Shown piece after piece: positions 1 to 64,000 of a stretch of DNA of 64,000 bases. The position numbers and the translations under genes were made by a program. The stretch is from Thermofilum sp. (lineage in GTDB: Archaea; Thermoproteota; Thermoprotei; Thermofilales; Thermofilaceae). The notes under the pieces were generated by a model. That model saw only the letters and a program-made list of their open reading frames with translations. It did no database searches and was not told where the DNA came from. The stretch spans positions 1 to 64,000 of the forward strand of contig JAVYKX010000003.1 of NCBI GenBank assembly GCA_038741495.1, written 5' to 3'. Position 1 is the first letter of the stretch. Each line of letters starts with the position of its first letter.

Positions 1-2
1 TC

Positions 3-134
3 CGGGTGGTTGAGAGCGCTGCGCAGGGGCTGAGGGAACGCGGCAAGAGGTCTCCCGAGCTCAGCACAAGGGTCGAGAAGCTGGAGAAGGAGCTCAAGGA
101 ATTAGTGGAGGTGATAAAGGAGTGGAGGAGGTAG
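3..134 (+). CDS. 3' end of an unidentified gene (partial)
   Basis: An open frame enters from the left edge and ends at TAG 132-134, giving 43 C-terminal residues. The end is rich in charged residues with leucine/valine spacing typical of a short coiled coil (STRVEKLEKELKELVEVIKE). Its last 13 bases overlap the next gene, so the two are probably co-transcribed. Too little is visible to name a family. Confidence 0.5.
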   Translation, partial: RVVESAAQGLRERGKRSPELSTRVEKLEKELKELVEVIKEWRR

Positions 135-313
135 AGGTCCTAGTCGAAAATCCCGAGGAGGCGCGGAGAGCGGTCGAGGAAGCAGCCCGGAGTAGGGTTA
201 AGCGACTTGTGCTTCGGGTGAAAGCGCTCGACGCTGCAAGCGCGGCGGAAATCGTGCGGGAAGCTCTGAGAGATACGCTTCCGTTCACGGTCATCGCGGA
301 GGTGGCAGGATGA
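122..313 (+). CDS. small hypothetical protein
   Basis: A 63-residue protein from GTG 122. It overlaps the preceding frame by 13 bases and its TGA overlaps the ATG of the radical-SAM gene (ATGA), the tight packing expected of an operon. It is an acidic alpha/beta-looking protein with VEVLVENPEEARRAVEEAA near the N-terminus and a valine-rich C-terminal strand; no cysteines and no membrane segment. I do not recognise the family. Coupling to the radical-SAM gene suggests a partner or regulatory subunit, which is inference. Confidence 0.55.
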   Translation: MEEVEVLVENPEEARRAVEEAARSRVKRLVLRVKALDAASAAEIVREALRDTLPFTVIAEVAG

Positions 314-1890
314 GCTTCGACGTCCTAATCACCTCTGACAGGACGATGATGACGAACCACCACGGGAAGGAGTTCATCGGTTTCTTCACCACCAGCCCGC
401 CCGTAGGCCTCCCCGAGTGGGTGTGGATGTGGCTCAGCGCCCCCAAGCCCAAGGTGGATAAGCTGGGGCGCCCAGTGGAGGCTCCCTACGGCTTAAGGAA
501 GGTTGAAGCGAAGCTGCTGGACGCCGGCATCAGCGCCGCCGTAGTGGATCCTGATCACCTCGGTAGGTACTTGAAGAGCGCGAAAGTGCTGATGGTAGGT
601 CACCACGACTACTTCGCGATGAACTCTCCCAGCGTGGTTTGGTGGGCGGTGACAGGCAAGGAGCCTGTGAACAGGCGCAGCTTCCTGAGGATGATGCGCC
701 GGCCGGAGATCAGGGAGGCTAAGCGCCGTGGGCTGAGGATTATCGCTGGAGGGCCGGCGGCGTGGCAGTGGCTCTGGAACACTGACCTGTGGAGAGAGCT
801 CGGGGTGGATACCGTCGTGGACGGCGAAGCGGAGCGGGTGATCGTGGACCTGGTTTCGAAAGCTCTCAGGGGGGAGAGCCTCCCCGCCTACGTGTACATC
901 GGCCCCGAGGACGCGCCGTCGGTCGAGGAGATACCCGCGATAAGGGGTGCGAGCGTGAACGGCTTCGTGGAGGTTATGAGGGGCTGCCCGAGGCGCTGCC
1001 GCTTCTGCCCTGTGACTCTCAGACCTGTTCGCTACTACCCGCTCGAGAAGATAGAGGCGGAGATGAGGGTCAACGCGGCGGCTGGTTTAAGGCACGGGGT
1101 CCTGCACTCCGAGGATATCTTGCTCTACGGCGCTAGAGGGCTGGAGCCGAACCCTGACGCGCTCCTCAAGCTCCACCAGCTCGCAAAAAGGTACTACAGG
1201 ACTATCGCCTGGAGCCACGTGACTCTCGCGGGCGTCAAGTACGCTCAGGAGAAGTACAGGCTCATCACCCGGCTCACGGAGGTAGTTTACGACGACTACC
1301 AGGATTGGCTCGGTGTCCAGGTCGGCTTGGAGACAGGGTCGGTCAGGCTGGCTAGAGTGATGATGCCTGGGAAGGTCGCCCCCTACCCGATAACCATGTG
1401 GCATGAAGTTGTAGAAGACGCTCTAGCGGTTATGCACGAGCACAGGATCGTGCCGGCTCTCACTCTGATCCTAGGCTCTCCCGGCGAGAGGGAGGAGGAC
1501 TTACAGCAGACGCTCGAGCTCCTCGACAGGATCAAAGACTACCGGAGCTTGATCGTCCCCATGTTCTTCGTGCCGCTAGGCTACTTGAAGAACAGGGAAG
1601 CCTTCCTCAGAGAGAGGCTCACCCCCGCTCACGCGGAAGTTATGAGAAGGTGCATGTGGCACTCCCTCCGGTGGGGAGAGGATATAGCGTTTAAGATGTA
1701 CCTGCGAGGCCCCAAAGCCGCTCCAATGCGCCTGGTATTCAAAGCGTTCCTAGCTTACGCTAAGAGGAAAGCGGAGGAGATCGAGAGGGAGATCCAGAAG
1801 CACGGGATCGACTCGCTGCTCCACGGCTCCAGCGAGCAAGGTAGAGCCCCGAGCGAGATTTCGCCGGTAGCTCCGGCTTGCCGAGCCTAG
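310..1890 (+). CDS. radical SAM protein, COG1032-like
   Basis: A 526-residue protein with the radical-SAM cluster motif CPRRCRFC (Cys226, Cys230, Cys233) in the middle. The N-terminal ~200 residues, including a GGPAAWQWLW segment and VDGEAERVI, resemble the Rossmann-like leader found in B12-binding-type radical SAM enzymes (DGEGE-like motif), although no DxHxxG cobalamin motif is evident. The C-terminal part has the LGSPGEREED segment typical of these barrels. Substrate unknown. It starts at ATG 310, overlapping the upstream stop. The last 20 codons lie inside the left 155-bp inverted repeat, so the native C-terminus may have been replaced when that repeat arrived. Confidence 0.85.
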   Translation: MSFDVLITSDRTMMTNHHGKEFIGFFTTSPPVGLPEWVWMWLSAPKPKVDKLGRPVEAPYGLRKVEAKLLDAGISAAVVDPDHLGRYLKSAKVLMVGHHDYFAMNSPSVVWWAVTGKEPVNRRSFLRMMRRPEIREAKRRGLRIIAGGPAAWQWLWNTDLWRELGVDTVVDGEAERVIVDLVSKALRGESLPAYVYIGPEDAPSVEEIPAIRGASVNGFVEVMRGCPRRCRFCPVTLRPVRYYPLEKIEAEMRVNAAAGLRHGVLHSEDILLYGARGLEPNPDALLKLHQLAKRYYRTIAWSHVTLAGVKYAQEKYRLITRLTEVVYDDYQDWLGVQVGLETGSVRLARVMMPGKVAPYPITMWHEVVEDALAVMHEHRIVPALTLILGSPGEREEDLQQTLELLDRIKDYRSLIVPMFFVPLGYLKNREAFLRERLTPAHAEVMRRCMWHSLRWGEDIAFKMYLRGPKAAPMRLVFKAFLAYAKRKAEEIEREIQKHGIDSLLHGSSEQGRAPSEISPVAPACRA

Positions 1891-1985
1891 ACGCCGTTCC
1901 GCGCCGGTGCTCATCTCCCTTCATTGGCTTAGGCCTTGGGGCCCGCCCTGCGGCCTCCTCGCGGGAGACCGGGGCGGGTCATGGG
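1831..1985 (+). repeat. 155-bp inverted repeat, left arm
   Basis: Base 1831 pairs with 3833 and 1985 with 3679 (coordinates sum to 5664) and every base I compared matches. The left arm contains the end of the radical-SAM gene (stop 1888-1890). Positions 1895-1958 recur at 8558-8621 with three mismatches. Confidence 0.9.
1895..1958 (+). repeat. 64-bp repeat, copy 1 (inside left arm)
   Basis: This block, also present inverted at 3706-3769, matches 8558-8621 at 61 of 64 positions. It can fold through AGGCC/GGCCT complementarity. Two of the three differences are silent in the frame reading LISLHWLRPxGPPCGL, so a coding or an RNA role are both possible. Confidence 0.85.
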
Positions 1986-2113
1986 CCCTCACCCTCAGCC
2001 ACGTCCTCCGCTCCCTCCTACCCTGCTCGCGAGCCGCTCCACGCCACTCACCCCGTGGCGAAAGCCGTGTAGAGGGTGAGCCAGCCTCCCCTCAAACGCC
2101 GGCACCACTCTCC

Positions 2114-2130
2114 CGGGGGCAACGCCCCCG
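2114..2130 (+). other. 7-bp hairpin upstream of the TnpB-like promoter
   Basis: CGGGGGC and GCCCCCG flank a 3-base AAC loop, a perfect stem 14 bases upstream of the TATA box. It might mark an element end, a terminator for the radical-SAM transcript, or a protein-binding site. Confidence 0.4.
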
Positions 2131-2143
2131 CGTCCCTTGCGGC

Positions 2144-2151
2144 CATAAATA
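2144..2151 (+). promoter_or_regulatory. TATA box of the TnpB-like gene
   Basis: CATAAATA is the only AT-rich octamer in a very GC-rich stretch and lies about 33 bases upstream of ATG 2181. The distance fits a transcript starting a few bases before that ATG, which favours 2181 over the longer GTG 2076 reading. Confidence 0.5.
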
Positions 2152-2180
2152 GGGTTTGGGCAAGTGAAGCTGGGGAGCGG

Positions 2181-3644
2181 ATGGGGGCCAGCACGGCGAG
2201 GGGAGCCCCCGAGAAGAGCGAGGCCCCTGGGGAGGGCTTCAGGGTCTTCAGGGTGGAGTTGAACAGGAGAGTGAGGGGAGAGCTCGCGAAGCTCCACCAG
2301 CGCCTCGTACAGAGGGATCCTTCGCTGCCGAAGAGCGCGTTCCGCTACCACAAGAGCTGGGAGGAGGAGAGAGCGGTGGTGCTGGAGATGCGGGAGCAGG
2401 CGGGGAAAAGGACCCCGCCGAAGCGCGATCCACCGTACCACCTGCTGGTCAAAATCACCAAGGACGGGAAGAGAATCCACGGCAGCGACAGCGTGCCCGT
2501 GGTCGTCGACCTGGACCGGGGCGAGCTGCGGATCCCCTGCGCGGGGATCCGGGTCCACCTGCAGCCATCACTGCTCAAAGCGCTGGAGGGGGAGCTCCGG
2601 CTCGACCCTAAGCCTGAGCTCGTTGTCCAGCTGACGTGCCGAGGACGGCTCCGCATCGTCGCTTTCAGGAGCCCGCCGAAGTGGTGGCTCTACAGGGAGG
2701 AGTGCGCGGACTTCGCCGCGGTCCGGCTCGAGCCGCCCGTCAGGGTGGTAGCGATGGACGTGAACAGCGTGTACGGCATTGCCGCCGTGGTCTTCGACCT
2801 CACCGACGGGAACCGCGTGAGAGTGCCGAAGTCGCCGATGCGGTGGCAGCCGCCCAACGACACCCTATTCCTAACGATGGCGGCGATCCTGCGGAAGATC
2901 GCTCAGGGCCTGCCGCCGACACCGCCAGAGGACGCCAGCGAGGAGGAGCTCCAGCTCTGGCAGTGGGCGCTCGAGAGGGTGAGGAGGCTGGAGGAGAGAA
3001 CGGGTACCTTGACAACGGAGCGTGCCGACAGGCTCCGCTGCCAGCTGGAGCGGGCGGCGAGGCTGGCGAGGAGGCGGTGGGCCCGGAAGGTGGTGCACGA
3101 GCTCAGGCAGCTCGTCCGCGAGGCGGGCGGCAGGGCTGTAATCGCTATCGACGTCCCAGACCCGGAGAGCTTGAGGAACAGCAAGCTGCAGAAGACCTAC
3201 CTGCACGTGACAAAACTCGTCAAGAACCTCTGCCGCTACGAGGGGGCGCTCTACCGGAGGGTGAGGGCTTCCGGCAGGGCGTGCCCCCTCTGCAGCAGGT
3301 GGTGCGAGGAGGTGGAGCACCGCTACTACCAGTGCCCGAAGTGCGAGCTAGTGTTCGACCGCGACTACGGCGCCAGCTTCACAGCAGCCCTCAGAGTCCT
3401 ACCACCGACGCTCGCAGATGAGCTGAGGAAGTGGCTCAAAGCCCACCCCAAAGCACTCGCGCCGAACTACGGCAACAAGCCCAGCCGCAGCGAGGCAACC
3501 GCAGAGCTCAACCGCCGCGCCCTAGAGGGCCCCGCTTCCCGGGACACCTGCCGGGCGGGCTCAACGTCCGGGGGCGCTCCTGGGGGGCCGCGTGCGCGAA
3601 GAGGGGGAGAGCAGCCGGGAGGCGCTCCGGCGACGGGGCGCTGA
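2181..3644 (+). CDS. divergent TnpB-like RuvC nuclease
   Basis: A 487-residue protein from ATG 2181; the same frame opens at GTG 2076, but a TATA box at 2144 favours 2181. The C-terminal half has the OrfB/TnpB layout: RuvC-I VVAMDVNS (Asp193), a RuvC-II strand VIAIDVPDPES, a zinc finger with CPLC (Cys368/371) and CPKC (Cys385/388), and RuvC-III DRDYGAS (Asp393/395). The RuvC-II position, normally Glu, appears to be Asp324. The 80-residue tail after RuvC-III is low-complexity and rich in Gly, Arg and Pro. TnpB proteins are RNA-guided DNA nucleases that accompany transposons; whether this variant is active is unknown. It sits alone between the 155-bp inverted repeats. Confidence 0.75.
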   Translation: MGASTARGAPEKSEAPGEGFRVFRVELNRRVRGELAKLHQRLVQRDPSLPKSAFRYHKSWEEERAVVLEMREQAGKRTPPKRDPPYHLLVKITKDGKRIHGSDSVPVVVDLDRGELRIPCAGIRVHLQPSLLKALEGELRLDPKPELVVQLTCRGRLRIVAFRSPPKWWLYREECADFAAVRLEPPVRVVAMDVNSVYGIAAVVFDLTDGNRVRVPKSPMRWQPPNDTLFLTMAAILRKIAQGLPPTPPEDASEEELQLWQWALERVRRLEERTGTLTTERADRLRCQLERAARLARRRWARKVVHELRQLVREAGGRAVIAIDVPDPESLRNSKLQKTYLHVTKLVKNLCRYEGALYRRVRASGRACPLCSRWCEEVEHRYYQCPKCELVFDRDYGASFTAALRVLPPTLADELRKWLKAHPKALAPNYGNKPSRSEATAELNRRALEGPASRDTCRAGSTSGGAPGGPRARRGGEQPGGAPATGR

Positions 3645-3678
3645 AAGGCGCGAGCAGGCCGCCCTTTAAGCGGCCGCC

Positions 3679-3833
3679 CCCATGACCCGCCCCGGTCTCC
3701 CGCGAGGAGGCCGCAGGGCGGGCCCCAAGGCCTAAGCCAATGAAGGGAGATGAGCACCGGCGCGGAACGGCGTCTAGGCTCGGCAAGCCGGAGCTACCGG
3801 CGAAATCTCGCTCGGGGCTCTACCTTGCTCGCT
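3679..3833 (-). repeat. 155-bp inverted repeat, right arm
   Basis: Reverse complement of 1831-1985, without a mismatch that I can find. Its outer edge reaches into the TAG stop (3832-3834) of the amidohydrolase gene. The stretch between the TnpB-like stop (3644) and this arm is GC-rich and holds no gene. Confidence 0.9.
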
Positions 3834-4926
3834 AGACGCCGTAGCGCTCGAAAGCGAGCTTCACCTGCTCCTCCTTGAACTTCTCCACTTCTCTCCTCGT
3901 CAAGTTCTCTCCCTCGACTACACCCTCCTTTACGAGCACCCTCCCTTTGACGGCGACGAGCTTCGGCTCTGCGCGGCCGGCGATAACCTTCCCTAATGGC
4001 TCGTCGAAGCACACGAAGTCTCCCTTGCCTCCGATTCCGTAAACCTCGTAGCCGCCGGCAGTAGCCTTCTCGAGCAAGCTGGCTGAAGGCCCGTGCACCT
4101 TAACAGCGTCGAGGTAAGTTCTCCTCACGGTGCCCGTCACCAGGGGCCAGTCGCTCCCCAGAGCGTCGAGGAAGCTGAGCTCGCTTATCGTGTACCCGTA
4201 AAGGTACAGGTTCGAAGTGGGGCAGTGCACGATCTTGAAGCCGTAGCTCCTGCACTTCTCGGGGGAAGTTATGCAGTGCACAGCTACTATTCTCCACTCT
4301 ACCCCCTCGAGGAGCTTTACGAGCTCGTCGGCTTCGTCCACCCCCTCCGAGAGGTGGAGGGCGAAAGGCAGCTTCAGCTTGGCGGCGATCTTGTAGGAAG
4401 CTCGCAGAGAAGAAGGCGATGTGAGGCGTATAGAGTGCGCGAAGAAACCCATGCTGTAGTAGCCGTCCCACATAGCGAGGTTCGAAGCGTAAGCAGCGTA
4501 CACGCTCTCGGGGCGGGTCCACCCCTCAGCCTCCATCACAGTAGGCATGAGGATCACTCGGGGCGAAGCTCTGAGGCTCTGCAGCGCTCTAAGGTTGCCC
4601 ACAAGGCTGCCGTTCAAGGCAGCGAGGGTCACGCCGTCGAGAAGGGATAAGAGCAACGTCGCTTTAGCTAGCGCTGCGGAGAGCTCGGAATCCCTCCTGA
4701 TAGCTCCCTCGTCCACCTTGAGCTTTCTCCTGCTGATCCACTCGTAGGAGCTTGACCACTTTCCGCGGTCGCCGACATCCACCACTTGAGGGTGGGCGTG
4801 CGCGTCGCTGAAGCCAGGCATTACCGCGGTCTCGAAGTAGAAGTCCTCGCTGCCCTCGTACTCTATTCTCACGTTCCTTCTCACAACTCCCCAGTCCAGC
4901 AGCGTGCCGACCTCGATGACCCCCAT
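3832..4926 (-). CDS. amidohydrolase, TRZ/ATZ-type
   Basis: A 364-residue metal-dependent hydrolase of the cytosine-deaminase/chlorohydrolase group. Visible metal and catalytic residues: HAHP (His43, His45) after strand 1, ALHLSEG (His191), VAVHC (His217) and LGSDWP (Asp259). The family hydrolyses or deaminates heterocyclic amines and related compounds; the substrate here cannot be read from sequence. Its ATG (4926) overlaps the stop of the upstream IMP dehydrogenase gene (TGATG), so both share a transcript and the enzyme may act on purines or related bases, which is inference. Its stop codon coincides with the edge of the right inverted repeat. Confidence 0.82.
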   Translation of the reverse strand: MGVIEVGTLLDWGVVRRNVRIEYEGSEDFYFETAVMPGFSDAHAHPQVVDVGDRGKWSSSYEWISRRKLKVDEGAIRRDSELSAALAKATLLLSLLDGVTLAALNGSLVGNLRALQSLRASPRVILMPTVMEAEGWTRPESVYAAYASNLAMWDGYYSMGFFAHSIRLTSPSSLRASYKIAAKLKLPFALHLSEGVDEADELVKLLEGVEWRIVAVHCITSPEKCRSYGFKIVHCPTSNLYLYGYTISELSFLDALGSDWPLVTGTVRRTYLDAVKVHGPSASLLEKATAGGYEVYGIGGKGDFVCFDEPLGKVIAGRAEPKLVAVKGRVLVKEGVVEGENLTRREVEKFKEEQVKLAFERYGV

Positions 4927-5975
4927 CAGTACCTCACCTGGAAGAGGCCCCGAGGACCGCTCTCAGCCACGCCGGCGGGCGTAAGCCGCACAAAGACAGC
5001 CTTGCTCCTCAGCTCCTCCAGGTTCCTGGCACCCACGTAGCCCATCCCCTGCTTCAGCCCGTTAACCAGCCACTCGACCACTGCCGCGGCAGAACCCCTC
5101 AGCTCGACGAGCCCCTCGACACCTTCAGGAGTGCGCTTGAACTCACCGTACCTCGCTGAGCCGCTGGCGAGAGCCCCCCTACTCCCCATCCCCCTGTAAA
5201 CTTTGAAGGTTTTCCCCTCCACCTCGACTAACGCTCCCGGAGCCTCCTCGGTTCCTGCCAGGAGGTAGCCCAGCATCACAGCGTCTGCGCCAGCAGCCAG
5301 CGCCTTCACGACGTCTGCAGGCTTCTCGACCCCGCCGTCCGCCACTACCGAGACCCCGTGTCTCCGGGCCGCGTCAGCCACTTTAGCGATCGCCGAGAGC
5401 TGAGGGTACCCGACCCCAGCCACCTCCCTGGTTGTGCAAGCGTGCCCGGGGCCAACCCCCACGCGGAGGGACACCGCTCCAGCTGAAACTAATGCCTCAG
5501 CTGCCTCGCCCGTGACGATGTTTCCAGCCATAACTCGCGCCCCGTAGCTCGAGTACCTCCTAGTCGCTTCTACCACGTTTCTACTGTGCCCGTGAGCGGT
5601 ATCGATGACGATCATGGAGACTTCAGCGTCCAGCAGCCTTTTCACGCGCTCGTCGTCGAAAGGTCCCACGGCGGCCGCGGCGGGCAGCCCCTCGCTCGCA
5701 GCCTCCCTAACTGCTTTCACCGCCTCCTCCAGCGGGTAGTTCCGCGGCAGGACGCCCAGCCCGCCCAGCCTGCCCATACAGAGGAGCATCTCGCGCCCCG
5801 TGACGGTGTCCATAGGGCTGCTGATGAGAGGTATCCTGAGCTTCAGCCCCGGAGCTAGCTGGGTGGAGACATCAACTTCCTCTAGCCGGACGTCAGAGTA
5901 CTGCGGGACAAGTAGGACATCGTCGAAGCTGAGCCCGACTTCAGAGTTTTTAATCTTCTCCTCGAAGTACCCCAT
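4926..5975 (-). CDS. guaB: IMP dehydrogenase without CBS domains
   Basis: A 349-residue TIM-barrel protein. LSFDDVLLVPQ opens the barrel; the catalytic loop reads GPGHACTTREV (Cys180), followed by GVGYPQ, YRGMGSRGAL and GMGYVGA. The RGMGSxGA and GMGYVGA segments favour IMP dehydrogenase (IMP to XMP, NAD-dependent, guanine nucleotide branch) over GMP reductase. The usual ~120-residue CBS pair that sits near residue 90 is absent, so the enzyme is about 130 residues shorter than the common form. GMP reductase remains the alternative. It is the first gene of a two-gene operon with the amidohydrolase. Its ATG lies 79 bases from the divergent AbrB-PhoU start. Confidence 0.8.
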   Translation of the reverse strand: MGYFEEKIKNSEVGLSFDDVLLVPQYSDVRLEEVDVSTQLAPGLKLRIPLISSPMDTVTGREMLLCMGRLGGLGVLPRNYPLEEAVKAVREAASEGLPAAAAVGPFDDERVKRLLDAEVSMIVIDTAHGHSRNVVEATRRYSSYGARVMAGNIVTGEAAEALVSAGAVSLRVGVGPGHACTTREVAGVGYPQLSAIAKVADAARRHGVSVVADGGVEKPADVVKALAAGADAVMLGYLLAGTEEAPGALVEVEGKTFKVYRGMGSRGALASGSARYGEFKRTPEGVEGLVELRGSAAAVVEWLVNGLKQGMGYVGARNLEELRSKAVFVRLTPAGVAESGPRGLFQVRY

Positions 5976-6023
5976 GTTTAAGGAAAGCGCTGCTTAGCAT
6001 ATAAGGCTGATGTATATACAATA

Positions 6024-6035
6024 CGAATATATTCG
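6024..6035. promoter_or_regulatory. 12-bp palindrome over the TATA region of the AbrB-PhoU gene
   Basis: CGAATATATTCG is a perfect palindrome whose AT core sits 25 bases upstream of GTG 6055, exactly where a TATA box belongs. A repressor bound here would block TBP. The downstream gene carries an AbrB-type DNA-binding fold and could be the ligand, as autoregulation (inference). Confidence 0.45.
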
Positions 6036-6054
6036 AGCGTGCACAAATATTCGC

Positions 6055-6996
6055 GTGGCTACTGCCCGAAGGCTCATCAAGCTGGGGAAGTCGAGCCTGG
6101 CTATAACCCTACCCAAGAAGTGGGTCGGCGAGCAGGGGCTCAGGGAGGGCGACCTCGTGATCGTCGACGAGCAGAACGGCTCTCTAGTAATCTCGGTAGC
6201 TAGGCAGGCGGAGCCCGAGCCCAGCAGGATTGCCCATGTCTCGGCTAAGCCCCAGGAGGAGGAGTCGCTGGAGAGGATAATCATCGCCCTGTACCAGGCC
6301 GGGTACGATGTGATCCGCGTCACCGTTTCCGGCGGTAGAACGACGCAAGCTCTGCGAGATGCTCTTCGCAGGACTCTCACCAGGCTGATAGGCTTGGAGG
6401 TCGTTGAAGAGGGGTCCGACTACGTGCTGCTGCAGATGGTTGCTGATGCTGCTGTGATGAGTCTCGACCGGGTGCTGGGGAGAATGGAGCTTCTCGTCTT
6501 GAACAGCTTGAGAGAGCTCGAGATATACGCGGCAGAGAAGGATCTTGAGATACTTCGCGGTATCGTGGAGCGCGACGAGGAGGTGGACAAGTTTTACTTC
6601 CTTCTCAGCAGGCAAGTTTCTCTCGCTTTGAGGAACCCTGCTTACCTCAAGCAGATTGGAGTCGAGGATAGGCCTCTCCTCCTTCCCATGTTCAACTACG
6701 GGAAAACTATCGAGAGGGTCGGCGACGTCGCGGTAGCTATAGCGAGGGTTGCCCCCCGCATCGAGGTGGCAGGCAGCGCCATCGAGGTGGCGAGAAGAGC
6801 TATCGAGGCCGGTGTAAGGGTTTTCCGAACTGGCGACGATGAAGGTAAAAGGTTCCTCGCAGGCCTCTACGCTGACTACTTCTCGCGGATAAAGCCTGAC
6901 AGCCTGCTCGACCACCTTATCGGCAACATCATCTCGCTATCCCTGGACATGGTGGAGAGCAGAATAGAGTACGAAGTCTTAAGGGAGCGCCGCTGA
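6055..6996 (+). CDS. AbrB-fold/PhoU-domain protein
   Basis: About 313 residues. The N-terminus (RRLIKLGKSSLAITLPKKW) is a swapped-hairpin AbrB/SpoVT DNA-binding fold; the rest forms the helical PhoU domain repeats, with segments such as RDEEVDKFYFLLSRQ and YGKTIERVGDVAVAIARV (PhoU E-R-x-x-D motif). Such fusions are common in archaea and are presumed regulators of phosphate uptake or metabolism. An upstream ATG at 6010 would add 15 residues, but the TATA-like core at 6024-6035 and homology to the second copy support GTG 6055. No phosphate transporter gene is adjacent. A paralogue lies at 9043-10065 on the other strand. Confidence 0.8.
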   Translation: MATARRLIKLGKSSLAITLPKKWVGEQGLREGDLVIVDEQNGSLVISVARQAEPEPSRIAHVSAKPQEEESLERIIIALYQAGYDVIRVTVSGGRTTQALRDALRRTLTRLIGLEVVEEGSDYVLLQMVADAAVMSLDRVLGRMELLVLNSLRELEIYAAEKDLEILRGIVERDEEVDKFYFLLSRQVSLALRNPAYLKQIGVEDRPLLLPMFNYGKTIERVGDVAVAIARVAPRIEVAGSAIEVARRAIEAGVRVFRTGDDEGKRFLAGLYADYFSRIKPDSLLDHLIGNIISLSLDMVESRIEYEVLRERR

Positions 6997-7050
6997 GCAC
7001 TCAAACAGGCTCGCCGAACCCGCTCCAGAATCGTGGGCGTGGTAGGCCGG

Positions 7051-7464
7051 CTACCGCTGCATGCCTTTAAGGTTCATCCGGAACTCGTAGCCGTAGAGCT
7101 CGAAGCCAAGCTTCTCGTACCACTTGTGCACTTCTTTCCGCTCAAACCTGCTGGTGGCGATAATCTTGTAGCACCCCAGCTCTCTCGCCAGCTCGACAGC
7201 TTTCTTCACGAGAATAGTCCCCACCCCCCTACCCCTGCTGGACTCCTCCACGTACACGTCCTCCAGGAGAGCGTAGGGCTCCGCGTGAAGGTCATTCCTA
7301 ATCAGGTAGATATAGCAGTGCCCGATCTCCCTCCCATCCTCTACCGCGGAGATCTTGATCCCGCTGGAGCTCACAGTGGTAGTCCTAAGCTCCACGATCC
7401 TGGCTGGGAAGCACCGGGATAAATCCCTGACTGCCCCGAGCGGGAGCTTGTTCGCGGGAAGCAC
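7051..7464 (-). CDS. GNAT-family N-acetyltransferase
   Basis: A 137-residue protein with the GNAT acetyl-CoA pyrophosphate-loop motif SSRGRGVGTILV after strand 4 (LLEDVYVEE) and the C-terminal GCYKIIATSRF...HKWYEKLGFELYGYEF strands typical of the family. It would transfer an acetyl group from acetyl-CoA to an amine; the substrate is unknown. The GTG start at 7464 is uncertain because an AT-rich promoter-like stretch lies only ten bases upstream. It is divergent from the small gene at 7506. Confidence 0.8.
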   Translation of the reverse strand: MLPANKLPLGAVRDLSRCFPARIVELRTTTVSSSGIKISAVEDGREIGHCYIYLIRNDLHAEPYALLEDVYVEESSRGRGVGTILVKKAVELARELGCYKIIATSRFERKEVHKWYEKLGFELYGYEFRMNLKGMQR

Positions 7465-7505
7465 AACACTTAATTACAGCGCTGGCTGGCTGCGCCTCGA
7501 GGCTC

Positions 7506-7913
7506 TTGGTCCGGGTAGACCTCGAGGGCAGCCTCTACGAGAAGAGGAAGATAGGGAGGAGAGTGTACAGAGCTTTCTTCGTTCTCTTTGCTGATGGGGT
7601 TATGCTCAAGGATGTTAGGGAGAGCGGGGAGGAGATGCGCGTGGCAAGCGTGAGTTTCGAGCGCTCGCTGATAATCTTTGGGAAGTCTGGCCCCTCAGGC
7701 CTCGAAGGCTGTGTTCCGGAAGGCGGGTCCTGGCTCCTAGTGCGCTTGGCTCCATCCTCGGAGGAGAGGGCGGTCACCCTGAACCTGGTTCTCCCGGGTG
7801 AAAAAGTCTCCCTGACAGTGAAGGGAGGCATAGACATCTCGTTCGTCAAGTTCTGCCCCTCCTGCGACTACCGTTCTCTCCTAAAGCTCCAGACCCGAAA
7901 GCTAAAAACGTGA
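7506..7913 (+). CDS. hypothetical beta-rich protein
   Basis: A 135-residue protein from TTG 7506, about 30 bases after a TATA-like CTTAATTA (7469-7476), suggesting a leaderless transcript. It looks beta-rich and soluble, with VRVDLEGSLYEKRKIGRRVY at the start and a CPSC pair near the C-terminus (FCPSCDYRSLLKL) that could bind metal or form a disulfide. Its end overlaps the convergent ParB-like gene by 12 bases. I do not recognise the family. Confidence 0.6.
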   Translation: MVRVDLEGSLYEKRKIGRRVYRAFFVLFADGVMLKDVRESGEEMRVASVSFERSLIIFGKSGPSGLEGCVPEGGSWLLVRLAPSSEERAVTLNLVLPGEKVSLTVKGGIDISFVKFCPSCDYRSLLKLQTRKLKT

Positions 7914-8414
7914 TGGCTGTGAGAGGAGGCTGCCCCACCGCTTAAGAGCAGGGCTGCTGCGCGGCAGCTCTTCTGTGCGGAAGACTGCGTACTCGAAAAG
8001 CGCGCGGAGCTCTATGTTCACTTCGGGTATTGCTTCAGAGACGTGGATGAAGCCTGCCTTGGTCACGAGTAGGTGCCTCGTCGTTTTAGGAGGGAAAGGA
8101 ACCCCTCGGGCAGCTCTCTCCAGGACGAGTTTCTTGTCTATGACTCCCCGCCCATCCCACCTCGCGGCAACTATTCTCTGATCCATGTAGTTGACCAGCG
8201 CGACCGGCACCACGGTGAGGCCTATCCTCTTGAAGGACTCGAGCCTGTGGTGCCCGTCGATGACGGTGAGGGTAATTGCATCCGCTAGGATCGCCCGGTG
8301 CAGTACTCTCTCCTCCAGAAGCGACCTCATCACCTCCTCTACTCTCGCTTCTTCAACGCGCTCGTGGGGCTTCAACGCACGCACGTCGATCAGCGATACC
8401 TTGTACTCTATCAT
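7902..8414 (-). CDS. ParB/sulfiredoxin-fold protein, possibly SerK-like kinase
   Basis: About 170 residues. The DGHHR motif in TVIDGHHRLESFKRIGL is the nucleotide/phosphate signature of the ParB-N/sulfiredoxin fold. Archaeal ADP-dependent free-serine kinase SerK carries the same DGHHR motif, so a serine kinase is a reasonable hypothesis; a ParB-like DNA-binding or CTPase role is less likely because the HTH domain of ParB is missing. A TATA-like box (ACTTATAT on the minus strand, 8441-8448) sits 30 bases upstream of ATG 8414, which I prefer over TTG 8420. Confidence 0.65.
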   Translation of the reverse strand: MIEYKVSLIDVRALKPHERVEEARVEEVMRSLLEERVLHRAILADAITLTVIDGHHRLESFKRIGLTVVPVALVNYMDQRIVAARWDGRGVIDKKLVLERAARGVPFPPKTTRHLLVTKAGFIHVSEAIPEVNIELRALFEYAVFRTEELPRSSPALKRWGSLLSQPSRF

Positions 8415-8440
8415 GCTCAAAAAGGTGCAATGTCAGCGGA

Positions 8441-8448
8441 ATATAAGT
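8441..8448 (-). promoter_or_regulatory. TATA box of the ParB-fold gene
   Basis: Read on the minus strand as ACTTATAT, centred 30 bases upstream of ATG 8414, consistent with a leaderless or nearly leaderless transcript. Confidence 0.4.
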
Positions 8449-8557
8449 ATTTCCGTTCTAATGTAGGCAGTGCGCAGAGGCGGGGTTTGCGGTGAAGGCT
8501 TCCGCCCCTAGTTCTCACAACCTCCCGAGTGCTCCCCCCATCAGTGCTCTCGCTGAA

Positions 8558-8621
8558 CGTTCCGCGCCGGTGCTCATCTCCCTTCACTGGCTTAGGCCTT
8601 CGGGCCCGCCTTGCGGCCTCC
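8558..8621 (+). repeat. 64-bp repeat, solo copy
   Basis: Matches 1895-1958 (inside the 155-bp inverted repeat) at 61 of 64 positions. The flanks do not match the rest of the inverted repeat, so this is a separate, shorter copy about 4.7 kb from the nearest repeat arm. It directly precedes an interrupted open frame. Confidence 0.85.
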
Positions 8622-8971
8622 GCGAGAGTAGGAAAGAGCTGAGGGCGAGGCTGGAGGAGTGGGTTGAGAGGCGTGGAGCCGAGCTATAGGAGCTCTTCGG
8701 CAAGCGCGGCTTGGAGGTTGGCGCTCGGGGGCTACTGCGCGCTGCGGTGAGGGACGCGGTGTTCTTCAGCTTGCGCCGCGGCCCGCCGAGCTGGTACGGC
8801 TCGCTAATCGCTGAGGTGCGCGACGGCTTGGAGGGAGCTGGGGGCGAGGTTTGGGAGGAGCTGATGCTCCACTACAGCACCGCTATCGTGGTGAGGGGCT
8901 CTACAGCTTGGGTGAAGGTGGGCTACCCTCCCTCGAAGCTCTACACCGCCAAGTTCGCGAGAAACGTGTAG
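8570..8971 (+). pseudogene. interrupted ORF of unknown family next to the solo repeat
   Basis: From GTG 8570 the frame runs through the repeat, then RESRKELRARLEEWVERRG, then meets TAG 8687-8689, and continues in the same frame to 8971 (EVGARGLLRAAVRDAVFFSL... to KFARNV). The two parts look like one protein split by an in-frame stop. Codon choice remains GC-rich and protein-like on both sides. The family is unknown; the helical, charged first part and the mixed second part could belong to an element-encoded protein. A separate small gene from TTG 8711 is the alternative. Confidence 0.4.
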
Positions 8972-9042
8972 CGCGGGTAGCCACTCTAGACTGCTTCAGC
9001 GTGGCCTGGGGGCGGCCTGAGAGAGTTGAGCTGCAGCGCCGT

Positions 9043-10065
9043 TCAAGCTCTCTCGGTTAGGTCGATTGTCGCCTCAAGTATGTCTGAGCTGTACTCGACA
9101 ACTCTGCGGTAGCTACCCAGAATAACGCGAACGTTCGAGACCATTTCAGGATCCTGCGCTACTAGTACCCGCTTCGAAAGCTCCTTGTCTGCCTCGCGGA
9201 GCTCGATAGCTTCCTTGTCGAGAAGCCGGTGGGCAGAGTCCCTGTCTCTGGCCAGGAAGGCATCGACGCTGCGGCGGAAGAACTTGGCAACCTCCGAGGC
9301 TAGAGAAGCTATCTCATCCCTGTTAGGCAGCTCGGGAGTCTGGAGCAGAGTCGCAGCGATCGCTGCCGCGTGGTCGGAGACTCGCTCGATGTTCTTCATG
9401 ACCATTGCGTGCGAGAGCACTTCCTCCAGCCTGCTGAGGCCCAGCTCCTTCAAGTTCGTGAAGCCTCTCATAGCGCTGTACAGCTGCCTCAACCCGTAGA
9501 GGTACAGCTTATCCACGATATCGTCTCTCGCAATCACCTCCTCGAGGTTGACTACCGCTTCACCACCGCGCAGCACGGTTATCGGATCCTCGAGCATGCT
9601 CTGAGCAGTGTCCCGCATTCTTCCCACGACTTCCGGCACGGGGATATCTTCTACGTTTACGAGCACCTGGATCACTACCTCCCGCGCACTTTCCTGCATC
9701 ACTTCCGCACCTATCAGCTTAGAGACGAGGACATCCCTGATAGTCTTCTTCAGCGCTGGACTATCTTCATCGAACTTAGCCCGTATAACCTTGTAGCCGA
9801 GCAGGTACTTGGAAAACAGCTCTCGAATGATCGCCCCCTCCGTAGTCTTCTTCCCGACCCTAACCTCTGTTTCGAGAGCAGCTCTAGGCCTCTTCACGCT
9901 CGGGATAAGCCTGATCGTCCCATCCTGTTCGAGAACGAGGGAGACGATGCTCCCCTTCCCTATACCCACTGCGGAAGCCCACTCCTTCGGAATAGAAACA
10001 ATATAGGTTGAACCTCCCGTTAGCTGAACTCTGCGGACTATCCCTGCCTCAGGCGCAACGCTCAT
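9043..10065 (-). CDS. AbrB-fold/PhoU-domain protein (second copy)
   Basis: A 340-residue protein with the same architecture as the 6055 gene: AbrB-like N-terminus (VQLTGGSTYIVSIPKEW) followed by two PhoU three-helix repeats (for example AMVMKNIERVSDHAAAIAA with the E-R-x-x-D motif, and the C-terminal YRRVVEYSSDILEATIDL). Presumed regulator of phosphate physiology, or a more general metal/phosphate-sensing repressor. It is divergent from the hydrogenase operon across a 235-bp intergenic region, so it could influence that operon, but nothing in the sequence proves it. ATG 10065 is preceded by AT-rich promoter sequence. Confidence 0.82.
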   Translation of the reverse strand: MSVAPEAGIVRRVQLTGGSTYIVSIPKEWASAVGIGKGSIVSLVLEQDGTIRLIPSVKRPRAALETEVRVGKKTTEGAIIRELFSKYLLGYKVIRAKFDEDSPALKKTIRDVLVSKLIGAEVMQESAREVVIQVLVNVEDIPVPEVVGRMRDTAQSMLEDPITVLRGGEAVVNLEEVIARDDIVDKLYLYGLRQLYSAMRGFTNLKELGLSRLEEVLSHAMVMKNIERVSDHAAAIAATLLQTPELPNRDEIASLASEVAKFFRRSVDAFLARDRDSAHRLLDKEAIELREADKELSKRVLVAQDPEMVSNVRVILGSYRRVVEYSSDILEATIDLTERA

Positions 10066-10149
10066 ATTTTTCGGAAAACCCTGGTGAAATAAATATTTTA
10101 TGTAGAAGAAGGGCTGGGAGGCTATATATAAAAATCTTTATATATCAAT

Positions 10150-10225
10150 CACTGATGGAGCATAAACCGGGGTGGGGTTTGAGGTGCTCTTTCCGAGGGG
10201 TTGCGCAGCCCCTCTGGACTTTAAC
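10150..10225 (+). ncRNA. candidate structured RNA or leader upstream of hydrogenase operon
   Basis: The 235-bp gap 10066-10300 has AT-rich TATA-like sequence (10121-10146) followed by two stable hairpins. The first pairs GAGCA 10158-10162 with TGCTC 10085+100 (10185-10189) and AAACC 10164-10168 with GGTTT 10176-10180, leaving an asymmetric internal loop (one T against GAGG). The second pairs GAGGGG 10195-10200 with CCCCTC 10209-10214. Then a T-rich stretch follows. It could be a small RNA gene or a regulatory 5' leader. I recognise no known family. Confidence 0.35.
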
Positions 10226-10300
10226 TTTGTAAGCATCATAATTCGATATATTACGCTCAGCTAAAGAGCTGCCGGGAGTAAGAATATCTAGGGGATTTCA

Positions 10301-10729
10301 TTGATACCGAGGTTAGGGTACCGCCGCAGGAGCATCTGGCTGTACCACTTTAACTCGGGGGGATGCAACGGTTGCGACATCGAGTTTGTCGCGGCGCTGA
10401 CGCCACGCTATGATCCCGAGCGTTTAGGAGTGCAGCTCGTCCCCTCCCCCAGGCATGCCGACGTCCTCGTAGTCACGGGGCCTGTGACGAGCGTTGTGAA
10501 GGACGCGCTTGAAGAGATCTACGACCAAATTCCGGAGCCGAAGCTGGTGATAGCTTTCGGCACTTGTGCTTGCAGCGGCGGGATCTTCTCGGAGTGCTAC
10601 AACACGATCGGGGGTGCCGACCACGTGATCCCTGTTGATGTCAAGATCCCCGGGTGCCCCGCGAGGCCGAGCTCGCTTCTAAGGGTTCTGGCTGAAGTTT
10701 ACGGGGTGAAGGTTCGTGGGAAAGCTTAG
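10301..10729 (+). CDS. group-4 [NiFe]-hydrogenase small subunit (NuoB/MbhJ/EchC-like)
   Basis: A 142-residue protein that binds the proximal [4Fe-4S] cluster next to the NiFe site. The four ligand cysteines are visible: Cys22 and Cys25 in GGCNGCDIEF, Cys89 in FGTCACSGG, and Cys119 in PGCPARP. The CxxC spacing in the first motif is the hydrogenase type, unlike the CC pair of true complex I NuoB (see 18286). TTG 10301 is preceded by AGGGG. First gene of the eight-gene operon reaching 17678; its end overlaps the next gene by 14 bases. Confidence 0.88.
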   Translation: MIPRLGYRRRSIWLYHFNSGGCNGCDIEFVAALTPRYDPERLGVQLVPSPRHADVLVVTGPVTSVVKDALEEIYDQIPEPKLVIAFGTCACSGGIFSECYNTIGGADHVIPVDVKIPGCPARPSSLLRVLAEVYGVKVRGKA

Positions 10730-12326
10730 CAAGAGGGTTACTACTCTTGAGGAGCTGGCGCGCGAGCTGGAGGCGGCTATTGAGAGCGGCTTTAACCACC
10801 TCATGGCGATCACCTGCGTGGACCTCGGCGGAGAGCTTGAGCTCATCTACAGCTTGTCGAGCCTGGACGGGCGCCCTCTCCACCTTTCTCTCAGGGTTCC
10901 TCAGGGCAGCGCTAAAGTGTCTTCTATCGCTGCGCTCATGCCTGCTGCTAGCTTCTACGAGAGAGAAGTTCACGATCTCTTCGGCGTGCACTTTGAAGGT
11001 AACGAAGGTATGGGGTCCAGATTCCTGCTTCCGCAGTGCTACCCCGAGGAAGCCCCTCCTCCTCTGCTCAAGAGCGTGGACTCCGCCCAAGTGAGAGAGC
11101 TTCTATCCACGCTCAGGTGCGCATCCCCGCTCCCGATCCACCTGGAGGCCCCGCTCTCACCGGAGAGCGTGGTGGTCCCCTTCGGCCCCTACCACCCAGC
11201 CCTCAAGGAGCCGGAGCACATCAGCCTGGTCGTGGAGGGTGAAAGAATAAGGAAGGCCTTCATCAAAATCGGGTACGTCCACAGAGGCATCGAGAAAGCT
11301 GCTGAGGCGAGGTCGTTCCTCCGGGACATCTACCTTTTCGAGAGGGTCTGCGGGATCTGCAGCACTCACCACGCCTGGACTTTCGTGGAGGCGGTGGAGA
11401 GCCTTCTCGGCCTTCAGCCCCCGCCCCGGGCGGTTTTCCTCAGAGCGATCGTAGCGGAGCTGGAGCGGATCCACTCTCACGCGCTCTGGCTAGGGCTCGT
11501 GGGGTACTGGATGGGCTTCGAGTCCATGTTCATGTGGGTGTGGGGCTTAAGGGAGCTCGTCATGGACATCCTCGAGGAGGCTACGGGCAATAGGGTCCAC
11601 AAGTCCTTCGTCACGATAGGAGGGGTTAGGAGGGATATCCCCGACGAGAAGCTGCGAGGCTACGTCGAGAAGCTTTCCCAGCTGAGGAGCAGCATCGCTT
11701 CGCTGATGGAAGATATTCTCTCCAGCGAGCAGTTTGCCTCGAGAACCAAGGGGGTTGGCAGGTACACGCTCGAGCAGGCGCGCCGCTTCTCCACGGTGGG
11801 GCCCGTGAGGAGAGCTGCCGGAGACCCCTACGACATCAGGAAGATCGAGCCTTACGGTGCTTACGACCGCGTCGACTTCCACGTGCCGGTAGCGAGCGAG
11901 GGAGATGTCTACAACCTCGTGAAGATAAGGCTCGAGGAGCTCCTCTCCTCAGTCGATATCATCGCGCAGCTGGTGGAGAAGATCCCCTCCGGGAACCCTG
12001 TGCCTCCGCGGCACTTCATGGGCACGGTACCCGAAGGAGAGGCTTACGCCAGGACGGAGGCCCCGCGCGGCGAGCTGTTCTACTACGTGAAGGCTGACAA
12101 CAAGCACAACCCCTACAGGGTGAAGATCCGGACTCCCACGCTCGCGAACATACAGCTTGCGGCTTCGCTGCTGGAGGAGGCGCTCGTGTCGGATCTCCCG
12201 CTCATCGTCACCAGCATAGATCCGTGCTTCAGCTGCATGGATAGGGTTACCGTCCTTAAGGACGGGGAGTTTTTCGTCCTCAAGCTCGAGGATCTGGTTA
12301 AGCTCGCTCGGGGTGATTCGAAGTGA
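10716..12326 (+). CDS. [NiFe]-hydrogenase large subunit, NuoC-NuoD fusion (HycE/HyfG-like)
   Basis: A 536-residue fusion. Residues 1-130 form the NuoC-like domain (SFYEREVHDLFGVHFEG). The rest is the large subunit with both nickel ligand pairs: RVCGICSTHH (Cys212, Cys215) and DPCFSCMDR (Cys504, Cys507). It should therefore carry an active NiFe site that makes or oxidises H2 at the cytoplasmic face of a membrane complex. C-D fusion is the arrangement of formate hydrogenlyase-type (HycE/HyfG) enzymes; in Mbh and Ech the two are separate. No formate dehydrogenase or maturation gene is adjacent. GTG start overlapping the preceding gene. Confidence 0.9.
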   Translation: MGKLSKRVTTLEELARELEAAIESGFNHLMAITCVDLGGELELIYSLSSLDGRPLHLSLRVPQGSAKVSSIAALMPAASFYEREVHDLFGVHFEGNEGMGSRFLLPQCYPEEAPPPLLKSVDSAQVRELLSTLRCASPLPIHLEAPLSPESVVVPFGPYHPALKEPEHISLVVEGERIRKAFIKIGYVHRGIEKAAEARSFLRDIYLFERVCGICSTHHAWTFVEAVESLLGLQPPPRAVFLRAIVAELERIHSHALWLGLVGYWMGFESMFMWVWGLRELVMDILEEATGNRVHKSFVTIGGVRRDIPDEKLRGYVEKLSQLRSSIASLMEDILSSEQFASRTKGVGRYTLEQARRFSTVGPVRRAAGDPYDIRKIEPYGAYDRVDFHVPVASEGDVYNLVKIRLEELLSSVDIIAQLVEKIPSGNPVPPRHFMGTVPEGEAYARTEAPRGELFYYVKADNKHNPYRVKIRTPTLANIQLAASLLEEALVSDLPLIVTSIDPCFSCMDRVTVLKDGEFFVLKLEDLVKLARGDSK

Positions 12327-13015
12327 GTGCGTACATTAAGGCGCTGGTTTTAGGGGTGAGGGAAGCCTTCAGGGGCAGGATAACGGAGCACCTCTCCTCC
12401 GCGGTGAGCAACGGCTTCGCCCGCGGCGTACCTATCCTCGAAAGCAGCAAGTGCCTCGGCTGCGGCTTATGCTCCCGCGTCTGCCCTCCGCGCGCTATAA
12501 AGATGCGGCCGGCGGGGAGGAAGGTGGTCGGCGGAAGGGAGGTTCCGAGGGAGGAGCCGAGCTTCGACTACTTCCGGTGTATCTACTGCGGGCAGTGCGC
12601 CGACGTGTGTCCGGCTAAAGCGATAACCATGGATAGGAGGAGCCCCGTAGACGTTGTCAACATCACGGCCCCCCAGGTCCTCATCCTGGGAGCGGCACCG
12701 CAGGTCACTTCGTTCCTGGTGATTGCGGCTGTAGTAGCGCTGGTTTACTGGCTGAGCGGTAAGCTCGCCCCGCGGGGAAGGCACGGCTCCTCGGCCAGGA
12801 AGCCTTTCAGCGGCGGAGTTCCCCTGTCCTCCTCCAGGTACAGGTACTACGCGGTCAGCCTGATGGCGTTCGTCCTCTTCCTCCTGCTAGCCGAGGCTCT
12901 CTGCTTCCTCTACCTCCTCGCGAGCCCTAACGCGCAGGCTTTCGCGGTCCTGCTGCTAGCGGCCCTCGTGATCTACCTTCAGGGTTTGTGGGTCTCCAGG
13001 AGGTGGGCCGGATGA
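12323..13015 (+). CDS. NuoI-like two-cluster ferredoxin fused to a NuoA-like membrane domain
   Basis: A 230-residue protein. Residues 40-100 carry two [4Fe-4S] motifs: Cys44/47/50/54 and Cys86/89/92/96, the NuoI/HyfH pattern. After a transmembrane segment near 118-138, the C-terminal part (KPFSGGVPLSSSRYRYYAVS, then two membrane helices) resembles the second half of NuoA, including the gene order expected if nuoA were fused behind nuoI. Start GTG 12323 has GGTGA six bases upstream. The ferredoxin part relays electrons to the NiFe site. The NuoA assignment of the tail is inference from local similarity; the alternative is a simple membrane anchor. Confidence 0.75.
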   Translation: MSAYIKALVLGVREAFRGRITEHLSSAVSNGFARGVPILESSKCLGCGLCSRVCPPRAIKMRPAGRKVVGGREVPREEPSFDYFRCIYCGQCADVCPAKAITMDRRSPVDVVNITAPQVLILGAAPQVTSFLVIAAVVALVYWLSGKLAPRGRHGSSARKPFSGGVPLSSSRYRYYAVSLMAFVLFLLLAEALCFLYLLASPNAQAFAVLLLAALVIYLQGLWVSRRWAG

Positions 13016-13968
13016 TGGAGATGCTCTACTCTCTGGTGTTTCCCGGAGTACTGTTCACCGCGGCGATGGCTTTCTGGTTCGAGTACATTGACCGCAAGGT
13101 AACAGCGCTCGTCCAGCGCCGCGTGGGGCCGCAGGCGACGGGCCCGGGCGGGCTGCTCCAGCCGCTCTACGACTTCCTCAAGCTGCTCGGGAAAGAAGAG
13201 CTCGTGAGCGAGAAAGCGGACAGGGTAGCTCTGAGAGTGGGCCCGGTCCTGGCTGTAACGCTCCCGATATACGGCATGCTCTACATCCCGATAGTCTCGA
13301 CCGATCCCCCGCTGGGCTTCAGCGGGGACCTGCTCCTGATCTTCCTCCTCCTAGCGTTCTCGGCCCTTTCAGTCGCGCTCGTGGGCTACGCGGCCCTCAG
13401 CCCCTACACTGTGCTCGGCGTAGGCAGGTTCATCGCACAGTACGCGATGTACGAGGCCGTATTCATGCTCTGCTTAGTGTCAGCTGCCCTGCAAGCCTCC
13501 ACGCTGAGCGTGAGCGGCCTCGTCACCTACCAGGCAGCTAGAGGTTGGCTCGCCCTCTACCAGCCTATCGGGTTCGTAGCCGCCCTCCTCTCCCTCCTCG
13601 CGAAGCTCGAGAAAAAGCCCTTCGACCTACCCCACGCGAAGCAGGAGATTGTCGCAGGCTGGGCTACCGAGCTCAGCGGTCGAAGCCTCGCGTTCATGCG
13701 GCTGTACGAGGACTTGAGCATGACGTGGGGTATAGCGCTTCTAGCTACTGTATACCTCGGCGGGCCCCTGGGCCCCGGCTTCCCGGAGCTTGGTCCGCTC
13801 GCGGGGTTCGCGTGGTTCGGGCTGAAGACTTTTACATTGAGCGTGCTCGTGGCCCTCATAAGCGCGTCGATGGCTAGGGTGCGGGTTTACGGGCTTGTGA
13901 AGACTTTTTGGGAGAGGACCCTCCTCCTTGTTCTTCTCCAGATAGGGTTAGCCTGGCTGTTGAGGTGA
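13012..13968 (+). CDS. hydrogenase membrane subunit, NuoH/HycD-like
   Basis: About 318 residues with eight or so membrane helices. Signature segments: ERKVT-like EYIDRKVTALVQRRVGPQ near the N-terminus, the LYDFLKLLGKEEL loop, and the GEQEIVAG-like HAKQEIVAGWATELSG loop near residue 215. NuoH anchors the peripheral arm and links it to ion-pumping subunits. ATG 13012 (overlapping the previous stop as ATGA) has AGGAGG just upstream, so I prefer it over GTG 12988. Confidence 0.88.
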   Translation: MMEMLYSLVFPGVLFTAAMAFWFEYIDRKVTALVQRRVGPQATGPGGLLQPLYDFLKLLGKEELVSEKADRVALRVGPVLAVTLPIYGMLYIPIVSTDPPLGFSGDLLLIFLLLAFSALSVALVGYAALSPYTVLGVGRFIAQYAMYEAVFMLCLVSAALQASTLSVSGLVTYQAARGWLALYQPIGFVAALLSLLAKLEKKPFDLPHAKQEIVAGWATELSGRSLAFMRLYEDLSMTWGIALLATVYLGGPLGPGFPELGPLAGFAWFGLKTFTLSVLVALISASMARVRVYGLVKTFWERTLLLVLLQIGLAWLLR

Positions 13969-13973
13969 GCATC

Positions 13974-14405
13974 ATGATTTGGATAGCTGTTGTCGTCGGC
14001 GTAGCGCTCGTGCTGGCCGCCCTCTTCGCGCAACGCGCGACGGCCTCGCTCCTGCTAATGTCCGCCGGAAGCGCCGTGCTCAGCTTAGTTATCGCCGCCT
14101 TTGCGGGGCCTCTCAGCGGAGTCCTGGTCGCGACCCTGTACGCTGGCGCCCTCATCGCGATGATGGCGATATGGCTGATCCTCGCGGAAGCCGAAGAAGC
14201 TAAGCGCGACGCGCTGTACTGGGTAGCGGTCGCGTTTCTCCTCCTCGCCCTCCCAGCTGGTCTGCTGGCCGCGTGGAGGCCGGTTCTGCAGCTGCAAGCA
14301 CCCCCCGCGAGGGCTGTGAGCCTGGAGGATATCCTGATCCTTTCCCTGATCCTGGTTGTAGCTGCAGGCGGCGTACCCTACGTTTTAGGAGGTGAGAGAA
14401 GGTGA
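13974..14405 (+). CDS. hydrogenase membrane subunit, NuoJ-like
   Basis: A 143-residue protein with about five membrane helices. The LYAGALIAMMAIWLILAE helix corresponds to the conserved third helix of NuoJ. GGTGA is five bases upstream of ATG 13974, so the longer frame from 13908 is not the gene. It overlaps the NuoK-like gene by 4 bases. Together with NuoK it links the membrane arm to the peripheral arm in complex I-like enzymes. Confidence 0.75.
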   Translation: MIWIAVVVGVALVLAALFAQRATASLLLMSAGSAVLSLVIAAFAGPLSGVLVATLYAGALIAMMAIWLILAEAEEAKRDALYWVAVAFLLLALPAGLLAAWRPVLQLQAPPARAVSLEDILILSLILVVAAGGVPYVLGGERR

Positions 14406-14695
14406 TTGAGGAGAGCGTCTTCGTTCTGGGTGGTTCCGTGGTGCTCGTGCTCGCAGGGGTAGCGTCCATCGCGGCGACCCGGAACTTGCTGAAGGTAGTT
14501 ATGGGCATCCAGGCGGTGCTGCTCGGGGCCCTGCTACCGTTATCGCTCGCGGCTCGAGGTCAGGCGAGCGCGGTGATCCTGATCCCCGCTGTAGCTGCAG
14601 CAGCGGCGGAAGCCGTGGGTATGGCTGTGCTCGCGCTAGTTTGGGAGAAGTACAGGACGACTGATCCTCACCAGGTTTCAGAGCTGAGGTGGTAG
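14402..14695 (+). CDS. hydrogenase membrane subunit, NuoK-like
   Basis: A 97-residue, three-helix protein. The conserved middle helix glutamate of NuoK/MrpC proteins may be represented in AAAAEAVGMAVLALVWE (two acidic positions). GTG 14402 has GGTGA six bases upstream. It follows NuoJ with a 4-base overlap, the usual J-K order. Confidence 0.78.
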   Translation: MIEESVFVLGGSVVLVLAGVASIAATRNLLKVVMGIQAVLLGALLPLSLAARGQASAVILIPAVAAAAAEAVGMAVLALVWEKYRTTDPHQVSELRW

Positions 14696-14698
14696 CTT

Positions 14699-16360
14699 AT
14701 GTACATGGGCTTGGTGCCGCTCTGGCTTTTCGGGAGCAGCCTTCTCGTGCTAGTGCTCGGAAGGTTCTCGAGAAAGTTCTGCGAGCTGTTCTCGGTAGCT
14801 TCCACGGGAGTCGCCGCAGCCTTGTCCCTCTACCTGCTGGCGGGCGGCGAGCCCTCGAGCGCAGGGCTCCTGCCAGTCCTCTCAGACTCGCTGTCGAGGT
14901 TCATGCTTGCAGTCGTGAACGTGCTAGGCTTCCTCATAGTCTTCTACAGCGTGGGCTACATGGCGACGGAGGAGGGCTACGTCCGCTACTACTTCCTGAT
15001 CCTCCTCTTCATCGGCGCGATGTCGAGCTTAGTGCTCGCCGCGAACGTGATCCACCTCTACCTATTCTGGGAGCTCGTGGGAGTCTGCAGCGCGATGCTC
15101 ATCAGCTTCTGGTGGGAAAAGCCGGAAGCGCGCAGAGCGGGCCTCAAGGCCTTCGCGGTAACACGCGTCGGAGACATCGGCTTCTTGATCGCGATCGCAC
15201 TCCTCTTCCACAACCTAGGGACGCTGAACGTCCAGGAAGTTCTGCAGGGCCTCCAGCGGGACTACGGGCTAGCTGCTACTGTCGGAACGCTGCTAGTTAT
15301 CGCCGCGGCAGGTAAGTCGGCCCAGTTCCCGCTACTCGTATGGCTGCCAGACGCGATGGAGGGCCCCACTTCCGTCAGCGCGCTGATCCACGCTGCGACG
15401 ATGGTGAAAGCCGGCGTCTACCTCATATCGAGGTTCTTCCCCTCGCTCACACCTGAAGTGCTGTCAACGCTCTTCTGGATCGCACTCGTAACAGCGCTCA
15501 TCTCCGCCGTTTCCGCACTCGCTTCTCGAGACCTGAAGAGAGTTCTCGCCTTCAGCACGATCAACCACCTCTCTCTGATGTTCCTCGCGCTGGGCTCGGG
15601 AGCCTGGGCCGCGGCGCAGCTCCACCTGCTCTCCCACTCCCTGTTCAAAGCCCTCCTCTTCCTCTGCGCAGGGCTTATCGTTCACGAAGTGGGCACCCGC
15701 AACCTAGACGAGATCGGGGGCTTGTGGAAGGGAGGGATGCGCCTAACGGGAGCCGCTTTCCTCATAGGGGCGCTCGCCCTCGCGGGAGTTCCTCCAACGC
15801 CCGGCTTCTTCAGCAAGGAAGCTGTGCTGGCTTCGGTGGAGGAAGCCTTGGGCACCCCTGGGAAGATAGTGGCGTTCACTCTGAGCTTCCTGTCCGCTGC
15901 GTACATCTTCAGACTGTTCTTCAGGGTGTTCGCTGGAGCCCCCAGGGAGGAGTACGAAGAGCACGAGTGGTGGATGATGATCCCGATCCTCACGCTGGCA
16001 GCGCTGACGGCTCTAGGCTTCTTCCTCCTGCGGCTAGCTGAGGGATTCCTGGAGGTTGACCACCTAGAGCACCACGTGGATATCGCGGCAGTGCTAGGCT
16101 TAGCGGGCGGCCTAGCCCTGGCGGCCGCTGTCTGGTGGAAGGGTGGGCTGCAGAGCGCTAGGAGGGTGCTCGCAGGCTTCGCGAGAGTTGCGGATAGAGT
16201 GTTCCTCCTAGACGACCTCTACACCTGGGCCGCGGAGCAGGTAGCCCGCAACGTCTCCCGCCTAGCGGTCAAGATCCAGCAGGGCAACCCCGCGCTGTAC
16301 TCTCTCTGGCTTTTCGGCTTCGTCCTGTTCCTCATCATCGTCTTTCTAGGGGTGGTTTAG
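14699..16360 (+). CDS. antiporter-like membrane subunit, NuoL-like
   Basis: A 553-residue protein with about 15 membrane helices. Conserved antiporter segments are clear: LYLFWELVGVCSAMLI (glutamate of helix 5), PLLVWLPDAMEGPTSVSALI with the HAATMVKAGVYL continuation, and LKRVLAFSTINHLS (lysine). It should translocate H+ or Na+. ATG 14699 has GGTGG six bases upstream. It is shorter than the NuoL at 24234 and has less of the long lateral C-terminal helix. Confidence 0.88.
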   Translation: MYMGLVPLWLFGSSLLVLVLGRFSRKFCELFSVASTGVAAALSLYLLAGGEPSSAGLLPVLSDSLSRFMLAVVNVLGFLIVFYSVGYMATEEGYVRYYFLILLFIGAMSSLVLAANVIHLYLFWELVGVCSAMLISFWWEKPEARRAGLKAFAVTRVGDIGFLIAIALLFHNLGTLNVQEVLQGLQRDYGLAATVGTLLVIAAAGKSAQFPLLVWLPDAMEGPTSVSALIHAATMVKAGVYLISRFFPSLTPEVLSTLFWIALVTALISAVSALASRDLKRVLAFSTINHLSLMFLALGSGAWAAAQLHLLSHSLFKALLFLCAGLIVHEVGTRNLDEIGGLWKGGMRLTGAAFLIGALALAGVPPTPGFFSKEAVLASVEEALGTPGKIVAFTLSFLSAAYIFRLFFRVFAGAPREEYEEHEWWMMIPILTLAALTALGFFLLRLAEGFLEVDHLEHHVDIAAVLGLAGGLALAAAVWWKGGLQSARRVLAGFARVADRVFLLDDLYTWAAEQVARNVSRLAVKIQQGNPALYSLWLFGFVLFLIIVFLGVV

Positions 16361-16361
16361 G

Positions 16362-17678
16362 ATGTGGAGTAACGTCGAGAACCTTTACCTCTTGGTCGCC
16401 TTCTCGGGGGTAGCGCTAACCATAGCCCTAAGGCTCGCGCCGGAGAAGCTCAACCGTCCTCTCTCCACAGCGGCATCCGCTCTCTTCATGCTAGCGCTCC
16501 TAGCTCTCTCCATCTCAGCTGGAGAGCTTCCCGGGTACGTCGGCTTCGTCTCCTTCGCTATAGGGCTAGCTGCTGTGCTGGCAGGCTACGACCTCGTCCA
16601 CGAGGACAAGCCGCTGCACGACGCGCTAACTCTAGCGCTAGCTAGCTCTCTCCCGATCCTAGCCGGGACAGAGGACCTGATCAAAGCCTTCGCCGCGTGG
16701 GAGCTTATGAGCGTCAGCGTCCTTCTCCTAGTGGCGTTCCACCGGGAGAAGGAGAGCGCTGAAGCCGCGCTGAAGTACCTCATGCTGTGCGGCGCCGGCA
16801 CCGCAGTCGCGCTAGCAGGCATAGCCCTAGTAGTTCTCGAAACGGGCTCCACGCGCGTCGACAGCGTCTTCCAGGCCAGCCTCCTCGCCCGCATGCTCCT
16901 AGCAGCGGGTTTCGCCACAGAAGCCGCGGTATTCCCGCTCCACTTCTGGCTTCCCGACGCCCACATGGTCGCGCCCAGCACGGCTAGCGCGATGCTCTCG
17001 GGAGTTGTCATCGAGGCTGCAGCCATCCTCGTGTACCGGCTGGCAGGCTGGGATCCCGTAGTCTCGCGCATCTTCCTCTACCTCTCAGTAGCTGGTGCTT
17101 TCGTCGGCAACCTCTCCGCGCTCGCGCAGGACGACATCAAGAGAATGCTCGCGTACAGCAGCGTAGCCAACGTGAGCTACATCGTGATGGGCCTCTGCTC
17201 GGGAGACGGCCTCGCTAGGACTTACGCCTTACTGCATGTCGCCGCTCACGGCTACCTGAAGGCTTCGCTCTTCATCGTCTCGGGAATCCTGCTGGCGCAG
17301 CACGGGACGAGAAGCCTATCCCGCCTCACCGGGGCTCTCTCTGGAGACAACCTCCTGAAGCTGACCGTCATCGCGTCAGCGCTAGGTTTAACGGGCGCTC
17401 CGCCGCTCCTACCGTTCTGGAGCGAGCTCTTCATAGCTGTCGGCGTGCTGTCGGTAAGCCCGGCGCTGCCAGTGCTCTTCGCGCTCGCGGTGATCCTCTC
17501 CTTCGGGTACTACTTCAGGCTGCTGCAGAGCCTCTCCCAAGGCAGCTCGCTCAGCGCGACCCACTCGAAGCGGTACCTGCTGGCAAGCACCTCAGCTCTC
17601 CTTCTCGTAGCTCTCAACGCTCTCCTATTCACTGCTCCATCTCTACTAGTGGACGCGTTTGCTCTCTCAGTGCCCTAA
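16362..17678 (+). CDS. antiporter-like membrane subunit, NuoN/NuoM-like
   Basis: A 438-residue antiporter-type subunit: FAAWELMSVSVLLLVAF (helix-5 glutamate), PLHFWLPDAHMVAPSTASAM and IKRMLAYSSVANVSY (lysine). It is the last gene of the hydrogenase operon; GGTGG lies six bases upstream of ATG 16362, and a small hairpin follows the stop. With the NuoL-like subunit this gives two ion channels for the complex, as in large group-4 hydrogenases. Confidence 0.85.
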   Translation: MWSNVENLYLLVAFSGVALTIALRLAPEKLNRPLSTAASALFMLALLALSISAGELPGYVGFVSFAIGLAAVLAGYDLVHEDKPLHDALTLALASSLPILAGTEDLIKAFAAWELMSVSVLLLVAFHREKESAEAALKYLMLCGAGTAVALAGIALVVLETGSTRVDSVFQASLLARMLLAAGFATEAAVFPLHFWLPDAHMVAPSTASAMLSGVVIEAAAILVYRLAGWDPVVSRIFLYLSVAGAFVGNLSALAQDDIKRMLAYSSVANVSYIVMGLCSGDGLARTYALLHVAAHGYLKASLFIVSGILLAQHGTRSLSRLTGALSGDNLLKLTVIASALGLTGAPPLLPFWSELFIAVGVLSVSPALPVLFALAVILSFGYYFRLLQSLSQGSSLSATHSKRYLLASTSALLLVALNALLFTAPSLLVDAFALSVP

Positions 17679-17683
17679 GAACC

Positions 17684-17698
17684 ATCCGGGCACCGGAT
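17684..17698 (+). terminator. hairpin after the hydrogenase operon
   Basis: ATCCGG and CCGGAT flank a 3-base loop, starting six bases after the stop of the last hydrogenase gene, with a T-rich stretch a few bases later. A transcription terminator or 3'-end processing site is plausible. The remaining gap up to 17940 is AT-rich and shows no gene; it contains TATA-like AAGTATAT (17908-17915) for the next operon. Confidence 0.4.
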
Positions 17699-17950
17699 CA
17701 CTCTTTATTAAGATATATTCAGATTAATCTTTTACAGAAAATACTCCGCTGCAGCTACACTCCTGCGTTGAGCTTGGTACTTTTACAGGGAGCATTCCTC
17801 CTCTTTGTGAAAGCCTCTCACCTTTCCCGGAGAGTAGAGCAGGAGGTTTCAACCTTTCCCGAATGCTTGTCGTAGTTATACTTTATTTGTACAAATATTG
17901 CGAGGCAAAGTATATCTACAGCTAGAGCGGTGAGGCTTAGGTGATCTTTC

Positions 17951-18298
17951 ACGAGCCCCGCCTCCACGATCTTCATCACGCTGGTCCTCGGGCTCCTAGC
18001 GGGGAGCCTCGTTCTCTTGCTTGCACGCATCCTCGAGCGCGGCCCGGGGGGCAGGTTCAAGAGAGCGAGGTACGAGGCTGGAAACCCCCCCTCCGGCGAA
18101 GCGAAGGCACGGCTACCCTTCCAGTACTACGGGTACGTGCTACTATACTTGAGCGTAGAGCCCCTGATGGTTCTCTTCTTCCTCACCACCTACTACGACA
18201 AGCCGGCGCTCTCCGCCGCTCTGGCTGCCCTGGCCCTCCTTCCGGCTGTCGTGTGGGGAGCGCTGGCTGCTGACGAGCTTGAGAGGTGGAGGCTGTGA
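17951..18298 (+). CDS. nuoA: complex I subunit A, with a non-standard start
   Basis: NuoA-like protein of about 115 residues. The frame has the expected first membrane helix (STIFITLVLGLLAGSLVLLL), then YEAGNPPSGEA (the cytoplasmic loop with the conserved acidic/Gly-Pro cluster) and two further helices (FQYYGYVLLYLSVEPLMVLF). No ATG, GTG or TTG lies before this helix in frame; the first such codon (TTG 18017) would delete it. A perfect GGTGATC ribosome-binding site (17940-17946) places ACG 17951 at six-base spacing, as for other genes of these operons. An indel near 17941 is the alternative explanation. First gene of an eleven-gene complex I-like operon. Confidence 0.75.
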   Translation, partial: TSPASTIFITLVLGLLAGSLVLLLARILERGPGGRFKRARYEAGNPPSGEAKARLPFQYYGYVLLYLSVEPLMVLFFLTTYYDKPALSAALAALALLPAVVWGALAADELERWRL

Positions 18299-18822
18299 GC
18301 TGCTCTCTGGGCTTCGTCCTGATCGGGAACCTCGAGGAGGCTGCTCACCGCGCTACGAAGTGGCTCGTGGAGAGAACCCCGATCCGCTCACTTAGGGATT
18401 GGGCGATCACGTTCAGCCTGTGGCCAGTCCACTTCACAACATCCTGCTGCGGAGCTGAGTTCGCAGCGGCTAGCGCTCCACGCTTCGACGCGGAGCGCTT
18501 CGGCTTTCTCCCCTTCAACTCCCCCCGGCAGACGAACCTGATGGTTATCGAGGGGACGCTGACGAGGAAGATGGGGGAGGCCGCGAAGATCGTTTACGAC
18601 CAGATGCCCTGGCCGAAGTTCGTCATCGCGATGGGGGCTTGCGCGATCGACGGCGGCCTCTTCTACAACAGCTACAACATCGTGAGGCCTAAGGACATCC
18701 TCCCGGTCACGCACTTCATCCCAGGGTGCCCGCCGAGGCCGGAGGCGGTGGCCCGCGCGATCATCATGCTTCAGAGGAGGGTGAGGAGCGGTGAGTGGGC
18801 CGAGTACGCGCGAAGAGGTTAA
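18286..18822 (+). CDS. nuoB: complex I subunit B
   Basis: A 178-residue protein carrying the N2-type [4Fe-4S] cluster ligands: the adjacent pair Cys54-Cys55 in TTSCCGAEF, Cys119 in MGACAIDGG and Cys148 in PGCPPRPEA. The CC pair distinguishes it from the hydrogenase small subunit at 10301. GTG 18286 opens the frame; GTG 18295, overlapping the nuoA stop as GTGA and five bases from GGTGG, is an equally good start. Confidence 0.9.
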   Translation: MEAVSCSLGFVLIGNLEEAAHRATKWLVERTPIRSLRDWAITFSLWPVHFTTSCCGAEFAAASAPRFDAERFGFLPFNSPRQTNLMVIEGTLTRKMGEAAKIVYDQMPWPKFVIAMGACAIDGGLFYNSYNIVRPKDILPVTHFIPGCPPRPEAVARAIIMLQRRVRSGEWAEYARRG

Positions 18823-19270
18823 GCAAGCGCTCGAGAGGCTGGGCTTCGCGGTAGAGGAGGCTAGGGACGTGCTTAGGGTCAGGCTGGAGCCCGCCGACTT
18901 GAGGAAAGCTGCGGAGGAGCTGCTGCGGCTTGGCTTCGACCACCTGGCTTCTGTCGGGGGCGTGGACTGGCCGGCGGAGGGGAAGATAGAGGTTGTGTAC
19001 CACGCCGAGAGCTACGAGCCGGGGAAGAGGAGCTTTCTCGTCGAGCTCCGGGTGAAGGTTCCCCGCGACGACCCTCACCTTCCCTCGCTGATCGACGTGT
19101 GGCCGAACGCGCTGCTCATGGAGCGGGAGGTGTGGGAGATGCTGGGAGTCACCTTCGAGGGTAACCCCGACCTCCGCAGGCTCCTGCTTCCTCCGGACTG
19201 GTCCGGCCCACCACCCTTGAGGAAGGATTTCAGGGTCGAGGAGGAGGGTATCTATGTTGAGTACGAGTGA
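18791..19270 (+). CDS. nuoC: complex I subunit C (30 kDa type)
   Basis: A 159-residue NuoC protein: LLMEREVWEMLGVTFEGNPD is the family signature before the C-terminal LLPPDWSGPPPLRKDF. It overlaps nuoB by 32 bases and nuoD by 17. It is separate from NuoD here, whereas the two are fused in the hydrogenase operon upstream. Confidence 0.88.
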   Translation: MSGPSTREEVKQALERLGFAVEEARDVLRVRLEPADLRKAAEELLRLGFDHLASVGGVDWPAEGKIEVVYHAESYEPGKRSFLVELRVKVPRDDPHLPSLIDVWPNALLMEREVWEMLGVTFEGNPDLRRLLLPPDWSGPPPLRKDFRVEEEGIYVEYE

Positions 19271-20465
19271 GGTAGTTCGGTCCAGGCTGCTAGCTCGCGA
19301 GGGAGGGGAGGAGGTCTACGAGCTCTTCATCGGCCCGCAGCACCCCTCTTCAGGTCACATGCGCTTCATCGTGCGGCTGGACGGCGACGTTATAGTGAGC
19401 GTTGACCCAGACATCGGGTACGTGCACAGGACGATGGAGAAGCTCGCGGAGGGCAGGGAGGCGGTAAAGGCGATCCCGCTGCTCGAGCGGATGACAATCA
19501 TCGATTCTCACAATGTGACGATCGGGCTGGTGAGAGCTATGGAGAAGCTCCTAGACGTGGAGCCGCCGCCTAGGGCGAGGTACCTCAGAACGCTCCTCTC
19601 GGAGATCAACAGGATCGCTAGCCACCTCTACGGGATCGGGATCGCGGGCATCATGCTGAACCACTCGACGATGTTCATGTGGGCGTTCGGCGACAGAGAA
19701 GTGTGGCTCCAGCTCGCCGAAGAGCTCTCGGGGGCCCGCCTCACGCACACGTACAGCATTCCGGGAGGCGTTAGGAGGGATTTGCCGCAGGGTTTCGCCG
19801 ACAGGGCTGAGAAAGCGGTGAGGTACATGACGAGGAGGCTGGAGGAGTACGCGAAGATCTTCCTCGAGAACCCGCAGGTGAGGTCGAGGTACGAGGGGGT
19901 AGGGGTTCTGAAGAAGGGGGAGGCGTCGAGGCTCGGCATCGTCGGCCCGAACCTCAGAGCGAGCGGCGTCAAGTACGATGCGCGGCTAGCCGAGGACTAC
20001 GCCGCGTACAGCGAGGTGAGCTTCGAGGTCCCCACGCTAGAGGAGGGTGATGCTTACGCGAGGATGAGGCTGAGGATCGAGGAGATTAAGCAGAGCATGT
20101 CCATCATCCTCCAGGTGCTCAGGAAGGTGCCGGAGGGGCCTATCTTCGCGGAAAAGTACCTGAAGCTGCTGCCCCCGAAGCTCCGCGAGCAAGTACTCAG
20201 CACGGGCAGGGTGAAGCTCCCTGCGCTCTTCGCCTCTATGAAGCTGCCCGCTGGTGAGGCGGTAGCTAGAGCTGAGATGGGTCACGGCGAGATCTTCTAC
20301 CACCTCATCAGCGACGGCTCCGCGAAGCCCTACAGGCTCAGGGTCGTGACACCGTCCTTCAGGAACGTGATCCTCTTCCGGTACCTCATGCCGGGGCACC
20401 GGTTCATGGACTTCCCCGCGATTTACGGGAGCCTCGACTACTTCCCCCCTGAGGCGGATAGGTGA
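19254..20465 (+). CDS. nuoD: complex I subunit D (49 kDa type), no nickel ligands
   Basis: A 403-residue homologue of hydrogenase large subunits. At the positions of the two nickel-binding CxxC motifs the sequence reads LLERMTIIDSHN and FPAIYGSLDYFPPE, without cysteine, so it cannot hold a NiFe site and should act in the quinone-type complex I role. PQHPSSGHMRF and YVHRTMEKLAEGR are conserved NuoD segments. There is no nuoE/F/G module in the operon, so the electron donor is probably ferredoxin or another carrier (inference from the Fpo-like and archaeal complexes). Confidence 0.9.
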   Translation: MLSTSEVVRSRLLAREGGEEVYELFIGPQHPSSGHMRFIVRLDGDVIVSVDPDIGYVHRTMEKLAEGREAVKAIPLLERMTIIDSHNVTIGLVRAMEKLLDVEPPPRARYLRTLLSEINRIASHLYGIGIAGIMLNHSTMFMWAFGDREVWLQLAEELSGARLTHTYSIPGGVRRDLPQGFADRAEKAVRYMTRRLEEYAKIFLENPQVRSRYEGVGVLKKGEASRLGIVGPNLRASGVKYDARLAEDYAAYSEVSFEVPTLEEGDAYARMRLRIEEIKQSMSIILQVLRKVPEGPIFAEKYLKLLPPKLREQVLSTGRVKLPALFASMKLPAGEAVARAEMGHGEIFYHLISDGSAKPYRLRVVTPSFRNVILFRYLMPGHRFMDFPAIYGSLDYFPPEADR

Positions 20466-20470
20466 TGGGT

Positions 20471-21481
20471 ATGGGTCTGCTGGAGTGGGTTCTGGAGCTG
20501 CTGCTAAGCCCCCAGGTCTTCGCACCGGTAGTTTTCCCCGGTCTGGTCACAGCCCTCGTAGTCCTCCTGACGATCATCTGGGCCGAGCGGAAGATCGCTG
20601 CTAGAGTGCAGATGCGTGTCGGCCCCCTGTACGTTACCAGGCGCTTTGGAGGAGTGCTGCAGATGCTAGCGGACGGCACGAGGTACATGTTCCAGGAGTT
20701 CATCATCCCGGAGACTAGCGATAAGGGGTTCTTCGTGTTCGCCCCCGTACTGGCCCTGGCGGCGGCGATTCTACCCTTCGCGTTCATCCCTGCTGCGCCC
20801 GGCTTCGCCCCCGTGAAGCACCCATTGGCGGCGCTCGGCGTGCTAGCCTCTCTCTCAGCCGCTCCGCTCGCTGTGCTCCTGATGGGCTGGAGCTCTGGGA
20901 ACAAGTTCGCGATACAAGGGGCGGTCCGCGAGGCGTTCATGACCCTAGCTTACGAGGCTGTAGTCTTCTTATCTGTGCTGGCGATGGGCATGCTCTACGG
21001 CACCTTAGACCTCGAGGAGGCCGTCTACAGGCAGGTTATCCCGGGCTTGCTGCTCAACCCGATCTCAGCGTTCACCTTCTTCGTCGGGATGGTGATGAGC
21101 GCTGGTAGGCTGCCCTTCGACATCGTGGAGGGTGAGCAGGAGATAGTTGCTGGCCCCTACGTCGAGTACAGTGGTATTGTGTTCGGTATCGGGATGGGTC
21201 TCGCTTACCTCAAGCTCTACGCCTTCTCCCTGCTCTTTTCCATTCTCTACCTCTCCGGGTGGGAGCCCCTCCTGCCAATTTACAGCGTCTACCCGCCGCT
21301 CGGGGGGCTCATGCTGTTTGTCAAAGCGTACGCGGTCATGCTCTTCGTCGCTTTCCTAAGGTCGGTTTATGGAAGGTACCGCTTAGACCAGGCGCTGAGG
21401 GCGGGGTGGAGGATTTTTCTCCCGCTGGCTCTAGCTTCCGTAATGTTCTCCGCTTTTGTCAAGGTGGTCGTGTATGGGTAA
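20471..21481 (+). CDS. nuoH: complex I subunit H
   Basis: About 336 residues with eight membrane helices: WAERKIAARVQMRVGPLYVT, DGTRYMFQEFIIPE, and DIVEGEQEIVAGPYVEYSG are the classic NuoH signatures at the quinone cavity. GGTGA (20461-20465) lies five bases before ATG 20471; GTG 20462 and ATG 20465 are alternative starts that would add a few residues. Confidence 0.9.
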   Translation: MGLLEWVLELLLSPQVFAPVVFPGLVTALVVLLTIIWAERKIAARVQMRVGPLYVTRRFGGVLQMLADGTRYMFQEFIIPETSDKGFFVFAPVLALAAAILPFAFIPAAPGFAPVKHPLAALGVLASLSAAPLAVLLMGWSSGNKFAIQGAVREAFMTLAYEAVVFLSVLAMGMLYGTLDLEEAVYRQVIPGLLLNPISAFTFFVGMVMSAGRLPFDIVEGEQEIVAGPYVEYSGIVFGIGMGLAYLKLYAFSLLFSILYLSGWEPLLPIYSVYPPLGGLMLFVKAYAVMLFVAFLRSVYGRYRLDQALRAGWRIFLPLALASVMFSAFVKVVVYG

Positions 21482-21950
21482 CCTCGTTCGATCCTTTGTG
21501 GGGCACGTGAGGGCTGTGGCGACGGGTCTCCGCTACCTACTCCTCCCCAACAGGATGACGGTCTACTACCCGGAGAAGCTCATCGAGCTCCCAGAGGGCT
21601 ACAGGGGTTTGATCCGTTACTACCCCGAGCTGTGCGTGCAGTGCGGGCTTTGTGCGATGGTCTGTCCCGCTGGAGCGATGAAGATGTACGTGAAGAAAGG
21701 CGAGAAGAGGGGGAGGCCCGGCGTGAACTACCAGAGGTGCATATTCTGTGGCTTCTGCGCCGACATATGCCCTCAAAACGCGCTCGAGATGACTAAGGTT
21801 CACGATGTCGCTTACGAGAAGCTGGAGGACATGATCCTCTCCCCGGAGGAGTTTGCCCGGGAGGTGAGGTCCCCAGCTCTCGAGGAGGGGGCGGTTAAAG
21901 TGAAGGTGATTTTTAGCGAGGAGAGGGGGTTGGTGCATGAGCCCGCTTAG
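21474..21950 (+). CDS. nuoI: complex I subunit I (two [4Fe-4S] ferredoxin)
   Basis: 158 residues from ATG 21474, overlapping the nuoH stop; GGTGG is six bases upstream. Two cluster motifs: Cys54/57/60/64 (CVQCGLCAMVCP) and Cys89/92/95/99 (CIFCGFCADICP). It carries electrons from the donor toward NuoB. Confidence 0.9.
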   Translation: MGNLVRSFVGHVRAVATGLRYLLLPNRMTVYYPEKLIELPEGYRGLIRYYPELCVQCGLCAMVCPAGAMKMYVKKGEKRGRPGVNYQRCIFCGFCADICPQNALEMTKVHDVAYEKLEDMILSPEEFAREVRSPALEEGAVKVKVIFSEERGLVHEPA

Positions 21951-22413
21951 CATGTTTGAAGTCTATGTATTGTTGGCAGCCCTGGTATCCCTAGTCTCCG
22001 CAGCCCTGGCCGTTAAAGTAAAGGAAGACTTCTACTCCGCCATCCTGCTGGGCCTCACGGGGCTGGGAGTCGCAGCGCTCATAGGGCTTCTCGGCTACAC
22101 TTTCCTCGCTGTGTTCCACGTGATGGTCTACGTGGGAGCTACGGTGACGTTCGTTGTTTTCGGAGTACTCCTGGTGGGCAGGGGCGCGGGCTTCGAGAAG
22201 CGCATGGGCGTGCCGGCTCTCGCGGTGTCAGCTCTCCTGGCGGCAGCTCTCTTCTCGCTCCTGAGCACCTCGAAGCCCACGCGCGTGAATATCGACCTTT
22301 CGAGCGCCGCCAGCGCTATTCTCGGCGAGAACGCGGTAGCTCTGACCCTGCTCGCTCTCTCGCTCGCATCTCTTGTAATCGCAGGCATCGCGGTAGCTTC
22401 TGAGGAGAGGTGA
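21937..22413 (+). CDS. nuoJ: complex I subunit J
   Basis: 158 residues, about five membrane helices; the conserved pi-bulge helix is VFHVMVYVGATVTFVVFGV. ATG 21937 overlaps the end of nuoI by 14 bases. Followed by nuoK. Confidence 0.85.
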   Translation: MSPLSMFEVYVLLAALVSLVSAALAVKVKEDFYSAILLGLTGLGVAALIGLLGYTFLAVFHVMVYVGATVTFVVFGVLLVGRGAGFEKRMGVPALAVSALLAAALFSLLSTSKPTRVNIDLSSAASAILGENAVALTLLALSLASLVIAGIAVASEER

Positions 22414-22418
22414 TAGAT

Positions 22419-22724
22419 ATGATGGCGGAGATCTACTTCTTAACTTCAGCGCTTCTCGCAGCCGTAGGGGCTTACGGAGCCCTGGTGAGCAGGAGCGCTA
22501 TTAAGGCTTTAATCTCCCTGGAGATCTTGTTCAACGGCGTGGTGCTCGGCGCTCTCGCGCTCACCTCTTCTTCAGCTTCCCTCGGGGGCTTCATCCTGGT
22601 TGTTTTCTCGGTTGTTCTCGGAAGTGTGGAGGTGGGGGTTCTGGTGTCGATTCTCGTCCTCCTCTACAGGAGGTTCAGGAGTGTTGACGTTTACCAGGTT
22701 CCCGGTCTAGAGGTGGTGGAGTGA
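22419..22724 (+). CDS. nuoK: complex I subunit K
   Basis: About 101 residues in three helices. Two membrane glutamates typical of NuoK are seen in LISLEILFNGVVLG and GSVEVGVLVSILVLLYR. GGTGA five bases upstream of ATG 22419; GTG 22410 would add three residues. Confidence 0.88.
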   Translation: MMAEIYFLTSALLAAVGAYGALVSRSAIKALISLEILFNGVVLGALALTSSSASLGGFILVVFSVVLGSVEVGVLVSILVLLYRRFRSVDVYQVPGLEVVE

Positions 22725-24232
22725 TGGGTGAAGTACCGTACCTCTGGTTGAGCGTGCTGTTTCCTCTTGCAGCGGCGCTGCTGACTCTGCTGCTACGCCT
22801 CGGTAGGCGCGGGGCAGCGATCCTTAACTCTTCCGCTCTGGGAGCTTCAGCGCTGCTGATCGCCGTATCCTATGCCCTCCACGGAGTGAAGGGCGTCTGG
22901 CTCGACCCTCTCCGCTTCACGGTGGACGGGCTCGGCACCTTCGCGCTCGCTATGGACCCGATGGTGTTCCTCGTTGCCTTCTCCGTAGCCGCGACGACCG
23001 CGGTTGTGGCGCTCTACAGCGAGCCCTACATGCGCCACAGGTTTGAGGAGCTCAAGCATGAAGGTGTCGAGGCGCCGGGCTGGAGAAGCTACTACTTCCT
23101 CTACACGCTCTTCGCGCTAGCGATGCTCGGGACGGTGATGTCCACGAACATTATCGAGTTCTACATCTTCCTCGAGCTCACGCTGATCCCGAGCTTCCTC
23201 CTCATCGCGTTCTACGGCTACGGCGACAGGATACGCATAGCCATAATGTACCTGCTCTGGACCCACGTGGGGGCCTTACTCTTCCTTATCGGAGCGCTCG
23301 CCGTAGGCTTCCAGAAAGGGTTCGACTTCATCTCCGCGAGCGGGAGCTTCCTGAAAGGGCTCGGCGAAGGGGTGGGAGACTACGCTTTCGCGCTGATGCT
23401 GCTCGGTCTCTCGGTGAAGCTCGCCGCCCTAGGAGTCCACATGTGGCTTCCCTACGCTCACGCCGAGGCCCCCACACCCGTCTCGGCGCTGCTTAGCCCC
23501 AACCTCATCGGGCTTGGAGCGGCGATGATGTTCAGGATCGTCTACGTCCTCTTCCCCTCGACCTTCCAGGCCTACAGCCCGCTGCTGATGACGTGGGCGC
23601 TGGCGACGATAATCTACGGCGGCTTTATGGCGCTGAGCCAGACGGACTTCAAGAGGCTCCTAGCCTACAGCAGTATCTCCCAGATGGGCTACCTGCTCCT
23701 CGGCCTCGCTTCAACTTCCGCCTACGGTGTCGCGGGGACGTTCCTGCACTACCTCGTGCACGCGTTCGGGAAGGCTATCCTCTTCGGCGTCGCAGGCATC
23801 CTCATCGCGACCTACCACGGGCTCAGGGACATCGCGAAGATGGGCGGCCTCGCGCAGAAGATGCCTTACTCTGCCTCGCTCGCGCTGTTAGGCTTCATGC
23901 ACATCACCGGCATACCGCCCACAGCGGGGCTCTGGAGCGAGTACCTCATCCTGAGGGGTGCTGTTGAGAAAGCTCTCTCGCTCGGCCAAACGTGGTACGT
24001 AGCCGTAGCCGCAGCCCTGGTGGTCGGCGTCGGACTATCCACGGCTTACGCTTTCCTCACCATGAGGAGGGTCTTCTACGGCCCGCTGCGCGTCGAGAAC
24101 GCGCGCGAGGCTGCAAGGGGCCTCTGGGCGCCGCTAGCAGTGCTGGCCGCTCTGGGGATTCTCTCCTTCATCGCGGCTTCCCCGCTCGTTGACCCGACGG
24201 TGAGAGTCATCGCGGCAGTTCTGGGTGGTTAG
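22724..24232 (+). CDS. nuoM: complex I subunit M (antiporter-like)
   Basis: 502 residues, about 14 helices. Signatures: FYIFLELTLIPSFLLIAFYG (conserved helix-5 glutamate), WLPYAHAEAPTPVSALLS and FKRLLAYSSISQMGYLLLG. It pumps ions in the membrane arm. ATG 22724 overlaps the nuoK stop (TGATG). Confidence 0.9.
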   Translation: MGEVPYLWLSVLFPLAAALLTLLLRLGRRGAAILNSSALGASALLIAVSYALHGVKGVWLDPLRFTVDGLGTFALAMDPMVFLVAFSVAATTAVVALYSEPYMRHRFEELKHEGVEAPGWRSYYFLYTLFALAMLGTVMSTNIIEFYIFLELTLIPSFLLIAFYGYGDRIRIAIMYLLWTHVGALLFLIGALAVGFQKGFDFISASGSFLKGLGEGVGDYAFALMLLGLSVKLAALGVHMWLPYAHAEAPTPVSALLSPNLIGLGAAMMFRIVYVLFPSTFQAYSPLLMTWALATIIYGGFMALSQTDFKRLLAYSSISQMGYLLLGLASTSAYGVAGTFLHYLVHAFGKAILFGVAGILIATYHGLRDIAKMGGLAQKMPYSASLALLGFMHITGIPPTAGLWSEYLILRGAVEKALSLGQTWYVAVAAALVVGVGLSTAYAFLTMRRVFYGPLRVENAREAARGLWAPLAVLAALGILSFIAASPLVDPTVRVIAAVLGG

Positions 24233-24233
24233 C

Positions 24234-26297
24234 TTGGAGGAGCTGCTCATCCTGGCCTGGCTTGCGCCCTACGTGGGAGCGGCGCTGGTGCTGGCGCTCA
24301 GCCGGGCGAGCTGGGGTGCGAAGTCCCTGGTGGCCATACTCTCCATTCTCGTCTCCGCTCTAGCGTCCAGCGCCGGCGCTGCCATGGTGGCCTCCGGGCA
24401 CGAGGTTCACGTGAGCGCTACCTGGATCGAGTCCCTCTCGGTGCGGTTCGGCGTGTTCTTCGACGGGCTCTCCAGCTTAATGGCGCTAGTAGTCTCGTGG
24501 TTGAGCTTCCTCATCGCGGTGTACAGCTACGAGTACATGCGCGGCGAGGGCGGCGAAACCAGGTATTGGTTCTTTTTCACCTTCTTCGTGGGCAGTATGA
24601 TGCTGCTCGTCCTCTCCGACAACCTCCTCGCGATGCTCGTAGGATGGGAGGGGACTGGCTTAGCGAGCTACGCGCTCATCGGGCACTGGTTCTCCGACGA
24701 GGAGGAGAGGTGGGTCGGCGACCCGGAGCGCAGGGCCCTTAAGGTGCCCATGTGGTCTGAGCCGAGCCACTCCGGCCTACGAGCTCTTGTTTTCACGCGC
24801 GTCGGGGACGTGGGGATGATAGTCGGCATCGCCACTCTGCACACCGTGCTCGGGACCACTCTCCTGCAGCAGCTCGCGGACGGAGCGTGGGCTTCAAAGC
24901 TGCTCGCGGCGGGTGTGCTGCCGGCTTTCCTCTGGCTCCTGTTCCTCGGCGCGATGGCTAAGAGCGCTCAGTTCCCGTTCCACGAGTGGCTTGTCACCGC
25001 GATGACTGGCCCCACTTCCGTCAGCGCGCTGATCCACGCTGCGACGATGGTGAAAGCCGGTGTCTACTTCCTCCTCCGCTTCACCCCCTTCCTGGTCGCT
25101 GCGGCAGGCATCGCCGGAGCTGCGGGCGTGATCCACGGATTCCTGGAGGCGCTCGCCCTGCTAGGCTCCTTCACAGCGTTCATGATGGCCACCATGGCCC
25201 TCGTCAGCCGAGAGCTGAAGCTAGTACTCGCGTTCTCCACCGCTAGCCAGCTGGGCTACATGTTCCTCGGAGCCGCCGCGGGCGCGCTCGCCGCGGGCGC
25301 GGTCGGCGGCCTGGCAGCCGGCTTCTCTCACCTGCTCAGCCACGCTGTGTTCAAAGCATCACTGTTCCTCGCCGCGGGCGCGGTAATACATGCCGTTCAC
25401 AGCCGCTTTATCGACGACATGGGGGGCTTAGCCGGCCCCATGCGCCTGACAGCCGCCTCATTCCTGCTTGCCGGGCTGAGCCTCGCTGGCATCCCGCCCT
25501 TCATGGGCTTCTGGACGAAGGACGAGGTTATCCACTACGCTAGCGAAGCAGGGCTCTTAGCGCCAACGCTCCTCGCTGTGGTGACTGCTGCCCTGACCGC
25601 CTGCTACACTGCTAGGGTATTCTCGAGGGTGTTCCTGGGCGCTGCTCACGCGCACGGGCACGAGCCCGGCCTCGCCATGCTCGCTCCCTACTTTTCTCTA
25701 GGCTTCGCCAGCGCTGCGCTCGGCTTAGCGTGGCCCCTCGTATCGCCCCGCCTCGAGGAGGTGCTCCACCACAGCGTCGGCGTCAAGCCAGCGAAGGAGG
25801 CGCACACGCTGGCGGCGATCCCGGGAGCTGTCGAGGCGGCTTTAGTACTAGCGCTCGCCGCCTTCTCCGTAACCCTGTACGCCTACGGCTGGGCCGGCAT
25901 CCACCCCTACCAGCGGGTGAGCAGGAGCAGGATTCTCTCGGGCTTGCACTCCTTCCTCTACGACCGCTGGCTGGTGAACGGCATCTACTACCGGGTAATA
26001 GTCGGCGGCTTTAGGCAGCTATCAACAATCCTCTACCGCTTCTTCGACACAGCCTTCATCGATAGGCTCTACCACTCAGCGATCCCGCGCTTCTTCCAGG
26101 GAGCGGCCGGCTTCGCTTCGAGAGTCTTAGAGTCAGGCTACGACAGCCTCCTGCACAGGCACCTCGTCAACGCCTTCACAGGCCTCTGGAGAGCTTTCAG
26201 GAGCCTCCAGACAGGGAAGGCGCCGCACTACATCGCTCTCATGTGGATTGGAGCCTCCCTTCTCCTCTTAGCTCTAGTCCTGGGGTGGTTTAAGTGA
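24234..26297 (+). CDS. nuoL: complex I subunit L (antiporter-like)
   Basis: About 687 residues, the full NuoL length, including the C-terminal lateral-helix region. Signatures: LAMLVGWEGTGLASYALIGHW, FHEWLVTAMTGPTSVSALI and LVLAFSTASQLGYMFLGA. TTG 24234 has GGTGG five bases upstream; GTG 24225 is the longer alternative. Bases 25011-25060 are nearly identical to 15363-15412 of the hydrogenase NuoL-like gene, so the two genes are related by duplication or conversion. Confidence 0.88.
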   Translation: MEELLILAWLAPYVGAALVLALSRASWGAKSLVAILSILVSALASSAGAAMVASGHEVHVSATWIESLSVRFGVFFDGLSSLMALVVSWLSFLIAVYSYEYMRGEGGETRYWFFFTFFVGSMMLLVLSDNLLAMLVGWEGTGLASYALIGHWFSDEEERWVGDPERRALKVPMWSEPSHSGLRALVFTRVGDVGMIVGIATLHTVLGTTLLQQLADGAWASKLLAAGVLPAFLWLLFLGAMAKSAQFPFHEWLVTAMTGPTSVSALIHAATMVKAGVYFLLRFTPFLVAAAGIAGAAGVIHGFLEALALLGSFTAFMMATMALVSRELKLVLAFSTASQLGYMFLGAAAGALAAGAVGGLAAGFSHLLSHAVFKASLFLAAGAVIHAVHSRFIDDMGGLAGPMRLTAASFLLAGLSLAGIPPFMGFWTKDEVIHYASEAGLLAPTLLAVVTAALTACYTARVFSRVFLGAAHAHGHEPGLAMLAPYFSLGFASAALGLAWPLVSPRLEEVLHHSVGVKPAKEAHTLAAIPGAVEAALVLALAAFSVTLYAYGWAGIHPYQRVSRSRILSGLHSFLYDRWLVNGIYYRVIVGGFRQLSTILYRFFDTAFIDRLYHSAIPRFFQGAAGFASRVLESGYDSLLHRHLVNAFTGLWRAFRSLQTGKAPHYIALMWIGASLLLLALVLGWFK

Positions 26298-27643
26298 GCT
26301 GGTTCCCCGCCCTCGCTATCTCCCTTGCCGCTCCCGCCCTGCTAGCACCTCTGCTCTCCGGCAAGCCCAGGCTCGTGAAAGCTCTCACGCTCCTCGGCGC
26401 AGCCTCCGCGCTCGCAATTCACGCTCTTTCACCAGCTTCCTCGTCGGGAGAGCTGAGCCTGGATAGCTTCTCCTACGCTGTCCTGCTGATCGCCCTCCTC
26501 GACGCTCTGGTAGCTCTCGCAGGCTTCACCGGTCCCGCATCGGAGTACGCGCAGGCAGCCCCCTTCTACAGCATCGCTCTGCTATCAGCGCTGGGCGTGG
26601 CGGGCTTAGCTTACGCTGGAACGCTGCCCGTGCTCCTGGCCTCGTGGGCGCTCTTCTCCGTAGCTTCTTTCGCGCTCTTCGCGTTGGCGAAGGATAAGTT
26701 CTCGGCAGCGGGCGCGGTTAAGTACGGGCTGATGAGTGTCGCTTCCTCATCGTTCCTGCTCCTCGCCCTGTCTGCCGCAACCGCGGCTACAGGTAGCCTC
26801 GCAATCGAGCCGTCCCGGGCTGGCGGGTATCTCCTCCTCGCCTCTCTAGGGCTGCTGCTAGCCGCTGTGGGCTTCAAGGTGGGAGTCTTCCCGTTCCACG
26901 CGTGGCTTCCCGACGCGTACGGGGTCTCGGACCCGCTCCCAGTATCGCTAGTCTCAGCCCTCTCAAAGAGCGCTGCAGTACTCGTGTTCTACAAGCTCTC
27001 GCTAGTGGCGGCGGACACGCTAGGGGACTCTTGGCTGCGCCTTGTGGGGCTCGCCGCGCTGCTCACAATGACTTACGGCAACATCGCAGCCCTGCTTCAG
27101 AGGAGCCTGCAGGGCCTTCTAGCGTACAGCAGCATCGCCCACGCTGGGTACATTCTCGTGGGGGTAGCCGCTCTCTCCCTCCACGGGCAGGCGAAGAGCC
27201 TCGCCGTCGCCGGCCTGCTGCTCCAGCTCCTAGCTTACTCTTTCGGGAAGACAGGGTTATTCCTCGCAGCAAGGCTGCTACGCAGGAGCGGTGCAGCTCC
27301 TGTGAGCCTCGAGGAGGTGAAGGGGCTGGGCGCGGCGGATCCCGGGGCCGCTGCTAGCTCCCTTATCCTGCTGCTGAGCCTCATGGGGATGCCGCCCCTG
27401 GCGGGCTTCTGGGGTAAGCTCTACCTTTTCCTCTCTGTCGTTGAGAGCGCTCCCTGGCTCACTGCAATCGCTTTAATAAACACAGGGATCGGGGCCGCCT
27501 ACTACGCGCGCCTAGTTAAGAGCATGTATTTCGAGAGCGGGAAGCCGGCAACCTTGCCCTATAGGAGCACTCGCGCGGCTTTACTCGCGTGTAGTGCTGT
27601 TAGCGTCGCGGCAGGCTTCCTGCTGCCCTTCGTGCTGCTGTAA
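26294..27643 (+). CDS. nuoN: complex I subunit N (antiporter-like)
   Basis: 449 residues, about 14 helices: VGVFPFHAWLPDAYGVSDPL and LLAYSSIAHAGYILVGVAAL mark the family. GTG 26294 overlaps the nuoL stop and has GGTGG five bases upstream. Last gene of the operon; the next 98 bases hold a short T-run and the promoter for glutamine synthetase. Confidence 0.88.
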   Translation: MSWFPALAISLAAPALLAPLLSGKPRLVKALTLLGAASALAIHALSPASSSGELSLDSFSYAVLLIALLDALVALAGFTGPASEYAQAAPFYSIALLSALGVAGLAYAGTLPVLLASWALFSVASFALFALAKDKFSAAGAVKYGLMSVASSSFLLLALSAATAATGSLAIEPSRAGGYLLLASLGLLLAAVGFKVGVFPFHAWLPDAYGVSDPLPVSLVSALSKSAAVLVFYKLSLVAADTLGDSWLRLVGLAALLTMTYGNIAALLQRSLQGLLAYSSIAHAGYILVGVAALSLHGQAKSLAVAGLLLQLLAYSFGKTGLFLAARLLRRSGAAPVSLEEVKGLGAADPGAAASSLILLLSLMGMPPLAGFWGKLYLFLSVVESAPWLTAIALINTGIGAAYYARLVKSMYFESGKPATLPYRSTRAALLACSAVSVAAGFLLPFVLL

Positions 27644-27741
27644 GCTCTCTAGAAAAGGTTTTTCTGCAGTCCCCAAGGGTGTTGGATTTCTTTCAAGCTA
27701 CTGCGGGAAAAGCTCTTATCACCTCTCCCTCAAAATGAGTC

Positions 27742-29016
27742 ATGCCGCCACGTGCTGAAGAAGAGGAGCCGGAATATCTTACAAGAACTCTCGGGAAGCT
27801 TCAAGTAAAGTTTATCGAAGTTGCTTTCCAGAGCCTAGACGGGGAGACGAGATCCAGGTTCTTCAAGGCTGACAGACTGCCAGACCTTCTGGAGGGTTTC
27901 CGCGTGGACGGCTACTCCGTAGGCTTCAAGCCTGTCGAGGACTCTGACCTGGTGGTGGTGCCCGATCCCCGCTCGCTGAAAGTTTACTGCCTTGACGGCA
28001 GGTGCTTCGGCTTCCTCTCAGGAGACCTCCTCTACGGGGACAAGCCCTTCGCTCACTGCCCCCGCACGCTGCTCCGAGACCTAGCCGCGAAGTTCCCGGG
28101 AGAGGTACTGGTGGGGCTCGAGCTTGAGCTCTACCTGCTAGAGGGAGGGAAGCCTGCTGACAGCCGCGGGTACTGGGCCCCAGACGGCCGAGGGATCAGC
28201 CTACTGCTCGAAGCCGCCGAGTCCGTGAAGAGCGGTGTTGAAATTCGCTCGCTTCACCACGAAGTAGGGCCCGGCCAGTACGAGGTGCTCACACCTCCCT
28301 CTGACCCGCTCACAGCAGCGGATAACGCTGTCTTCCTGAAGCGCCTCATCAAGACAGTTGCCCTCGCGAGAGGCTTCACAGCGACTTTCATGGCTAAACC
28401 CTTCAGCGACCTACCGGGAAGCGGCATGCACGTCCACTTGAGCGCCGCGCCTTGGGGCCGCTCTTTCTTCGAGGACGGCGAGCTGAGGGAAGAAGGCGTG
28501 CACTTCATCGGCGGCTTGCTTCTCCACGCGAGAACCCTCTCGGCGTTCACTAACCAGACCGTGAACTCGTTCAAGCGGCTTGTGCCGGGGATGGAGGCGC
28601 CCGTGTTCCTCACCTGGGGCTTCGGGAACAGGTCCACGCTCGTCAGAATCCCGAGATCGCGCGGGCGGGCTGCCGGCACGGTAGAGTACAGGCTACCGGA
28701 CGCTTCGGGGAACATATACCTGGCCGTCGCCGCGACCTTGCTCGCCGGCCTGCGCGGCTTGGAGGAGCGCGCTGACCCTGGCCCGCCGCTACCGGTTAAC
28801 GCGTACACTTCTGGAGAGCTGGCGCGCGTACCCTCGAGCTTGGGTGAGGCTCTGGAGGAGCTGGGCGCTGCCCGCTCTCTAGGCGTGCTGCCTGAGAGCT
28901 TTCTCGAAGCTTACACTGCGGTAAAGAGAAGAGAGTGGGGCGACTACTTGAAGCTCTGCGGGGGGTCGTGCAGCGGAGTGACACACTGGGAGCTAGAGAA
29001 ATACGTGAGCCGCTGA
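27742..29016 (+). CDS. glnA: glutamine synthetase
   Basis: A 424-residue GlnA-family enzyme (glutamate + NH3 + ATP to glutamine). Metal and substrate residues are recognisable: GLELELYLL (E-x-E), HHEVGPGQYEV, GSGMHVHLS, the NQTVNSFKRLVPGMEAP loop and the C-terminal VEYRLPDASGNIYLA. It is somewhat shorter than the 440-470 residue archaeal norm; the Tyr adenylylation site region is not evident. Some GlnA homologues are gamma-glutamyl-amine ligases, so the call is not certain. Placed beside amino-sugar genes, it could capture ammonia released by amino-sugar deamination (inference). Confidence 0.82.
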   Translation: MPPRAEEEEPEYLTRTLGKLQVKFIEVAFQSLDGETRSRFFKADRLPDLLEGFRVDGYSVGFKPVEDSDLVVVPDPRSLKVYCLDGRCFGFLSGDLLYGDKPFAHCPRTLLRDLAAKFPGEVLVGLELELYLLEGGKPADSRGYWAPDGRGISLLLEAAESVKSGVEIRSLHHEVGPGQYEVLTPPSDPLTAADNAVFLKRLIKTVALARGFTATFMAKPFSDLPGSGMHVHLSAAPWGRSFFEDGELREEGVHFIGGLLLHARTLSAFTNQTVNSFKRLVPGMEAPVFLTWGFGNRSTLVRIPRSRGRAAGTVEYRLPDASGNIYLAVAATLLAGLRGLEERADPGPPLPVNAYTSGELARVPSSLGEALEELGAARSLGVLPESFLEAYTAVKRREWGDYLKLCGGSCSGVTHWELEKYVSR

Positions 29017-29033
29017 GCCTGAGCCCCGCAGAG

Positions 29034-29777
29034 CTACAGGTACTTCACAGCGTCGAAGTACTTTTCCATGTAGCGCCGGTTTGTTTCGTCACCCCCAGGT
29101 ACGTTAGAGCTCATCCAGACTTCCGGCTTCACCCCCCTGCTGAGAAGTATCTCGGCTGCTCTGGCAACCAGCGCTTGCAGGATAAACGCGTTGACGATCG
29201 TGGAGACGGGAGCTATCTTCTGCTCCAGCCCCTCGAGCTTCAAGACTGCATCACCAGCCGGAACCTTGTTATCTATGACGACGTCCGCCAGCTCGTAGAG
29301 CCGCTTCCCGAGCGGGTTAGCCGGCGGGACGCTGCGGCTATACTCCACCGACGTGACCGCGATAACTTTCATCCCCCTTTCTCTCGCTTCCTTAGCCATC
29401 TCCACAGGGACCGCGTTTTTCCCCGAGTTCGACACCACGATCAGAGCCGAGTTCGGGTAGATCCTTAGGGAGTCCAGCAGGACTTTCGCGTAGCCTGGCG
29501 TCCTCTCGAGAAGCGTGCTCTTGACTGCTCCGTTCATCCCGGAGACGCTGAGGTCGAGTATCGGGTAGACGCGGACAAGCCCCCCAGCCCGGTAGAACAT
29601 CTCCATCGCCATCGTCATCGAGTGCCCTGTCCCGAAAACGTAGACGAAGCCGCCTTTCGCGAGGCACTCCGCTACGACCTCTGCAGCTTTCTCAATGTTC
29701 TTCTCCTCTGTGAAAGTTACTCGCTCAAGAAGCCTAGCCACCTCTATGTAGAACCGGCCGATAGCATTATCCTTCAT
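29034..29777 (-). CDS. SIS-domain protein (UPF0309 type), copy 1
   Basis: A 247-residue phosphosugar-binding protein. [38 protein letters not shown] and the C-terminal [18 protein letters not shown] are hallmarks of the UPF0309 family often found in bacterial PTS and amino-sugar operons. The function is not established; an isomerase, deaminase or etherase on a sugar phosphate is likely. It is divergent from HPr. A paralogue at 43608-44360 is clearly alike along its whole length. Confidence 0.82.
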
Positions 29778-29899
29778 ACGCTCCTCTTAGCGGTTGAGAG
29801 TAATAAAGAGTTAGCGTTGCGCGGAAGACTGCGGGCTAAACCTTATTCTTGAGTGTTGTGCCACTACCTTTTTAGGAGAGAGAAGGGGGTGCTGGGTAC

Positions 29900-30172
29900 G
29901 TGAAGTCTCTTCGACTAAAGGTTGCTAACCGCAGCGGCCTTCACGCGAGGCCTGCAGCGATGTTCGTCCAGACGGCGAGGAAGTTTTCCTCAAAGATCCT
30001 CGTGAAGAAAGGCGGGAAAGCCGCCGACTCGAAGAACATTCTCCAGGTTCTCTCTCTAGGGGTGGACATGGGTGACGAGATAGAGCTCGTCGTTGAGGGG
30101 TCTGACGAGGACCAGGCGCTCGAAGAGCTGAGAAAGCTTATCGAGGAGGTTCTCCCAAGCGTCGACAAGTAG
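29900..30172 (+). CDS. ptsH: PTS phosphocarrier HPr
   Basis: A 90-residue HPr. The phosphorylated histidine is His15 in RSGLHARPAAMF. The segment after it, DSKNILQVLSLGVDMGDE, matches the region around regulatory Ser46 of Gram-positive HPr, but that position is Asn46 here, so HPr-kinase control is unlikely. It passes phosphate from enzyme I to the IIA proteins. It is convergent with enzyme I with no bases between the stops. GTG start. Confidence 0.93.
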   Translation: MKSLRLKVANRSGLHARPAAMFVQTARKFSSKILVKKGGKAADSKNILQVLSLGVDMGDEIELVVEGSDEDQALEELRKLIEEVLPSVDK

Positions 30173-31894
30173 CTATTCGAGAACTCTCGCGCCAACGCTC
30201 TCCAGGTACTTTCTGCTCCACGCTCTCACTTCACTTGAGGTAGCTGCGCGCTCCACAAGTTCTCGAACCTGCTCTGAGACTTCCGACATCTTTACGCGCC
30301 TGATAACGTACTTCACTCTGCCGACGAACGCTGGAGCAACGCTGAGCACTTCAACCCCCAAGCCTAGAAGTACAGGCACAGCTAAACCCCTGCTAGCCAT
30401 TTCTCCGCAAACCTCCACCTCCGCTTTACCCTTCACCCGCTCCGCCGCGTAGCGGATGAGGCGGAGGACCGCGGGGTTCATCTCGTCGTAGATACTGCTG
30501 ACTCGAGGGTTCCCCCTATCCGCCGCCAGAACGTACTGGGTCAAATCGTTGGTTCCGAAGCTGATGAAGCTCAGCCCCCCCTTCTCGACGATCTCCCTCG
30601 CCAGCAGAGCCGCAGAGGGGACCTCAACCATCACGCCGAGCTTCGGGAGCCTGTAGGCTGCTCCAAGGCTCTCCAGGCTCTCAGCCTCCTCGGCCACCGC
30701 GCTGGTGAGCTCCTCCACCTCCTCTACGGAAGTAATCATCGGAAACATCAAGCGAATGTCGCCGTGCACTGCCGCGCGCAGCACAGCGCGGATCAGCGGC
30801 TTCAGGAGCCTATCGCGGTGCGCGAGCAGGAGCCTAGCCCCGCGGACGCCGAGCTGAGGGTTAGGCTCGCCCGGAAGCTCGAGGAACCTAACCGGCTTAT
30901 CACCCCCGATGTCCGGTGCTCTGACTGTGAGCGGCCCCCCACCTAGGAGCTCGAGGCCGCGCCGGAATAGCTCGTAGAGCTCGTCCTCGCTGGGCGCTTC
31001 CAGCTTAGCCATGTACGCGAACTCGACTCTAAAGAGGCCTACGCCGCCACAGCCGTACGAAGCTGCAGCGCGCAGGTCTTCCACGCTTCCAGCGTTGCAC
31101 GCAACCCAGACTCTCACGCCGTCCGCGGTGACCGGCTCGAGTAGAGCTTCAGCCGAGTATGCTTTCGCGAGCTCGCGCAGCTCGGCAGCTACCGCCTCGT
31201 AGCGGCTCTTCTCCTCTAGCGGCGGCTCCACGATAAGGTACCCGTTGACCGCGTCCAGTACAGCATCGGCACCGTCTTTGAGGAGCGCGGGATCTACGCT
31301 GCTCGCGATCACGTAGGGTACTCCGCGGAGCCTGGCTAGGATCGAGACGTGCGACGTAGGCCCCCCTGACCGCGTGACTAGCCCGGCGATACCTGCTTCG
31401 CTCGCTTCAAGGAACTCGATAGGGTCCATCTCCTCGGCCACCAGTACGCGCCCGCGGAAGCTTAGCTGAATTGTAGAGCAGCCGCTCAGCACAGCGACGA
31501 GCCTGCGTGCGAGGTCCCTCAAGTCCTGCGCTCTGAGCGCGAAGAGCTCGCCCCCGCTGGCGAGGAGAGAGGAGTACTTTTCGTAAACCTGCTTTACTGC
31601 CCACTCCGCGCAGGTGAGCTCGGAGCGAACCTTCTCCTGAGCCTCCTGGACGAGCGAGTCTAGCATCAGGATCTGGGCTTCAACTATCTCTCGCTCTTCT
31701 CTCGGAAGCATCGAGGAGATCTCCTCCAGCTTTCTCCTGAGCTGAGAGCCAGCTTCAGACAGGCGGAGAACCTCCTGCTCAGCATCCTCTACGCTCCGCC
31801 TCTCCACGGCTTCTAAAGCGCTTTCCCGCCTAAGCACCAGCAGAGGGCCTGACGCGACACCCGGCGAGACCACTACGCCTTTGAATTTCAGCAT
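30173..31894 (-). CDS. ptsI: PTS enzyme I (PEP-protein phosphotransferase)
   Basis: 573 residues from ATG 31894 (TTG 31900 adds two). Domain order is standard: HPr-binding helical domain, the swivelling phosphohistidine domain with RSGGPTSHVSILAR (His182), and the PEP-binding TIM barrel with VCGEMASRG carrying the catalytic cysteine near the C-terminus. It autophosphorylates from PEP and phosphorylates HPr. It is divergent from nagA across a 115-bp region with an 18-bp palindrome, which suggests joint control of PTS energy supply and N-acetylglucosamine breakdown. Phosphoenolpyruvate synthase shares the C-terminal domains, but the N-terminal layout and the HPr gene next door favour enzyme I. 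Confidence 0.92.
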   Translation of the reverse strand: MLKFKGVVVSPGVASGPLLVLRRESALEAVERRSVEDAEQEVLRLSEAGSQLRRKLEEISSMLPREEREIVEAQILMLDSLVQEAQEKVRSELTCAEWAVKQVYEKYSSLLASGGELFALRAQDLRDLARRLVAVLSGCSTIQLSFRGRVLVAEEMDPIEFLEASEAGIAGLVTRSGGPTSHVSILARLRGVPYVIASSVDPALLKDGADAVLDAVNGYLIVEPPLEEKSRYEAVAAELRELAKAYSAEALLEPVTADGVRVWVACNAGSVEDLRAAASYGCGGVGLFRVEFAYMAKLEAPSEDELYELFRRGLELLGGGPLTVRAPDIGGDKPVRFLELPGEPNPQLGVRGARLLLAHRDRLLKPLIRAVLRAAVHGDIRLMFPMITSVEEVEELTSAVAEEAESLESLGAAYRLPKLGVMVEVPSAALLAREIVEKGGLSFISFGTNDLTQYVLAADRGNPRVSSIYDEMNPAVLRLIRYAAERVKGKAEVEVCGEMASRGLAVPVLLGLGVEVLSVAPAFVGRVKYVIRRVKMSEVSEQVRELVERAATSSEVRAWSRKYLESVGARVLE

Positions 31895-31939
31895 GGGCAA
31901 GTGCCCCCAAGGGCTTAGCGCGCGCCGAATATCACTTTT

Positions 31940-31957
31940 TCCGAATACGTATTCGGA
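31940..31957. promoter_or_regulatory. 18-bp perfect palindrome between ptsI and nagA
   Basis: TCCGAATACGTATTCGGA is self-complementary over all 18 bases. It lies about 46 bases from the ptsI start and 53 bases from the nagA start, in the divergent promoter region, with partial matches (GCCGAATATC, ACCGATATC) on either side. This is the form of a dimeric repressor or activator site. The binding protein is unknown. Confidence 0.7.
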
Positions 31958-32009
31958 ATGCGAAACCGATATCTCGAGCTTAGCAGAGGTAAGGACTGGG
32001 TGACCAGCT

Positions 32010-33167
32010 ATTAGAGTAGTCTACAGAAACTGCAGGCTGCTGACACCCGCCGAGGACCTTGGGGTCAGGGACATCGCGGTCGAGAACGGCCTCGTGGTGG
32101 CCGTCGGGAAAGGTCTCCGCGGAGATAAGGTTGTGGACTGCGAGGGCTTAACCGCTTCGCCGGGCTTCATCGACACGCACATCCACGGCTACAAGGGAGT
32201 GGACTTCACCGAGGCGGACGCTGACGGTATCCTTAGAGTCGCCGGCGAGCTGGTGAAGCACGGTGTGACTTCCTTCCTGGCTTCCACGGTCGCCGCCCCC
32301 CGGGAAGCTCTCCTGCGAGCTTGCTCAGCCGTCAAGGAGGCTGCTTCTCGCTGGAGGCCGGAGCTGGGCGCGAGAATCCTCGGGATCCACCTAGAGGGGC
32401 CTTTCCTCAACCCTAAGTGGAGGGGGGCGATGAACGAGGCCTTCTTCCGGAAGCCTTCTCTCGAGGAGCTCAGCGAGTACGTTAGAGCGTCGGGCGGGCT
32501 GGTCCGCCAGGTGACAGTCGCGCCCGAGCTCGAGGGAGCGCTCGACTTCATCAGGGAGGTTGCAGGCTGGGGTATCGCGGTGAGCCTCGGGCACAGCGAT
32601 GCAACTTACGAGCAGGCAGTGGCAGCCGTGGAGGCTGGAGCCAGGAAGGCGAACCACATCTTTAATGGGATGCGGGGCTTCCACCACCGGGAGCCCGGTC
32701 TGGCCTTCGCCCTGCTGGAGAGGCCGGAGGTGTTTGTCGAGGCGATAGTGGATTTCGTGCACTTGCACCCGGCCACCGTGAGGCTAGTTGTCGACCGTGC
32801 CGGTTCAGGAAGAGTAGTGCTCGTGACCGATGCCGTGCAGGCTGCGGGGCTCCCGGACGGCGAGTACACGCTGGGAGGGCTCAGGATCGTCGTTAAAGGA
32901 GGTGTGTCGAAGCTTGCCGATAGGGACACTATCGCTGGGAGCACTCTGACGATGGACACAGCAGTGCGTAACTTGGTTAAGCTCGGGTACGGCTTGAGGG
33001 ATGTGCTGACCATGGCTAGTCTAACGCCCGCTAGGAGCGTGCTAGCGGTCGGGAGGGACAGGGTCGGCGCTCTCGAGCCCGGCTTCAGAGCGGATTTCGT
33101 GCTTCTCGACGAGGAGCTGAGAGTCGAAAAAACTATCGTGAACGGCGAGGTTGTGTACGGAGCGTAG
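32010..33167 (+). CDS. nagA: N-acetylglucosamine-6-phosphate deacetylase, apparent ATT start
   Basis: 385 residues if translation starts at ATT 32010. Metal and active-site segments: DTHIHGYKG (His57, His59), GIHLEGPFLNP, SLGHSDATYEQ, KANHIFNGMRGFHHREPG and VTDAVQAAG (catalytic Asp). It removes acetate from GlcNAc-6-phosphate (or GalNAc-6-phosphate). The first standard codon (GTG 32094) would remove 28 residues, including the small beta-domain strands RVVYRNCRLLTPAEDLGVRD. GGTGA (31999-32003) sits six bases before ATT 32010, the normal spacing here. It is directly followed by the GlmS-like gene. Confidence 0.85.
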   Translation: MRVVYRNCRLLTPAEDLGVRDIAVENGLVVAVGKGLRGDKVVDCEGLTASPGFIDTHIHGYKGVDFTEADADGILRVAGELVKHGVTSFLASTVAAPREALLRACSAVKEAASRWRPELGARILGIHLEGPFLNPKWRGAMNEAFFRKPSLEELSEYVRASGGLVRQVTVAPELEGALDFIREVAGWGIAVSLGHSDATYEQAVAAVEAGARKANHIFNGMRGFHHREPGLAFALLERPEVFVEAIVDFVHLHPATVRLVVDRAGSGRVVLVTDAVQAAGLPDGEYTLGGLRIVVKGGVSKLADRDTIAGSTLTMDTAVRNLVKLGYGLRDVLTMASLTPARSVLAVGRDRVGALEPGFRADFVLLDEELRVEKTIVNGEVVYGA

Positions 33168-33176
33168 GTGAGCCCG

Positions 33177-35006
33177 GTGGGCGGGATATTCGCGGCGGTT
33201 TCGAGAACTGGAGGCAACGCGTTCCCCCCCGTTATCCGCGGCCTCGCGAGGCTGAGGCACCGAGGCTACGACAGCGCGGGTTTCGCCGCGCTCAGAGGCG
33301 GCTTCCTCGAAGTGTACAAGGATGTGGGAAGCCTCGAAGAAGTTGCGGAGAAGTTCAACCTGGAGTCTATCACGAGCCCTGTAGTGCTCGGCCACACCAG
33401 GTACGCTACTCACGGCAGACCCACCAGGGAGAATGCGCACCCGCACCTGGACTGCAGGTCCTCGGTAGCGGTGGTCGGCGACGGCTCGATCGGGGGCTAC
33501 GAGAAGCTGAAGGACAGCCTGCTCATGAGGGGGCACAGGCTAGTTTCCCGCTGCGACTTCGAGCTGCCTGCTCACCTGCTGGAGGAGGAGCTCGAGAAAG
33601 GGGTCGCTGCCGCCGAAGCGCTATCTCGAGTGGCGGAGCAGCTTGAGGGGTTCTACGCGGTAGCAGCTCTCTTCAGGGACGAGGGTTGCATTGCAGCTAC
33701 GAGCACGCACACGCCTCTCTACCTGGGCTTGTCGCGAGACTACTACCTGCTATCCTCTACGGAGGCTGCCCTGCTAGATCTCGCAGAGGAGGTAGTTGAG
33801 GTTCTTCCAGGAGAGGTTGTGAGAGTAGCGGCTGAAGGCTTCTCCATCTACACCCGCCAGCGCAGCCCAGTGAACAGGGAGGCGAGAACCCTCTCGGTCG
33901 ACCCGAGGCTCGCGGATAGGGAGGGGTTCCCGCACCACATGCTGCGAGAGATATACGAGGTGCCCTACGCGCTTCTCAGGACCCTTTACACCATCCAGGC
34001 GAAGTACCTCCAGCTGTCCTCTCGCCTCATCACGGGTGCAGATAGGATCTACATTATCGCGAACGGGACCAGCCTCCACGCGGGGCTCGTTGCGGGCTAC
34101 TACCTCTCCGAGCTCGCAGGCATAAGCCCTGTAGTAGTCAGCGCAGCCGAGTTCCCGCTCTACTACGTCGAGAACGTGGGCCCAGGTAGCCTCGTGATCG
34201 CGATATCCCAGTCTGGGGAGACGGGCGACGTGCTCAGCTCACTTTACGAGGCGAAGCTACGGGGAGCTACCATCCTCGGAGTAACGAACTACGTTGGTTC
34301 GAGGCTAGCCCGCCTCTCCAACGTTTACCTGCCTATAGGCGCGGGCCCCGAAATCGCGGTGCCAGCGACGAAAACTTTCACCTCCACGCTCCTCCTCCTC
34401 TACCTATCCTCCCTGCAGGCTGGCAGAGACTTGGGTAAAGTTTCCCAGGACGAGCACTCCCGGGCTGTAGCGGCAGTGAAAACCCTCGCGCAGAGTCTTG
34501 CGGCGGGGCTCCCCCAGCTCGACCGCCAGGCGACGCGGGCGGCTGCCCAGGTGGCGGCTTGCAGAGGCGGGTATGTGGTTTCGCGAGGAATCACCTACCC
34601 GCTCGCCCTTGAAGGAGCTCTAAAGCTCAAGGAGGCGGCGTACTTCCACGCTGAAGGGGTTGAGGCGGGCGAGTTCAAGCACGGCCCCTTCGTACTCGTC
34701 GAGAAAGGTTTCTTCGCTGGCTTCATCGTCCCCGTGGAGAAAGTAGCCGCCGAGGCAACCTACCCGCTCATCACCGCAGCAGCAGAGTCAGGAGCCACAG
34801 TGGTCACAGCAGGCTTTGAGGGAGACGAGAAGCTCGCCGAAGCAGGTGAAGCGGGCGCGGCAGTGCTCACCACGGTGAGGACCGAGCGGCACCTTGCACC
34901 GATCTCGCTCGCAGTCCCCCTGCAGCTCTTCGCGTACAGGCTCGGAGAAAAGCTGGGAAGACCCATCGACGCGCCAAGGTACTTGACGAAAGCGGTACTG
35001 AGGTGA
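33177..35006 (+). CDS. GlmS-like aminosugar isomerase/deaminase with inactive glutaminase domain
   Basis: About 609 residues with the full GlmS layout: N-terminal glutaminase domain (RHRGYDSAGFAA, HTRYATHGRPTRENAHPH) and two SIS domains (ANGTSLHAG, SQSGETGDVLSS, AGEFKHGP, C-terminal PRYLTKAV). GTG 33177, five bases after GGTGA, gives M-G-G-I-F-A, so the catalytic Cys1 is Gly. The oxyanion HNG is GDG (101-103). The glutaminase is thus probably dead, while the isomerase-site Glu and Lys remain. GlmS-type SIS proteins lacking the glutaminase (archaeal GlmD) act as glucosamine-6-phosphate deaminases, so a catabolic role after NagA is likely; ammonia-dependent synthesis is the alternative. GTG 33168 adds three residues and still no Cys. 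Confidence 0.85.
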   Translation: MGGIFAAVSRTGGNAFPPVIRGLARLRHRGYDSAGFAALRGGFLEVYKDVGSLEEVAEKFNLESITSPVVLGHTRYATHGRPTRENAHPHLDCRSSVAVVGDGSIGGYEKLKDSLLMRGHRLVSRCDFELPAHLLEEELEKGVAAAEALSRVAEQLEGFYAVAALFRDEGCIAATSTHTPLYLGLSRDYYLLSSTEAALLDLAEEVVEVLPGEVVRVAAEGFSIYTRQRSPVNREARTLSVDPRLADREGFPHHMLREIYEVPYALLRTLYTIQAKYLQLSSRLITGADRIYIIANGTSLHAGLVAGYYLSELAGISPVVVSAAEFPLYYVENVGPGSLVIAISQSGETGDVLSSLYEAKLRGATILGVTNYVGSRLARLSNVYLPIGAGPEIAVPATKTFTSTLLLLYLSSLQAGRDLGKVSQDEHSRAVAAVKTLAQSLAAGLPQLDRQATRAAAQVAACRGGYVVSRGITYPLALEGALKLKEAAYFHAEGVEAGEFKHGPFVLVEKGFFAGFIVPVEKVAAEATYPLITAAAESGATVVTAGFEGDEKLAEAGEAGAAVLTTVRTERHLAPISLAVPLQLFAYRLGEKLGRPIDAPRYLTKAVLR

Positions 35007-35038
35007 CTCCGCGCTGGAAACTACCAGGGAAGCTGCTC

Positions 35039-36028
35039 CTAAGCCTGCCCAGCTACCTGAAGCTCTTCAACCTGCCTAGTTATCTTTTCAATCACACTTC
35101 TCTGGAGGTGGTACATCTCGGCGAATATGGCAGCTGGGCCACGCATCGGCGCGTAGCCAGTCAGCGGATCTATTAGCTGAGCATTGGAAAGATCCCGTAA
35201 ATTCTCCAGAAAGCTTTCCTTAACTATCCTAGAGGAGAAGACGCTTCCCACGCCCCCGATAATCATTCTCCTCTCCCGCTGCCCTATTTTCCTGTGCACA
35301 GCCTTAGCCATGAGCGCAAGCTCTCGTCCTCCCTCTTCAAGAATCGTGCGGGCTACAGGATCTCCTTGTTCAGCAGCTTCGCTGACAAGCTTCGCTATTT
35401 TCCCCAGCTCTCCCACATCTCGGGCAGCTATCGCGTATATCGCGTCAATAAGCAGGCGCGGCTCTTCTACACTGAAAAACCTGAGCACTTTCTCAGCTAT
35501 GAGGGTGCGCTCTCCCCTCCCGTCTAGAGATTTGTAGCAGACGCTTAAAGCTCGCATAGCAATCCAGACTGAGCTACCTTCATCTCCCCCGAACCAGCCC
35601 CACCCTCCTGCTCTTGCCTCCTCTCCTGTAGAGTTCCTGCCAAAAGCTATCGAGCCTGTTCCCGCGATCACAGCTATTCCAGGATCCCCCAGCGTGACAG
35701 CGTAATAGGCAGTAACGAAGTCGGGAACGAGCACTAAGCGGCTCCTGAAAAGCCTATCCTCTCTAAGCCTTCGGGCGAAGTACTCCTTATCTCTCTCAGT
35801 ATCGAGGTCGGGTAAGCCGAGGATGGCCCCCTCAAGGTCTTCTAGGCTAATACGGCTATTTCTCACAGCTCGCTGTAGTGAGGCGACAAGGTTCTCGTAA
35901 GCTTTCTCAAACCCTACTGTCGACCACCCCGTCGAACCACCGACGTGGTATCCGTGAATGTTCCCCTGCTCGTCCACAACCACACTCAGAGTCTTGGTTT
36001 TACCCCCTTCAACTAACAGCACGTACAC
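35039..36028 (-). CDS. N-acetylglucosamine kinase-like (BadF/BadG family)
   Basis: A 329-residue sugar kinase of the ASKHA fold. The N-terminal phosphate-1 motif (LLVEGGKTKT) and the second nucleotide loop (VIAGTGSIAFGRN), plus GGWGWFGGDEGSS, match the eukaryote-like N-acetylglucosamine kinase branch of BadF/BadG ATPases. It would phosphorylate GlcNAc or a related amino sugar that enters unphosphorylated, for example by the ABC importer next door. It is convergent with the GlmS-like gene and divergent from the ABC ATPase; GTG start. Confidence 0.78.
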   Translation of the reverse strand: MYVLLVEGGKTKTLSVVVDEQGNIHGYHVGGSTGWSTVGFEKAYENLVASLQRAVRNSRISLEDLEGAILGLPDLDTERDKEYFARRLREDRLFRSRLVLVPDFVTAYYAVTLGDPGIAVIAGTGSIAFGRNSTGEEARAGGWGWFGGDEGSSVWIAMRALSVCYKSLDGRGERTLIAEKVLRFFSVEEPRLLIDAIYAIAARDVGELGKIAKLVSEAAEQGDPVARTILEEGGRELALMAKAVHRKIGQRERRMIIGGVGSVFSSRIVKESFLENLRDLSNAQLIDPLTGYAPMRGPAAIFAEMYHLQRSVIEKITRQVEELQVAGQA

Positions 36029-36090
36029 TTCTTCTCCACCAGCATGTATTTAGCTGTTAAAGAGCCTTTTAAGAATACCAGGGTGAGGAC

Positions 36091-37188
36091 ATGGTTAAAG
36101 TATATGTGAAAAATGTCTCAAAGCTTTACGGCAAGAATTACGCGCTTAGAAGCGTGAATCTCCACGCTGATGACGGTGCGCTAGTTTGCGTTTTAGGCCC
36201 CAGCGGCTCCGGGAAGTCTACATTGCTGAAAATAGTCGCGGGGCTCCTGTACCCGGATGAAGGGGAAGTATACTTTGACGATGATAATGTTACTAACGTG
36301 CCTGTTTGGAAGAGAAATGTAGGTCTTGTATTCCAGAACATCGCTCTGTTTCCACACCTCTCTGTTTATGAGAACATAGCGTTTGGAGCTAAGCTCAGGA
36401 AGATGCCGAAAGCCGAGATAGATGCTAAAGTGAAGGAGTTACTTAAGCTCGTAAAGCTTGAAGGGTACGAGAGGAGAAAGCCTAGTGAGCTGAGCGGGGG
36501 TGAGGCTCAGCGCGTGGCAATTGCTAGAACTTTGATGACAAACCCGCGCGTGCTCTTATTCGACGAGCCTCTCGGCCATCTGGATGCTAAGCTTAGAGAA
36601 GAACTCAAGTTTGAAATACGGAGAATCGTCAAGGAGACCGGTAAAACTTCGCTATATGTGACCCATGATCAAAGTGAAGCCTTCGCGATAGCTGACTACA
36701 TATACGTGATCAACAGAGGCGTGATAGAGCAGGGTGGGACGCCGCTTGAGTTATACGAGAAACCGGTCTCCCCCTTCATAGCGGAGTTTATAGGCAGTAT
36801 GAACTTCCTTCGAGGAGAAGTTTACGAAATCGATCCTGTAAGCCGTACGGCAAAAGTTTCCGCTGGCGGCTTAACTCTCTTCTCACCTGCTCGAGAAGAT
36901 TTAAAGCCGGGTGACAGAGTGCTTCTCGGAGTTCGCCCGGACGATATAAAGATCGTTACGAGTGCTGAAGAGGATAAGCTTAAAGCGGAAGAACCTGCTG
37001 CAAATACTATCCCCGGCATGCTCTATAGGAAGATTTTCGTCGGTCAGTACCTCAGGCTCGAAGTTGACATTGGAGGTGAGCTAATGAAAGTGGATGCTTA
37101 TGGAGATGCAAAGTATAATTACTCAAAGATAAACCCTGGAAGTAAAGTTTATCTAGTCTTCACGAAATCTATTCTTTTTAAGCTTTAG
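36091..37188 (+). CDS. ABC transporter ATP-binding protein (MalK/PotA type)
   Basis: 365 residues: Walker A GPSGSGKST (36-44), Q-loop LVFQNIALFPHLSVYENIAFG, signature LSGGEAQR, Walker B VLLFDEPLGHLD, H-loop YVTHDQSEAF and a C-terminal TOBE/OB domain. It energises the permease pair at 38173-39821. Encoded on the opposite strand from the rest of the importer, and its stop overlaps the convergent 37178 gene by 11 bases. Codon use is visibly more AT-rich than in the complex I genes. Confidence 0.9.
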   Translation: MVKVYVKNVSKLYGKNYALRSVNLHADDGALVCVLGPSGSGKSTLLKIVAGLLYPDEGEVYFDDDNVTNVPVWKRNVGLVFQNIALFPHLSVYENIAFGAKLRKMPKAEIDAKVKELLKLVKLEGYERRKPSELSGGEAQRVAIARTLMTNPRVLLFDEPLGHLDAKLREELKFEIRRIVKETGKTSLYVTHDQSEAFAIADYIYVINRGVIEQGGTPLELYEKPVSPFIAEFIGSMNFLRGEVYEIDPVSRTAKVSAGGLTLFSPAREDLKPGDRVLLGVRPDDIKIVTSAEEDKLKAEEPAANTIPGMLYRKIFVGQYLRLEVDIGGELMKVDAYGDAKYNYSKINPGSKVYLVFTKSILFKL

Positions 37189-38176
37189 AAAATATGATTT
37201 CAAGGTCAAATGGGCTGAGGATAGCTTTTGGAACATCAATCTGGTAGCACCTATACCCTGGTGGAGCGTAGATACAGGTACTGAAAGCGAGTTCTTCACC
37301 GGCAGCTGAGGCTGAGACAACAGAGAGTTTCTCGGGTACAATCACGTAGATGTGCGGCTTATCGAGAAAACCAAGCGTTAGCTTCAGGATTTTTCTTCCT
37401 TCGAGAGTCTCCTTTATGCTAGCAGTCCCTGATATCGCGATGCTGCTCCCCTTAGCTGAGAGAGGGATTTCCGTCACATTAACGATGATGTAATCATCAG
37501 CTGGCTTCACAAGAATGACATCCTCAAGTTCTTTCTGGAAGTTCTGCGGGCCAAGCCCTCTGAGAGGCCACCAAACTCCTTGTCTGAGCGTTACGCTGCT
37601 CACGTAGAGTTGAAGATTAAGATAGTCCTGCAGAAGCATAAAACCCTCAAGCTTAGGAGCGAAGAAGGGTCTAGATGACAGCTTGTAGGGTATACCTACT
37701 TCCCAGATCCACACTCTGAGGCTGCCGTTCTCGCCCCTTACCTCTAGTATAGCACCGTTGCTGTATATGGTTGGTTGGCTTAATCCAATAACGGCGTAAA
37801 AAGGTACTTCGAGAAGCAACGTTTCTCCTCTGGAAACTAGCACCCTGCCGCTTGCCAGTCCTTGTACCTTTGTCTCTTTAACCGATACAATGAATTCCAC
37901 TGCTTTCTCCGTGGAGCGCCTCTCTACAACTGTGAATAGCGAAGAGGGCTCTATGCGTACGCTGAACCCGCTTTCGCCCATTCCGATAATTTTCACAGTA
38001 AAGACGTCGCCGAGGTTAAGGTAGCTGGTGTTAGATAGGACCATAGCAGCTAGGATGCTTCCCGAAGAGTAACTCGAAGGAGGGTGGACTCTGTGGAGCG
38101 AGTAGAAGAGGATAGCCACTATTCCAAGTGCGAGAAACGCTGAAATCGCTATTGCAGTACGTATCTGCCTGTTCAA
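37178..38176 (-). CDS. membrane-anchored extracytoplasmic protein of unknown function
   Basis: 332 residues: a single N-terminal membrane anchor (IAISAFLALGIVAILFYSL) and a long extracytoplasmic beta-rich part with aromatic-rich segments (VWIWEVGIPYKL, GVWWPLRGLGPQN) and two Cys near the end (CIYAPPGYRCYQ) that could form a disulfide. It overlaps the second permease gene (ATGA), so it is the last gene of the importer operon. It may assist sugar capture or dock the binding protein. I do not recognise the family. Confidence 0.7.
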   Translation of the reverse strand: MNRQIRTAIAISAFLALGIVAILFYSLHRVHPPSSYSSGSILAAMVLSNTSYLNLGDVFTVKIIGMGESGFSVRIEPSSLFTVVERRSTEKAVEFIVSVKETKVQGLASGRVLVSRGETLLLEVPFYAVIGLSQPTIYSNGAILEVRGENGSLRVWIWEVGIPYKLSSRPFFAPKLEGFMLLQDYLNLQLYVSSVTLRQGVWWPLRGLGPQNFQKELEDVILVKPADDYIIVNVTEIPLSAKGSSIAISGTASIKETLEGRKILKLTLGFLDKPHIYVIVPEKLSVVSASAAGEELAFSTCIYAPPGYRCYQIDVPKAILSPFDLEIIFSKA

Positions 38177-38976
38177 ATAGCGAAACCCCCGCGGTACCTA
38201 GCCCCTATTGTCTTAAGATAGAGGAGCACGACGATGAAAGTAGTCAGCTGTAGTACGCTAGCTTCTGCGGCGACTCTTCCGAGTAAGCCCCACCACCGAA
38301 TATCAGAGTAGAGCTTAACGGCTAGCAAGTCTATAGCACCTCCTGTGAGAAACAGAGGCAGGAGATAGTTGTTAATGCACCAGACAAAGGTGAGAACGAA
38401 CCCGCTAAATATGCCCGGGCCTATAAGAGGGAGTGTCACTCTCAGTGTAGCCTGCAGTGGAGTGGCACCCAGGCTTTTAGCAACGTCTTCGTACACAGGA
38501 TCAAGCGTTTTAAGTGAAGCAAAGAGCGGTAAGAGCATCATCGGGTAGCTTGTCGACGCGAGACCCAGAACCGTGCCTAGGTATGTGCCGAAAAGGCCAT
38601 AATACTTAATGTAGACGCTAGAGAGACCTACACCAGCTACAACGTCCGGTGTAAACATTGGGGCAACTATCAGAGCTGCAACCAGCTTCTTGAACTTAAA
38701 CTCGTACCTTGAGAGCACGTACGCTGCGGGAAATGCTATCAGGAAATCGAAGACCGATACTAGGAGCCCGACGGCGATGCTGTTTAACAGCGCTCTCCAG
38801 TAAGCTGGTGTTATCTCGTTGTAGAACTTTAACCCAACGAAGTATGTTCCCTCATATGTTCTGTAAGTAATTGACCTATAGAAGATGAAGATGAATGGCG
38901 CTAATATAGCAAAAAACACTATTATTACAAGATATATGTATTTGAGACTTGTAGTTAGCGCAGATGGCATATACAT
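38173..38976 (-). CDS. ABC transporter permease (PotC-like)
   Basis: About 267 residues with six helices and the EAA loop EDVAKSLGATPLQATLRVTLP, which docks to the ATPase. ATG 38976 overlaps the upstream permease stop (TGATG); a longer frame from 39018 is unlikely. Confidence 0.87.
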   Translation of the reverse strand: MYMPSALTTSLKYIYLVIIVFFAILAPFIFIFYRSITYRTYEGTYFVGLKFYNEITPAYWRALLNSIAVGLLVSVFDFLIAFPAAYVLSRYEFKFKKLVAALIVAPMFTPDVVAGVGLSSVYIKYYGLFGTYLGTVLGLASTSYPMMLLPLFASLKTLDPVYEDVAKSLGATPLQATLRVTLPLIGPGIFSGFVLTFVWCINNYLLPLFLTGGAIDLLAVKLYSDIRWWGLLGRVAAEASVLQLTTFIVVLLYLKTIGARYRGGFAI

Positions 38977-39821
38977 CACCCTGCCACTTTTGTGATTTCG
39001 AAAGTCGCGTATGTGCAAATGACCGTTATAATGGTGAGAATAACTGCCAACGTAGCGGCTACCCCATAGTTATGAACCTGAAGAGTAAGGTAAACAATGT
39101 TTACTGTGATAACGTTACTGGCCTCTACACCTCCAAGCAGAAGTGGAATTAGAAAGCCTCCCATGTTCCACCCAAAGCAAGCTAAAAAGCCAGCTATCGC
39201 ACCGGGAGCTGACAAGGGAAGTACAACCTTCAGAAATGTCTTTAGAGGTGTAGCTCCTAGCGCGTATGCCGCCTCTTCTAACGCAGGGTCAACTTCGCTG
39301 AGCGCCGAAGAAACATAGAGAACCATGAAGGGCAGAGTGAATATCGAGAACCCAGCTATAACGGCGTAAGGAGTGTAGAGTATCTGCTTGTAGGAGATGC
39401 CGAAGAATGAGTAGAAGAAATCGAAGAGGCCGCCCGGGAGAAACATGTTCCACAACCCGTAAGAGACGTAGATGTCCCCAAAATAGGGAAATATCAAGGA
39501 TGCTCTGAGAAGATTTTGAAACTTCACTTTACCGCGAACAAGGAAATATGCTAGGGGGTAACCTAGCGCGAGGTCAATAACAGCAGCTGCAAAAGGGTAC
39601 AGCAAGGTATTCGTTACCGTGCTGGAGTAGCTTTCAAGAACCTTAACGTAGTTCTGTAGTCCTACGTAAACGGGTTTTCCAAGTATGAATGAATCCCCGC
39701 TGGTAAGGCTCATTATAGCTATGTTGATCAAGGGGATGAACCAGAAGAGAATTAGGTAAATCACGGTGGGTATCAGCAAAGCTGCGTAGATGGCTCCACG
39801 GCTTCTATCGCCGTTGTGCAT
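38976..39821 (-). CDS. ABC transporter permease (PotB/UgpA-like)
   Basis: 281 residues, six helices, EAA loop EEAAYALGATPLKTFLKVVLP. Partner of the PotC-like permease. It follows the binding-protein gene after 45 bases. Confidence 0.87.
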   Translation of the reverse strand: MHNGDRSRGAIYAALLIPTVIYLILFWFIPLINIAIMSLTSGDSFILGKPVYVGLQNYVKVLESYSSTVTNTLLYPFAAAVIDLALGYPLAYFLVRGKVKFQNLLRASLIFPYFGDIYVSYGLWNMFLPGGLFDFFYSFFGISYKQILYTPYAVIAGFSIFTLPFMVLYVSSALSEVDPALEEAAYALGATPLKTFLKVVLPLSAPGAIAGFLACFGWNMGGFLIPLLLGGVEASNVITVNIVYLTLQVHNYGVAATLAVILTIITVICTYATFEITKVAG

Positions 39822-39866
39822 GAGAAAAACCCTCCTTTTTACGTAATTAAAACTTGCGAGGTTTAT

Positions 39867-41132
39867 CTAACCTCTTACGCCCGTGAGCTGCCGGTAGAGG
39901 CTAGACCACTCTTCAGTATGCTGTTCAATGTAGTCGTAGTCTGGAATAACGTACCACTGGAACATTTTGTCCAGAGGGTACGGGTACACGTTCGCATACA
40001 TGGGTTTGATCCAGTCAGGCAGAAGATTGAAGTTGGTATCATTAAGTAGGTTTTGATGAAGCATTAGGAAGTCCTCCTTAGATTCCCTGTAGTGGGGGAA
40101 GTCTAAAGCGAACCAGAACTCAGGGCTCATCAGGAAGTTAATGAAGATTTGAGCGAGGACGGGGTGTTCGACTTTCCTTGGTATCCAGGCTATACCCGGC
40201 ACAAAGACGCTCCCTTGCGGTTGTGCCACTCTAGCTACAGGATAGCCCTTAGCGGCTTCGACCGGCGCGAGGTACCACCACCAGGCTACTGCCCATGCTT
40301 CTCCTCTCTCTAAGAGCTCCATAATTTCAGCTTCAGAAACAGTGTATCTAAGGACGTTGGGGTGTATCTTCGCAGCCGCGAATTCGATTACTTCTTTCAT
40401 TTCGCCTGGATTCTTGTAATCTTTACCTAAAGCTAGCGCAAGATTCACTAAAAAGTTGGCAAAGTGCACTGTACCGGGGGTTGGTAGAAGAACATGGCCC
40501 TTTAGCCTGGGATCGGCCAGATCTCTATAATCCTTTATCCATCCTGCTTTCTCAGTGTTAATAAGCATTCCAGCCGTATCTATTGCTTGGAAAATTACTC
40601 CATGAGGCTGGTACTGCATAAAGAATGGATTCACGTACCTGAGATTATTCATTAGCGGGTTACCGATGTATATTACCGGCTCAACAGCATTAGCTTTCAA
40701 AGCTCTAAAGAAGTACGGTGCCTCTATCGCTACTACATCGTATGGGGGAGCCTTGCCGGCCCCCAAAGCCATGAGGACAGAGGAAATTATCGCTTCAGGT
40801 TCCTGTGTTCCAACCCATGTAACTTCTATATCTACGCCGTATTGCTTCTTTACATACTGCTTAAAGGCAGGGACGTGGAAAGTCTCTACAAGACCGCCAT
40901 ACGTCCAATCGGCTATGACTACTTTTCCCTCTTTTCTTATCTCAGCGACTATTTCGCTGTGCGTCATCCACTTATCTAGGATAGGCACATAGTACACTCT
41001 CTCAGCAACAGGTGCTGTGGGCGCTGTCGGAGTAACTGGTGCAGGTGTTCTCAACCAGCCGTAAGTAGCTATAACGGCTAAAACTACCAGTAGGATAATC
41101 AATACAGTCTCTAGCCTTGTTATGGCTCTCAT
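39867..41132 (-). CDS. ABC transporter substrate-binding protein
   Basis: About 421 residues: an N-terminal membrane anchor (VLIILLVVLAVIATYGW), a proline/threonine linker (TPAPVTPTAPTAPVAE) and a type-2 periplasmic binding fold of the spermidine/iron/thiamine-like cluster D group (VVIADWTYGGLVETF, LINTEKAGWIKDYRDLADPRL, VPGIAWIPRK). The anchor-plus-linker form is usual for archaeal lipoprotein-like binding proteins. The ligand cannot be read; the context (NAG kinase, KbaZ, AgaS) favours a sugar. ATG 41132; GTG 41141 adds three residues. Confidence 0.82.
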   Translation of the reverse strand: MRAITRLETVLIILLVVLAVIATYGWLRTPAPVTPTAPTAPVAERVYYVPILDKWMTHSEIVAEIRKEGKVVIADWTYGGLVETFHVPAFKQYVKKQYGVDIEVTWVGTQEPEAIISSVLMALGAGKAPPYDVVAIEAPYFFRALKANAVEPVIYIGNPLMNNLRYVNPFFMQYQPHGVIFQAIDTAGMLINTEKAGWIKDYRDLADPRLKGHVLLPTPGTVHFANFLVNLALALGKDYKNPGEMKEVIEFAAAKIHPNVLRYTVSEAEIMELLERGEAWAVAWWWYLAPVEAAKGYPVARVAQPQGSVFVPGIAWIPRKVEHPVLAQIFINFLMSPEFWFALDFPHYRESKEDFLMLHQNLLNDTNFNLLPDWIKPMYANVYPYPLDKMFQWYVIPDYDYIEQHTEEWSSLYRQLTGVRG

Positions 41133-41232
41133 GCTATCCACAGGTTTAACAAAAACATATATTTTAACTTTGTTCCTGTTCTATTTATTTGACTATCGGA
41201 TGAAGTTCTTATACCCAGTTCTGAGGGGCATG

Positions 41233-41240
41233 CTAATATA
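41233..41240 (+). promoter_or_regulatory. TATA box of the KbaZ/GatZ-like gene
   Basis: CTAATATA is centred 26 bases upstream of ATG 41262, predicting a leaderless transcript. Confidence 0.45.
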
Positions 41241-41261
41241 CGCGAGGGTAAAAACAGGATT

Positions 41262-42443
41262 ATGATGAGCTTCGCCATTACTAGAGATCCTGTGCTTAGC
41301 ACTTCTCACTCGGGTGAGGTAGCCGAGAAGCGACCATGCCTCCTGGGGGTTTCACCTATATCTGTATATGTAGTCCACGCTGCTCTGAGGGCGGCAAAGG
41401 ATAATAGCGCTCCCATCCTTTTTGTTGCTTCCCTGAATCAGGTCGATGTAGACGGCGGGTACACGGGCTGGACACCCGAATTATTTGTGAGCTACGTTTC
41501 TGAGGAGGCAGATAAGCTGGGTTTTCAAAAGGAGTGCGGCGTGGTTTTCGAGCTTGATCATGGTGGTCCTTGGCTGAAGGATGAGCATATTGTGAAGAAC
41601 TACTCCTATATGGAAGCAGTAGATAGCTTTCTGAAATCATTAGAGGCTTTTATTCGTTCAGGCTTTACTCTCGTGCACATCGATGCAACGCTTGATCTCG
41701 AGAGACCTGGTGGTGTAGCTGAGCTGAGCACTGCAGCGGTGCGAACTGCTGAACTTATAGCTTACTCAGAGGAAATTGCTAGGGAGTGCGATGCTAAGCT
41801 AAGCTACGAGATAGGGAGTGATCGATGGGGGTACAAGTCGCCAGAGCAGCTTAGCGATTTCATTACTCGCGTATTTCTTGAATTGAAGAAAAGGGGTCTC
41901 AACCCAGGGAAGGTTGTTTTCGGAGTAGCCGATGTTGGGACGAAGGTCGAGCCCGGGAATAGGGTTGATCCATTTGTTGTAAAGGCTTTCTCGGAGGTTG
42001 TGCAGAGCCACGGTCTTCGTTTAAAAATTCACTCGGGTGATTTTCTCGAAAACCCTGAAGTGCTACCGCAGACTTCTGCGGGAGGTGTGAACATAGGCCC
42101 TATGTTTGCTCACACAATGTATTCTACAGTTAAGGAGGTGCTGCAGCGTCACCACGATGCAGTGGCTGCTGAGAGGCTGCTAAGGGAGCTTAACACTCTT
42201 ATAGTTTCTGGAGATAAGTTAAAGAAGTATACAGCTGGAGAGGCTGAGGAGTATAAGCTTGGCATCGCCTCAAGGTATATCTGGTCTACAAGGAATGCTG
42301 AGACTCTTCTAAGTAGAGTATCTGATGAAACCGGAGTCGATGTGAGAAAACTTATCGTCGATAGGATATACGGGGAAATCTCTTCATATATTCAGAAGCT
42401 GGGTTTGCAGGGTCTGTTGACGCATATGGTAAATTTGAAGTGA
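41262..42443 (+). CDS. tagatose-1,6-bisphosphate aldolase non-catalytic subunit family (GatZ/KbaZ/AgaZ-like)
   Basis: 393 residues. The TIM-barrel core has the GatZ/KbaZ signatures: FVASLNQVDVDGGYTGWTP, the ELDHGGPWL strand, LVHIDATLDL and SYEIGSDR. In bacteria this subunit supports KbaY/GatY aldolase in galactitol and N-acetylgalactosamine catabolism, and some homologues may act alone. No class II aldolase partner is in the window. With the neighbouring AgaS-like SIS protein it suggests a galactosamine or tagatose-phosphate route (inference). Confidence 0.82.
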   Translation: MMSFAITRDPVLSTSHSGEVAEKRPCLLGVSPISVYVVHAALRAAKDNSAPILFVASLNQVDVDGGYTGWTPELFVSYVSEEADKLGFQKECGVVFELDHGGPWLKDEHIVKNYSYMEAVDSFLKSLEAFIRSGFTLVHIDATLDLERPGGVAELSTAAVRTAELIAYSEEIARECDAKLSYEIGSDRWGYKSPEQLSDFITRVFLELKKRGLNPGKVVFGVADVGTKVEPGNRVDPFVVKAFSEVVQSHGLRLKIHSGDFLENPEVLPQTSAGGVNIGPMFAHTMYSTVKEVLQRHHDAVAAERLLRELNTLIVSGDKLKKYTAGEAEEYKLGIASRYIWSTRNAETLLSRVSDETGVDVRKLIVDRIYGEISSYIQKLGLQGLLTHMVNLK

Positions 42444-42510
42444 TAAAACTGTGGAGGGTGAAGAGGCTGGTAGAGGCATCTGTACTGCCTAGGCTAGACT
42501 CAAAGAGACC

Positions 42511-43584
42511 TTAAACAGTTTTCACGACTCTATCTATATGGCGAGGCTCGTCGGGGTTATAACCCAAGAGGAGCGCCCTTTCCACAGCGAAGTAGTACAT
42601 CGCAATGGCATGCAGAAGGTATGCGAACTGGGAGTTCATCCATAGGGGTATCTCCAGGTCTGAGCCTTTTTCATCGGAGATGTAAAGAACATCAAAGCCG
42701 CGGTGACGTAGTTCGTCGACTAGCCTATGCAGGTAATCGACAGAAGGTGAGCTGGAAGCCGAAAGTACCACTAGCTGTAGGTCCTCGGCGTGCTCCCGCA
42801 ATGCTAAGGGTCCGTGCCTGAACTCTAAGGCGTGGAGCGCTGTGGAGAAAGTGTAGGATACTTCGACCAGCTTAAGGCTTGCTTCAAGAGCTACAGCGTA
42901 GAGGCTCTCCGGAGCGAGAACCACGAAGTTTCTCTTACTGAGAGAGGTTTTAACTAGCTCTTGAATGTTCTCACGCTTGCTGGAGATCCTCTCAACCCCT
43001 TCTGAGAGCTTCATCAGCTCAGCTTTAACGTCCACAACGTGCGCTTTCTTCTCAGCGAGAAGAAGCGAGAAAATCAACCCTAGCAGCGAAAGCCCAATGA
43101 ACGACTTTGTCATATAATGGCTTTTCTCAGCACAGACACTGAGCGCAACTGAGGCATCAGATTCTCTGTGTAGAGTGCTCCCCTCGGAGCACGTCAGCCC
43201 AATTGTGCTTAACCCCAAGCTGCGTGCCTGCCGCAGCGCTAGAACTACTTCTCTTGTCTCACCAGAGCGCGAGTAGAAAACTGCCGCTGGTGCTTGACCT
43301 AAGTCTTCACGAGTAGCTCTCGAGAGCAGGTAGATGAGCTCAGAGGCAGGTAGAGAGTAGCCTGAAACTCTGCTGAAGTGAAGAGGGTAGGCACCGAAGG
43401 ATGCTGCGTAGTAGCTGCTCCCGCACCCTGTGTGCACTACTTTAGCTGGCTTAACGCTGTTTAGCGTACTCTGAAGTACTGCACTGATATCGCTGTACTT
43501 TTCCGCAAGAGTTCTAGCAACTAGGGCAGATTCCTGTATTTCAGCTAAGATTAGGAGCTTTTCCGGAGATTTACCTTTAAACAT
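42511..43584 (-). CDS. SIS-domain aminosugar-6-phosphate deaminase/isomerase (AgaS/GlmD-like)
   Basis: 357 residues, two SIS domains without a glutaminase domain: HTGCGSSYYAASFG, YSRSGETREVVLAL, HALEFRHGPLAL with the catalytic-type Glu, and the C-terminal NPDEPRHIDRVVKTV. Homologues are AgaS (galactosamine-6-phosphate deaminase/isomerase) and archaeal GlmD (glucosamine-6-phosphate deaminase). It would produce a ketohexose 6-phosphate and ammonia. With KbaZ on one side and PTS genes on the other, galactosamine-6-phosphate is the better guess. Confidence 0.82.
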   Translation of the reverse strand: MFKGKSPEKLLILAEIQESALVARTLAEKYSDISAVLQSTLNSVKPAKVVHTGCGSSYYAASFGAYPLHFSRVSGYSLPASELIYLLSRATREDLGQAPAAVFYSRSGETREVVLALRQARSLGLSTIGLTCSEGSTLHRESDASVALSVCAEKSHYMTKSFIGLSLLGLIFSLLLAEKKAHVVDVKAELMKLSEGVERISSKRENIQELVKTSLSKRNFVVLAPESLYAVALEASLKLVEVSYTFSTALHALEFRHGPLALREHAEDLQLVVLSASSSPSVDYLHRLVDELRHRGFDVLYISDEKGSDLEIPLWMNSQFAYLLHAIAMYYFAVERALLLGYNPDEPRHIDRVVKTV

Positions 43585-43607
43585 AAAAACACCTATTCAA
43601 ACCAAAA

Positions 43608-44360
43608 CTAGAGAGGTTTAATTATGTTTAAGTATTTCTCTACATGCTTTCTGTTTTTCTCGATACCTCCTGGAACATTTGCACTTATCCATATCTCCGG
43701 AGTCACTCCTCTATCGATGAGCTTCTCAATTGTTCTAATGTTAAGAAGCTGCAGGATGAACGAGTTAACGATTGTTGAAACCGGTGCAACCTTAATGTTG
43801 AGAGCGCTAACCTCGTAGATAGCATCACCCTCAGGAACCTTGTTATCAATGACCACGTCCGCTATCTCGTAGAGCTTCTTTCCGAGGGGGTTCTCGGGGG
43901 GTACTCGCCTCGAAAATTCGAGAGATGTGATCCCGATAACGTTTAAGCCTCTTTTCTTAGCACCTGCTGCCATCTCAACGGGCACTGCGTTCTTACCGGA
44001 GTTCGAGACTATAATTAGAGTGGAACCCGGCTTGGGAGCTACCGAGTTTAAGATCGTTTCAGCGTACCCAGAAACTCTCTCCAAAAACGTGCTTTTTATC
44101 GCTCCGTTAAGCGCCGATATGGAAATATCTAGGAGAGGATACACCCTGACTAATCCTCCTGCTCTGTAGAACATCTCTACAGCCATCATCATCGAGTGGC
44201 CTGTCCCAAAAATGTGGATAAAACAGTCTTTAGCAATACTATCAGCCATTAACTCTGCAGCTCTCTCGATATTTTCCTTTTCTTCAGCTGTAATCTTTTT
44301 AATAATTGTAATTACACTGTTTGCGTATCGCTCGTAGGCAGGTGGTAACGCTTCCATCAC
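43608..44360 (-). CDS. SIS-domain protein (UPF0309 type), copy 2
   Basis: 250 residues, paralogous to 29034-29777: [38 protein letters not shown] and [18 protein letters not shown]. The DNA is markedly more AT-rich than the first copy, so the two diverged or were acquired separately. It stands between an AgaS-like gene and a PTS IIB gene, supporting a role in PTS sugar phosphate metabolism. Confidence 0.82.
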
Positions 44361-44444
44361 TATATGTGTTAGTTTAGGGAATATAAGCCTGCTGGGGGTC
44401 TTTGAGAAGGCCGGTACACTAGCAACTTCGACAGCCCAGTCGAA

Positions 44445-44744
44445 TCATGTTGTCGTATATCCCATTTCTTTCAAGACCGGTAGTAGCTTAGATTTGAGCT
44501 CTTCCTTATCTATGAGGTTTCTCAAGAAGACTTTGCGGATAGGTTTATCTTTAAGAACTTTCTCAAAGTCCATGCTAGCAACTATTAAATCCGTGTCTGC
44601 ACCGAGGCTCAAGCTGGAAATATTACTCGCGATAACTTCAGCCGGTATGCCCAGCTCCTTGAATATCTTCTCCAAGTTCATCTTTATAAGGAATACTGTA
44701 CCCATACCCATTCCGCAGACAGCTACTACTTTAAGAGGCTTCAT
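44445..44744 (-). CDS. PTS IIB, ascorbate/galactitol type
   Basis: A 99-residue IIB with the phosphocysteine in the P-loop VVAVCGMGMGTVFLIKM (Cys10). The C-x-x-G-x-G pattern is that of SgaB/UlaB and GatB. It should pass phosphate from a IIA protein to the sugar bound by the IIC at 44865. It is divergent from that IIC; no ascorbate-type IIA is visible in the window. Confidence 0.87.
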   Translation of the reverse strand: MKPLKVVAVCGMGMGTVFLIKMNLEKIFKELGIPAEVIASNISSLSLGADTDLIVASMDFEKVLKDKPIRKVFLRNLIDKEELKSKLLPVLKEMGYTTT

Positions 44745-44832
44745 ACCAGACCTTTCTCTGCTACAAGAACACTAAAACTTTACTCCTGCCGAGCACTCTA
44801 ATACCGTGTTAAATAAAGCTCGACGAAAAGCA

Positions 44833-44839
44833 TTTATAG
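44833..44839 (+). promoter_or_regulatory. TATA box of the ascorbate-type IIC gene
   Basis: TTTATAG is centred 29 bases upstream of ATG 44865. The 120-bp divergent region to the IIB gene shows no strong palindrome. Confidence 0.4.
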
Positions 44840-44864
44840 TTAGAAAACGTAAGAAGAGCCGGCT

Positions 44865-46181
44865 ATGATAGAAGCTTTAGCTAAAGCGTTACTGGATATT
44901 CTATCAACGCCCGCATTCACAATATCCCTTGTTGCACTAGTAGGTTTAATCGCCCTTCGAAAGAAGGCCTACGAAGTTATTACAGGCTTCCTTAGAACCT
45001 TCATTGCTTTGTTGATTGTAGTTGCCGGCGCGATTACGATTGTAAACGCTCTCTCCCCTCTCAACGGCCTCTTTGTAAGAGCTTTCGGCTTTCGAGGAGT
45101 TTACACTCTAGAGGAGGTAACCACAGCCTCCGCTATGGCTGCTGGCCTAGGCTTTGAGATCGGAGCGATTTTCGGCTTAGGCTTTATCCTGCACTTAATT
45201 CTGGTTCGCTTGCTAGCAGCCAGAACTCCCTTCAAGCACATCTACCTCACGGGGCACGTGATGTGGACCATGGCAGGTGCTATAGCGCTCGTTCTCTTCA
45301 ACTACGGGTTAAGGGGGATGAGCGCGGCCACTCTCGGTGCAGTTCTCCTCGCAATATACCTGACCGTGGCACCAGCAATGGTTTGGCCCTTCGTCAGGAA
45401 GATTACTGACGGGCAGTGGAACATAGGTCACACCCAGGACTTCGGCCTTATGGTATTCGGCGGCTTGATCCCGCGCTTAATTAACAAGGTTACAGGAGGG
45501 AAGGCGGCGAAGATGGAGGCTGAAGGACTGAAGTTCCCCGAGGAGCTTGCCTTCCTGAAGCAGCCAGGCATAATTTCAGGCCTGATAATGCTATTCGTAT
45601 TCCTTATTCCTACTCTCTACCTGGGTCCCGGAGTTATCGAGAAGGAGTTCAGCGGCGGTACAAACTACATTGTCTGGGCTATAATTCAGGCTTTAACCTT
45701 TGCCGCAGGTATCGAGGTGCTGCTCTTCGGTGTAAGGACGTTCCTGGGCGAGATAATCCCCGCATTCAAGGGAATAAGCGAGAGAGTGATTCCCGGAGCT
45801 ATACCTGCGCTCGACGTGCCGACGGTGTACCCGCTCAGACCCATTGCGTTGATGCTAGGTGTAATTGTGCACGTAATTGTCGTGCCTTTCAGCACGATCC
45901 TACAGGCAGGCATGGGGCTGCCCATGGTGATTTTACCTAACGCGATCTACATGTTCTTCGTGGGAGCAACAACAGGAATTCTCGCTGACAAGGAAGGAGG
46001 AATTCCAGGAGTTATCGTAGGCAGTATCCTCTCCGCATTCTGGTATATGTTCCTTCCAATCTGGGCATACCCGTTCCTAGGTCTCGAGAAACTCGGCCTC
46101 ACAGGCCTTAGCATGAGCGCGGACTGCGGAATCTGGGCTATAATCTACGGGCTAATACTCCGACCATTCTTCGGCAGGTAA
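44865..46181 (+). CDS. PTS IIC, ascorbate family (UlaA/SgaT-like)
   Basis: A 438-residue membrane protein with about 11 helices. ASAMAAGLGFEIGAIFGLGF, GHTQDFGLMVFGGLIPR and the C-terminal GLTGLSMSADCGIWAIIYG match UlaA-type transporters. In bacteria UlaA imports L-ascorbate; homologues handle other sugars or sugar acids, so the substrate is open. It works with the IIB across the divergent promoter and with a IIA encoded elsewhere. Confidence 0.88.
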   Translation: MIEALAKALLDILSTPAFTISLVALVGLIALRKKAYEVITGFLRTFIALLIVVAGAITIVNALSPLNGLFVRAFGFRGVYTLEEVTTASAMAAGLGFEIGAIFGLGFILHLILVRLLAARTPFKHIYLTGHVMWTMAGAIALVLFNYGLRGMSAATLGAVLLAIYLTVAPAMVWPFVRKITDGQWNIGHTQDFGLMVFGGLIPRLINKVTGGKAAKMEAEGLKFPEELAFLKQPGIISGLIMLFVFLIPTLYLGPGVIEKEFSGGTNYIVWAIIQALTFAAGIEVLLFGVRTFLGEIIPAFKGISERVIPGAIPALDVPTVYPLRPIALMLGVIVHVIVVPFSTILQAGMGLPMVILPNAIYMFFVGATTGILADKEGGIPGVIVGSILSAFWYMFLPIWAYPFLGLEKLGLTGLSMSADCGIWAIIYGLILRPFFGR

Positions 46182-46483
46182 AACCTTATTCTTTACCTAT
46201 TCTTTTCCTATCCTTGCGCTATGCTAGAATTCTCTGCCTATAGACTTAATATTATCCTGTCTTCCTTACAAGGGTTATGGATAAAATAGGTTTTCCTAAA
46301 GCTTAGCTATTTTTGAGTGGTTATACTTCTAGCGAGCCTGCTGGCGTTCAGCTGTTTTCGGTCGATGTGACACGCGTAAGTATTAATGCCTAGCGACTAG
46401 AGTTCAGCATTGTTAGAGCCTGAAGCGCATAGGCCAGCTGAAGGTCCGGGGTATGCTAGCCGCTTGCCTTAGCGCTCAACGGC
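46182..46483. other. intergenic stretch without a recognised gene
   Basis: About 300 AT-rich bases between the IIC gene and the coiled-coil gene. I see no long open frame, tRNA or strong repeat. It marks the right end of the AT-richer block. Confidence 0.5.
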
Positions 46484-47128
46484 TTACTTCAGCAGGGCTC
46501 TCTTCAGCTCAGCGATGTCCCGCTGCACATCTACGAGAGTCTTACCCATCTCCACCATCATCTTCTGCACGTCTCCCAGCACCTGGTATACACCATCAAT
46601 CCTCCTGTGCACGTCTCCCAGCACCTGGTATACACCATCAATTCTCTTGTTTAGTCTCTCATCCAGCTCGACAATCCTCATGTTCAACTTTTTATCCAAT
46701 TCGTTGATTTGAGCATTTAGGGAGTCTGCAAGCATGTCGATCCGCTTGTTTGTGTCATCGATCCTCCTGTTTAGCCTCTCGTCCAGTTCTGCAATTCTCG
46801 CGTTCAGCCTTTCATCCAGCGCGGAGATTCTCGCGTTAAGAGAGTCCGTAAGTGTGTCAATTCTCTTATTTGTCTCATCAATTCTCTTGTTTGTTTCATC
46901 AATCCTTCTGCTGAGTTTCTCGTCAAGCTCAGCGATTCGAGCATTAAGGGAATCGGTGAGAATGTCGATTCTCTTGTTTACATCCCTGACGACGGCGATC
47001 GTGAGGATAGCCAGGTCTTCAGTCTTCAGCCTCTCTCCTCTCTCCACCTTCTCCAAAACAAGATCTAGAGCCTTATCAACCGCCACGGAAAGCAGCTCCT
47101 CAGCCACAAGCAGAAGACGAGCACGCAT
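46484..47128 (-). CDS. coiled-coil repeat protein
   Basis: About 214 residues from ATG 47128 (a longer frame from 47266 is less protein-like). After a short helical head (LLLVAEELLSVAVDKALDLV) come about 150 residues of heptads built from variants of LNARIAELDERLNRRIDDTN, then two exact copies of RIDGVYQVLGDV at 14-residue spacing. Such proteins form long parallel or tetrameric rods in archaea. The head could be a DUF-type anchor. Function unknown; it lies between two PTS gene groups but on its own transcript. Confidence 0.7.
   Translation of the reverse strand: MRARLLLVAEELLSVAVDKALDLVLEKVERGERLKTEDLAILTIAVVRDVNKRIDILTDSLNARIAELDEKLSRRIDETNKRIDETNKRIDTLTDSLNARISALDERLNARIAELDERLNRRIDDTNKRIDMLADSLNAQINELDKKLNMRIVELDERLNKRIDGVYQVLGDVHRRIDGVYQVLGDVQKMMVEMGKTLVDVQRDIAELKRALLK
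46567..46650 (-). repeat. tandem 42-bp repeat in the coiled-coil gene
   Basis: A block of at least 34 identical bases beginning at 46567 recurs at 46609, an offset of 42 bases (14 codons, two heptads), encoding RIDGVYQVLGDV twice. The near-identity at DNA level implies a recent duplication by slippage. Confidence 0.75.
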
Positions 47129-47341
47129 GTATAAAGCTTGCCGACTCCCGCGCCCCTCGTCCGGGAAAACGCTGCTCAAGCATCGTCTTCTCCAGTAAAA
47201 CCTATCAGAGTTCTCCGCTCTGCGGAGGCTACAATCTAAGCTGATACCCGATTTTTTCGAGGACAATGCCTCGCACCCCTAGCAAGCGTTGGGATTCTGC
47301 TCTCGACCAGCCTGCGGGTCAATGTTTATCTCTTCTTTTTC

Positions 47342-48619
47342 GTGGAGGAGCGTGTGGACAGGGCGGAGGCCCTTAGGCTCGGTTACTCTCAAGTAGTCAT
47401 CACTCCTAGCGAGCCTGCCGGGCACGTGCTCGCTGGCTACGTTCGGCGAAAAAGTAGATCGACAGGAGTTCACGACGATATAAAAGCAGGTGTTCTTACC
47501 CTTGAGGGCGGCGAAGCAGCAGCTCTAGTGACTCTAGACCTTCTGGGGGTTGACGAGAAGCTTTACAGCGAGCTTTACCGGCTCGCTGAGCGGATTCTCG
47601 GGAGAGCGCTCCTGATGGTTGCGGGATCACACACCCACTCTGCGCCGGCCTCAGCCTTCACCTCACCGCTCCTGACGTTCGGGGAGGAAGCTTTTAGAGA
47701 GGAATATTTCAGCGAGCTACTGGCGGCTGTGGAGCAGGGGCTGCTCCAGGCTACTGAGGCTAGCTCTCCCGCAAGCCTAGCAGTAGCTGAAGCGCCGGTG
47801 AAGGGGGTGGCTACGGACCGCGTCAATCCTAGCGGAAAGATCGACGATACCGCCACTTTGATCATCTTCAGGAAGCCTTCAGGAGAGCGCTGCGCCTTGC
47901 TGCACTTCGCTGTACACCCGACAGTGCTCGGCCCCGACAACCTCCTCATAAGCAGGGACCTGGTCGGGTATGCGGTGGACGAGATAGCCAGGCAGCTGGG
48001 TCTCGACACTTGCTTCTTTGCGAACGGGGCAGCCGCGAATGTTTCAACTCGCTTCACCAGGAGGGCTCAGAGCTTCGAGGAGGCGGAGAGGTTGGGGAAG
48101 CTGCTCGCAAGGCAGGTGGTTTCTGCCGCTGGGACTCTCTCCTGGGTGAGCTGCAGTAGCCTTCACGCCCGCTCTGCCGCGTGCGAGGTAAGGCTCGTCA
48201 ACCCTCGGGAGAAGCTCGAAGAAGCTTTAAGCTCCAGAAGCATGGAGGGTGCTCACGGGAGGGTGTGGGAGTCCGTAGTTGAGGGGTTCGAGCTCCTCGA
48301 AAAACTGGCAGGTGCAGGCAATCTTCCTAGAGCTGGTGAAGCGAGGGTGGTTGGTCTCCGCCTGGGGGACAACCTGGATCTGGTGTTTCTGCCTTTCGAG
48401 ATCCCCTCCGACTTCGCGCTGGAGCTGAAGCGCTCGCGAGGTCGCCGCAGGCTCGTCGTGTCGTACGCTAATGGATACTACGGCTACCTCGCCCCGAGAG
48501 GGGCCCAAGGCTATGAGTCGCTCTTCGAGCTTACCCGCCCGGAGGATAAGGAGAGGATTTTCGAGACTGTAAGAAAGCTTCTTGGATCAGACGCTGACCC
48601 AGGCGTCTGTAGCGCTTGA
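47342..48619 (+). CDS. neutral/alkaline ceramidase-like hydrolase
   Basis: A 425-residue protein matching the N-terminal domain of the neutral/alkaline ceramidase family: GYSQVVITPSEPAGHVLAGY, GVHDDIKAGVLTLEGGEAA, the zinc motif AGSHTHSAPAS, and FAVHPTVLGPDN. It lacks a signal peptide, so it is probably cytoplasmic. Prokaryotic members beside sugar operons probably hydrolyse amides other than ceramide, perhaps acyl-amino sugars. Its 3' end overlaps the convergent Gfo/Idh gene by 33 bases. Confidence 0.75.
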   Translation: MEERVDRAEALRLGYSQVVITPSEPAGHVLAGYVRRKSRSTGVHDDIKAGVLTLEGGEAAALVTLDLLGVDEKLYSELYRLAERILGRALLMVAGSHTHSAPASAFTSPLLTFGEEAFREEYFSELLAAVEQGLLQATEASSPASLAVAEAPVKGVATDRVNPSGKIDDTATLIIFRKPSGERCALLHFAVHPTVLGPDNLLISRDLVGYAVDEIARQLGLDTCFFANGAAANVSTRFTRRAQSFEEAERLGKLLARQVVSAAGTLSWVSCSSLHARSAACEVRLVNPREKLEEALSSRSMEGAHGRVWESVVEGFELLEKLAGAGNLPRAGEARVVGLRLGDNLDLVFLPFEIPSDFALELKRSRGRRRLVVSYANGYYGYLAPRGAQGYESLFELTRPEDKERIFETVRKLLGSDADPGVCSA

Positions 48620-49696
48620 CTTGTAAACAGCGTCGAGGAGCTGCTGGCTTCTCAGCCCTTCGCGGAGCGTTGGGTGGTAGTCCGGAGCGTGGCCGCTCAG
48701 GAACTCGAAGAATCTTTTCAGCAAGAGCATGTACGAGTAAACCCATCCCTCGAAGCTCTTCGGGAGGGGCCAGAGGAGGTCGGGGTACGCCTCCTCATAC
48801 CCTCTCGATATTTTCTCCACCCTCCTCGTGCTCCGCTTGAACAGGTAAACTGCGTGCGGCTCAACCAAGGTGAACCTGACGCCGCCCGCATCCCCGTGAA
48901 TCTCGACACGCATCTGCTCCTCGAAGCCAGGGGAGACTTTAGATGCTTCGATAAACCCTTTCGCCCTCCCAGCGTACTCGAAGACCGCGTAGCCTAAGTC
49001 CTCCACGTCAACCCTCCTGGTGGAGCCCGTCTGGGGGTCGAACCTTTCCTCGACCAGGGTGAAGACTTTCGCTAGCAGTCTGGCGATCTTCAAGCTTGTG
49101 AGGTGCTCCGCCAGGTCGAGCAGGTGGACTCCAAGGTCTGCGAAGACTCCACCTCCCGCGATCTCCCTGCTCATCCTCCACTCGAAAGGCGTGTCTCTGT
49201 ACGCGTGCTTAGCGTGAGCTATCACGCCCCGGAACTCAAGCACCTCGCCAATCTCCCCGCTGCTTACCAGCTCCCGCACCGTAACCGCGGCAGGAGTGTA
49301 GCGAGAGACAAGGCATACAGTGCCGTGCCTGCCAGCCTTCTCCGCGGCGCGGAGTATACGCTCAGCACCTTCGAGGCTGACCGCGACAGGTTTCTCGAGG
49401 ACGATGTCTGCGCCCTCCTCTAAAGCGCGCAGAGCGTAGTGCTCATGCGTGTTGTTAGGCGAAGCTATCAGCACGACATCGAGGTTTTTGAAGAATTCCT
49501 CCTCTCTGGTCGTCCACTCCTTGAAGCCGAACCTTCGGGCAAACTCCTCGGCTTTCGAGGGGGTTCTGCCCAGCACTTTGAGGAGCTCCAGCTCGGGGAG
49601 CGCTCTAGAGCTCGTCGAGAACTTCAGAGCGTTTACAGCCCATGCTTGCGCGGCAGCAGACCAGCCTGCGCCGACTAGTCCAACTTTCAAGCGCAT
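48587..49696 (-). CDS. Gfo/Idh/MocA-family dehydrogenase
   Basis: 369 residues: Rossmann motif KVGLVGAGWSAAAQAW, the DVVLIASPNNTHEHYALRAL strand and the catalytic-lysine EKPVAVSLEGAE, then the C-terminal alpha/beta domain (AGGGVFADLGVHLLDLAEHL). It oxidises or reduces a sugar, sugar phosphate or inositol with NAD(P). It is the fourth gene after the TIM-barrel, IIA and IIB genes, ten bases behind IIB, so it probably acts on the sugar phosphate delivered by that PTS. Confidence 0.87.
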   Translation of the reverse strand: MRLKVGLVGAGWSAAAQAWAVNALKFSTSSRALPELELLKVLGRTPSKAEEFARRFGFKEWTTREEEFFKNLDVVLIASPNNTHEHYALRALEEGADIVLEKPVAVSLEGAERILRAAEKAGRHGTVCLVSRYTPAAVTVRELVSSGEIGEVLEFRGVIAHAKHAYRDTPFEWRMSREIAGGGVFADLGVHLLDLAEHLTSLKIARLLAKVFTLVEERFDPQTGSTRRVDVEDLGYAVFEYAGRAKGFIEASKVSPGFEEQMRVEIHGDAGGVRFTLVEPHAVYLFKRSTRRVEKISRGYEEAYPDLLWPLPKSFEGWVYSYMLLLKRFFEFLSGHAPDYHPTLREGLRSQQLLDAVYKSSATDAWVSV

Positions 49697-49706
49697 TCCT
49701 TCCCGC

Positions 49707-50210
49707 CTAGAAGGTGAGCTTCCTCAGCTTTTCCTCCATGTCGACAGGCTTCGGAGGGAAGTCGGGGAGCTGCTGGTAGTACAGCTTGACTCCCATATCC
49801 AGAAGTTTGAGAAGGGCTTTATGCTCCTCCGCGTTTATGTCGAACGTTTTCTCGATCTTCACGCGCCCGGGCTTGAACCCCATCTGCCCCAGCAGCACAA
49901 AGCTCGGCTTAAGCCCCGAGCTCTCAACGAACTTCAGGACGTCGATGGGGTTCTCGAAGAGAGCTAGAATCCTATGCTGGTTTAAAGCATTCTTCACCTT
50001 GGCGGCTGCCTCCTCGATCTTAAGCACCTCGACGTGGATGCCGGGTGGGGCGAGCACAAGCTGCAGCTGCTTTAGAGCCGGGTTGCTGGCGATCTTATCG
50101 TTCACAACCCAGATGGAAGTAGCGTTGAACTTCTTCGTCCAAGCCGCAGTCACCTGACCGTGAATAAACCTGTCATCGATCCTTATGAAGAGGTTATCAG
50201 TAGCTCCCAT
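49707..50210 (-). CDS. PTS IIB, mannose family
   Basis: 167 residues with the mannose-family IIB phosphohistidine site LFIRIDDRFIHGQV (His18). It transfers phosphate to the sugar carried by IIC-IID (51700). Third gene of the operon TIM-barrel, IIA, IIB, Gfo/Idh. Confidence 0.9.
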   Translation of the reverse strand: MGATDNLFIRIDDRFIHGQVTAAWTKKFNATSIWVVNDKIASNPALKQLQLVLAPPGIHVEVLKIEEAAAKVKNALNQHRILALFENPIDVLKFVESSGLKPSFVLLGQMGFKPGRVKIEKTFDINAEEHKALLKLLDMGVKLYYQQLPDFPPKPVDMEEKLRKLTF

Positions 50211-50248
50211 GCATGCTACCCTCTCTAAACTGTTTTCTGTTCTACCCT

Positions 50249-50713
50249 CTATCTTCTTAAAAACCTTTGCAGGATGCCTTTCTCAGCCTTCTGAACACTC
50301 CTGTCGGGAAGCTCCGCGAGATCACTGCCCGCAAAAACCCTCACCCCCTCCCTCGCAGCTTGGCGCACTCTCTGGAGAAACTCTGGGAGGTTGTTTACTC
50401 CCTCATCGTTCATCAGCATCTCTAATAGCATAGGCATGTTAAGGCCCGTCACCACAGCTTTCACACGTGCTTCTTGAAGCAGCATGAGGGCTGCTCTCGA
50501 AGGCGTGCCGCCGAATAAGTCGGTAACGATTACCGTGTCGCCGTCAACAATCGAAGAAAGCTTGTCGTAGAAATTCTCGAGGCTCTCCCCCTCCTGGAGG
50601 TCGACGCAAGCTGCTTTCTGGTACACTGAAATGCCGAGTATCATCGCCGTAGCTTCCAGCATCGCGCACCCAAGCCTCCCGTGAGCTGCTAGCACGTACT
50701 TCAGGTGCCTCAC
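50249..50713 (-). CDS. PTS IIA, mannose family
   Basis: 154 residues from GTG 50713, which overlaps the preceding stop as GTGA. The phosphohistidine is His11 in KYVLAAHGRLGCAMLE; the DTVIVTDLFGGTPSRAAL segment is the second family signature. It accepts phosphate from HPr and passes it to IIB. The longer frame to 50851 has no support. Confidence 0.9.
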   Translation of the reverse strand: MRHLKYVLAAHGRLGCAMLEATAMILGISVYQKAACVDLQEGESLENFYDKLSSIVDGDTVIVTDLFGGTPSRAALMLLQEARVKAVVTGLNMPMLLEMLMNDEGVNNLPEFLQRVRQAAREGVRVFAGSDLAELPDRSVQKAEKGILQRFLRR

Positions 50714-51633
50714 CTCGCGTGCGAAGAAGCCATCCTCCTGTATGTATGTCTTACCCCTCTCACAGCTATCGAAAGCTCCAGAATGTTCTCCGGTAAAGCG
50801 ACGCCCATCCGGTAACCGGAGTCGCCAATGTGGTGAACATCGCAGCCGCAAGCCTTAGAGGACAGGGCTATCTTCCTCACCGTGCTGGGCCTAGCCCCTT
50901 CCTGCGAGGTACCGATCGTACACATCACCACGCTATCGTACCTCTGAGCCAGCTTCACGACGCTTCTCACGGCTTCTGGAGTCGACCCGGGAACCGTGTA
51001 GGGAGCCGGGATCACCACGCCGTCAGCCCCCGAAGCAAGCACACGCTCAACGAGAGCCAGGTCGTACATCTCCTCACTCTTCAAACCACCCGAGTGCATC
51101 TTCCCACCGAAAACCAATGCCTTGTTCCCGACAACCCTTACCGCAAGCTCCACTCCAGCCGCTATCCGCTCCCACGTGACTCCCAGGCCAGGGTTTCCCG
51201 TAACTACGACAAGCCTTGAGCCCAGCTCGGTGACCGCTCGCAAAGCCTCGGGGGACAGCGTTCTACCCGGGGGGATGAGGCCCGGCTCCACGGGCTCCAA
51301 GTTGTTTCCGATAAACCTGCTCACGAACCTGGCGAGGTCTGAGATGCTCTTCACTTCTTCTGGCACCCCCTCGAACCTCGGGTTAAAAGCGTCGAGCATG
51401 TTGAGCAGCACTATGTCTGCGCCGAACGCCGCTGCAATCTCCACGTTAGATACCCCATCCACTAGTGGTGGCGCGGTCGCGACGACTTCAGCTGCGACGA
51501 CTCTACCCTCTGAGCTCTGAATAGCTTTTTTGAAATCTGCCGCGGGGATGGTTGAAAGCTCTCTTCCCGTGAGGTCGAGCACTCTTTTCACCATGGCTTT
51601 CTGCAAAAATTTCACGAGGTTGCATTTTAACAT
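50710..51633 (-). CDS. TIM-barrel protein of a PTS-linked family, function unknown
   Basis: 307 residues from ATG 51633 (a TATA-like CTTATAC is 21 bases upstream; ATG 51594, MVKRVLDLTGREL, is the alternative). Segments such as VSNVEIAAAFGADIVLLNML, GNNLEPVEPGL, RLVVVTGNPGLGVTWERI and VFGGKMHSGG indicate a (beta/alpha)8 barrel resembling proteins found in bacterial PTS operons that have been mislabelled as haloacid-dehalogenase-like. The reaction is unknown; an aldolase or isomerase on the PTS product is plausible. First gene of the operon with IIA, IIB and a Gfo/Idh dehydrogenase, divergent from IIC-IID. Confidence 0.7.
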   Translation of the reverse strand: MLKCNLVKFLQKAMVKRVLDLTGRELSTIPAADFKKAIQSSEGRVVAAEVVATAPPLVDGVSNVEIAAAFGADIVLLNMLDAFNPRFEGVPEEVKSISDLARFVSRFIGNNLEPVEPGLIPPGRTLSPEALRAVTELGSRLVVVTGNPGLGVTWERIAAGVELAVRVVGNKALVFGGKMHSGGLKSEEMYDLALVERVLASGADGVVIPAPYTVPGSTPEAVRSVVKLAQRYDSVVMCTIGTSQEGARPSTVRKIALSSKACGCDVHHIGDSGYRMGVALPENILELSIAVRGVRHTYRRMASSHAR

Positions 51634-51670
51634 GCTTAAGTAGTCTGAATGTATAAGCTATCACGAAAGG

Positions 51671-51679
51671 TTTTTATTT
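51671..51679 (+). promoter_or_regulatory. TATA-like box of the IIC-IID gene
   Basis: TTTTTATTT lies 25 bases before ATG 51700. The 66-bp region to the divergent TIM-barrel gene serves both promoters. Confidence 0.4.
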
Positions 51680-51699
51680 GAGTACCATGCGTAGAGGTT

Positions 51700-53304
51700 A
51701 TGCCAGCAGCAATAGGACCCGTCGAAGTAGGGCTTCTGGGACTGCTGGCTTTCATCTTCGGCTTGGACTACATCTGGGTAACACCGCTGGGCATTTGGAG
51801 GCCTGTCGTCGCCGGAACCATCACGGGAATAATCTTAGGAGATCCCATCACCGGCCTAGTCGTCGGCTCCCTTCTCGAGTTCGTCTTCGCCGGGCTCTTT
51901 ACGATCGGCGGCGGAACAGTGCCCGAAGCTGCTAGCGGAACTATAGCTGCGACAGTCCTAGCTATAACCATGGGCCTTAGGCCCGAAGCAGCCGTACCTC
52001 TAGCGATACCGATCGCAGTTCTCACTATGAACATAGAGATAATGGTCAGGTCTTTCGACGCTGTTTTCACCCACTGGGCTGACAGGGAGATCGAGAGAGG
52101 AAACTTCGGCGCAATACCCATGATCAACATACTGGGCGCTGTCCCCTGGGGTCTCAGCAGGGCCATACCGATATGGGGTTTCGTCGGTCTTCTGGCTGTC
52201 AACCCCGAGGCGGTTAAGGCTGCAATTGAAGCGATACAAGTGATTCACATCGGTCCCTTAGCGATAAGGTTCTGGGACGCTATGGCTGTAGCTGGAGCTG
52301 TCCTACCAGCGCTCGGTGCTGCGATCATGATGAAGATGATGCTATCTAGGAGAAACGTCATGTTCTTCGTCCTGGGCTTCGCGCTGGCAGCATACCTGAA
52401 GCTAAGCCTCGTGGCAATAGCCCTGATCGTCGGAGCCATCGTCGCTGCCATCTACTACTACGTGTTCAGGGATGTCCTCGAGGCTACGCCCGCGTCCTCT
52501 GGAGCTCCCCTCACCGGAAAAGCAACTACTAGGGACTTCCTGAGGTGGTTCGCTGTCTCGTGGTTCATCCAGTCCTCGTGGAACTACGAGAGGATGATGG
52601 GCACGGGCTTCGCTCACGGCATGCTCGAAATCGAGAAGAAGCTGAGGAAAGATCCCGAGGAGCTGAAGTCCTGGCTTAGGCTACACAACGAGTTCTACAA
52701 CACGGAGCCTCACCTGCACAACGCGATTTACGGCATGGCGATCTCGCTAGAGGAGCAGGGCGCAGACCAGGACACTATAAGGGGCATTAAGACCGCTCTC
52801 ATGGGACCGTTCGCGGGCCTCGGAGACTCGGTAATGTGGTTTACACTACTCCCGATTGCTTTCTTGCTCGGAGCCTCGCTAGGCGTGCAACGCAACCTCC
52901 TGGGCCCTGTCGTCGCGCTAGCGATATGGATTCCTGTCTCGTGGGCAGTAAAGTACTATACGCTCGTCTACGGGTACAAGTACGGGCTTTCCCTGGCTGA
53001 GATCCTCAGGGGTGAGTTCCTTAAGGTGGCTAGGGACGCCATCATGGCTTTCGCTATGGCGATTATAGGCGGCATAGCGGCTACTTACGTCCGCGCTACT
53101 ACCCCAATTGTTCTCGCCGCCTACGCAGGCCAGCAGATCAAGCTTCAGCCCATCCTCGACCAGTTCATGCCCTCGCTGCTACCGCTGCTCTTCACCCTCT
53201 ACGCTTACTGGCTCATCAAGAATAAGGGCTACAGCTACGGCAAGGCTGTCATCATACTATTCCTCACAGCCTTCATCCTGGCCCTGATAGGCGTGCTCGG
53301 ATAG
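51700..53304 (+). CDS. PTS IIC-IID fusion, mannose family
   Basis: 534 residues. Residues 1-260 are a IIC (GIILGDPITGLVVGSLLEFVFAG, TIGGGTVPEAASGTIAA); residues 275-534 are a IID (AVSWFIQSSWNYERMMGTGF, PHLHNAIYGMAISLEEQ, IKTALMGPFAGLGDSVMWF). In bacteria the two are almost always separate proteins, so the fusion is notable. Together they form the membrane channel of a mannose-family PTS, whose bacterial members import mannose, fructose, sorbose, GlcNAc or GalNAc. A poly-T run follows the stop. Confidence 0.92.
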   Translation: MPAAIGPVEVGLLGLLAFIFGLDYIWVTPLGIWRPVVAGTITGIILGDPITGLVVGSLLEFVFAGLFTIGGGTVPEAASGTIAATVLAITMGLRPEAAVPLAIPIAVLTMNIEIMVRSFDAVFTHWADREIERGNFGAIPMINILGAVPWGLSRAIPIWGFVGLLAVNPEAVKAAIEAIQVIHIGPLAIRFWDAMAVAGAVLPALGAAIMMKMMLSRRNVMFFVLGFALAAYLKLSLVAIALIVGAIVAAIYYYVFRDVLEATPASSGAPLTGKATTRDFLRWFAVSWFIQSSWNYERMMGTGFAHGMLEIEKKLRKDPEELKSWLRLHNEFYNTEPHLHNAIYGMAISLEEQGADQDTIRGIKTALMGPFAGLGDSVMWFTLLPIAFLLGASLGVQRNLLGPVVALAIWIPVSWAVKYYTLVYGYKYGLSLAEILRGEFLKVARDAIMAFAMAIIGGIAATYVRATTPIVLAAYAGQQIKLQPILDQFMPSLLPLLFTLYAYWLIKNKGYSYGKAVIILFLTAFILALIGVLG

Positions 53305-53324
53305 AGATTTTCCCTAAAGAGGCC

Positions 53325-53334
53325 TTTTTCTTTT
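53325..53334 (+). terminator. poly-T terminator after IIC-IID
   Basis: TTTTTCTTTT 20 bases after the IIC-IID stop fits the T-rich archaeal termination signal. Confidence 0.5.
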
Positions 53335-53338
53335 AAAT

Positions 53339-54049
53339 CTAGAGTTGGTCGGGCCTCTCCTCCCGAGAATCTGCTGCGTTTTTCTCTATCACGTAGCTTA
53401 TAGCTTCGAGAACTCCTGCGGCCATGCTGCCGCTCGCCACGAAGTCGGCTATGCGCTTGAGGCTGGGGTGCGCGTTCCCGACAGCTACCCTCAAATCCGA
53501 TACTTCGAAGAGGGGGATATCGGAGAGGCTATCCCCGATAGCGACCTTTAGAGAGGGCTCCCAGCCGCTCACCCTCAGTAGTCTCTCAACGCCTAGCTTC
53601 TTGCTGAGGCCGGGAGGTGCTGCGACGTACGTTCTTGAACCAACTTTCACGACATCTGCAGGGTAAGTCTTAGCGCTTTCAAGCAGCCGCCTCGCCTGTT
53701 CCAGCACAGTTTCGTCGAAGTAGTAGAGCACGCTGCCCACGTTGGCAGGAGGCAGCGCGCGCTTAAGCACCTCTACGAGGCTATCCCAGTAGTCTGGCTT
53801 GAACAGCACTAGCTCCCTAGAGAGCGGGAAGTAGATAGCCGATCCTAGCTCCAGAAGGAAAGCGTCGAAAACTCTCGGCCTGGGGATAAACTTCCTCATA
53901 TCTCCGAGAGGCCTAGCTGTCGCTACAACCAGCCTAGCGCCACTACTCTCCTTAATGCTCCGCAGCTTCTCGAGAACCTCCGCATCGATACTCTCGTTCT
54001 CGGGCGCGAGAGTACCGTCATAGTCGATGAGAAACAAGACCCCAGGCAC
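53339..54049 (-). CDS. HAD-superfamily phosphatase (Cof/phosphoglycolate type)
   Basis: 236 residues: motif I FLIDYDGTLAPEN, motif II VVATARPLGDM, lysine in SKKLGVERLL and motif IV IGDSLSDIPLFEV, with a C2-type cap. This is the layout of archaeal phosphoglycolate phosphatase and sugar-phosphate/mannosyl-3-phosphoglycerate phosphatases. The substrate is open. GTG 54049 lies about 26 bases from TATA-like AAATATATAG, so leaderless. Confidence 0.82.
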   Translation of the reverse strand: MPGVLFLIDYDGTLAPENESIDAEVLEKLRSIKESSGARLVVATARPLGDMRKFIPRPRVFDAFLLELGSAIYFPLSRELVLFKPDYWDSLVEVLKRALPPANVGSVLYYFDETVLEQARRLLESAKTYPADVVKVGSRTYVAAPPGLSKKLGVERLLRVSGWEPSLKVAIGDSLSDIPLFEVSDLRVAVGNAHPSLKRIADFVASGSMAAGVLEAISYVIEKNAADSREERPDQL

Positions 54050-54094
54050 GCTCCCAGTGTTGCCAAAGAGCTATATATTTCTGGGCCTCGACCC

Positions 54095-54260
54095 CGCGTC
54101 AGCAGCCGTGACCCCCTCACGGGCCTGCTTCTCCTTCTCCACCAACCCCGATAGAGCCCTACCAGCCAGGCTTAAGCCGCACTTTCCGCTTCCCGCTGGG
54201 AGGGTCTTCAAGGAGCCCGCCGATCCCCGGAGCATCGCTGTGCGATGCTCTACTTGCATC
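54095..54260 (+). other. intergenic region with two hairpins, possible small RNA
   Basis: The 220-bp gap between the HAD and VapC genes holds two perfect stems: CCGTGA/TCACGG (54106-54122, extendable by GCAG/CTGC) and GAGCATCGC/GCGATGCTC around a 3-base loop (54230-54250). A TATA-like CTATATATTT (54071-54080) reads rightward as well as serving the HAD gene. A small non-coding RNA is possible; the second hairpin may instead be a terminator. I recognise no known RNA family. Confidence 0.3.
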
Positions 54261-54269
54261 TAGGGGAGG

Positions 54270-54698
54270 CTAGCGCTTCCCAAGGTACACGACTTCTACG
54301 CCGTAACGGGACAAGTGCTGCCTAGCTCCCTCGTGATCTCTATCGAACGTTAGGAGGAGCGTGTCCGGGCCAGCCGAGGTTGCGATCAGGAGATCAAGGT
54401 CGGGGATTTGCAAGCCCCTCAGCATGGCTTCAGCCTTCACGCGGGCGGCAACTTCAGCCGAAGAGCGAGACAAGGGGTAGACGCTAACCCAGCTTAAGAA
54501 ACTCTCGAGCCACGCAAGCTCGGCAGTGCTCCCCGTCTTCAGGAAGTACAGGGAGGCTCCCAGGTACAGCTCGTAGACGGAGAGAACCGATACCCCGACG
54601 TCTGAAGCGCTGTCGGCAAGCTCTCTAAGCTTACTCTCCGCCGCCCCGCTCCCCCTCCTCAGCTCGAGGATGAATGACGTGTCAAGGAGCAGTTTCAA
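54270..54698 (-). CDS. vapC: PIN-domain toxin VapC
   Basis: 142 residues with the PIN nuclease acidic residues: KLLLDTSFILELRRG (Asp6), SVYELYLGAS (Glu), and IPDLDLLIATSA (Asp pair). It cleaves RNA and is neutralised by the VapB encoded just upstream, with a 17-base overlap. Confidence 0.85.
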   Translation of the reverse strand: MKLLLDTSFILELRRGSGAAESKLRELADSASDVGVSVLSVYELYLGASLYFLKTGSTAELAWLESFLSWVSVYPLSRSSAEVAARVKAEAMLRGLQIPDLDLLIATSAGPDTLLLTFDRDHEGARQHLSRYGVEVVYLGKR

Positions 54699-54906
54699 CG
54701 AACCTCGCCTTGAAGCCTTCTCTAACCAGCTTAACTGCCTCCTCGAGCTCCGGGGGTGCGCTCCTGCGCGAGAGAGAAATAATCATCTCGACCCTGCTCT
54801 TGACGCTGGACCTTATTAGCTCGTCTATCACTTCAGTGAAGCTTCTATCTCCTTTCAGCGCGACAAGCTTGTAGTAGACCTCGTCGCTAATAGTGATCGT
54901 TTTCAC
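54682..54906 (-). CDS. vapB: VapB-type antitoxin (DUF217-like)
   Basis: About 74 residues from GTG 54906, giving the typical antitoxin start MKTITISDEVYYKLVALKG, then FTEVIDELIRSS. The TATA box TTTAAATA (54930-54937, minus strand) is 28 bases upstream of this GTG, so the longer frame to 55098 is not used. DNA-binding N-terminus with a C-terminal VapC-binding tail. Confidence 0.78.
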   Translation of the reverse strand: MKTITISDEVYYKLVALKGDRSFTEVIDELIRSSVKSRVEMIISLSRRSAPPELEEAVKLVREGFKARFVETAP

Positions 54907-54929
54907 GTACAGTGCATGATGCATGAGAT

Positions 54930-54937
54930 TATTTAAA
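54930..54937 (-). promoter_or_regulatory. TATA box of vapBC
   Basis: TTTAAATA on the minus strand, centred 28 bases from GTG 54906; it sets the antitoxin start. Confidence 0.5.
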
Positions 54938-55026
54938 GCTTCGCGCCGCGCGATTCTCGGCAGAGTAACCGCGCGGAGCCTCTCCCGCAGAGGCTCGAGA
55001 GCCTGTTTTAAGCGAGGTGTTAATAT

Positions 55027-55671
55027 TTGGCCAGGCGTAGGTACCCCGTGATTCTCGTAGCATTCGAGGGGATCGACGGCGCGGGGCTCACGACGCACGC
55101 CAGGCTGACCGAGAAGTTCCTTGAGAGCAGGGGCTTAAGGGTCGTCCTCACGAAGGAGCCGACCGACGGCCTCATCGGCGGCCTGATACGGGCCTGCCTG
55201 AGGGGCGAGTGGAAGGCAGACCCTATGACGCTCCAGCTGCTCTTTGCAGCTGACCGCTGCCACCACGTGAATACAGTGATCCTCCCGGCGCTGAGAGCCG
55301 GGAGGGCTGTGGTCACCGACCGCTACATTTTCTCCAGCCTTGCTTACGGCTCTCTCAACTTGGACTACGAGTGGTTGAAAACCGTGAACTCGAAGTTCCC
55401 GCTCCCCGACGTCACTTTCATTCTCGACATCGAGCCTGAGGTTGCAGTTGCGAGGATAAGGGAGGATAGATTCGCGGTCGAGCTGTTCGAGGAGATCGAG
55501 AAGCTAGAGCGCGTGCGCACAGCCTACTTCCGGATCTCGGAAGAGTTCCCCAACATTCACGTCATCAGGACTGACGACGAGCCGGAAGTGGTTCAGAGGA
55601 AGATTGAAGGTGTTCTCGAGAGCGTCCTCGAGGAGGCCACGAAGAGGGACCTCGAGGCTCGGAGCCTGTGA
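55027..55671 (+). CDS. tmk: thymidylate kinase-like, altered P-loop
   Basis: 214 residues. VAFEGIDGAGLTTHARLTEKF, VVLTKEPTDGLIG, LLFAADRCHH and VVTDRYIFSSLAYGS match dTMP kinase (dTMP to dTDP). The P-loop lysine (usual GxDGxGKST) is Leu21, encoded by CTC. Either this archaeal branch uses another residue, or the protein has a different role. TTG 55027 start; GTG 55048 is the alternative. Confidence 0.75.
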   Translation: MARRRYPVILVAFEGIDGAGLTTHARLTEKFLESRGLRVVLTKEPTDGLIGGLIRACLRGEWKADPMTLQLLFAADRCHHVNTVILPALRAGRAVVTDRYIFSSLAYGSLNLDYEWLKTVNSKFPLPDVTFILDIEPEVAVARIREDRFAVELFEEIEKLERVRTAYFRISEEFPNIHVIRTDDEPEVVQRKIEGVLESVLEEATKRDLEARSL

Positions 55672-55713
55672 GGGAAAGGCGAGCAGCCGGCGCAGAGCCC
55701 TACCTCGAGGCTT

Positions 55714-56463
55714 CTACGCACCTCTTTTATCGCTGTTAACCTTGTAGAGAACGACGGTCTTGACTCCTTCGGGAACCGCCATCCTCCACCCCTCGCCGGC
55801 AGCCAGAATCGAGAGTACTCCGACCAGGTGAGCATTAGCGCTAGCCGCTATCTTCGCTAATGCTCTCAGAGTCCTGCCGCTGCGGAGGAGATCATCCACG
55901 ATGAGAACCCTCTCCCCTCTTTTCAGCTGCTCGGCGGGAAGGTACAAGTGCGAAACGCTGGGAGGATCGCTGAGGATCACCTCAGCTTCAAAGTACTTTG
56001 CCGACGCGCTCTCCCTCTCCCTCCTCGCGACAGCGAGCTGAGCGGATAGCGCCCACGAGACAATAGTCGCGAGCGGGATCCCGTTCACCGCGGCTGTGAG
56101 CACGGTGTCCACCATGCCGGAGAACTCGAGGTACGCGGCCGAAGCTGCCAGCAAGAGGATATCCACGTCGTAGGCTAGCTGCCTCACGTTGACGACGCCC
56201 ATCTCGTCCACCGAAACTCTCTGCTTCACAGCTTCGCTGGCCAGCCCCGACCTGTGAATAGCCTCCAGGATCTCCAATGCCCTGCCGGGGCTGGGTAGGT
56301 GCGACCCCGACGTGTAGCGGCTCAGGTCTACAGGGCTCACCGCGACGCCAGCCCTGGCTAAGCTCTCGGCAAGGGCCCCTCTCCTCAACCCCTTCCTGAC
56401 GGCGCGGAGCGCCCCCTGGCAGAGCAGCTGCAAAACGAGGCTTTCCTGCCTTCTCAACGCCAC
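55714..56463 (-). CDS. HTH plus phosphoribosyltransferase-type regulator (GfcR-like)
   Basis: 249 residues. Residues 20-75 look like a helix-turn-helix (LAESLARAGVAVSPVDLSRY); the C-terminal part is a type I PRTase fold with the PRPP loop RVLIVDDLLRSGRT. Archaeal proteins of this architecture (GfcR and purine-regulator relatives) act as transcription factors that sense phosphorylated metabolites. It is divergent from an ECF importer gene, 84 bases away, and may control it (inference). GTG 56463 sits about 22 bases after an AT-rich TATA-like stretch. Confidence 0.75.
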   Translation of the reverse strand: MALRRQESLVLQLLCQGALRAVRKGLRRGALAESLARAGVAVSPVDLSRYTSGSHLPSPGRALEILEAIHRSGLASEAVKQRVSVDEMGVVNVRQLAYDVDILLLAASAAYLEFSGMVDTVLTAAVNGIPLATIVSWALSAQLAVARRERESASAKYFEAEVILSDPPSVSHLYLPAEQLKRGERVLIVDDLLRSGRTLRALAKIAASANAHLVGVLSILAAGEGWRMAVPEGVKTVVLYKVNSDKRGA

Positions 56464-56517
56464 ATATCATGTAAAAGATACTATATTTTAAACTTTTCTT
56501 TTCAAAAAAGAGAAAGA

Positions 56518-56525
56518 CTTATAAA
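56518..56525 (+). promoter_or_regulatory. TATA box of the first ECF importer
   Basis: CTTATAAA centred 25 bases upstream of GTG 56547, indicating that this GTG, not TTG 56529, starts the gene. Confidence 0.5.
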
Positions 56526-56546
56526 TTCTTGATACGGGAGCGGCAC

Positions 56547-57347
56547 GTGACAAGGGCAATAAGTCCCAGGAAGAGAATCACCTGGGCGCACATAGTGACG
56601 TTCGTGCTGGCAACCGCTGTCTCCTACGTGCTAGCTGTTGTCTCCTCGATGATATTCCCCGTGCTAGGCGCGCCCGGCGTCTCCGCACTCTACGTTGCTG
56701 CAGCTATCTACGTCCCCCTGGGAGTCTGGATGGGCATGTGGGGTGCTCTAGCCGGCTACCTGAGCTGCTTCTTCCTTGGACTCTACCCCAGCGGCTACAC
56801 TCTCATCCAGTCCTTCATCTGGTCCTGGGCAGACTTCATCGAAGCCCTAGTCCCAGCCGCCGCCTTCAGGCTCTTCAAAGTAGACCCTGACTTCACTGTG
56901 CGCAGGGGGTGGGCCGCCAAGCTGTTCCCGCCGCTTGTCGCGCTGGGGTCCGCGCTCCTGCTCCTCGGCGTAGTGGTGCAGGTTCTGTGGGGCGCGACCC
57001 TCGGCGAGCCCTTCGTCACGATCTACGTGTACTCGGTCTACCTAGGCCTCGCGCTCGCAGTGCTCGGCATCGTAATCGGCCTGCTGGTCGGCGACAGGAA
57101 GACTTGGGCGCTCCACATACTCTTCGGAGTGATCGGCGCTTCACTGTTCTCCGGCATATGGGGGGCTGGGACGCTCACGCTCTGGAACCTCCCGCCACCT
57201 CTTCCCGCGGAGCTCTTCTGGCCCGTCTTCACCGGGTGGGTGATCGGAGACCTCATCGTGCTCTCAGTGCTCTCGACAGCTCTTCTCGTAGCTTTGACTC
57301 CGGTCTTCAAGCGGACAGGCCTCTACGTTGAGCGGTGGTGGTCTTAG
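56547..57347 (+). CDS. ECF transporter S component, first module
   Basis: About 266 residues with six to eight membrane helices (TFVLATAVSYVLAVVSSMIF, VPLGVWMGMWGALAGYLSCFFLGLYPSGY split over two helices). It occupies the substrate-binding position before an EcfT and a fused EcfA, so it should bind a vitamin, base or metal. The substrate is not clear. GTG 56547, leaderless. Confidence 0.72.
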   Translation: MTRAISPRKRITWAHIVTFVLATAVSYVLAVVSSMIFPVLGAPGVSALYVAAAIYVPLGVWMGMWGALAGYLSCFFLGLYPSGYTLIQSFIWSWADFIEALVPAAAFRLFKVDPDFTVRRGWAAKLFPPLVALGSALLLLGVVVQVLWGATLGEPFVTIYVYSVYLGLALAVLGIVIGLLVGDRKTWALHILFGVIGASLFSGIWGAGTLTLWNLPPPLPAELFWPVFTGWVIGDLIVLSVLSTALLVALTPVFKRTGLYVERWWS

Positions 57348-57351
57348 GAGA

Positions 57352-58182
57352 ATGCCCACGCTGCTAGAGGAGCTGTCGGGGGTGAGGCTGGGGGCTAGCC
57401 CCTACATGAGCCTCCACAGCGTTACGAGGGTAACGGTTCCTTTTTTGCTCTCGTTATCGATCCTCTTCGTTAGGGATGTTCCCTCAGTCCTCCTCGTGCT
57501 GCTGGCATCTGCGCTCCTTCTCGCTGCTGCGCGGATCCCGCTAGGTGTCGTGCGTGTGTACCTGCTGCTCTTAACGAGCGTCACGATCTTCATCGCGATG
57601 GCTTTCATGCTCTTCACGAGGATCCCTGGGCAAGTCCTCTGGAAGGTCGAGATCCTCAAGGTGCAGGCGGAGAGAGGAGTGTGGGAGTGGGCCATCGTGG
57701 TTACTGACGCGTCGCTGGAGCGAACCGCGTTCTACGCTTTGAGGATAGTCTCCATGATCCTCACAGCAACGCTCTTCATCTCGACTGTGAGTGACGCTGA
57801 CATACTCTGGGGCTTGAGGAGGCTGGGCTTGCCGGCCGGCTTCACAGTCGCCGCAGCGCTCTTCTTCCGGGGTGTAGGCTTCTTCTTCATGGACTTCGCG
57901 GTCGTGAAAGAAGCGATGGAGGCCAGGGGGGTCGACTTCAAGAGGACGAGCTTAGCCAAGAGGTTTATCCTCTACGTCAACGCGCTGATCCCGCTGCTCT
58001 CTCTCCTGATCACCAGAAGCTTCGAGATATCCAGCGCGCTCGAAACGAGAGGCATCACGCCCTCCACGAGGATGGTGCGGGGCTACCGGCTAGCCCCCAT
58101 GAGGCGCAGAGACTACCTGGCCCTGGGCCTAGCGTTGGTGTTCGTCGCAGGGCTCGCGTGGTGGTCGGCATGCCGGCTGTAG
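57352..58182 (+). CDS. ECF transporter T component, first module
   Basis: About 276 residues, with two coupling-helix motifs: EAMEARGVDF and SALETRGITPS (A-R-G type), which bind the two ATPase grooves. ATG 57352 is preceded by AGGAG; the frame from 57328 is longer than needed. Overlaps the ATPase gene by 13 bases. Confidence 0.85.
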   Translation: MPTLLEELSGVRLGASPYMSLHSVTRVTVPFLLSLSILFVRDVPSVLLVLLASALLLAAARIPLGVVRVYLLLLTSVTIFIAMAFMLFTRIPGQVLWKVEILKVQAERGVWEWAIVVTDASLERTAFYALRIVSMILTATLFISTVSDADILWGLRRLGLPAGFTVAAALFFRGVGFFFMDFAVVKEAMEARGVDFKRTSLAKRFILYVNALIPLLSLLITRSFEISSALETRGITPSTRMVRGYRLAPMRRRDYLALGLALVFVAGLAWWSACRL

Positions 58183-59798
58183 AGGTTCGCGGTCTGAAGT
58201 GGAGGTACCGCGGGTCGAAGGACTACGTTCTCAGAGGCGTCGACTTCAAGGTCGAGAAGGGGAGCTTCACCGCGATCACCGGCCCGAGCGGCGCGGGAAA
58301 AACCACGCTTGTGCTTGCGTTGACAGGCGTCATCCCTCAGCGCTTACCCGGCAGCTTCGAGGGAGAGGTTAAGGTCCTCGGGATGTCCACCGCCGAGAGA
58401 GACGTGGCCGAGATAGCTAGAAAAGTTGGCGTCGTCTTCGAAGACCCTGAGATCCAGTTCGTGATGAGCAGCGTAGAGGACGAGCTCCTCCTCTCCCTCC
58501 AGACCCTCGACCTGGACCCCGAGGAGGCCAGGGAGAGAGTGCTCTGGGCCCTAGACCTCGTGGGGCTCGGAAAAGATTTCCTCAGCAGGCAGCCCCACCA
58601 GCTGTCTGGCGGCGAGAAGCAGAGAGTCGCTATCGCCGCGGCTGTAGCCAGGGAGCCGGAGCTCCTCATCCTCGACGAGCCCACCTCGGACCTGGACCCG
58701 GCGGGCAAGGAGGAGGTCGTGCAGGCTCTTGAGAGCGTGAGGGTGAGCCTGGACGCGACCGTGGTGATGGTGGAGCACGAGCCGGAGCTGATCGAGAAGT
58801 TCGCGGACTGGCTCCTCGTCCTCGATGAGGGGAGGGTCGCGATGGAGGGGACGCCGAGGGAAGTCTACTCTCGCTTAGAAGAGGCGAAGAAGCACGCAGC
58901 CTACCCTCCGGAGCACTACGAGCTCGCGGCTGCAGCAGGCCTCAAGCCACCCGCGAAGCGGGAGCTGTACGAGCTCGTCTCGCTCGGTTTCAGCCTTGAC
59001 GGGGTCTGCGCGTTCCACGAGCCTAGGGGCGGCGGTGAAACCGTAGCGGAAGCGAGGAGCGTGCGCTTCTCGTACCCCGGCGGCACGGAAGCCCTGAAAG
59101 GGGTCAGCCTGAAGCTGAGGAGAGGCGAGCTAGTGGCCCTCATGGGGCCTAACGGCAGCGGGAAAACAACTCTCGCCAAGGTGTTCGCAGGCCTCCTTAA
59201 GCCCTCCTCGGGCGAGGTGATCGTCCAGGGTAAGCCCGTGAGTAGCTACTCCAGGCTTGAGCTCTCCTCGCTCGTCGGCTACGTGTACCAGAACCCCCAG
59301 CACCAGCTTTTCTGCCAGAGCGTGTTCGAGGAAGTCGCATTCGGGCTGAAGCTCAGGGGCGTGAAAGGCAGGGAGCTCGAGCGGAGAGTCTCCGAGGCGC
59401 TGAGCCTCTTCGGGCTCGAGGAGCTGCGGGACGAGCACCCCTTCTTCCTGAGCAAGGGCGAGAAGAGGAGGCTCGCGCTCGCGAGCGTCTACGTGCTCGA
59501 GCCCGTGCTCCTCATCGTCGACGAGCCGACGACCGGACAGGACCGCCGCTTCAGCGACCAGCTTCTGAATGCTCTCAGGGGCCTCGCAGAGTCGGGGAGA
59601 AGCGTCCTCGTCATCACCCACAGCGTGGAGCACGCGCTTAGGTTCGCGGACAGGCTCGTCGTGATGTCAGGGGGCAGGGTGGTTGCCGACGGCGCTCCAG
59701 CCGAGGTGCTAGCTGACGACGCGGTGGTCGGCGAGGCGAGGCTTCGGCGCCCGCTGAGAGTAGAGCTCTGCAAGAGGATTGCGAAGCGCGCGGCATGA
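58170..59798 (+). CDS. ECF transporter fused double ATPase (EcfA-EcfA'), first module
   Basis: About 542 residues, two complete ABC ATPase halves in one chain: first Walker A GPSGAGKTT, signature LSGGEKQR, Walker B LLILDEPTSDLD; second Walker A GPNGSGKTT, signature LSKGEKRR, Walker B LLIVDEPTTGQD. Powers the S and T components encoded just upstream. ATG 58170 preferred; GTG 58158 adds four residues. Confidence 0.9.
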   Translation: MPAVEVRGLKWRYRGSKDYVLRGVDFKVEKGSFTAITGPSGAGKTTLVLALTGVIPQRLPGSFEGEVKVLGMSTAERDVAEIARKVGVVFEDPEIQFVMSSVEDELLLSLQTLDLDPEEARERVLWALDLVGLGKDFLSRQPHQLSGGEKQRVAIAAAVAREPELLILDEPTSDLDPAGKEEVVQALESVRVSLDATVVMVEHEPELIEKFADWLLVLDEGRVAMEGTPREVYSRLEEAKKHAAYPPEHYELAAAAGLKPPAKRELYELVSLGFSLDGVCAFHEPRGGGETVAEARSVRFSYPGGTEALKGVSLKLRRGELVALMGPNGSGKTTLAKVFAGLLKPSSGEVIVQGKPVSSYSRLELSSLVGYVYQNPQHQLFCQSVFEEVAFGLKLRGVKGRELERRVSEALSLFGLEELRDEHPFFLSKGEKRRLALASVYVLEPVLLIVDEPTTGQDRRFSDQLLNALRGLAESGRSVLVITHSVEHALRFADRLVVMSGGRVVADGAPAEVLADDAVVGEARLRRPLRVELCKRIAKRAA

Positions 59799-59819
59799 AT
59801 CTGATTCCTGAAACATCCT

Positions 59820-59827
59820 TTTAAATA
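59820..59827 (+). promoter_or_regulatory. TATA box of the KaiC-like gene
   Basis: TTTAAATA centred 27 bases upstream of GTG 59851; leaderless transcript. Confidence 0.45.
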
Positions 59828-59850
59828 GCTTCAAAGCACCTAACTTAGTT

Positions 59851-60627
59851 GTGAGCGTGGAGAGGCTCTCCACGGGTATCGAGGGGCTTGACAAGCTGCT
59901 AGCGGGGGGTGTGCCGCCGGGCTTCTTCGTAGCTCTAGTCGGCATGCCGGGGACCGGGAAGACTATCGCGTGCATCCACTTCGTGTGGGCTGGCTTGAAG
60001 AGAGGGGAGTCCGCGATATACGTGACAACGGAGGAGAGCAGGGAGAGTATCATCAGGCAAGCAGCCCAGTTTAAGATGGACTTCGAGAGAGCCATGGAGG
60101 AGAAGAAGCTCGTGATCATCGACGCCCTCATGCGCGGCGCGGGCGACGAGTGGAGCCTCAAGGACGTGACTGTGGAGGAGATGCTGAACAAGGTGATAGA
60201 GGCGAAGAAGCAGCTCGGCTACAGCTGCAGAAGGCTGGTAATCGACTCGATGAGCGCTTTCTGGCTGCGGGCTCCCGTGAGGGCGAGGGAGGAGAGCTAC
60301 GTGGTGAAGAGGATTCTGAGCAAGTGGAACCTAACCATCTACGCTACTTCCCAGTACGCGATCACCACGGGAAGCGCGTTCGGCTGGGGAATCGAGCACG
60401 TTGCCGACGGCATCATCCACTTCATGAGAAGGCTCGTGAACGGCGTCCTCGTCAGGTACCTTATCGTGGAGAAGATGAGGCAGACCCCCCACGACTTGAG
60501 AGCCTGGGAGATACAGATAACCGACGGCGTGGGCCTGACTCTCGTTAGGCCGCTCGCGCGAAGAGCCGAGGACGAGGCGCTCCCAGAGCACGTGTCGAAG
60601 CGCATCAAAAGGTACGCAGAAGGGTAG
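59851..60627 (+). CDS. KaiC/RadA-like ATPase
   Basis: 258 residues, a single KaiC domain: Walker A GMPGTGKT (31-38), catalytic-Glu pair YVTTEESRESI and Walker B RRLVIDSMSAFW. Single-domain archaeal KaiC homologues are common and mostly uncharacterised, with suggested signalling roles. It lies between two ECF importer modules but has its own promoter, so the link to transport is not established. Confidence 0.82.
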   Translation: MSVERLSTGIEGLDKLLAGGVPPGFFVALVGMPGTGKTIACIHFVWAGLKRGESAIYVTTEESRESIIRQAAQFKMDFERAMEEKKLVIIDALMRGAGDEWSLKDVTVEEMLNKVIEAKKQLGYSCRRLVIDSMSAFWLRAPVRAREESYVVKRILSKWNLTIYATSQYAITTGSAFGWGIEHVADGIIHFMRRLVNGVLVRYLIVEKMRQTPHDLRAWEIQITDGVGLTLVRPLARRAEDEALPEHVSKRIKRYAEG

Positions 60628-60634
60628 GCTGCTG

Positions 60635-60695
60635 GCGCGGGGCCGAGGGCGCTTCGAATCCCGTGAGCACAAGCTTTTTCCCCTGGGCCCCGCGC
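60635..60695 (+). other. long-stem hairpin between KaiC-like and ECF ATPase genes
   Basis: GCGCGGGGCC (60635-60644) and GGCCCCGCGC (60686-60695) are perfect complements around a 41-base loop that includes a T-arm-like CGCTTCGAATCCCG. It starts eight bases after the KaiC-like stop. It may be a terminator, an RNA leader of the ECF operon, or a small RNA. No full tRNA cloverleaf can be drawn. Confidence 0.4.
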
Positions 60696-60715
60696 AGAGG
60701 GCGGGTGCGGAGCAC

Positions 60716-62281
60716 TTGCCCGCGATCCTCGTGAAGAACCTCTCGTTCACCTACGAGGGTAAGAGCGAGCCCGCGCTCCAGGAGGTGAACCTCTCCGTAG
60801 AGCCCGGCGAAGTGGTCCTGCTGGCGGGGAGGAGCGGCAGCGGTAAGTCGACGCTGCTCAAGTGCATTAACGGCTTAATTCCGCTCAGGTACGCAGGCAG
60901 GTACGCGGGGGAGGTTTGGGTCAACGGGATCCTAGTGCCTGAGAGCAGGCTCTCAGTTATCTCGAAGCACGTGGGTACGATAATGCAGGAGGTGAGCAAG
61001 CAGCTTGTGCTGCCGAACGTCCTGGACGATGTGGCTTTCGGCCTCTGCAACCAGTGCATTCCACCCGAGGAAGCCAAGGCGGGCGCGGAGAGAGCTCTCG
61101 CCAGGATGAGGGTGCTTCACCTCGCGGATAGAGACGTGAACGAGCTCAGCGGTGGCGAGAAGCAGAGGGTTGCTATCGCGGGTGTCCTGGCGATGAACCC
61201 GCCGATCATCCTCATGGACGAGCCGATGGCTAACCTGGACAGCGAAGGTGTTAACCTTGTTCAGCAGCTCATTAGGGAGTTCAAGAGCGAGGGCCGCACG
61301 GTGATCATAGCAGAGCACAGAGTGGAGGAAGCTTTGGAGGCTGGGGTAGACCGAATACTCGTGATGGAGCGCGGGAGGATAGTCAAGGAGGCGCGCGACC
61401 CTGCTGAGCTCGCAGATTTCGCCGGGAAACTCAAGCTGCCGGCATGGGTCGCGAAGACCGCGAGAGCGGGGCAGAGGCAGCGTAGCAGCACCAGCGAGCG
61501 AGTAGCTATCGAGTTCAGGGGTGTTCACTTCAGCTACGACGGCAAGCCGGTGCTGAAGGGTGTTGATGTGGCTCTGCGAGAGGGGGAGCGGGTGGCGCTG
61601 CTGGGGAACAACGGCGCGGGTAAGAGCACGATGGCTAAGCTAATGCTGGGGATTCTGAAGCCTACGAGAGGCGAGGTGCTCGTGTACGGGGTGGACACTA
61701 GGGATAGGGAAGTGTTCGATTTGGCCCCCATCGTAGGCTTAGTTTTCCAGGATCCTTTCAGCATGCTCTTCGCCAGGACTGTGAGGGAAGAGATCTCGTT
61801 CGGCCCTAAGAACGTTGGCGTGCCAGCGCAGCAGCTTCCCGGCAGGGTTCAGGAGGCAGCAGAGCACTGCAAAGTGAGCCACCTGCTCGACTACTCTCCT
61901 TTCGCGTCTAGCCACGGGGAGAAGAAGAGGATCTGCGTCGCATCGATTCTAGCGATGCACCCGAAGGTACTGATTCTGGACGAGCCGACCGCAGGCCAAG
62001 ACTACGAGAGCTACACGTCGTTCATGGAGTTCGTCAACGAGCTGTACTTTAGCGGTATCGTCAGAACGCTAGTCATCATCACGCACGACACGGACTTGGC
62101 GATCGAGTACACTGACCGGACTATCGTGCTCTCGAACGGCAAGGTCATCGCGGACGGGCCCACCGCAGAGGTGCTAACAAACCGAGAAGTGCTCGAGCGG
62201 GGGAGGATACGGGAAACTAGCCTGGTGAGGTTTTGGAGGGAATCGCTGGAAGGTTCACGTCCTCGAGCACAGCGGAGCTAG
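60716..62281 (+). CDS. ECF transporter fused double ATPase, second module
   Basis: 521 residues, again two ABC halves: AGRSGSGKST, ELSGGEKQR, IILMDEPMANLD; then GNNGAGKST, the altered signature SSHGEKKR, VLILDEPTAGQD. The second signature begins with SH in place of SG. TTG 60716 start. Operon with the S and T components that follow. Confidence 0.9.
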   Translation: MPAILVKNLSFTYEGKSEPALQEVNLSVEPGEVVLLAGRSGSGKSTLLKCINGLIPLRYAGRYAGEVWVNGILVPESRLSVISKHVGTIMQEVSKQLVLPNVLDDVAFGLCNQCIPPEEAKAGAERALARMRVLHLADRDVNELSGGEKQRVAIAGVLAMNPPIILMDEPMANLDSEGVNLVQQLIREFKSEGRTVIIAEHRVEEALEAGVDRILVMERGRIVKEARDPAELADFAGKLKLPAWVAKTARAGQRQRSSTSERVAIEFRGVHFSYDGKPVLKGVDVALREGERVALLGNNGAGKSTMAKLMLGILKPTRGEVLVYGVDTRDREVFDLAPIVGLVFQDPFSMLFARTVREEISFGPKNVGVPAQQLPGRVQEAAEHCKVSHLLDYSPFASSHGEKKRICVASILAMHPKVLILDEPTAGQDYESYTSFMEFVNELYFSGIVRTLVIITHDTDLAIEYTDRTIVLSNGKVIADGPTAEVLTNREVLERGRIRETSLVRFWRESLEGSRPRAQRS

Positions 62282-62308
62282 CCGGCCTCGCGTAAAGCAT
62301 ATTAGCAG

Positions 62309-62902
62309 TTGCGAAGCTCGTACCGCGTGAGCGGCGGAGTCGCTGCTCGGAAACCGCTATTTTCAACAACATCTATCGTCGCAATGGGCATCGGCACAGC
62401 TCTCTACGCCGCTTTCAACGTGTTCTTCAACCTTCTGCAGCTGCCCGGGACGCAGCTAGTAGCGCTTCGGCCGAGCGTAGCGATACCGATGTTCTTCGGC
62501 TACGTCTTCGGCCCGGTAGTCGGCTTCGTCTCGGGCTTCCTGGGGAACGTGATCAGCGACGCGATCAGCTGGGGAGGATTCTGGTGGAACTGGGATGTTG
62601 GCAACGGGCTACTAGGCCTCATCCCCGGGCTTGCCGTGTACTTCGTGAAAGGTGAGAGCAAGTACTCCAAGCAAGGCCTCCTCATCTGCGCAGTGCTGGC
62701 TGTCGTCGCCTCGATCATCGGCATGGGCTTTGCAGCCTTCACTGACTACATTTTCGGCTACGGTATCTCCACGCTAGAGGAGGCTATCTACGCCCTGTTC
62801 CTGCCCGCAGCCGTAACCGATGCTGTCAACGGCGCTATCTTGACTCCTATGCTAGTCTCGGCCTACGCGTCCGCGGCTAGAGGCAGGGCTAGGAGAGCCT
62901 AG
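62309..62902 (+). CDS. ECF transporter S component, second module
   Basis: 197 residues, about six helices: VAMGIGTALYAAFNVFFNLL, VAIPMFFGYVFGPVVGFVSG and GNVISDAISWGGFWWNWDVG, followed by GLLGLIPGL. The A-x-x-x-A-like and FGPxxG segments are typical of S components for water-soluble vitamins or precursors; the ligand cannot be named. TTG 62309 start. Confidence 0.8.
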   Translation: MRSSYRVSGGVAARKPLFSTTSIVAMGIGTALYAAFNVFFNLLQLPGTQLVALRPSVAIPMFFGYVFGPVVGFVSGFLGNVISDAISWGGFWWNWDVGNGLLGLIPGLAVYFVKGESKYSKQGLLICAVLAVVASIIGMGFAAFTDYIFGYGISTLEEAIYALFLPAAVTDAVNGAILTPMLVSAYASAARGRARRA

Positions 62903-63682
62903 ATGGCGTCCAGGGTCATCCGGTACGTCGAGGGCAGCAGCGTCGTTCACGCGCTGGATCCACGCGCTAAGCTAACCCTGGTTTTTTCCCTTATCTTGAG
63001 CGCGACGCTCGCTTACAGCGTCCCCCTAGTGTTGCCCTTGCTGCTCGCATCTCTAGCCTTCTACCTGGCGGCGAAGCTCCCCTGGAGCAAGGTGAAAGGC
63101 ACCTGGAAAATCGTTGCAACGATAATCCTCTTTCTCTCGCTGCTCAACTACCTCTTCGTAGCCGTCCTATTCCACCCCCCCGAGGCTCCTAGCGCTGTAA
63201 GCTCCGAGATCTTTGTCCGGGTGTTCACCCCGATCCTGAAGCTCCTCACCGTAGCTTTAGCAGCGATCACGCTCGTCTACACTACTCCACCCAACCTATA
63301 CGCTCCCGCCCTAGGTCAGATGGGCCTCAGCTATAAGGCAGCCTACGTGATCCAGCTCGGGTTGAGGTACTTCCCCGAGTACATTGAGGAGATGAGGAGG
63401 ACTCTCGAAGCGCAGATGGCTCGGGGCTACAGGCCCCGGGGAGGTGGGAACTTTATCGCGAGGATACTGAACCTTGCCCCCCTCGTGGTTCCGGTCACGG
63501 TTTCCGCCTCTCTATCGATATACGATGTCGCCGACGCGATGGAGCTCCGAGGGTTCGGCGAGAGCGGCTGCCACACCTGGCTGAGGAAGCTGAAGATGAG
63601 CGCTCGCGATAAAGCCGTGGTCGCTGTTTCGCTCGCCCTGCTAGCAGCGTACGTCGCGCTCTACGTTGCCAGGCCCCTCTAG
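62903..63682 (+). CDS. ECF transporter T component, second module
   Basis: 259 residues with the coupling motifs EAQMARGYRP and AMELRGFGES. DPRAKL near the N-terminus (HALDPRAKLTLVFSLIL) is the usual EcfT opening. One base after the S component stop. Completes the AA-S-T order, the reverse of the first module (S-T-AA). Confidence 0.88.
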   Translation: MASRVIRYVEGSSVVHALDPRAKLTLVFSLILSATLAYSVPLVLPLLLASLAFYLAAKLPWSKVKGTWKIVATIILFLSLLNYLFVAVLFHPPEAPSAVSSEIFVRVFTPILKLLTVALAAITLVYTTPPNLYAPALGQMGLSYKAAYVIQLGLRYFPEYIEEMRRTLEAQMARGYRPRGGGNFIARILNLAPLVVPVTVSASLSIYDVADAMELRGFGESGCHTWLRKLKMSARDKAVVAVSLALLAAYVALYVARPL

Positions 63683-63807
63683 CTGCGGAGTGTTTTCCAC
63701 ACCGGTGCGAAGGGTACCCGCGGTCCTCTCACCAGCAGCCTTCCCGCAGCACCCGGGCCCCCTCCCTCTATCGTGAGGGTTTTAAGCCGGGCTTAGTTTG
63801 AGGGGGT

Positions 63808-64000
63808 ATGCAGACTCGCTACATCTTCGTGACGGGGGGTGTTGTCAGCGGCCTCGGCAAGGGGGTTGTCGCAGCGTCCATAGGGAAGATCCTCCAGATG
63901 CGCGGCGTTAGAGTTGACATGATCAAGGCTGACCCCTACCTCAACGTGGATCCCGGGACTCTGAACCCTGTGGAGCACGGCGAGGTGTTTGTCTGCGAGG
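63808..64000 (+). CDS. pyrG: CTP synthase, 5' end (partial)
   Basis: The first 64 residues up to the window edge: [20 protein letters not shown] and [21 protein letters not shown] are diagnostic of CTP synthase (UTP + glutamine + ATP to CTP). In the normal protein the next residue motif continues EVFVCEDGxExDxDxGxYER-like, beyond the window. ATG 63808 is preceded by AGGGGG. The 125-bp gap before it holds no gene. Confidence 0.93.

Follow-up and report, generated by a model that had tools for sequence, protein, structure and literature searches.

A full-length homologue of the glutamine-dependent GlcN-6-P synthase GlmS, encoded in a 64,000-nucleotide stretch of Thermofilum sp. DNA (the window), has lost its glutaminase active site and is probably a catabolic hexosamine-6-phosphate deaminase derived from a duplicated biosynthetic GlmS. 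Its reaction would most likely be the conversion of GlcN-6-P to Fru-6-P and ammonia. An initial annotation of the window had proposed this origin and function for the protein, here called pseudo-GlmS (GGIF family), and the proposal receives strong comparative support from the conserved lesion, the single clade, the link to NagA, the mutual exclusion with classical NagB and the presence of an intact GlmS.

The pseudo-GlmS gene and its residues

The reading frame starts with GTG at 33177, directly downstream of a Shine-Dalgarno-like GGTGA motif, ends with TGA and encodes 609 amino acids (Table 1). Pfam recognizes a GATase_6/7 domain followed by two SIS stretches. Alignment to E. coli GlmS, which supplies the numbering, bears out the early reading that Gly replaces Cys1 and that G-D-G replaces H-N-G, and it places a Tyr at the position of Trp74. 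The isomerase residues Lys485, Glu488, His504 and Lys603 are all present, the retained Lys having been recognized from the start. The catalytic Glu had been assigned to the motif A-G-E-F-K-H-G-P, but it lies in A-L-K-L-K-E (residue 486 of the window protein); A-G-E-F-K-H-G-P holds the His504 equivalent (residue 502). An alternative in-frame GTG at 33168 merely prepends M-S-P-V to G-G-I-F, so that no choice of start supplies a Cys.

Table 1. Coordinates of pseudo-GlmS, its key sites and neighbouring genes in the window
Feature	Position	Strand	Remarks
Pseudo-GlmS (GGIF family), full-length GlmS homologue	33177..35006	+	Putative hexosamine-6-phosphate deaminase; N-terminal glutaminase inactivated, SIS isomerase domain intact
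Codon GGC (Gly) at the catalytic Cys1 position of the glutaminase	33180..33182	+	48/48 homologues have Gly; 32/32 true GlmS have Cys
G-D-G where H-N-G is expected (H97, oxyanion-hole N98, G99)	33477..33485	+	Alignment to E. coli GlmS
Isomerase active-site stretch A-L-K-L-K-E...A-G-E-F-K-H-G-P	34617..34688	+	Lys485, Glu488 and His504 equivalents
NagA, N-acetylglucosamine-6-phosphate deacetylase	32010..33167	+	TIGR00221, 293 bits (cut-off 226); adjacency conserved
BadF/NagK-type kinase, candidate GlcNAc kinase	35039..36028	-	PF01869; NagK_SO3507, 103 bits (below cut-off 370)
PTS Enzyme I	30173..31900	-	TIGR01417, above cut-off
HPr	29900..30172	+	TIGR01003, above cut-off
Single-SIS AgaS/GlmD-like protein, rival deaminase candidate	42511..43584	-	Separate lineage in tree
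GatZ/KbaZ-like tagatose-bisphosphate aldolase subunit homologue	41262..42443	+	PF08013

Conservation of the lesion

Among 398 sampled Thermoproteota genomes, about 50 carry the pseudo-GlmS gene, and they are spread over 11 family-level groups; 46 holders were checked by residue and two (G310, G362) were assigned by score, while the gene is truncated at a contig edge in G094 and its frame is broken in G370. Throughout the 48 distinct pseudo-GlmS sequences, Gly stands at position 1, Asp or Glu at 98 and Tyr, Phe or Ser at 74, where the 32 true GlmS have Cys, Asn and Trp without exception. His97 is lost in all 48 as well, and positions 1, 74, 97 and 98 are the only glutaminase columns that are fixed in GlmS yet lost in pseudo-GlmS. 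The C-terminal residues beyond Lys603 are altered in every one of the 48 sequences. Each of the four isomerase residues is retained in 48/48, as are the phosphate-binding Ser/Gln/Ser residues in the family. Five other Thermofilum genomes, among them that of Thermofilum sp. NZ13, have orthologues with the same lesion (63-65% identity), and so do more distantly related Thermoproteota. Beyond the Thermoproteota, the distribution was probed by a scan of near relatives, whose matches were four loci in Thermoproteota and a single remote one in a bacterium. The glutaminase site was destroyed in a common ancestor of the pseudo-GlmS proteins.

A sequencing error or a wrong start is ruled out, since both starts lead to Gly-Gly-Ile-Phe and all 48 homologues carry Gly; the hidden Cys codon that had been named as a possible refutation is thereby excluded. 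A decaying pseudogene is likewise ruled out by open frames in about 50 genomes and by dN/dS values well below 1 in both domains. The broken frame in G370 (L132:2956-4772) is accompanied by a fragmentary second NagA-like gene nearby, and this locus looks as if it had undergone pathway decay or contains contig errors.

Ancestry and the intact GlmS copy

A tree was built on the isomerase domain alone, with the lesion columns excluded and with 41 non-redundant pseudo-GlmS rows. All 41 form one clade (SH-aLRT 99), which is sister to true GlmS (support 99 for the pair). Single-domain GlmD-like proteins constitute a separate group (support 97), and AgaS-like proteins also stand apart from pseudo-GlmS and GlmS. 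Descent of pseudo-GlmS from GlmD is ruled out by this topology; the archaeal GlmD invoked in the initial annotation holds as a functional analogue, but not as a parent. Some groupings cross class boundaries, with f50, a family of another class, placed with Thermofilum, and f7 with f31. They suggest lateral transfer, which would not be surprising for a catabolic gene.

The second, intact glmS that had been proposed as a check was found in the genome of the window (G000:C1:302161-303912). It encodes 604 amino acids with the motifs MCGIVG and VVHNG and adjoins a GlmU-like gene (TIGR03992, 178 bits, below the cut-off of 292). Intact and pseudo copies were both recovered from 21 genomes. The two families differ in their neighbours: a GlmU-like gene is present at 20 of 34 intact GlmS loci and NagA at none (two of the 34 loci are counted twice, as L002/L110 and L023/L114), whereas NagA is present at 12 of 29 pseudo-GlmS loci and GlmU at none.

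Association with NagA and alternative deaminases

NagA was detected above the TIGR00221 cut-off in 61 of the 398 genomes. It is present in 38 of the 50 pseudo-GlmS genomes versus 23 of the 348 others (Fisher p about 1e-26, a value that ignores relatedness). By score, seven families (f1, f2, f7, f8, f15, f24 and f31) include genomes with both genes and genomes with neither; in f58 the contrast runs the opposite way, so that seven families agree and one disagrees. In 16 of the 38 genomes, from five families, NagA and pseudo-GlmS are direct neighbours, in codirectional, divergent or convergent arrangement. A subset of pseudo-GlmS proteins may use another substrate or pathway, since 12 of the 50 holders have no NagA above the cut-off.

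Classical NagB (PF01182) exceeds the cut-off in 19 genomes, 11 of them with NagA, and co-occurs with pseudo-GlmS in none of the 398 genomes sampled. No PF01182 Glucosamine_iso match was obtained in the genome of the window or its family. A single-domain GlmD-like protein is present in five of the 61 NagA-positive genomes, none of which carries pseudo-GlmS. Twelve NagA-positive genomes have neither pseudo-GlmS nor NagB; they comprise the five with a GlmD-like protein (REFLHGP motif), two with another single-SIS protein and five with no visible candidate. In G103 (L130:3660-5722), a single-domain GlmD-like gene overlaps NagA in the slot held elsewhere by pseudo-GlmS, and G394, of the same genus, carries pseudo-GlmS. 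Four Thermofilum genomes (G011, G012, G014 and G016) have no NagB, and their only matches to SIS profiles are the intact GlmS and pseudo-GlmS.

Gene neighbourhood

In the window, NagA lies immediately upstream of pseudo-GlmS, as described initially, with its stop 9 nucleotides from the pseudo-GlmS start. The region encoding its homologous N-terminus (32004-32100) contains no ATG, GTG or TTG, and GGTGA precedes an ATT at 32010; this ATT is the probable start, the ORF finder having begun at GTG 32094. The BadF/NagK-type kinase gene is convergent with pseudo-GlmS. Further Thermofilum, as well as L084 and L089, also have Enzyme I beside pseudo-GlmS. In Thermofilum, NagA and pseudo-GlmS occur with Enzyme I, HPr and a complete mannose/sorbose-family PTS (EIIA, EIIB and EIIC-EIID), and the substrate would therefore arrive already 6-phosphorylated. 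The initial annotation considered the nearby glutamine synthetase able to recycle the released ammonia, an idea that finds no support here, its gene lying near pseudo-GlmS in only two of 23 loci compared.

The AgaS/GlmD-like gene, missing from most other Thermofilum, lies beside the GatZ/KbaZ-like gene and a SIS_2 gene, and its product could also deaminate an amino sugar phosphate. The GatZ/KbaZ-like neighbour suggests a galactosamine branch. A PTS permease of the EIIC-GAT (ascorbate/galactitol) type is encoded at 44865-46181 of this archaeal genome, with Enzyme I and HPr in the same window. Two paralogous SIS_2 proteins of 250 amino acids (29034-29777 and 43608-44360) are each encoded near PTS genes, and their homologues adjoin NagA in G366 (L133) and G378 (L146); they may represent a further sugar-phosphate isomerase acting in this pathway. 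A DUF7916 (PF25509) protein is encoded within a PTS cluster of the mannose family that adjoins NagA and pseudo-GlmS (L082:13657-14682), and homologues occur in L080, L081 and L083, making four Thermofilum genomes in all.

Proposed reaction and rival explanations

In GlmS, Cys1 frees ammonia from glutamine, and the ammonia reaches the isomerase site through a channel that Trp74 and the C-terminal tail make up (PMC7948480). This supply appears to be gone in pseudo-GlmS because the nucleophile, the oxyanion hole and the gate are lost. The remaining isomerase site could in principle turn GlcN-6-P into Fru-6-P and ammonia or the reverse; related sites act as deaminases in the archaeal GlcN-6-P deaminase and in AgaS (PMC3668189). 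Deprived of an ammonia source and channel, the isomerase site of pseudo-GlmS would run in reverse. The enzyme would open the ring of GlcN-6-P and isomerize it to the imine of Fru-6-P, which water would hydrolyse with release of ammonia to the solvent. The pathway would lead from a PTS or kinase to GlcNAc-6-P, through NagA to GlcN-6-P and through pseudo-GlmS to Fru-6-P. Beside NagA, deamination would be the useful direction, and both direction and substrate are read from this context. The catalytic residues do not discriminate deamination from ammonia-dependent synthesis, as the reaction is reversible, and we know of no signature residue specific to deaminases.

Synthesis of GlcN-6-P from free ammonia instead of glutamine would be compatible with the intact isomerase residues, and one holder, G336 (97% complete), yielded no intact GlmS in the search. 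Such a role is nevertheless improbable given that a glutamine-dependent GlmS is also present in the 21 genomes compared, that pseudo-GlmS is linked to NagA and the PTS and never to GlmU, that its patchy distribution follows a catabolic gene, and that the Trp74 gate and the residues beyond Lys603 are altered in 48/48 sequences. Action on another amino sugar phosphate, converting GalN-6-P to Tag-6-P or serving as a sugar-6-P deglycase, is brought into consideration by the AgaS-like SIS protein, the GatZ-like protein and the GAT-family EIIC of the window, by an EIID-AGA type PTS in other Thermofilum, and by the interchangeability of E. coli NagA and AgaA (PMC3668189). We regard it as unlikely: the AgaS-like protein of the window belongs to a separate lineage and is missing from G011, G012, G014 and G016, four genomes with both NagA and pseudo-GlmS, and the isomerase site descends from GlmS, an enzyme of the gluco/fructo series.

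Pseudo-GlmS might also be a regulatory or mixed-oligomer partner of the intact GlmS that occurs in the same genomes, or an enzyme resembling phosphoglucose isomerase, an activity that human GFAT2 is reported to retain and that had earlier been reported for E. coli GlmS (PMC7948480). Both are very improbable, as a pure regulator would not need isomerase catalytic residues that are all invariant, and pseudo-GlmS is linked to NagA and not to glmS.

The retained glutaminase domain

In the same 21 genomes, the SIS domains of the two families are equally conserved (mean identities of 53.6 and 52.5%), which places the isomerase half under normal constraint. The glutaminase domain has a mean identity of 39.7% in pseudo-GlmS versus 54.0% in GlmS. 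Its dN/dS in pseudo-GlmS is roughly 0.06-0.2 for usable pairs; the domain is relaxed but still under purifying selection. Arg73, Gly99 and Asp123, which hold the glutamine backbone in GlmS structures, are among its near-invariant residues. The dead glutaminase domain described initially is not simply vestigial, as it is under purifying selection and these three positions are kept. An AF2 model of pseudo-GlmS finds its best structural match in the C1A mutant of E. coli GlmS with glutamate (3ooj), and ligand binding without hydrolysis would be possible.

The inactive domain could be kept for folding, oligomerization or ligand sensing. A structural or sensing role may exist, because purifying selection keeps the amino-acid-binding residues. 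As a more specific and still speculative idea, the domain might be an amino-acid sensor that binds glutamine or glutamate unhydrolysed and tunes the putative catabolic deaminase to nitrogen status, since Arg73, Gly99 and Asp123 are kept while catalysis is abolished.

Relation to known enzymes and annotation

Pseudo-GlmS shares with GlmS (E. coli, 2j6h, 3ooj) the two-domain architecture of about 610 amino acids and the isomerase and phosphate-binding Ser/Gln/Ser residues. It differs in lacking Cys1, Trp74, His97 and Asn98 in 48/48 sequences, in the altered segment after Lys603, in adjoining NagA instead of GlmU and in being a second copy beside an intact GlmS. GlmD (NF041128) is a single-domain GlcN-6-P deaminase of Thermococcales. 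It has in common with pseudo-GlmS a GlmS-type isomerase domain, the proposed deaminating direction and, in G103, the slot beside NagA, but it has no glutaminase domain, and pseudo-GlmS scores 54 bits against its model, below the cut-off of 580. NagB-II of Shewanella (NF046059; PDB 8eol) is also a SIS-fold GlcN-6-P deaminase but has a single domain; the two-domain pseudo-GlmS scores 112 bits with its model, short of the cut-off of 430. In E. coli AgaS, a GalN-6-P deaminase/isomerase, a homologue of the C-terminal domain of GlmS likewise works as a catabolic deaminase (PMC3668189); unlike pseudo-GlmS, it has no glutaminase domain, and it belongs to a separate lineage, represented in the window by the AgaS/GlmD-like protein. 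No description of a pseudo-GlmS paralogue was found in the open literature, most subscription papers lying outside the search.

Should the deaminase assignment hold, a two-domain amidotransferase would have become a catabolic enzyme through the loss of a few glutaminase residues with the whole domain kept. With pseudo-GlmS, archaea would then have a third kind of SIS-based deaminase for amino sugars, beside GlmD/NagB-II and AgaS. It would supply the missing step of GlcNAc breakdown in Thermofilum, and probably also in those other Thermoproteota where NagA occurs with no recognized deaminase. The constrained pseudo-domain would offer a clean natural test of the role of an amidotransferase domain once it can no longer make ammonia.

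Against the TIGR01135 glmS equivalog model, the pseudo-GlmS of the window scores 485 bits, above the cut-off of 418, and ten of ten further pseudo-GlmS also pass (422-494 bits). Automatic annotation probably misnames these proteins as glutamine-dependent GlmS, since all 11 tested pass this model. Genomes with two 'glmS' genes are probably misread as having doubled biosynthesis and missing catabolism. Among the NCBIfam models used here, those for NagB-II and NagK bear the numbers of successive Shewanella loci, SO3506 and SO3507.
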